Origin: a virus
Reading direction: 5' to 3' (one strand)
DNA: 22,882 bases
Virus record (IMG/VR): IMGVR_UViG_3300032223_001063
Span: 1 to 22,882 of that record
Below are positions 1-22,882 of the stretch, one piece after another. The translations under genes and the position numbers were made by a program. Positions within the stretch are counted from its first letter, which is position 1. Each line of letters starts with the position of its first letter. A model generated the notes under the pieces. It saw nothing but the letters and a program-made list of their open reading frames with translations, ran no database searches and was not told the DNA's origin.

Positions 1-1
1 A

Positions 2-73
2 CCATGGTTGTTTCATTCTTTTGTTAATGGGTCTATTCAATTGTTTAGGTTAAAAGAAAAAGATGACAACTAA
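2..73 (+). CDS. C-terminal end of an unidentified upstream phage gene (partial)
   Basis: An open frame runs from the window edge for 23 codons to TAA at 71-73. It ends in the residues NGSIQLFRLKEKDDN. Its last 11 bases overlap the ATG of the RCC1 gene at 63, the kind of overlap seen between other genes here. The family cannot be told from so short a piece; a tail or fibre protein is likely from context. Another frame is also open up to a stop at 51-53 but gives a hydrophobic, less phage-like peptide, so the frame choice is not certain. Confidence 0.5.
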   Translation, partial: PWLFHSFVNGSIQLFRLKEKDDN

Positions 74-1238
74 TTTTCAAATAAATGGTATAGACACCGA
101 TGATCTTCTTGTTCGTAAAGAATACTTTACGGAAGGTGGTTTATGGGTATGGGGATATAATGTTAATTTAGGTGTTTTGGGAACAAATAATAACACGAGT
201 TATTCTTCTCCAGTTCAAACAGTTTCAGGTGGTACTAATTGGAAAAGTTTATCTGTTAATGGATTGGGTGGTGGTGCTACAGGCGCTATTAAATCAGATG
301 GAACTCTTTGGGTGTGGGGTGGCAATCAATATGGTAGTCTAGGAACTAATGATAGAACATATTATTCTTCGCCAGTTCAGACTGTTGCTGGTGGTACTAA
401 TTGGAAACAAGCAAGTATAAATTATTATACTAGTGGTGCTATAAAAACTGATGGTACATTATGGTTGTGGGGAGTAAATACTACTGGAGAATTAGGTGAT
501 AATACGCTAACACCAAGGTCTTCTCCAGTTCAAACTGTTGCTGGTGGTACTAATTGGAAATTTGTAATAACATGTTCTGAGATGACTGCGGCATTAAAAA
601 CTGATGGTACATTATGGTTATGGGGAGCTAATAGTTCTGGAGGATTAGGTGATAATACTGCTGTAGATAAATCATCGCCAGTTCAAACAGTTGCATCTGG
701 CACCAGTTGGAAACAAGTATCTATTTGTCCTAATGCTACAGGATTTGTTGGTGCTATAAAAACAGATGGTACGTTATGGATGTGGGGATACAATCCTCTT
801 GGTCAATTAGGAACCAACGATAGAACTAGTAGATCCTCGCCTGTTCAAACTATAGCTGGTGGAACTAACTGGAAACAAGTTTCTTGTGGTGCACTTTCAA
901 CCGCAGCAATCAAAACTGATGGAACTTTATGGGTATGGGGATACAATTCTTCTGGTCAATTAGGAACGAATGATGTATCATCTTATTCTTCTCCAGTTCA
1001 AACTGTTGCTAGTGGTACTAATTGGAAATCTGTATCTACTGGTGGAGGTTATAGTACAGCAGCAATCAAAACAGATGGAACTTTATGGGTATGGGGGTCA
1101 GCTGGTGGCAGTGGATATCTAGGAACCAATGATAATACAGATAGGTCTTCACCAGTTCAAACTGTTGCTGGTGGTACTAATTGGAAACAAGTTTATTCTT
1201 GGCAAGGAATGGCAGCTATTAGAACAGATTATTGGTAA
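63..1238 (+). CDS. RCC1-repeat seven-bladed beta-propeller protein, putative virion/tail-tip protein
   Basis: The 391-residue protein has a short N-terminal leader (residues 1-25) and then seven RCC1-type repeats of about 51-54 residues. Each repeat reads roughly AIKTDGTLWVWGYN, then QLGTND, SSPVQTVAGGTNWK. Seven repeats match the blade number of the RCC1 propeller fold. The ring appears closed by a 'velcro' arrangement: the protein ends in AAIRTDYW, which lacks the following GTLWVWG strand, while residues 25-31 (GGLWVWG) supply that strand without the preceding part. RCC1-like proteins occur in phages, usually near tail fibre genes; the role here (receptor binding or a tail-tip decoration) is inferred from position. 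There is no signal peptide. The ribosome site is weak (A/G-rich tract just before the ATG), so translational coupling to the overlapping upstream gene is likely. Confidence 0.85.
   Translation: MTTNFQINGIDTDDLLVRKEYFTEGGLWVWGYNVNLGVLGTNNNTSYSSPVQTVSGGTNWKSLSVNGLGGGATGAIKSDGTLWVWGGNQYGSLGTNDRTYYSSPVQTVAGGTNWKQASINYYTSGAIKTDGTLWLWGVNTTGELGDNTLTPRSSPVQTVAGGTNWKFVITCSEMTAALKTDGTLWLWGANSSGGLGDNTAVDKSSPVQTVASGTSWKQVSICPNATGFVGAIKTDGTLWMWGYNPLGQLGTNDRTSRSSPVQTIAGGTNWKQVSCGALSTAAIKTDGTLWVWGYNSSGQLGTNDVSSYSSPVQTVASGTNWKSVSTGGGYSTAAIKTDGTLWVWGSAGGSGYLGTNDNTDRSSPVQTVAGGTNWKQVYSWQGMAAIRTDYW
138..1232 (+). repeat. Seven in-frame RCC1 coding repeats, period about 153-162 nt
   Basis: The core that encodes PVQT recurs near 211, 373, 526, 679, 841, 994 and 1153. 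The stretch that follows it, encoding VAGGTNWK, is almost unchanged at the DNA level in several copies. Spacing varies by whole codons (51-54), so the frame is kept. This is a protein repeat, not a noncoding tandem array. Confidence 0.85.
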
Positions 1239-1259
1239 TTTTTATTATGGAGTTATATT

Positions 1260-1805
1260 ATGTACAAATTAAATATTGGTTCTGGTTATAAGCGTTATGA
1301 TGGTTTTTTAAATATCGATAGTTTTGCTGGTTGCGAACCAGATTATATTTGTGATATAGAAAAAGATAGATTACCTTTTGATGATAGTTCCGTTGATGAA
1401 ATATACTGTCATCACATACTAGAGCATCTGGGTGAAGGGTTTTTCCACGCTATTCAGGAAATGTATAGAGTCTGCTGTGATGGAGCTATAATTGATATTA
1501 AGGTTCCGCATCCAAGGCATGATACATTTCTTATAGACCCTACACACAGAAGACCTATATATCCTTATACTATCGATATGTTTTCTCATAAAAGAAACAT
1601 AGCTGATAAGGAAAATGGTGGTTCAGAAACTCCTATTGGTCTGATATATGGCGTTAATCTTGAAGTTTTAAATTATGATTATGTTCTTGATTCGTATTAT
1701 CAACAAATGTTTCAGACTATACCAGATGAACAGTGTGATTATATAGCTCGTTCTCAAAACAATGTAATTTTAGAAATTATTATGAAAGTTATGGTGATAA
1801 AGTGA
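1260..1805 (+). CDS. Class I SAM-dependent methyltransferase (type 11-like)
   Basis: This 181-residue protein begins with the SAM-binding motif I LNIGSG (residues 4-9), an acidic D20 at the end of the second strand, and D32. It then has the LPFDDSSVDEIYCHHILEHL block (38-57) typical of type 11 methyltransferases that modify small molecules or sugars. It is a compact single-domain enzyme with no added binding domain, so the substrate cannot be read. A GGAG ribosome site at 1249-1252 lies 7 nt before the ATG. Its TGA stop overlaps the GTG start of the next gene, a TPR/GT9-like glycosyltransferase. That pairing suggests, without proving, a role in glycan modification such as O-methylation of a sugar. 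Confidence 0.82.
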   Translation: MYKLNIGSGYKRYDGFLNIDSFAGCEPDYICDIEKDRLPFDDSSVDEIYCHHILEHLGEGFFHAIQEMYRVCCDGAIIDIKVPHPRHDTFLIDPTHRRPIYPYTIDMFSHKRNIADKENGGSETPIGLIYGVNLEVLNYDYVLDSYYQQMFQTIPDEQCDYIARSQNNVILEIIMKVMVIK

Positions 1806-3115
1806 ATAATCCATTAGCAACAGCTGAATTTTTAATAGCTATAAAACAAAATGCAGAAGCAAAAAAGGTTTTAGATATTATGAAACCTTTTTGCAAAGAG
1901 TTATTTTCTATAGATTTGATTGGTAAATTGTATGCAGATTTAAGAGAGTTTGAGGATTGTCTTGAACTAGCATTTAAAGCTTATTCTCTTCCATTAAATA
2001 ACGAACAAAAATTTGATATTCGAACGAATATTACACGAGCTTATTTAAATCTTAATAAACCACACGAAGCATTAAAATATATCAAAGCAAATCTTACAGT
2101 AAAGCCAAATGACCATCCAACAAGAATGGATATGGCTATGGTTTACTTTCTACTGAATAGAAAAGATGAAGGTGAAGATATACTTCGTAAAATTCTTACA
2201 GAGAAAAGAACAGAAGATATTGATATTAGAGTAAATTTTAATCTTGGTACATATGAGTTGCGTAATGGTGTATTTAAAGATGGATTGCGTAAAGTATTGC
2301 TTGGTGGTAGAGAATTGAATATTTGGGAAAAGTATGATCTTCCCAGTGAAAATTTTTGGTCAGGAATATCACAACCCGGTAAAACAATAGTATTATGTAT
2401 GGAAGGTGGTATAGGCGACGAAATTATATCAATTCGCTTTCAAAAGCATCTTAAAGATTTGGGAATGAATCCAGTCACATATACTACAAGAAAAGATGTC
2501 GCTGCAATATTCAAACGCTGTGGATTTTCAATAATTGATAATTTGAATCTTTTTAGAAAAGATTGGCTTTGGACATACTCAATGGCAGCACCAACTTTTC
2601 TTGAATTGGAAAAAGAACAATTATGGGATGGACCCTATATTACTCCACTTCGTAAAGCACCTAAACTTGAAGGTAAGTTGAAGGTTGGTTTAAAGTGTTC
2701 TGGTAATCCAAAATATGATCAAGACCTTCATAGATCAATACCAGCAAAAGAAACAATTGATTGTTTACCAAAAGACGCTACGATCTATTCATTTCATGTT
2801 GATGAAGATATCGATGATCCTAGAGTAATTTCCTTGAGAGATAAAATTAAAACTTGGGATGACACCTTAGATTACATTGATCAGATGGACATAATTGTTT
2901 CTAGCTGTACATCTCTCCCTCATGCAGCTTCTGCTATGGGAAAGCAAACAATTGTGATGGTTCCTATTTTAAACTATTACACATGGGGTTTACCTGGTTA
3001 TACCACTCCATGGTACTCAGATAATACATTGATACTCAGACAGCAAGAATATGATAATTGGAATGCACCCTTGAAAGAATTAAAGGATTACTTTAATGAT
3101 CTATACGTTCGGTGA
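1802..3115 (+). CDS. TPR-repeat protein with GT9/heptosyltransferase-like C-terminal domain
   Basis: This 437-residue protein starts at GTG, overlapping the methyltransferase stop by 4 bp. Residues 1 to about 170 form TPR-like helical pairs (for example around ALKYIKANL and the alanine-rich helices), a protein-protein interaction scaffold. The C-terminal part looks like a GT-B glycosyltransferase of the heptosyltransferase (GT9) type. It has a GGIGDEI loop at 202-208, matching the IGD element near the N-terminus of that fold. It also has the SSCTSLPHAASAMGKQ block at 367-382, the counterpart of the family's DTSxxHxAGALGxP nucleotide-sugar site, with H374 kept but the usual Asp replaced. The likely role is transfer of a heptose or related sugar, which fits the ADP-heptose genes on the opposite strand. 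A degenerate, non-catalytic relative is possible. Confidence 0.75.
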   Translation: MNNPLATAEFLIAIKQNAEAKKVLDIMKPFCKELFSIDLIGKLYADLREFEDCLELAFKAYSLPLNNEQKFDIRTNITRAYLNLNKPHEALKYIKANLTVKPNDHPTRMDMAMVYFLLNRKDEGEDILRKILTEKRTEDIDIRVNFNLGTYELRNGVFKDGLRKVLLGGRELNIWEKYDLPSENFWSGISQPGKTIVLCMEGGIGDEIISIRFQKHLKDLGMNPVTYTTRKDVAAIFKRCGFSIIDNLNLFRKDWLWTYSMAAPTFLELEKEQLWDGPYITPLRKAPKLEGKLKVGLKCSGNPKYDQDLHRSIPAKETIDCLPKDATIYSFHVDEDIDDPRVISLRDKIKTWDDTLDYIDQMDIIVSSCTSLPHAASAMGKQTIVMVPILNYYTWGLPGYTTPWYSDNTLILRQQEYDNWNAPLKELKDYFNDLYVR

Positions 3116-3152
3116 TAGCTACACATGGGGATGGAACTTTTTTATTGATTAA
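3096..3152 (+). pseudogene. Relic of a GDSL/SGNH hydrolase gene (N-terminal 18 codons only)
   Basis: An ATG at 3096 opens MIYTFGDSYTWGWNFFID and then stops at TAA 3150-3152. The start TFGDSYTWG is the catalytic block I (GDS with the nucleophile Ser) that begins many phage SGNH hydrolases at almost exactly this distance from the N-terminus. An AAAGGA ribosome site at 3082-3087 lies 8 nt before the ATG, and the start overlaps the end of the glycosyltransferase gene in the normal way for this cluster. No continuation of the hydrolase is found in any frame before the next gene at 3165. The simplest reading is a deletion that removed the body of the gene and left the start; a functional micropeptide is less likely. 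Confidence 0.65.
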
Positions 3153-3164
3153 GGAATTAAAACT

Positions 3165-3785
3165 ATGACAGTTATGATAATTGATAACTTTTTGCCTTTA
3201 CCAAGAGTTGTAAGACATTGGGCCGCTTCGCAAAAATATTACAATGCCAAAGAATATACAGAAATGTATAACAAACACACTGATTGGCCAGGTAAAAGAA
3301 CGTTGCATGTAACCGATCTTGACCCAGAATATGCTAATTTTACTTTAAATAAGGTTGCTTCCATTGTTAATCGCTGTTACGATGTATACAATTTATCAAT
3401 AAAGTCTTATTTTCAACTTACGATAGAAGACGATGGTGATAGTTGGGTTCACCAAGACAATGATACAGATATTGCTGGTATATTATATTTAAACCCAAAT
3501 CCGCCTGAAAATTCTGGTACTACACTATATCATTGCAATGATGTTAACTCATGGCAGGCGTATATGGCTACTCAAGAAGGCTATAATACGCTGAAGACAA
3601 TAAACAGAATTGATAATGAAACGCTGTACAAAGAACTATTCCAGCCAATTGATGTGATAAGTAATGTTTTCAATAGGTTGATCCTATATCCAGGCACTGC
3701 TTATCATAAGTCGAACGACTACTTCGGTAAAGATATAACCGATGGAAGATTAACTCAAGTATTTTTTGTTAAAAACAATGTTTAA
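3165..3785 (+). CDS. 2-oxoglutarate/Fe(II)-dependent oxygenase-like protein (DUF6445 type)
   Basis: This 206-residue protein has the elements of a cupin-fold Fe(II)/2-oxoglutarate oxygenase. There is an HxD pair in WVHQDND (H96, D98), a distal metal His in PGTAYHKSNDYFG (H181), and a 2-oxoglutarate-binding Arg in DGRLTQVFF (R195). The ILYLNPNPP and SGTTLY segments resemble the DUF6445 proteins common in T4-like marine phages. The substrate is unknown; hydroxylation of a sugar, peptide or nucleotide is possible. AAGGA at 3151-3155 is 9 nt from the ATG at 3165 and 18 nt from the in-frame ATG at 3174, so the first start is preferred. Its last 8 bases overlap the YkgJ-like gene, suggesting coupled translation. 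Confidence 0.8.
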   Translation: MTVMIIDNFLPLPRVVRHWAASQKYYNAKEYTEMYNKHTDWPGKRTLHVTDLDPEYANFTLNKVASIVNRCYDVYNLSIKSYFQLTIEDDGDSWVHQDNDTDIAGILYLNPNPPENSGTTLYHCNDVNSWQAYMATQEGYNTLKTINRIDNETLYKELFQPIDVISNVFNRLILYPGTAYHKSNDYFGKDITDGRLTQVFFVKNNV

Positions 3786-4146
3786 TATAGTAAAAAATAA
3801 CGTTAATTTAACTTGCCTTGTTAACGACGAACCAGAAGTTGAAGTACCATGTGGTTCTTGTACACTATGTTGTTCTTTATTGGCACCTAGTTTAACGCCT
3901 GATGAAGTATCATCAGGTAAGTATCCAATAAGTTTAACGGCAGCAACAAAAGAGATTTTTGTTATTGATCCTACTGTTGGACCCGTTGTTACAATGTTTA
4001 AAAATAAACAAGGCGGATGTGCTATGCTTATCGATGGCAAGTGTTCAATATACGAAGATAGACCAAAAGCATGTAGACAATTTGATTGTAGAAAAGGGCA
4101 CCATCCTAAGACGAATGGTGCTTTAGATAATCTTCAACAGAAATAA
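3778..4146 (+). CDS. YkgJ-family cysteine-cluster protein
   Basis: The 122-residue product carries the hallmark PCGSCTLCC (C25, C28, C31, C32) and a second set C81, C89, C99, C104, ending in ACRQFDC. This eight-cysteine pattern belongs to the YkgJ/CxxCxxCC family, thought to bind zinc or an iron-sulfur cluster; its biochemical role is not established. I chose the ATG at 3778, which overlaps the oxygenase stop, over a TTG at 3766 that would add four residues; neither has a clear ribosome site, which points to translational coupling. The 3' end overlaps the convergent hldD-like gene by 41 bp. Pairing with an Fe(II) oxygenase may mean shared metal chemistry, but that is inference. Confidence 0.8.
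   Translation: MFNIVKNNVNLTCLVNDEPEVEVPCGSCTLCCSLLAPSLTPDEVSSGKYPISLTAATKEIFVIDPTVGPVVTMFKNKQGGCAMLIDGKCSIYEDRPKACRQFDCRKGHHPKTNGALDNLQQK
4095..4124. terminator. Candidate hairpin terminator between converging operons
   Basis: GCACCAT (4098-4104) and ATGGTGC (4115-4121) form a perfect 7-bp stem with a 10-nt loop. On the + strand it extends to 10 bp through two G-U pairs and one A-U. On the - strand the stem is followed by CCTTTTC, a short U-tract. The stop codon of the - strand hldD-like gene (4106-4108) lies in the loop, and the hairpin is inside the YkgJ-like coding region. It is the only candidate barrier between the two converging transcripts; the U-tract is weak. Confidence 0.4.
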
Positions 4147-4888
4147 AATTCAAATCAAAGTGCTTTTTAGCACAAGTATTTGTCTGATACTTACCTTCTA
4201 ATTTTTCTGGAAAGGGTATTGTCAAAATCTTTGCGTTATACTTATCAGCGATCAATTCAGCTACTTTCATAAATGATATAGGATTTGAAGTTCCAACATC
4301 ACAAATACCAACTGACTTAGGTGCAAAAATGCACCTTACCACATCACCAACCCAAACAAAATCTCTGTAAAAAGTTTCTGATCTTTCAAATACCTTTATT
4401 ATCCCAGTTTCTTTAGCTTGTTTGGTAAATTGGTGAATGGGACTTGCCTGATTTCTTTTGTGATCTTCGCCATCACCATATACATTGAAGAATCTCATCC
4501 CAACAATATCCATACCCTTTTCGATATATTCTTTCGCCACAATATCCACTGTAGCCTTTGATAAAGCGTAAGCGTTTAACGGCTCAATTTCACGATTGGT
4601 TAAATTACCGTAAACAGAAGCTGAAGAGGCGTAAACTATTGGGATATATCTGATACAACATTCATGAAATATTTCCATAGAGCATTGAATGTTGTTTCGA
4701 TACAACAAAGCAATATCTGTTTCCGTTGTGCTGGAAACAGCTCCCATATGGTATACAGTTTTAATATCTTTCCATGGCAAAGATTTCACATTACCAACAA
4801 TTTCATCGTCAACAGCCAGAACAGGTTCTTTGATTGCTCTGATAAAATGCTTGGCGATAAAACCCTTACTACCCGTTACCAATATCAC
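4106..4888 (-). CDS. hldD: ADP-L-glycero-D-manno-heptose 6-epimerase-like (HldD/RfaD)
   Basis: This 260-residue short-chain dehydrogenase/epimerase would convert ADP-D-glycero- to ADP-L-glycero-D-manno-heptose using bound NADP. It has a Rossmann start VTGSKGFIA (third Gly of GxxGxxG replaced by A12), then AVSSTTETD (51-58), YASSASVYG (86-94) with Ser89, and the Y107xxxK111 catalytic pair. The HldD signatures FFNVYGDGEDHK (133-144), FYRDFVWVGDV (173-183) and IPFPEKLEGKYQ (224-235) follow in order. These blocks line up with Escherichia coli HldD, which is about 50 residues longer; most of the loss is between the second strand and YHMGA. The start is GTG at 4888, overlapping the upstream HAD gene by 20 bp; no upstream in-frame ATG fits better. 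It is the last gene of the - strand operon. Confidence 0.87.
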   Translation of the reverse strand: MILVTGSKGFIAKHFIRAIKEPVLAVDDEIVGNVKSLPWKDIKTVYHMGAVSSTTETDIALLYRNNIQCSMEIFHECCIRYIPIVYASSASVYGNLTNREIEPLNAYALSKATVDIVAKEYIEKGMDIVGMRFFNVYGDGEDHKRNQASPIHQFTKQAKETGIIKVFERSETFYRDFVWVGDVVRCIFAPKSVGICDVGTSNPISFMKVAELIADKYNAKILTIPFPEKLEGKYQTNTCAKKHFDLNFISVEDYLKHHSS

Positions 4889-5180
4889 TGAAATAACTTT
4901 CTACATTATGCGCTTTATCATCAATCCAATGATCATAACTCGGCTTCTTGAAATTAAGAGTGGTATATTTCACACCCCAAACTTCTAGCTGATGTTTGGT
5001 CAAATCGCTCCAATCCTTACCAGAACTACCGCCTCTCGCTGTCCAGTAATGGACTTCGTGACCTTGATCGTAAAGGTTATTAAAGTGTTTGATTCTATTG
5101 GCGAATGGTTCAGCGTAGGCATAATTACCACTCACCGTTTGAGAACAAATCGTTCCATCGATGTCAACCATATACTTCAT
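4869..5180 (-). CDS. HAD-superfamily phosphatase, possible heptose-bisphosphate phosphatase
   Basis: This 103-residue HAD protein shows motif I VDIDGT (D6 nucleophile, D8 acid/base), motif II in HYWTARG (T47), a lysine near FKKP (78-79) and motif IV WIDDKA (D87, D88). It also has KDWSDLTKHQLEVWGV and KPSYDHWIDDKAHN segments typical of small capsule/LPS-associated HAD phosphatases. Sitting between hldE-like and hldD-like genes, it could supply the GmhB step, removing the 7-phosphate of heptose 1,7-bisphosphate. It is not a close GmhB match, being shorter and lacking the GmhB zinc-loop cysteines, so this is inference from context. Its ATG overlaps the cupin stop in ATGA (5177-5180), implying translational coupling. 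Confidence 0.8.
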   Translation of the reverse strand: MKYMVDIDGTICSQTVSGNYAYAEPFANRIKHFNNLYDQGHEVHYWTARGGSSGKDWSDLTKHQLEVWGVKYTTLNFKKPSYDHWIDDKAHNVESYFSDIGNG

Positions 5181-5533
5181 AACTGACTATCCCCAGGAAA
5201 TATTCTATAATTATCATAAACGCTATCCATTGTCGAAACTTCTGTAATTATCGAATCGTCTTCTAGAGCTTCAAGTTGATGTGGCATAAAAGGACGATTA
5301 CGCCAACTATCACCAACTGCTAGATCCTTTTCAATAATCTTCGCTGTATCTGTGTCAATATAACGTAGTAGGAATGATCCTTTGGATACGTACCAAGTTT
5401 CGTCTTTTACAGCATGAAAATGCATGCTGAACTTGCTTCCTTCTTTATCGAAACACAATAGTTTTCCACAGTAATGTTCAGTGTCGGCAAACACCACTTC
5501 TCTACCCCAACCCTTTTCAATCACATACGTCAT
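5177..5533 (-). CDS. Single-domain cupin, sugar isomerase/epimerase-like
   Basis: The 118-residue protein is one cupin domain with complete metal ligands: H38 and H40 in MHFHAVKDETWYV, E45, and H85 in PFMPHQLEAL. The opening VIEKGWGREVVF and the overall pattern resemble the cupin part of mannose-6-phosphate isomerase type II enzymes and single-domain cupins in LPS clusters. Its substrate is unknown; a sugar phosphate or nucleotide sugar is likely from the neighbours. An upstream in-frame ATG at 5569 is open, but GGAG at 5541-5544 lies 7 nt before the ATG at 5533. That start also reduces the overlap with the hldE-like gene from 53 to 17 bp, so 5533 is preferred. Confidence 0.8.
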   Translation of the reverse strand: MTYVIEKGWGREVVFADTEHYCGKLLCFDKEGSKFSMHFHAVKDETWYVSKGSFLLRYIDTDTAKIIEKDLAVGDSWRNRPFMPHQLEALEDDSIITEVSTMDSVYDNYRIFPGDSQL

Positions 5534-6683
5534 TCGTTCTCTCCAATATATTGGTCGTCGAGTATCCATCGATGTAAGGAATTATGACTACTTCGGCTAA
5601 TTCGTTGCCGATGACTGTGTCAGGCGTGTAGTCACCACCTTTTGTAATTATATCTGGTTTTATCTTTTTTATCAAGTCGTAAGGAGTATCTTCGTCAAAG
5701 ATAATTACCTCGTCAACGAAACTGAGCTCTTGCAGCACAGCCTTTCTGTCGTTCTGGTTATTTATCGGTCTGTTTTCACTCTTCAATCTCTTTACCGATT
5801 CATCAGAGTTCAAGCCAACTATCAGCTTTGCGCCAAGTTTCTTGGATGCTTTTAGGTATTCAATATGCCCTCTGTGAAGGATATCGAAGCAACCATTGGT
5901 AAAAACTGTTCTGGTTTGAGCGATATCTTCCTCTGTCAAAACGTAGGTACCAAACTTCGTCACGGATATCGATGCTAGCTGACAAGCTTTTTTACAGGAG
6001 TCATAAAGAGAATTGCCTTTGTCGAGAAAATGAGTCATGGCTGCGATAAACACATCTCCCGCGCCTGTCACATCTGCAACTTGATGTTGTTCTGTTTCTA
6101 TGAAACCCTCAAATTCATCTGATGAAATATATACGCCTCTAGCTCCCAAAGTTATAACCAACGCACCGATATTGTAGTATTTCCTAGTTTGATTATAATC
6201 TTTTGGTTCATAAAGACTGTACTCTGCTAACTCTTTTTCATTTAGCTTTATGATATCTGCGCCGTAGTAATGGTCAAGATTTTTCTTGGGGTCAACAATT
6301 ATTTTACAACCTTTACTCTTGCAGTAATTAATGATAGCTTGGCTTTTATGGAGGAATCCCTTGTTATAATCAGATAGGATACAAAATTTAACATCTCTCA
6401 ATGTATACTCTAAAAGGTTTTGATTTGGCACATATTCTTCAGCATCTTCTCTGAAGATAATATGATTATCGCAAACGTATCTTGTTTTAGTTGAGTTGTT
6501 GCTCGTCCAAAACCTAGTCTTGTTTCCGAGAGCGATCAGGTTTTCGTTGACATTTGCTGCACCACCCTTGCAAATTTTCTCGTTTAATCTTTTGAAAATA
6601 GGGATAGGAGATTCAGGTGAGATCCTTGTAACCTCTCCAAAAACGTACTTGTCAGTAATAGAATCACCAAATACAGCAATCAT
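5517..6683 (-). CDS. hldE: Bifunctional heptose-7-phosphate kinase / heptose-1-phosphate adenylyltransferase-like (HldE/RfaE)
   Basis: This 388-residue two-domain enzyme would phosphorylate D-glycero-D-manno-heptose 7-phosphate and later attach AMP to heptose 1-phosphate. Residues 1 to about 250 are a PfkB/ribokinase-type kinase: GDSITDKYVFG, the HldE-like RISPESPIPIF (20-30), GGAANV (40-45), SDYNKGF, IVDPKKN and the catalytic TGAGDVF with D210. Residues 255-388 are a nucleotidyltransferase: FTNGCFDILHRGH (261-273) with the HxGH site, LIVGLNSDESVKRLK, RPINNQNDR, DTPYDLI, TKGGDYTPD and GYSTTNI. Order and motifs match Escherichia coli HldE (477 residues), with a trimmed kinase domain. GAGG at 6689-6692 is 5 nt before the ATG. 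It is the first gene of the - strand operon. Confidence 0.92.
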   Translation of the reverse strand: MIAVFGDSITDKYVFGEVTRISPESPIPIFKRLNEKICKGGAANVNENLIALGNKTRFWTSNNSTKTRYVCDNHIIFREDAEEYVPNQNLLEYTLRDVKFCILSDYNKGFLHKSQAIINYCKSKGCKIIVDPKKNLDHYYGADIIKLNEKELAEYSLYEPKDYNQTRKYYNIGALVITLGARGVYISSDEFEGFIETEQHQVADVTGAGDVFIAAMTHFLDKGNSLYDSCKKACQLASISVTKFGTYVLTEEDIAQTRTVFTNGCFDILHRGHIEYLKASKKLGAKLIVGLNSDESVKRLKSENRPINNQNDRKAVLQELSFVDEVIIFDEDTPYDLIKKIKPDIITKGGDYTPDTVIGNELAEVVIIPYIDGYSTTNILERTNDVCD

Positions 6684-6712
6684 AAAAACCTCATATCATA
6701 GAATCATATATA

Positions 6713-6741
6713 ATTATACTACCTGTTTTCTAAAAAGTAAA
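6713..6741 (-). promoter_or_regulatory. Sigma70-like promoter for the heptose operon
   Basis: Read on the - strand, TTTACT (6741-6736) and a perfect TATAAT (6718-6713) are separated by exactly 17 nt. Transcription would begin near 6706, leaving a leader of about 20 nt with the GAGG ribosome site of the hldE-like gene. No NATAAATA late motif precedes this operon. The hexamers were found by eye in a very AT-rich 97-bp divergent intergenic region, so a chance match cannot be excluded. Confidence 0.55.
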
Positions 6742-6752
6742 GCTTTTTTACA

Positions 6753-6760
6753 TATAAATA
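6753..6760 (+). promoter_or_regulatory. T4-type late promoter TATAAATA
   Basis: TATAAATA is the exact core of the T4 late promoter, recognised by the phage late sigma factor gp55. It lies 19 nt before the ATG at 6780, with the AAGGA ribosome site (6769-6773) between. It would fire rightward from the same 97-bp gap that holds the leftward host-type promoter. Confidence 0.7.
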
Positions 6761-6779
6761 AAAATAAAAAGGATCTGAT

Positions 6780-7130
6780 ATGAACATTACTTATACATGG
6801 GAAATTACCAACGTAAAAGTTAAAGACGTTGGTGATAACAAAAATGTTATACACCAAGTATATTGGAAAAAAATTGGAAGAACCCAATATGGGGATACTG
6901 GAGTTTTTGTTGGTGCAACACCTATCGACACCTCTTCTGTAAATCCTGATAATTTTGTCGATTTTGACAAACTGGAAGAAACTGACATTATTAAATGGAT
7001 TAAAAATATTGTTGTTGGTGATTATGAAAAAACAGTTAACGAAGATATTGAGTCTCAAATTCTCAATAACTTCCAAGAACAACAATTAATTAAATTAACT
7101 CCAGTATCATCTAATACATCAGGAAAATAA
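6780..7130 (+). CDS. Conserved small phage protein, paralogue of the next gene
   Basis: The 116-residue product begins NITYTWEI and has VIHQVYWKKIG, a G-rich turn, FVDFDKLEETDIIKWIK, and a charged C-terminal helix NEDIESQI. Proteins with this start and YWxxxG block recur among tail and fibre genes of T4-like environmental phages, but I know of no established function. It aligns throughout with its neighbour (ITYxWxI, YWxxxG, FDKL...W I), so the two arose by duplication. Its start is supported by AAGGA 6 nt upstream and an ideal late promoter. It has no signal peptide or membrane segment. A small virion or fibre-assembly protein is likely. Confidence 0.85.
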   Translation: MNITYTWEITNVKVKDVGDNKNVIHQVYWKKIGRTQYGDTGVFVGATPIDTSSVNPDNFVDFDKLEETDIIKWIKNIVVGDYEKTVNEDIESQILNNFQEQQLIKLTPVSSNTSGK

Positions 7131-7131
7131 A

Positions 7132-7461
7132 ATGACAATTACATATGAATGGAAAATAGACACGTTTGCCGCTAATCCTAAAATCAATAATAAAGAAAAT
7201 GTTATAACTGCTATTTACTGGTCTTTAGTTGGAACAAATGAAGACGGAGTAGAATCTGCCTTTCATAGTAAAACTGAAATAGAGTATGATAATAAATCTA
7301 AACATATTGCTTTTGATAAATTGACTGTTGATATTGTTTCTCAATGGATTATAGACGCTCTGGGCGAAGATACAGTTGCAGAAATTAAACAGAAAATTTC
7401 TAACCAAATTGATGAATTAGTAGCACCAAAAACTATTCATCTTCCGCCCCCTTGGGCATAA
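7132..7461 (+). CDS. Conserved small phage protein, paralogue of the preceding gene
   Basis: This 109-residue protein starts TITYEWKI, has VITAIYWSLVGTNEDG, IAFDKLTVDIVSQWI and the helix AEIKQKISNQIDELV, and ends in PPPWA. The pattern repeats that of the gene before it, from which its ATG is separated by one base. AGGA at 7121-7124 gives a ribosome site 7 nt before the start. Function is unknown. The tail PPPWA is absent from the first paralogue, so the C-termini have diverged most. Its stop codon is part of the late-promoter motif for the next gene. Confidence 0.85.
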   Translation: MTITYEWKIDTFAANPKINNKENVITAIYWSLVGTNEDGVESAFHSKTEIEYDNKSKHIAFDKLTVDIVSQWIIDALGEDTVAEIKQKISNQIDELVAPKTIHLPPPWA

Positions 7462-7464
7462 ATA
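7457..7464 (+). promoter_or_regulatory. Late-promoter motif CATAAATA
   Basis: This is an NATAAATA octamer, the late-promoter form reported for cyanophage relatives of T4. It overlaps the TAA stop (7459-7461) of the upstream gene and lies 23 nt before the ATG at 7488. Confidence 0.55.
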
Positions 7465-7487
7465 AACTAAAATAATGGAGAAATATA

Positions 7488-7646
7488 ATGAAGTTCGAAT
7501 TTAATATTGATGAATTGAATCTTATCATGAACGCTCTTGGGCGTATGCCTTACGAGGCAGTTTTTCAGTTAGTAGAAAGTATTAGACAGCAGGCAGCTCC
7601 TCAGATTCAACAGCAGGCAGCTCCTCCTTCAGAAAACGAAGAATAA
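7488..7646 (+). CDS. Small conserved phage protein (52 residues)
   Basis: An ATG at 7488 with GGAG at 7477-7480 (7 nt spacing) opens a 52-codon frame ending at TAA 7644-7646. It begins MKFEFNIDELNLIMNALGRM and continues PYEAVFQLVESIRQQAAPQ. This pattern (F.hydrophobic..N.I..ALG..PY..V..L...I..QA) is familiar from small proteins beside tail genes in many phages; no function is known. The N-terminal two thirds should be helical, followed by a Gln/Ala/Pro tail with an internal duplication. It fills the space between the paralogue pair and the fibre gene. Confidence 0.85.
   Translation: MKFEFNIDELNLIMNALGRMPYEAVFQLVESIRQQAAPQIQQQAAPPSENEE
7587..7626 (+). repeat. 16-nt direct repeat with 24-nt period inside the 52-residue gene
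   Basis: CAGCAGGCAGCTCCTC occurs at 7587-7602 and again at 7611-7626. The period is eight codons, so the frame is kept and the peptide QQAAP is doubled (QQAAPQIQ QQAAPP). This looks like a slippage or duplication event in the C-terminal tail. Confidence 0.8.
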
Positions 7647-7706
7647 TTAATTTTGTGAACTACCTTTATATAATGTAATTTAAAATCATATAGGGGATAG
7701 TGAACC

Positions 7707-10700
7707 ATGGCAGATAAAGATTTCGTAGTAAAAAATGGTTTAGTAGTTAATACTAATTTTAGTGTTAACTCAACAATATTAACTCATGGTACATACCTAT
7801 CGGGGTGTACATCATCATTTGCCATTGGTTCTTCTTCTGTTTATGTTAACACAGGAATACTATATTCCAATAATCTCCTACTTAAAGGAGATAATATTAA
7901 TGGTTACGTTAAACCAATTAACACATCAAGTCATTTATATCTTGGAGCTAATAATAGCGATTACGTTATATTAGCTGCCAATGGTAATTTTGGTATTGGT
8001 AATTTAGTTCCTACTACAAAATTATCAGTACAAGGTACTACATATCTTTATGATGATGTTACAATATTAAAAACTATTACAGATAAAAGTGGTAGTAAAG
8101 GAACTGTTGGATCTGTTCTTCTTTCTGGCGGCGCTTCAGGAAATGTTTATTGGGGAGGTCCGCCATCTTCAGTCGCAGGTTCAGATACTTGGGTTCAATT
8201 TAATGATAATGGTGCATTAGGAGCAAATGGTTCTTTTGCATATTTAAAAACTGGTAATACATTATCTCTTGCCAATGGTATAACTACTGGCGGCAGCGTT
8301 TACGTTAATGGAACTGCAACTGTTAACATTTCTCTTGTAGTTACTCAAAACGTTGTTACGATTGGAAGTGCAGCATATCATGTAGCTAATGGTAATTTTG
8401 GTATTAATACAAATACTCCAGATTATAAATTTACCGTTAGTGGTAGCTCTTATCATTATGGTGGGTTTTCTTATTTTAATGGCAAAACAAACACAAATTA
8501 TCCTGACACCAATAGCGGTATGGCTATTGGTTCTAATGCATCCGGATCTCAGTCGTTAGATATTTGGAATACATCAGACACTACTTTTACTTCTACTGGT
8601 ATATTATTTGTACAAAGATTATCAGGATCTACTCGCCGCGATTTGATGTTCCTAAAAAATGATGGCGCAGTTGGCATAGGATGTACAGCGCCAACTAGTA
8701 CATTACATATTACGAATAATGCTCCTTCTATATCTTTACAAACTTCAGCATCAACTTTCGCAACTATTGATTATGATACCAATAGATTAAAACTAGCTTC
8801 TTTAGGTTCTTCAGGTATATTATTTTCGACTAATGCTACTGGCACTACAATAGATCGTGGATCTTTTTCTTCTTCTGGTAATTTTTATGTTGGTAGTACA
8901 TCAACCGCTCCTTCTACTGGCGGCGTTGCTGGTTTCAGATATATTGATGTTCAAAATATGCAAGGTACTGGAACTTCTGGTGCAGGTATAAGACTATTAA
9001 CTGCAGCAACTGCAGGTCTTGGCGCTCAGTCTAATGGTGAAATATATAAAACTGTTTCAGGTTCAATGGTTATTAAAAATACTGAAACTGATGCTAATGC
9101 GAATTTACAATTACAAGTAGCAGGTAAAATAGGTTTATCGATTGATGTAAATGGAAACGCTACAGTACCTACTGGTAATTTTTATACTAAGAAATTTTTC
9201 GATTTAGATAATACTGCTTATTATATTGATCCTAATGATTTATCAGTAGCTAATGTGTTTTCCACACAAGGAACTTCGTCTAGAATTTATGCAACATATG
9301 ATGCGACTGTTGTTGGTGGTATTTCGGCAGCTTCTTGGTTTACTTCACAGGGAGGTACTGGTTGGACTGATGCTACTAATGGTGGTGGTATCTATATGAC
9401 AGATACTGCTGCTGTAAGAGTTTACACGGCATCAGGAACTAAAAAGAAATTTATTGGAGAAAATAATTTCGAAACTACACGTTTCGTAGCAGCTCCAACA
9501 GGAACTACGTCAGATCAAACATATAATGGTACATTTATGAGTACCGCTCCGGCATCTTCTGGACAGCATATTAATATGGTAAGATCTGGCAATCAGGCTT
9601 GGTCTTTGGGTTATGTATATAACACCAGTAATTTTGGACTTGGCGCTGGAAAAACTGCAGATACAGATTTTACTGGAGCTAATATTGTATTTGCAGCAAC
9701 TCCAGGAGGTAACGTTGGTATTGGTACTACATCACCCTATTCAAAATTGAATATTTCATCATCTACAGATACCACATTTACTGTAAATTCTACTTCAAGC
9801 GGTTCGGCTTGGATACTTGGTAATGCACCAAATGGATTGATATTACACAACGTAACAAGTACACCCACGATCTTTACGACCAACGGCACCGAACGTATGC
9901 GTATCGACGCCAGCGGCAACATGGGAATCGGAACAACTTCTCCGAGCTCACCAGGTGGCACAATTAATCTTGTAACATCTAGTAACAATATAACTGTTGT
10001 AAAATCTCAAACTTCATCAACAACTACAGGTTATGCAAGATTTGATTTAGCAACAGGAACTGCATCTAGTTATACACTTATAGCATTACAGGATAATACT
10101 GGTGCTCCTTATTTCCAACTTGCAAGTGGTTCTGGCGTTCTAAACAATTATTACGATGGACCTAATCATATTTGGAGAAACGCTACAGGAACTGAACGTA
10201 TGCGCATCGACTCCAGCGGCAACGTGGGGATTGGAACAGTTCCAACTGGAGGGTATAAACTTGAAGTAAGCAGCAATGCCAATGTGACTGGTTACAATGA
10301 CATTGCACTTTTCAAGACCACCAACAATTCTGGTGGAACAAACTTTACACGTTTTCTCATCGGTCAGACCTCAACAAATGTGATCCATCTTGAAGCTGCC
10401 GATCAATCCAACACAAAAGGCAAGCTTGAATTGCAGCCTTACGGCGGCATTACCGCGATAGGTCCGTCTGGCGCTCTTTACGTTGACTCCAGCGGCAAAG
10501 TTGGAGTCGGAACAAGTACGCCTTATTCGCTTTTAACAACATTTAATAATCAGTCGTATAGCACAATTGAAACTGGGCAACATGGGTTTCAAACTTTAAC
10601 TGGCACAACTTCTTCTGATTACACGTTGTTTATGGGCTCTGACAAAACCAACGGGTTGAGTTATATTCAGTCTGTTCAGTGGGCAACAAACAAAGCTCCG

Positions 10701-11579
10701 CTTATTTTAAATGGTCAGGGCGGTAACGTTGGTATTGGAACGAGTTCGCCTGGATATAAATTAGACGTATCTGGTTCTGGTGATGTTGCCCGTCTTACTT
10801 CATCAACTACTTCTTCTGGTATATTGATGACTGATAGTTCAGGCATTATTCGTGTTGGTACTCGTAGTGGTGCTGCAATTTTTGATGTCAACTCTTCTGA
10901 ACGTATGCGTATCGACGCTAGTGGCAACGTTGGTATTGGCACATCTTCGCCAAAGGCTCCATTAGTTATCACACCTTCAGCATTCAATCCATCTGGAACA
11001 ATTACACCAAATAAAATTCGTTTATATGATGATGGTGCTAATAACGTTTATGGTGTTGGTATAAGCGGTGGACAAATGGATATAATTGCCGCTGGTTCAA
11101 TTTATTTCCATAACACAGTATTAGCATCAAACACAACTTATGCTATGGGGTATTTTACACCAAAACCTTATACTGGCACAACTTATAATGGTTCTACGTT
11201 AGGAGTCGTTGGTGATATTCTAGCAACACAAAATATCACAGCATACTATTCTGATAGAAGATTGAAAGAAAATGTTACTATAATAACAGATGCTGTTGAA
11301 AAGGTTAAATCTTTAAACGGTATTCAATATACACCAAACGATCTTGCTGCAAGTTTTGGTTACGATAAGTCAACTAAACTAGTTGGTTTGTTTGCTGATG
11401 AAGTTGAAGCTGTATTACCAGAAGCTGTACAAAAAGCGCCATTTGATACAGATAAAAATGGTAACAGTATAACTGGTGAAAACTACAAAACAATTCAATA
11501 TGAAAAAATTGTTCCATTATTAGTTGAAGCTATTAAAGAATTGAAAGCTGAGATTGAACAATTAAAAGGTAGTAGATAA
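7707..11579 (+). CDS. Tail fibre protein with C-terminal S74 intramolecular chaperone domain
   Basis: This 1290-residue protein opens MADKDFVVKNGLVVNTNF, a start common to phage tail fibres that attach to the virion. The shaft is rich in Ser, Thr, Gly and Asn and carries about nine GNxGIGT..P turns. Three of these are preceded by ERMRIDxSG, near residues 729, 830 and 1065, typical of trimeric beta-structured fibres. The C-terminus is an S74 chaperone: SDRRLKENV from S1182, then GLFADEVEAVLPEAV, YKTIQYEKIVPLLVEAIKEL and a terminal coiled coil. In this family the domain drives trimerisation and cuts itself off before the Ser; here S1182 with K1187 would release 109 residues. AGGGG at 7692-7696 precedes the ATG. 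Part of the shaft (about 9860-10520) is GC-richer than the rest. Confidence 0.93.
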   Translation: MADKDFVVKNGLVVNTNFSVNSTILTHGTYLSGCTSSFAIGSSSVYVNTGILYSNNLLLKGDNINGYVKPINTSSHLYLGANNSDYVILAANGNFGIGNLVPTTKLSVQGTTYLYDDVTILKTITDKSGSKGTVGSVLLSGGASGNVYWGGPPSSVAGSDTWVQFNDNGALGANGSFAYLKTGNTLSLANGITTGGSVYVNGTATVNISLVVTQNVVTIGSAAYHVANGNFGINTNTPDYKFTVSGSSYHYGGFSYFNGKTNTNYPDTNSGMAIGSNASGSQSLDIWNTSDTTFTSTGILFVQRLSGSTRRDLMFLKNDGAVGIGCTAPTSTLHITNNAPSISLQTSASTFATIDYDTNRLKLASLGSSGILFSTNATGTTIDRGSFSSSGNFYVGSTSTAPSTGGVAGFRYIDVQNMQGTGTSGAGIRLLTAATAGLGAQSNGEIYKTVSGSMVIKNTETDANANLQLQVAGKIGLSIDVNGNATVPTGNFYTKKFFDLDNTAYYIDPNDLSVANVFSTQGTSSRIYATYDATVVGGISAASWFTSQGGTGWTDATNGGGIYMTDTAAVRVYTASGTKKKFIGENNFETTRFVAAPTGTTSDQTYNGTFMSTAPASSGQHINMVRSGNQAWSLGYVYNTSNFGLGAGKTADTDFTGANIVFAATPGGNVGIGTTSPYSKLNISSSTDTTFTVNSTSSGSAWILGNAPNGLILHNVTSTPTIFTTNGTERMRIDASGNMGIGTTSPSSPGGTINLVTSSNNITVVKSQTSSTTTGYARFDLATGTASSYTLIALQDNTGAPYFQLASGSGVLNNYYDGPNHIWRNATGTERMRIDSSGNVGIGTVPTGGYKLEVSSNANVTGYNDIALFKTTNNSGGTNFTRFLIGQTSTNVIHLEAADQSNTKGKLELQPYGGITAIGPSGALYVDSSGKVGVGTSTPYSLLTTFNNQSYSTIETGQHGFQTLTGTTSSDYTLFMGSDKTNGLSYIQSVQWATNKAPLILNGQGGNVGIGTSSPGYKLDVSGSGDVARLTSSTTSSGILMTDSSGIIRVGTRSGAAIFDVNSSERMRIDASGNVGIGTSSPKAPLVITPSAFNPSGTITPNKIRLYDDGANNVYGVGISGGQMDIIAAGSIYFHNTVLASNTTYAMGYFTPKPYTGTTYNGSTLGVVGDILATQNITAYYSDRRLKENVTIITDAVEKVKSLNGIQYTPNDLAASFGYDKSTKLVGLFADEVEAVLPEAVQKAPFDTDKNGNSITGENYKTIQYEKIVPLLVEAIKELKAEIEQLKGSR
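9891..10943 (+). repeat. Three near-identical 45-nt fibre modules (ERMRID...GIGT)
   Basis: Copies begin at 9891, 10194 and 10899 (residues 729, 830, 1065), all in frame. Hand comparison gives about 40/45 identical bases between copies 1 and 2 and 38/45 between 1 and 3. The sequence between them is unrelated, so the modules are islands of similarity that could serve as crossover points. Confidence 0.8.
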
Positions 11580-13186
11580 TGGCGATACAAACAAATGGAC
11601 AAATATCAATAAGCGATATTAATACTGAGTTTGGATTAGGTAATAATTTAAACGCTTATCGAACTACTCCATGGTATACTGATCAAGGTAATGTTGGAAA
11701 TTTCCCTAGTAATAATATTGCGATGAATCTTTTTTACGGTACAAGAAAAAATCCAATATATACAGCAGCATTCAGAACTTATTCTACTTCTATGGGAACT
11801 CTAACAGGAAATCAATATGTTATGTCAGACACAATGCCATATTATGATGTTATTGTTATTGATGCATGGGGAGCTGGTGGTGGAGGAGCTGCTAACTGGG
11901 GTCCTGCTGGTAGTGGAACAGCAGGAGGCGACACTAAAGTTTTCAGTATAACTGCTGGTGGAGGTGGTGGCGGTGTAGTTCCAGGAACTACAGGTAATGC
12001 TGGCGGTAGATTAATTGGAACTCCTGGTTCTGCAGGCCAAGGTTCTGGCGCAAATTGTTTAAATTATGCAGGTGTACCTAATCCTCTAGGATACCGAGAA
12101 GGTGGCACAGCCTGGAATGGCGGCTACGGACAAAATGGATATACTGGATATAATTCTGATGGTGCTAATGGTCAATTTCCAGGGGCAGGTGGTGGATCTG
12201 GGAATTTTGATAATGCGCATGGGTCGTGGTCCTGGGGCGGGTACGGTGGTGGTGGCGCTTATTGTAGAAGCGTCATAAACATTTCTGATTCAGGAGCTCC
12301 AGTCCCTGGTCAAGCTTTTAATCTTTATATCGGTAAAGGTGGTAGTCGAGGTATAACATCTCTTAGTTCAGGCAGTGGTGGTAATGGGGCAGACGGTTAT
12401 ATTAAAATTTGGTTTATTTCAGCTATTTCTACTATGCCAACAGGATCAGGTGGTAACATAACTACTAGTGGTGGTTATACTATACACACATTCAATAATA
12501 ATGGAACTTTTATTCCTACTTATTCAGGATTGATAGAATTGTTCATGATTGGAGGCGGCGGTGGTGGTGGATGGGGTGTTGGTGGTGGAGGTGGCGGCGG
12601 AGGCGGTGGTATAATATACAAAGCGCATCAAGTGATTGCTGGAACTTCTTATCCTATAACCATTGGTGGTGGTGGTACAGGAGCCGTTTGGAATACTGTA
12701 GTTCCAACTAACGGAGGATCTACTACAGGTTTTGGTTTCACTGCATATGGCGGTGGTTATGGAGGCGCTTATACTTATAATAATAGTAATGGTGGTAGTG
12801 GTGGTTCTGGTGGAGGCGGCGGTTATCCTTCTGGAGTAGGTGGTAGTGGTTCAAATGGTGATCCTAATTGGCTAATTACACAAGGTTATTCTGGTGCATA
12901 CGCTATTTCAGTCAACGGCGGTGGTGGTGGCAGCGCTGGTGGATTTGCTCCAAATTTTCCAAATGATACAACAAATCCAACTAGAGCAGGTTTAGGATAT
13001 AATTGTAGTATGGGTGCATTATTAGGTTTTGGTATTGGAGGGCTTGGAGGTTTTAATGATGGTTCAGGTAATGGAATTTCTGCGCAAAATAATACAGGAA
13101 ATGGTGGAAATGGTGGAAACGGTAATGGTACAAATGGCGGTAATGGCGGTTCTGGTATAGTAATAATTAAATATAAAACTGGTTAA
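11579..13186 (+). CDS. Glycine-rich putative tail-tip adhesin
   Basis: The 535-residue product starts QTNGQISISDINTEFGLG, resembling the short N-terminal attachment segments of other phage fibre-tip proteins. Two units follow, each a beta-strand block then a poly-glycine field. The first is around VIDAWGAGGGG (about 100). The second is YTIHTFNNNGTF...LIELFMIGGGG, with glycine runs at 325-344 broken by WGV. Further GGSGGSGGGGG and NGGNGGNGNG stretches lead to a GSGIVIIKYKTG end. Such glycine-rich domains occur in phage tip proteins, and glycine-rich motifs form the host-binding loops of gp38 adhesins in T2/T6-like phages, whose gene also follows the fibre gene directly. Its ATG overlaps the fibre stop by one base (TAATG). 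A role as host-range determinant is inferred. Confidence 0.8.
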   Translation: MAIQTNGQISISDINTEFGLGNNLNAYRTTPWYTDQGNVGNFPSNNIAMNLFYGTRKNPIYTAAFRTYSTSMGTLTGNQYVMSDTMPYYDVIVIDAWGAGGGGAANWGPAGSGTAGGDTKVFSITAGGGGGGVVPGTTGNAGGRLIGTPGSAGQGSGANCLNYAGVPNPLGYREGGTAWNGGYGQNGYTGYNSDGANGQFPGAGGGSGNFDNAHGSWSWGGYGGGGAYCRSVINISDSGAPVPGQAFNLYIGKGGSRGITSLSSGSGGNGADGYIKIWFISAISTMPTGSGGNITTSGGYTIHTFNNNGTFIPTYSGLIELFMIGGGGGGGWGVGGGGGGGGGGIIYKAHQVIAGTSYPITIGGGGTGAVWNTVVPTNGGSTTGFGFTAYGGGYGGAYTYNNSNGGSGGSGGGGGYPSGVGGSGSNGDPNWLITQGYSGAYAISVNGGGGGSAGGFAPNFPNDTTNPTRAGLGYNCSMGALLGFGIGGLGGFNDGSGNGISAQNNTGNGGNGGNGNGTNGGNGGSGIVIIKYKTG

Positions 13187-13198
13187 AGGTAATATTAA

Positions 13199-13618
13199 AT
13201 GGCACACTTTGCAGAAATTGATGAAAATAATATTGTAATAAATGTAGTCGTTCTTGATAATAAAGATATTATTGACGAGAATGGAAAAGAAACAGAATCT
13301 AAAGGGATAGAATTTTTAAAAGCCCAATGTGGTAATAATACTAATTGGGTTCAAACAAGTTATAATGGCAAATTTCGAAAAAGATATGCTGGTATTGGGT
13401 TTTATTATGATAAAAAAAGAGATGCATTTATATCTCCAAAACTTTTCCCATCTTGGATATTTGATGATAATGTTTGCGCCTATGTTCCAATAATTCCTTA
13501 TCCAAACGATGGTAAATATTATAGTTGGAATGAAGCTATTAAAAATTGGGAAGAATTTATCATTAATGAACCGGAGCCAATTTCATTTGGTTCAAAAGAA
13601 GATCAAATAAATACATAA
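13199..13618 (+). CDS. Conserved T4-like phage protein, probable virion-associated
   Basis: This 139-residue protein begins MAHFAEIDENNIVINVVVLDN and has NWVQTSYNGKFRKRYAGIGFYYD, DAFISPKLFPSWIFDD and a terminal YYSWNEAIKNWEE block. The same arrangement is widespread among environmental T4-like phages near tail and fibre genes and is often labelled a structural or hypothetical protein; I know of no tested function. AAAGG at 13185-13189 lies 9 nt before the ATG. The conserved W and Y residues suggest a compact beta-rich fold. Its last codons contain the late-promoter motif for gene 13. Confidence 0.85.
   Translation: MAHFAEIDENNIVINVVVLDNKDIIDENGKETESKGIEFLKAQCGNNTNWVQTSYNGKFRKRYAGIGFYYDKKRDAFISPKLFPSWIFDDNVCAYVPIIPYPNDGKYYSWNEAIKNWEEFIINEPEPISFGSKEDQINT
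13606..13613 (+). promoter_or_regulatory. Late-promoter motif AATAAATA before gene 13
   Basis: An NATAAATA octamer lies inside the last codons of the upstream gene, 20 nt before the ATG of gene 13. AAAAAGG (13617-13623) between them is the ribosome site. The spacing matches the motif before 6780 and 7488. Confidence 0.5.
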
Positions 13619-13633
13619 AAAGGTTTATTTTAA

Positions 13634-14374
13634 ATGGCAGTTCCAACATCAAAAGACGAATTTAAAGAATATTGCCTACGTAAGTTAGGAAAGCCTGTCA
13701 TTGAAATCAACGTTGACAATGATCAGGTAGACGATCGTGTGGACGAAGCTATTCGTTATTATTGGGACTATCATTTTGATGGTGCAGAAAAAATATATTA
13801 CAAATACCAAATAACGAATCAGGATAAAGCAAACCGTTATATAACAATGCCAGATAATATCATTGGCGTTATTAACATGTTCCCTATCGGCCAGGCTCTT
13901 AATACCAATAATCTATTTAATATCCGCTATCAGATCGCATTAAACGATCTTTATACTTTAACATCAGTTTCTATGGTTCCATATTACATGGCTATGCAGC
14001 ATGTTCAGTTTCTTGAACAGATGCTTGTTGGACAACAGCCTTTAAGATATAACCGTATTATTAACAAGTGTTATATAGATATGAGCTGGGAAATTGTAAA
14101 TGCTGGTGATTTTATTATTCTCGAAGCATATCAAGTTATTGATCCAGAAATTTATCCGAAGGCTTATGGAGAACGTTGGCTTCAGAATTATGCTTCATGT
14201 TTAATTAAACAACAGTGGGGTTCTAACCTTAAGAAGTTTGAAGGTATGCAGATGCCAGGCGGATTAAAATTTAATGGACAAAAGATATATGACGAAGCTA
14301 CTGCAGAAAGAGCTGCTCTTGAAAAAGAAATGATCACGAGCTTCAGCTTACCAATTATTGATATGATTGGATAA
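13634..14374 (+). CDS. 13: Neck protein gp13
   Basis: This 246-residue protein corresponds to T4 gp13, a neck component that helps close the filled head and join it to the tail. T4 gp13 is longer, about 309 residues. Recognisable blocks are SKDEFKEYCLRKLGKPVIEINV, VDDRVDEAIRYYWDYHFDG, the EQMLVGQQPLRYNRIINKCYID middle and GERWLQNYASCLIKQQWGSNLKKFEGMQMPGG near the C-terminus, split here by less conserved stretches. It is the first gene of the 13-20 morphogenesis run, and gene 14 follows after 2 nt. Identification rests on these conserved blocks and the gene order. Confidence 0.93.
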   Translation: MAVPTSKDEFKEYCLRKLGKPVIEINVDNDQVDDRVDEAIRYYWDYHFDGAEKIYYKYQITNQDKANRYITMPDNIIGVINMFPIGQALNTNNLFNIRYQIALNDLYTLTSVSMVPYYMAMQHVQFLEQMLVGQQPLRYNRIINKCYIDMSWEIVNAGDFIILEAYQVIDPEIYPKAYGERWLQNYASCLIKQQWGSNLKKFEGMQMPGGLKFNGQKIYDEATAERAALEKEMITSFSLPIIDMIG

Positions 14375-14376
14375 CA

Positions 14377-15105
14377 ATGGCGACAAATTTTTTCTTCAAC
14401 AATTTTAAATCATATCAAGAACAACAGCTTATTGAGAATTTAATAATCGAAGCAATTCGCATTTATGGCGAAGACATGCTTTATATACCTCGCAAAATTA
14501 ATAATTATGATTCTGTTTATGGAGCCGATGATCAATCAAGTTATGATATAGCTATTCCTATAGAATTGTATATTAAATCAATTGATGGGTTTAGTGGTGA
14601 TGGTAACTTTATGTCTAAGTTTGGTGTTGAAATTAGAGATCAAGTTGTGTTCTCCGTAGCCCAAAGAAGATTTAAAGATGACGTAGCTTCGGTAACTTCT
14701 CAGCTTAGACCAAACGAAGGCGATCTAATTTATTTTCCATTAAACAATAAATGTTTCCAAATTAAAAATGTTTCTAAGTTTGAAATGTTTTATCAGCTCG
14801 GCGCATTACAAACATGGGAATTAACTTGTGAGCTATTTGAATACAGTAATGAGAAGTTTAATACTGGCGTTCCGCAAATTGATTCTCTACAACTTAAACT
14901 CAGCACTAATGTTCTAGATTATTTAATCTTAACAGAAGAAGATGCTATTCCTATTGTAACAGAAGATGGTAATTATAACCTTGTCAACGAAGCTTTAACA
15001 TTGAGCGAAATAGTTAAAGGATCTAATAATGAAGATATTCAATTAGAATCAGATTTGTTTATAGACTTTTCTGCCATAGATCCATTTACGGAAGGTAATA
15101 TATAA
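14377..15105 (+). CDS. 14: Neck protein gp14
   Basis: The 242-residue protein matches T4 gp14 (about 256 residues), which acts with gp13 in the neck between portal and tail. Its start ATNFFFNNFKSYQEQQLIENL and the blocks GEDMLYIPRKI, KFGVEIRDQVVFSVAQRRF, RPNEGDLIYFP and LGALQTWELTCELFEYSNE are typical of the family. The acidic C-terminus is variable. The stop overlaps the gp15 ATG by one base (TAATG), implying translational coupling. Confidence 0.93.
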   Translation: MATNFFFNNFKSYQEQQLIENLIIEAIRIYGEDMLYIPRKINNYDSVYGADDQSSYDIAIPIELYIKSIDGFSGDGNFMSKFGVEIRDQVVFSVAQRRFKDDVASVTSQLRPNEGDLIYFPLNNKCFQIKNVSKFEMFYQLGALQTWELTCELFEYSNEKFNTGVPQIDSLQLKLSTNVLDYLILTEEDAIPIVTEDGNYNLVNEALTLSEIVKGSNNEDIQLESDLFIDFSAIDPFTEGNI

Positions 15106-15944
15106 TGTTCGGTCAAAAGTTTTATTTCAGTACTATCCGTAAATATGTTATTCTTGTTGGAACATTATTTAATGACCTTAAAATAACAAGAACTGACAAA
15201 GCCGGAAACGTAACAGAGTTGATAGAAGTTCCTGTAACTTATGGACCAAAAGATAAAATGTTGGCCCGTGTTACTCAAGATCCAACATTATCACGCCAAA
15301 CAGCTGTTCCTACATTACCAATCATTTCTTTTGAAATGGGTCAGATAAAATATGATGGTACTAGAAAATTACATACCCTTGGTAGATCTTCAGTAAAAAA
15401 TGATGCCAACAGTTTCAAGTATCAATATAATCCAGTACCATATAATTTTGATTTTAAAGTATATGTATATGCTAAGAACGCCGAAGATGGTACTAAAATT
15501 ATAGAACAGATACTGCCATATTTTACACCAGACTGGACGTCAACTGTAAAGCTTATTCCAGAAATGGATATAACTATGGATATTCCAGTTATATTGAACA
15601 ACGTTTCTTACGAAGATAAATACGATGGAGATTTTAAACAAAGAAGATCCATAATTTGGACGTTAGATTTAATGTTAAAAGGTTATGTATATGGACCTGT
15701 TAGAAAATCTGGTATTATTAAATTTGCTAATACAACGTTCTACGTGCCATCTGTACCAGACGGTCATCTTGCGGAAGCTGTTGGTTTAGATAGTCCAAGA
15801 GAACGTGTTACTGTACAGCCTGGTTTAACAGCTAACGGTCAACCAACTAACGATATTAATTTAACTATACCTTATAATGAGATAGAAGTTTCTGATGATT
15901 ATGGGTTTGTTTCTGAAATATATAACGATGAGCAATTAAGATGA
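15105..15944 (+). CDS. 15: Tail terminator / sheath stabiliser gp15
   Basis: This 279-residue protein is the counterpart of T4 gp15 (272 residues), a hexameric ring that caps the finished tail tube and sheath and docks to the neck. The opening GQKFYFSTIRKYVILVGTLFND, then VPVTYGPKDKMLARV, FEMGQIKYDGTRKLH and RRSIIWTLDLMLKGYVYGPV are family signatures. Length is almost that of T4. It overlaps gene 16 by 4 bp (ATGA at 15941-15944). Confidence 0.94.
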   Translation: MFGQKFYFSTIRKYVILVGTLFNDLKITRTDKAGNVTELIEVPVTYGPKDKMLARVTQDPTLSRQTAVPTLPIISFEMGQIKYDGTRKLHTLGRSSVKNDANSFKYQYNPVPYNFDFKVYVYAKNAEDGTKIIEQILPYFTPDWTSTVKLIPEMDITMDIPVILNNVSYEDKYDGDFKQRRSIIWTLDLMLKGYVYGPVRKSGIIKFANTTFYVPSVPDGHLAEAVGLDSPRERVTVQPGLTANGQPTNDINLTIPYNEIEVSDDYGFVSEIYNDEQLR

Positions 15945-16339
15945 GTGATGATCCGATTGGAAAAGCATTAGGTTTACCTGAGAAAAATAATTTTGTAAAT
16001 TCTATTATAGCAGCTGCACATGATGATAGTGCAACAGCTGACTTTGATATGGCTCGTTCGAATATCAGAGAAGTAATTACTAATGGTAGTGAGGCTATAT
16101 TCAAGTTAACAGAAATTGCAGAACAGTCTCAACATCCAAGAGCTTATGAAGTTCTGGCTAAACTTATGGATTCTGTTGTAAATGCTAACAAAGAATTGCT
16201 TGAACTACAAACTAAAATTAGATCAATACAGGCTTCTGATTCTCCTATAAGCGAAAAGGCTCAAAGCGTAACGAACAATCTATTTGTAGGATCTACAGCT
16301 GAACTTCAAAAAGTTATAGCTGAAATGAAAATGAAGTAA
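15941..16339 (+). CDS. 16: Small terminase subunit gp16
   Basis: The 132-residue protein sits where T4 gene 16 does, between 15 and 17. It is shorter than T4 gp16 (164). It is mostly alpha-helical and charged: a central DFDMARSNIREVITNGSEAIFKLTEIAEQSQHPRAYEVLAKLM and a helix NANKELLELQTKI, consistent with the oligomerising core that recognises phage DNA and stimulates the large subunit ATPase. No separate helix-turn-helix is obvious. Gene 17 begins 2 nt after its stop. Confidence 0.9.
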   Translation: MSDDPIGKALGLPEKNNFVNSIIAAAHDDSATADFDMARSNIREVITNGSEAIFKLTEIAEQSQHPRAYEVLAKLMDSVVNANKELLELQTKIRSIQASDSPISEKAQSVTNNLFVGSTAELQKVIAEMKMK

Positions 16340-16341
16340 TA

Positions 16342-17988
16342 ATGTCGACAGAAGTTGCTAAAGGTTATAAGGGTAATATAAACCTAAAACGTTCCAATCA
16401 AGCTATTGAATGGACGCCCGATCTTGTGCAAGAATATATTAAATGTTCTCAAGATCCAGTATACTTTACTGAAACATACATGAAGATTATCAGTATCAAT
16501 GAAGGTCTGATAAATTTTAAACTTTATGATTATCAGAAAAGTATGTTAAGATCTTTTGCTGCTAATCGTTTTAATATTATAACCACGGCTAGACAGGCAG
16601 GTAAGTCTACTACAACCTGTGCTTTCATTCTTTGGTACATTATATTCCATCAAGATAAGACCGTAGCCTTACTCGCTAACAAGGGCGACACCGCTCGAGA
16701 AATTCTAGGTCGTATTCAGCTTGCTTACCAGCATCTACCTAAGTGGTTGCAGCAGGGTATCAAGGAATGGAATAAGGGTTCATTCGAACTTGAAAACAAC
16801 AGCCGTGTTATTGCTGCTGCTACTTCAACTGATGCTATCCGTGGTTATTCTATCAACCTTCTGTTTATTGACGAAGCAGCGTTCATTGAAAACTGGGATG
16901 AGTTTTTCACCTCCGTTTATCCTACGATTTCTTCTGGTAACGAATCAAAAATTATTCTTGTTTCTACTCCGAACGGATTGAACCACTTTTATAGTATCTG
17001 GTTAAACGCTCAGGAAAAAAGAAATCAGTATCAGTATATAAAAGTTAATTGGCAAGACGTTCCTGGTCGTGATGAACGTTGGCGTCAGGACACGTTAGCT
17101 GCTATGAACTTTGATACAGAAAAGTTCGAGCAGGAATATAATTGCGAATTCCTTGGTAGCTCTGGTACGCTTATCGCTGGTTGGAAACTTAAAGAATTGG
17201 TACACCAACCATCGTTGGTTGAACGAGATGGTTTGACTCAATACTTTATGCCAGAAGAAGGACATGTATATATAATGGTGTGCGACGTTTCTCGTGGTAA
17301 GGGATTAGACTATTCTGCATTTCAGCTTGTTGATGTAACAAAAATGCCATATCAACAGGCGTGCGTTTATCGCAATAATGCAATTTCACCAATAGATTAT
17401 GCAGACGTTATCCACAGAGTGGCCAAGGCTTATAATAATGCATCTGTTCTGGTTGAAATAAACGATATTGGCGAACAGGTGTCTCATTCCCTACATTATG
17501 ATTTTGGTTATGAACATGTATTGTTTACTGAGAATGCTGGTCGTTCTGGTAAACGTATTACAGGTGGATTTGGTGGGGCTAATATAGATAAAGGTATTAG
17601 AACAACTAAGGTTGTAAAATCAATTGGCTGTTCTATCCTTAAATTGTTAGTAGAACAAAACCAATTTATTGTTAATGATTTCCATACAATAAACGAGTTG
17701 TCTACTTTTTCTAAAAAGGGAAATTCGTTTGAGGCAGAATCTGGAAAACACGACGACCTTGTTATGTGTTTGGTATTGTTTGCTTGGTTGTCAGAACAGC
17801 AATATTTCAAGGATTACACAAACATCAATACCCTCATGTCACTGAGGGAAAAAACTGAAGAAGATATGGAACAGGATATGGCTCCGTTTGGATTTTTCGA
17901 TGATGGAAGAGGAGATACATTTGAGACTGATCAAGTTGAGAAATTCGTGCCGGATGCTTGGATGTGGAATCTAAGGGAAGACTTTTAA
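16342..17988 (+). CDS. 17: Large terminase subunit gp17 (packaging ATPase/nuclease)
   Basis: The 548-residue protein drives DNA into the prohead and cuts concatemers. The N-terminal ATPase has Walker A ARQAGKST (83-90) and Walker B LLFIDEAAF with D177 and E178, followed by the coupling motif VSTP (207-210). The RNase H-like nuclease has D315 in MVCDVSRG, E372 in VLVEINDIG and D471/D472 in GKHDDLVM. The 57-residue distance between the first two acids equals that between T4 D401 and E458. It is shorter than T4 gp17 (610), mainly at the N-terminus, where Walker A is about 78 residues earlier. All catalytic residues are present, so it should be active. Confidence 0.97.
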   Translation: MSTEVAKGYKGNINLKRSNQAIEWTPDLVQEYIKCSQDPVYFTETYMKIISINEGLINFKLYDYQKSMLRSFAANRFNIITTARQAGKSTTTCAFILWYIIFHQDKTVALLANKGDTAREILGRIQLAYQHLPKWLQQGIKEWNKGSFELENNSRVIAAATSTDAIRGYSINLLFIDEAAFIENWDEFFTSVYPTISSGNESKIILVSTPNGLNHFYSIWLNAQEKRNQYQYIKVNWQDVPGRDERWRQDTLAAMNFDTEKFEQEYNCEFLGSSGTLIAGWKLKELVHQPSLVERDGLTQYFMPEEGHVYIMVCDVSRGKGLDYSAFQLVDVTKMPYQQACVYRNNAISPIDYADVIHRVAKAYNNASVLVEINDIGEQVSHSLHYDFGYEHVLFTENAGRSGKRITGGFGGANIDKGIRTTKVVKSIGCSILKLLVEQNQFIVNDFHTINELSTFSKKGNSFEAESGKHDDLVMCLVLFAWLSEQQYFKDYTNINTLMSLREKTEEDMEQDMAPFGFFDDGRGDTFETDQVEKFVPDAWMWNLREDF

Positions 17989-17994
17989 TAAATA
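17987..17994 (+). promoter_or_regulatory. Late-promoter motif AATAAATA before gene 18
   Basis: The octamer starts inside the TAA stop of gene 17 and lies 46 nt before the ATG of the sheath gene. The sheath is needed in many copies, so its own promoter is expected. The ribosome site AAAGGAG (18027-18033) is the strongest in the window together with that of gene 19. Confidence 0.55.
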
Positions 17995-18040
17995 ATAATA
18001 AAATGAATCAAATAGATTCTCACATCAAAGGAGAAATAAG

Positions 18041-20836
18041 ATGGCAATTCAATTAAGTCCAGGCGTAAATGTAACAGAAGTTGACCTTACTACTGTAGTT
18101 CCTACAGTTGCAACTGCAGTTGGCGCCATTGCTGGTTTATTCCAATGGGGACCAGTTGGTAAGAGAGTTTTGGTGGACACAGAAGATAATCTTATAAAGT
18201 ATTTTTCTAAGCCAACTAACTATAACGCAGAAACATGGTTTACCGCTGCTAACTTTTTATCATACAATAATAGCCTTTATGTTTCTCGTGCAGCAAATAC
18301 TACTGGTGCCACACCAAGAGTATTAGTAAATACAGTTGCTGGAAACGCTAGTTATGTTACTAATGCTGCAGGTGGTGATTTTACTAGTACAATTTTCCCA
18401 GGAATGTATCTTGTACAGTCTTCAAATTCTTCAGTAATAGTTCCTAAACCAGATAAGCCTATCACTGTAACTTCTGTTAATGCAACAGCAATTATGCTGA
18501 GTCAAGCTGTATTAGTAAACACTGTTGTTGCTAATACCATTTTACATTTCGCATATCCAGCAACATCTTTCAACGGTTTAGCTATTGATGGTACTAATTA
18601 CGGTACTGGAAATTATTACGCTAACAGTGACTATGTTTCAAGTAAAACAGGAACTAATGCTTCTAGATCAATCGTAACTAATCTTTCCGGTCAAATCGTT
18701 GCTAATGAAAACGATTTCCTTTCTAAGAATGGCAATTTTGATCCAGACGTATTGTATATTGCAAGATATCCAGGCAAGCAGGGTTCTTCTTTAAGAGTTT
18801 CTGTTTGCGATAGTTCTAATGCATTTACTTCTACAGTAACTGGTACAAATAGCACTACATATGGAACTGCACTAATTAACAATTCAACTAGCTTTAGTAT
18901 AAACGGTGGTGGTTATTTGTGTGTAGAACTTGGAGATTCTTTTGCATCTGCTGCAGGATTTAGTAACCTTACCGCTGCTGCAGCTTATGCTAGTCAGTTT
19001 TCCGTTGGAGATAAAATACTAGTTGGAAACAATACTGTTGGTTATCAGCAATTAGTTGTTGATAGCGTAGTTGTTTCAACCAATACTGTTACTAATCCAT
19101 TAATGGTTGGTACTAGCAACACAGCGCAAACAGCTAATGTATCATTAGTAGCTAATTCTTCGCTTGTTAATAACGCTATTGGATTTATGCAATGCAATAA
19201 TATTTTCTCAAATAATGATGTAGTTTTCTATGCTAATAACGATACTAAAACTGCATTGAGTATTGTTGGCAATCCTTATAATAATACTGCTATAACAACT
19301 CTACAAAAGCAAACAGATTATTATATTGTAAACGCTAACACTTCAGGTTTCGCAGTTTCATTAACTCCTGCAGGAAATCCAATTCTTGTTCAAGGAGCTG
19401 CAGATAGAGAATGTACGTTCATAGCAAGTAACAATCAAGTTCTTATTAACTTTACTGAGCCATATAAGTTACATACACCTACATATCTTGACACAGTTAC
19501 TAAGAGCTGGGAATTCAAGGATGTAGTTCAGGCTGCTCCAGGTCAGTCTAATTATGTTAGAATGTATGGCAACAGCGCAGCTCAAGACGAACTTCATGTT
19601 GTAGTTGTAGACGACGATGGTCTATTTACTGGAACTCCAGGTTCGATTCTTGAAGTATATAAGAATCTTTCAAGAGCTACAGACGCTAAGAACATTGACG
19701 GATCTTCTGCTTATTATAAGGAAGTAATTAATCAAAGTTCTGCATACGTTTGGGTTGCTAATGATAGATATATTTGTCCTTCTGCAAATGCTCTATTTGT
19801 AACAAATCCAAACCAGACAACTAACTCTGCTGTTTGGGGAACAAAGCCTCTTAATATTAAGATGTCTTTCGCCCAAGATGGTTATAATGAAGCTCATGCT
19901 AATTCTTTCTCATCAATTGCAGCTGCTTATGATTTGTTCAAGTCTCCTGAAGAAGTTGATATTTCTCTTGTTCTTACAGGTCGTCCTCTTGGTGGTGTAA
20001 CAACTGTTAATGGTCAAACTGTTACAAATTTCCAAATTGCAAATTATGTTATCGACAATATTTGCGAAACTAGAAAAGATTGCGTAGCTTTCGTTTCTCC
20101 TGACAAGTCATTAATTATTAATAGCATTAATAACAGCACAACAGGCAGAGAAGCTTCTAATCTTGTTAACTGGAGAGGAGCTATCCGTAGCACTTCTTAT
20201 GCTGTTATGGATGGCAGCTATAAGTATCAGTACGATCGTTATAACGATGTTTATCGTTGGATCCCTCTAAATGGTGATATCGCTGGCTTATGCGCTAGAA
20301 CAGATCATACTAACGATGCTTGGTGGTCTCCTGCTGGTTTCAATCGCGGTCAAATTAAGAACATTATCAGACTTGGTTATAATCCTACTCAGTCAGAACG
20401 CGATCTAATTTACGTTAACGGAATTAACCCAGTAGTAACATTCCCTGGCAAGGGTACAGTTCTTTATGGTGATAAAACTCTTCAGGGTAAGCCTTCTGCA
20501 TTTGACCGTATCAATGTTCGCAGATTGTTTATTGTTCTTGAAAAGGCTATTTCTGCCGCTTCAAAATATTCTCTGTTCGAATTTAATGATCCTTTCACTC
20601 GTTCGCAGTTTAAGAATCTTGTGACTCCTTACCTTCGCCAAATTCAGGGTCGTCGTGGTATTACTGATTTCCATGTAGTTTGCGACGAAACTAATAATAC
20701 CGCACAGGTTATTGATAGCAACCAGTTTGTTGGTGACATCTATATTAAACCAGCTCGTTCAATCAACTTCATTCAGTTGAATTTCGTGGCTGTTGGAACT
20801 GGCGTTCAATTCTCCGAAGTTGTTGGCAAGTTCTAA
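18041..20836 (+). CDS. 18: Tail sheath protein gp18 (enlarged)
   Basis: The contractile sheath subunit is recognised by the N-terminal QLSPGVNVTEVDLTTVVPTVATA, GLFQWGPVGKRVLV and NFLSYNNSLYVSRA blocks. The C-terminal part has SWEFKDVVQAAPGQSNYV (from about 489), DELHVVVVDDDGLFTG, RPLGG, NLVNWRGAIRSTSYAVMDG, GDIAGLCARTDHTNDAWWSPAG, GKGTVLYGDKTLQ and NVRRLFIVLEKAI. At 931 residues it is much larger than T4 gp18 (659). The extra length lies between about residues 90 and 480 and is Ser/Thr/Asn-rich. Residues around 390-455, with TDYYIVNANTSGFAVSLTPAG, look like the small beta domain repeated in other environmental phage tail proteins. The insertion probably decorates the outside of the sheath. 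Confidence 0.95.
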   Translation: MAIQLSPGVNVTEVDLTTVVPTVATAVGAIAGLFQWGPVGKRVLVDTEDNLIKYFSKPTNYNAETWFTAANFLSYNNSLYVSRAANTTGATPRVLVNTVAGNASYVTNAAGGDFTSTIFPGMYLVQSSNSSVIVPKPDKPITVTSVNATAIMLSQAVLVNTVVANTILHFAYPATSFNGLAIDGTNYGTGNYYANSDYVSSKTGTNASRSIVTNLSGQIVANENDFLSKNGNFDPDVLYIARYPGKQGSSLRVSVCDSSNAFTSTVTGTNSTTYGTALINNSTSFSINGGGYLCVELGDSFASAAGFSNLTAAAAYASQFSVGDKILVGNNTVGYQQLVVDSVVVSTNTVTNPLMVGTSNTAQTANVSLVANSSLVNNAIGFMQCNNIFSNNDVVFYANNDTKTALSIVGNPYNNTAITTLQKQTDYYIVNANTSGFAVSLTPAGNPILVQGAADRECTFIASNNQVLINFTEPYKLHTPTYLDTVTKSWEFKDVVQAAPGQSNYVRMYGNSAAQDELHVVVVDDDGLFTGTPGSILEVYKNLSRATDAKNIDGSSAYYKEVINQSSAYVWVANDRYICPSANALFVTNPNQTTNSAVWGTKPLNIKMSFAQDGYNEAHANSFSSIAAAYDLFKSPEEVDISLVLTGRPLGGVTTVNGQTVTNFQIANYVIDNICETRKDCVAFVSPDKSLIINSINNSTTGREASNLVNWRGAIRSTSYAVMDGSYKYQYDRYNDVYRWIPLNGDIAGLCARTDHTNDAWWSPAGFNRGQIKNIIRLGYNPTQSERDLIYVNGINPVVTFPGKGTVLYGDKTLQGKPSAFDRINVRRLFIVLEKAISAASKYSLFEFNDPFTRSQFKNLVTPYLRQIQGRRGITDFHVVCDETNNTAQVIDSNQFVGDIYIKPARSINFIQLNFVAVGTGVQFSEVVGKF

Positions 20837-20842
20837 TAAATA
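20835..20842 (+). promoter_or_regulatory. Late-promoter motif AATAAATA before gene 19
   Basis: The octamer begins one base into the TAA stop of gene 18, forming TAATAAATA, and lies 25 nt before the ATG of gene 19. AAGGAG at 20854-20859, 8 nt before the start, is the ribosome site. Confidence 0.55.
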
Positions 20843-20867
20843 GATAAAACTCAAAGGAGTAAAATAG

Positions 20868-21479
20868 ATGCCATTTAATATTAATACATTCAAAACAAAC
20901 GGTCTGGTGTACGGTGGCGCCAGACCATCTCTCTTCAATGTTCGTCTACAAGTTCCAACTGGTATTGGTATTAATTCAGTATCAGTTAGAAAGTTCGAAT
21001 TCGTTTGTAGAACTGCAGAACTTCCTGCATCTTCTGTTGGCGAATTTGATGTTCCTTATTTTGGACGTAAGATTAAGATAGCTGGCGACCGCACATTCGG
21101 TGATTGGCAAGTTAACGTAATGAACGACGAAGATTTCGCAGTTCGTTCTATGTTCGAAGCTTGGTCAAACGCTCTAAACCGTATGGTTTCTAATATTCGT
21201 GATCCTGCAATTTCAGGAGAAAATTATAAGACTGATTTAGAAGTAATTCAATATTCTAAAGACGGTGAAGTAATTAGATCTTACGCTATCGTTGGAGCTT
21301 TCCCAACAGAAATTGGTTCTATTGCTCTCGATTGGGATACACAAAATTCTATCGAATCATTCCCTGTAACATTTGCTTACGATTACTGGGTTCCAACTCA
21401 GGAAGTTTCTAGTAAGATCGCAGGCGGTATTAATCCATACGCTGATATTGCTGATGTTGATGGTCCAATGGGCGCTTAA
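20868..21479 (+). CDS. 19: Tail tube protein gp19
   Basis: The 203-residue protein forms the inner tube of the contractile tail. It shows PFNINTFKTNGLVYGGARPSLF at the start, VPYFGRKIKIAGDRTFGDW, NDEDFAVRSMFEAWSNALN, and ALDWDTQNSIESFPVTFAYDYW near the end, all gp19 signatures. T4 gp19 is 163 residues, so this one has about 40 more, partly a C-terminal extension after AYDYW (EVSSKIAGG onward). It is placed between sheath and portal genes as in T4 and has its own late-promoter motif and a strong ribosome site, fitting high-level expression. Confidence 0.95.
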   Translation: MPFNINTFKTNGLVYGGARPSLFNVRLQVPTGIGINSVSVRKFEFVCRTAELPASSVGEFDVPYFGRKIKIAGDRTFGDWQVNVMNDEDFAVRSMFEAWSNALNRMVSNIRDPAISGENYKTDLEVIQYSKDGEVIRSYAIVGAFPTEIGSIALDWDTQNSIESFPVTFAYDYWVPTQEVSSKIAGGINPYADIADVDGPMGA

Positions 21480-21485
21480 TAAATA
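21478..21485 (+). promoter_or_regulatory. Late-promoter motif AATAAATA before gene 20
   Basis: The same TAATAAATA junction seen after genes 17 and 18 occurs at the gene 19 stop. It lies 52 nt before the portal gene ATG, with a hairpin between. Confidence 0.5.
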
Positions 21486-21501
21486 TAATATTATGATTAA
21501 A

Positions 21502-21522
21502 GGGGGGATATTTTATCCCTCC
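21502..21522 (+). terminator. Strong hairpin in the gene 19-20 gap (terminator, attenuator or processing site)
   Basis: GGGGGGATA (21502-21510), loop TTT, and TATCCCTCC (21514-21522) form a 9-bp stem with one G-U pair. It is the most stable small hairpin noticed in the window. ATTTT follows, a short U-tract, and the portal gene ribosome site GGAG (21528-21531) starts 6 nt after the stem. It could reduce read-through from the highly expressed tube gene into the portal gene, or protect the 3' end of gene 19 mRNA. Confidence 0.5.
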
Positions 21523-21537
21523 ATTTTGGAGATTTAA

Positions 21538-22882
21538 ATGGCAGAATTATTTGGATTCGAATTTAAGAGAAAAGAGCAGCAACAGCAGCTTCCTTCATTT
21601 GCTCATAAAGAGACTGATGACGGGGCAGTTGTTGTTGCAGCTGGTGGTTCGTTTGGTACATATGTTGACCTTGATGGTACAGTTAGAACAGAAGCAGAGT
21701 TAGTAACAAAGTATCGCGAAATGGCATTACAGCCTGAGTGTGATGCTGCCGTTGACGAAATTGTAAACGAATCAATGTCAATTGATGAAAAGCATATCGT
21801 TACAATTAATTTAGACGCTTTAAATATTTCTCCTCAGATTAAAAAGATAATTAACGATGAGTTCATGAACTGTTTACAGATTATGGATTTTAATAAACAT
21901 GCTTATGATATTTACCGTCGTTGGTATATCGATGGTCGTTTATATTATCATGTTATAATTGATGACAAGGATCCAAAATCTGGAATTAAAGAAGTAAGAT
22001 ATATTGATCCTAGAAAAATTCGTAAAGTAAGAGAAGTATCTAGAAAAAGAATTGACGCTTCTTCGTCAACTGGCGATGCTTCTATGACTAAAACTGTTAA
22101 TGAATATTTTATTTTCAATGACAAGGGATTTAGTTACGGTAACAAAACTACAGGACCAACAACTAGCGGTTTAAGAATTGCTAAAGATTCTATTCTTCAT
22201 GTTGTGTCTGGTTTAACAGATAACCAAGGAACGATGGTTCTTTCTTATCTTCATAAAGCTATTAAGGCTCTCAATCAGCTTCGTACTCTTGAAGACGCAT
22301 TGGTTATCTATCGTTTAGCTCGTGCACCAGAACGTCGTATCTGGTATATTGATGTTGGTAATCTTCCAAAAATTAAAGCAGAGCAGTATGTTCGTGATAT
22401 TATGGTTAAGCATAAGAACCGTCTTATCTATGATGCTCAGTCTGGTGAAATTAGAGACGACCGTAAGTTCATGACAATGTTGGAAGACTATTGGCTTCCT
22501 CGTCGTGAAGGTGGTAGAGGTACGGAGGTTACTACCCTACCAGGCGGTCAAACGTTAGGACAAATGGATGACGTTCTGTATTTTCAGAAGAAGTTCCTTC
22601 AGTGTCTTAACGTTCCAGTATCTCGCCTTAACTCAGATGCTCTATTCTCAATTGGTAGAGCAACAGAAATTACTCGTGATGAATTAAAGTTTGGTCGTTT
22701 TATAATTCGTTTGAGAAGTAGATTCGCTCAGCTATTTGTTAAGATGTTAGAAAAGCAACTTGTTCTTAAAGGTGTTATGACGCCAGAAGAATGGCAAGTT
22801 CTTGTCCATAACATTCGCTTTGATTTTGCTAAGGATAACTATTTCACAGAATTAAAGAACAACGAAATTGCAGAAGCTCGTG
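21538..22882 (+). CDS. 20: Portal vertex protein gp20 (partial, 3' end beyond window)
   Basis: The frame from ATG 21538 stays open to the window end, giving 448 residues; T4 gp20 has 524, so roughly the last seventh is missing. The portal is the dodecameric ring at the head vertex through which DNA enters and leaves. Highly conserved blocks are present: RLARAPERRIWYIDVGNLPK, KAEQYVRDIMVKHKNRLIYD, DRKFMTMLEDYWLPRREGG, GQMDDVLYFQKKF and the NVPVSRLNSD region after it. GGAG at 21528-21531 is 6 nt before the start. The N-terminal Lys/Gln-rich segment (FKRKEQQQQ) is variable in the family. Confidence 0.97.
   Translation, partial: MAELFGFEFKRKEQQQQLPSFAHKETDDGAVVVAAGGSFGTYVDLDGTVRTEAELVTKYREMALQPECDAAVDEIVNESMSIDEKHIVTINLDALNISPQIKKIINDEFMNCLQIMDFNKHAYDIYRRWYIDGRLYYHVIIDDKDPKSGIKEVRYIDPRKIRKVREVSRKRIDASSSTGDASMTKTVNEYFIFNDKGFSYGNKTTGPTTSGLRIAKDSILHVVSGLTDNQGTMVLSYLHKAIKALNQLRTLEDALVIYRLARAPERRIWYIDVGNLPKIKAEQYVRDIMVKHKNRLIYDAQSGEIRDDRKFMTMLEDYWLPRREGGRGTEVTTLPGGQTLGQMDDVLYFQKKFLQCLNVPVSRLNSDALFSIGRATEITRDELKFGRFIIRLRSRFAQLFVKMLEKQLVLKGVMTPEEWQVLVHNIRFDFAKDNYFTELKNNEIAEAR

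Follow-up and report, generated by a model that had tools for sequence, protein, structure and literature searches.

The viral DNA analysed here, a stretch of 22,882 nucleotides referred to as the window, comes from a T4-like phage and carries a minus-strand operon in its region for tail fibres and host recognition. The operon appears, with a probability of roughly 0.6 in our estimation, to encode every step leading from sedoheptulose 7-phosphate (S7P) to ADP-L-glycero-beta-D-manno-heptose, with a cupin in place of GmhA and a surface glycan as the destination of the product. S7P, an intermediate of the host pentose-phosphate pathway, would be the starting substrate, and the cupin would convert it to D-glycero-D-manno-heptose 7-phosphate instead of the SIS-family GmhA. 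The kinase domain of HldE would add the 1-phosphate, the small HAD phosphatase would remove the 7-phosphate, the HldE nucleotidyltransferase domain would attach AMP and HldD would epimerise C6. We conjecture that the resulting ADP-heptose modifies a surface glycan, most likely of the infected cell's envelope but perhaps of the virion. The reactions of the cupin and the HAD protein, and the sugar and nucleotide specificities, are predicted from sequence. If the reading is true, phage heptose pathways would be self-sufficient from a host sugar phosphate.

Enzymes of the minus-strand operon

The operon (4106-6683, minus strand) is tightly packed, neighbouring genes overlapping by 17, 4 and 20 nt, in agreement with the initial annotation, which had described overlapping HldE-, HAD- and HldD-like genes in a T4-like tail region. 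A promoter-like site (6713..6741, minus strand; TTTACT-17-TATAAT, 10/12, a consensus match only) lies just upstream of HldE, and a terminator-like hairpin of nine pairs with a T-rich tail (4098..4121, minus strand) lies at the end of HldD; promoter-like sites numbered 28 against 20.3 expected in shuffles, and terminator-like hairpins six against 2.3. No Rfam families or tRNA were found in the window.

The HldE-like fused protein (388 aa; 5517..6683, minus strand), a predicted heptose-7-phosphate kinase (N-terminal) and heptose-1-phosphate adenylyltransferase (C-terminal), matched NCBIfam HldE NF008454 over both domains (E=1.8e-86), TIGR02198 and TIGR02199 (1.3e-51), and in the PDB HldA (4e84) and the HldE-C-like 5x9q. 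Its PfkB kinase and cytidylyltransferase-like domains retain the GAGD Asp at residue 210 and HRGH at 270, so that the kinase and HxGH sites noted earlier are indeed intact. The STTR5 position holds Tyr, not Arg, and this Arg was absent from all phage HldE with a readable motif (n=47). A gap in the alignments shows the kinase domain to be shortened relative to bacterial HldE, and the score of 290.6 bits lies below the curated equivalog cut-off of 521; the protein appears to be a divergent member and is classed only as HldE-like. The HldD-like ADP-glyceromanno-heptose 6-epimerase (4106..4888, minus strand, GTG start), also recognised at the outset, matched heptose_epim (TIGR02197, 9e-56) and PDB 1eq2 (1.2e-40) and has the YxxxK residues Y107 and K111; ADP-heptose 6-epimerase is its best family, at 189 bits against an equivalog cut-off of 274.6.

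The HAD phosphatase of the operon, likewise foreseen, is a protein of 103 aa (4869..5180, minus strand) whose catalytic residues (DxD, T47, K79, DD) are invariant in 10 members and whose closest PDB entry is the capsule HAD 9iqw (6e-20). GmhB proteins are HAD-IIIA enzymes of about 180 aa (NF006506/TIGR00213), and the window protein differs from them in length and in lying nearest to capsule HADs. Since the profile comparison of small HAD with phage GmhB showed a weak relation (prob. 40), we propose it only as a GmhB analogue, acting putatively as heptose-1,7-bisphosphate 7-phosphatase. Among 103 HldE loci, true GmhB was found in 27, the small HAD in 14 and both in none; thus the phosphatase is one or the other, never both near one cassette. 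The small HAD was present in 63 of 80 cyanophage-type cupin loci, and in SynMITS9220M01 it is fused to a nucleotidyltransferase-like domain.

The cupin as candidate S7P isomerase

The usual S7P isomerase is GmhA of the SIS family, and it was the only enzyme of the pathway that the initial annotation had not recognised. No SIS GmhA was found by us either; a fourth gene had been overlooked, encoding a cupin of 118 aa (5177..5533, minus strand) between the HldE and HAD genes, and GmhA probably went unrecognised because this cupin does its job. The structure prediction was of high confidence (AF2 pLDDT 96.6), and the metal ligands H38, H40, E45 and H85 are conserved among relatives. Cupins are functionally diverse, and in Foldseek oxalate decarboxylase, CapF and KdgF scored as high or higher, so the fold search alone pinpoints no isomerase. 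Profile comparison by hhalign gave a probability of 96-97 (P 1e-9 to 3.5e-11) for type II phosphomannose isomerase (PMI) against 70 for CapF-C, 4 for FdtA and 0.4 for a reversed profile; a Lyx_isomer search of 80 genomes gave no family for comparison. The reaction of type II PMI is the six-carbon counterpart of that of GmhA. PF01050 was matched in 37 of 66 cupin relatives (best 7.8e-7) and is not listed above cut-off for the window protein, which shares with type II PMI the homologous domain and conserved motif. As the cupin has a different fold and no SIS_2 domain, our claim is one of GmhA-like function, not of GmhA family membership. No role for this cupin was found in the literature open to search, and the PHROG labels "cysteine dioxygenase" for the cupin and "phosphoheptose isomerase" for the small HAD are misleading.

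The cupin is closely linked to heptose kinases. Among the matches listed, 160 viral loci were picked by cupin similarity alone (80 window-type and 80 cyanophage-type), and 154 of them contained a heptose-7-phosphate kinase, mostly HldE, with HddA in 13, counts that are not independent because the loci are related and partly overlap. Window-type loci held HldE in 78 and HldD in 76 cases; cyanophage-type loci held a kinase in 76 (HldE in 65, HddA in 13, both in two) and SIS in none. All 35 isolate or SAG records with the cupin carried a heptose kinase, HldE in 31; in the other four, HddA adjoins the cupin together with an HddC-like nucleotidyltransferase (NF049969 7e-83, NF049965 4e-17), the HddA/cupin assignment in AG-345-E15 resting on ORF inspection and its use as phmmer query. 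Three contigs show the overlapping gene order HddA-HAD-cupin-HddC, and would encode the four GDP-heptose steps if the cupin is the isomerase. Viral contigs contain at least several hundred members of the family, and cellular genomes gave few matches (eight), five of them with no heptose gene near the cupin; a nearby heptose gene is likewise missing in two amply flanked phage fragments that have the cupin (L290, L325).

SIS_2 was above cut-off in none of the 88 phage records examined, most of them with HldE. One record (L007) has a weak, below-cut-off SIS gene at a distance of about 13 kb; it was rejected as the cassette GmhA, as it sits in another cluster, alongside an aminotransferase and a dehydroquinate-synthase-like gene. 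SynMITS9220M01 has a second cassette with a GmhA-like SIS gene and without cupin; as part of that cassette the gene was rejected as the GmhA of the cupin cassette. HldE records without a detected cupin (20 of 32 records, many of them fragments), expected to have GmhA, also lacked SIS_2, which weakens the argument from complementary distribution, and absence of GmhA alone therefore does not single out the cupin.

These records, which indicate that some phages manage although they encode no recognised isomerase, would fit a host GmhA supplying heptose 7-phosphate, as hosts may do, while the cupin acts elsewhere, for instance by epimerising or isomerising the glycan or a heptose intermediate further along the pathway; cupin folds do include epimerases such as CapF. 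We consider this unlikely, as the cupin accompanies kinases of both the ADP-heptose (HldE) and GDP-heptose (HddA) routes, which have only the isomerase and phosphatase steps in common, its closest compared sugar-cupin family is an aldose-ketose phosphate isomerase, and in the second SynMITS9220M01 cassette the SIS gene occupies the slot where the cupin would be. It is more doubtful still that divergent, repurposed enzymes make another activated sugar. HldE, HldD, GmhB and HddA scores all fall under the curated equivalog cut-offs, and the shortened kinase domain points the same way; against this, HldE and HldD far outscore other families in profile and PDB comparison, classical GmhB is added in some loci, and viral NDP-heptose enzymes were active in vitro according to a summary of Tang et al. 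2024 (PMC11461863).

Linkage to two unrelated kinase types, closeness to type II PMI and the lack of SIS_2 above cut-off in the records examined thus argue for the cupin as GmhA substitute. It seems reasonably probable that it represents a second S7P isomerase family unrelated to SIS, largely confined to phages and serving both ADP- and GDP-heptose, and that the full pathway occurs in many marine and freshwater phages, including those of cyanobacteria with reportedly heptose-less LPS. The same replacement would then recur in the heptose cassettes of phages from different seas and lakes, and the several hundred or more viral cupins would gain a proposed function.

The converging module and the heptose recipient

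A separate plus-strand module (1260..4146; methyltransferase, TPR-GT-like protein, DUF6445 and CxxCxxCC protein) converges on the operon. Its TPR-GT-like protein (1802-3115), in which N-terminal TPRs are followed by a C-terminal half of alpha/beta type, had been taken for a GT9-like heptosyltransferase using the ADP-heptose. The genes are adjacent and converging, identically so in two further loci (L116, L117), and the C-terminal half is glycosyltransferase-like. Nevertheless, no Glyco_transf_9 (GT9) Pfam match was found in 12 TPR-GT relatives, the best structural matches were GT41 O-glycosyltransferases (OGT, SPINDLY) at a TM-score of only about 0.3, and a heptose cassette lay near TPR-GT in only 2 of 18 loci, against 18 of 18 for the methyltransferase and CxxCxxCC partners. 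GT9 identity was rejected on profiles, fold and neighbourhood, and a heptosyltransferase role is highly improbable: the protein belongs to the methyltransferase module, and a connection with heptose finds no support. The earlier proposal that the phage supplies activated heptose is thus supported as to supply, by profile matches and a cassette conserved in many phages, and not as to use by this neighbour.

LPS of marine Synechococcus WH8102 was reported to be without heptose (PMC4515613), yet Sf-CH5, Sf-CH8 and Sf-FS3, with WH8102 as host on record, carry HldE and the cupin; the recipient of the heptose therefore becomes a direct question.

Relation to known systems

Phage heptose/LPS genes themselves were known before; the cupin as GmhA replacement is proposed here. 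The cyanophage cluster T4-GC 304-308 was described in P-SSM2, S-SSM7 and S-SM2, with co-occurrence of most of its genes noted already in 2010 (Sullivan et al. 2010, PMC3037559), and rfaE was reported in pelagimyophages (PMC7029224); neither study gives the cupin a step. The gene set is the same as in the window and the genomic place similar, but HldE is split in the T4-GC 304-308 cyanophages and fused here. Viral heptose nucleotidyltransferases reportedly make ADP-heptose in vitro (Tang et al. 2024; PMC11461863, PMC11573728), and a summary of that work has the phosphatase missing in viruses, whereas many of the phages here have GmhB or the small HAD along with the cassette.

Compared with the bacterial ADP-L-glycero-beta-D-manno-heptose pathway (GmhA, HldE, GmhB, HldD), the window has HldE and HldD homologues with their motifs and a HAD phosphatase, but a cupin instead of SIS GmhA, a 103-aa HAD instead of GmhB and a shortened kinase domain. 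With type II PMI (the ManC C-terminal domain and single-domain forms, PF01050) the cupin shares its fold, a near full-length profile alignment and conserved residues in the same order (WG, K, S, H, R/K, E), while its predicted substrate is C7, not C6. The GDP-D-glycero-alpha-D-manno-heptose pathway (GmhA, HddA, GmhB, HddC) is paralleled by the overlapping phage cassettes described above, with the cupin in the GmhA slot, whereas HddA and HddC are absent from the window.

The heptose operon and its surroundings

The window (a virus record of 22,882 bases) is a contig from a T4-like phage. Its tail-fibre genes are followed by genes for the neck, tail-sheath stabiliser, terminase, sheath, tube and portal, and the terminase is nearest to those of Sinorhizobium phages (58% identity). 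On the minus strand, from 6683 to 4106, we found a four-gene heptose operon encoding HldE-like, cupin, small HAD and HldD-like proteins, with successive overlaps of 17, 4 and 20 nt; the initial annotation had recognised three of these genes and overlooked the cupin (118 aa, 5177-5533). A promoter-like site immediately precedes the operon and a terminator-like hairpin closes it; the two, which are consensus matches only, fit an independent transcription unit. Two adjacent DUF7936 paralogues (6780-7130 and 7132-7461) adjoin the cassette, and the region's tail-fibre end encodes an RCC1-like repeat protein (63-1238; regulator of chromosome condensation PHROGs). The tail sheath protein (18041-20836) has 931 aa versus 496 in the PHROG model, which suggests inserted domains.

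Both domains of HldE were matched by HldE models (1.8e-86), and its GAGD (Asp 210) and HRGH motifs are intact. HldD matched the ADP-heptose 6-epimerase profile (9e-56) and PDB 1eq2 (1e-40). The small HAD, nearest to capsule-biosynthesis HAD structures, has four HAD motifs kept in ten relatives. With scores under the equivalog cut-offs these proteins are divergent members, and together with the cupin they form a divergent but apparently complete ADP-heptose operon. Among 103 HldE loci, 27 carry a GmhB of the classical type (NF006506 as best family, about 1e-39) and 14 the small HAD, never together (P about 0.01 on the assumption of independent loci, which does not hold here). In PHROG the HAD is annotated as “phosphoheptose isomerase” and the cupin as “cysteine dioxygenase”; we think both names misleading. 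A Nudix-like hydrolase gene lies close to the cassette in 71 loci (e.g. L026 6193-6702, L002 4136-4573) and is apparently degenerate in some (L003, L005).

For the plus-strand protein at 1802-3115, previously proposed to be a GT9-like heptosyltransferase, a GT9 match was absent; this TPR-GT resembles GT41 proteins at low TM-score (model mean pLDDT 81). It is accompanied by methyltransferase and CxxCxxCC genes in 18/18 loci and by a nearby heptose cassette in only two, and we treat it as a putatively separate module. The conserved phage module of these three genes (window 1260-4146, L112-L129) sometimes includes DUF6445.

The cupin and the isomerase step

The AlphaFold2 model of the cupin shows a confident cupin fold (mean pLDDT 96.6). 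Foldseek retrieved many cupins, with CapF, oxalate decarboxylase and KdgF among the first ranks and D-lyxose isomerases and an archaeal phosphomannose isomerase within the top 50. Profile-profile comparison, which is more specific and covered three families, gave probabilities of 96-97 for type II phosphomannose isomerase, 70 for the CapF C-terminal domain and 4 for FdtA (reversed control 0.4). H40, E45 and H85 are invariant in 66/66 members, and H38 is kept in 65. The phosphomannose isomerase reaction turns fructose 6-phosphate into mannose 6-phosphate and back; by chemical reasoning, sedoheptulose 7-phosphate (S7P) and D-glycero-D-manno-heptose 7-phosphate may be regarded as their seven-carbon counterparts.

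A search with SIS_2, the profile of the GmhA family, gave matches above cut-off in 8 of 14 control genomes and in no phage record out of 88, many of these records being fragments. This is supportive of the cupin, not decisive, because SIS_2 was likewise not found in records with HldE and without a detected cupin (20 of 32). Synechococcus phage SynMITS9220M01 carries two cassettes: the first has the cupin between HddA and HddC, and the second a SIS GmhA-like gene, a GHMP kinase, an annotated HldD and a HAD-fusion gene (L253 15003-15755) joining the small HAD to a cytidylyltransferase-like, that is nucleotidyltransferase-like, domain. A further phage cluster (L256 4217-7800) encodes an aminotransferase, a dehydroquinate-synthase-like protein and a SIS protein, and perhaps makes another S7P-derived product.

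Linkage of the cupin to heptose kinases

Two profile scans of viral contigs yielded at least 585 and at least 573 confirmed relatives, and about 85,000 cellular genomes gave eight matches. Two of these, on Neomarinimicrobiota MAG contigs with tail genes (L026, L027), are probably binned phage contigs, since they carry the same cassette as phages. Among the best 80 of the at least 585 window-type loci, HldE was found in 78 and HldD in 76; 76 of 80 cyanophage-type loci (from at least 573) carried a heptose-7-phosphate kinase, including in 13 cases HddA, which is of the GHMP type and belongs to the GDP-heptose route. Because the underlying sequences are related and overlap in part, these counts cannot be read as independent trials. 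In the phage collection, all 35 cupin records had an HldE or HddA kinase.

Synthesis of ADP-heptose and of GDP-heptose requires different kinases and nucleotidyltransferases; the S7P isomerase and bisphosphate phosphatase are the only steps common to the two pathways. In three contigs (L301, L311, L329) the overlapping gene order is HddA-HAD-cupin-HddC-like, so that the isomerase is the sole step left over. The cupin most likely replaces GmhA; whatever goes further than family membership, fold and linkage is inferred.

Relation to known phage gene sets

Co-occurrence of cyanophage LPS genes including T4-GC 304, 305, 307 and 308 was noted in 2010, their function being left open (PMC3037559). 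Pelagimyophage genomes contain rfaE along with further LPS-related genes, many of them within the host recognition cluster (PMC7029224), and heptose-related LPS genes are named in the announcement of SynMITS9220M01 (PMC7378029). Heptose was reported absent from marine Synechococcus LPS (PMC4515613). In a published summary, in vitro activity is reported for viral NDP-heptose enzymes and viruses are said to be without the phosphatase (PMC11461863). Our literature searches found no report tying a cupin to the S7P isomerase step. The window operon belongs to this already known phage gene set, in which the cupin is the new element.
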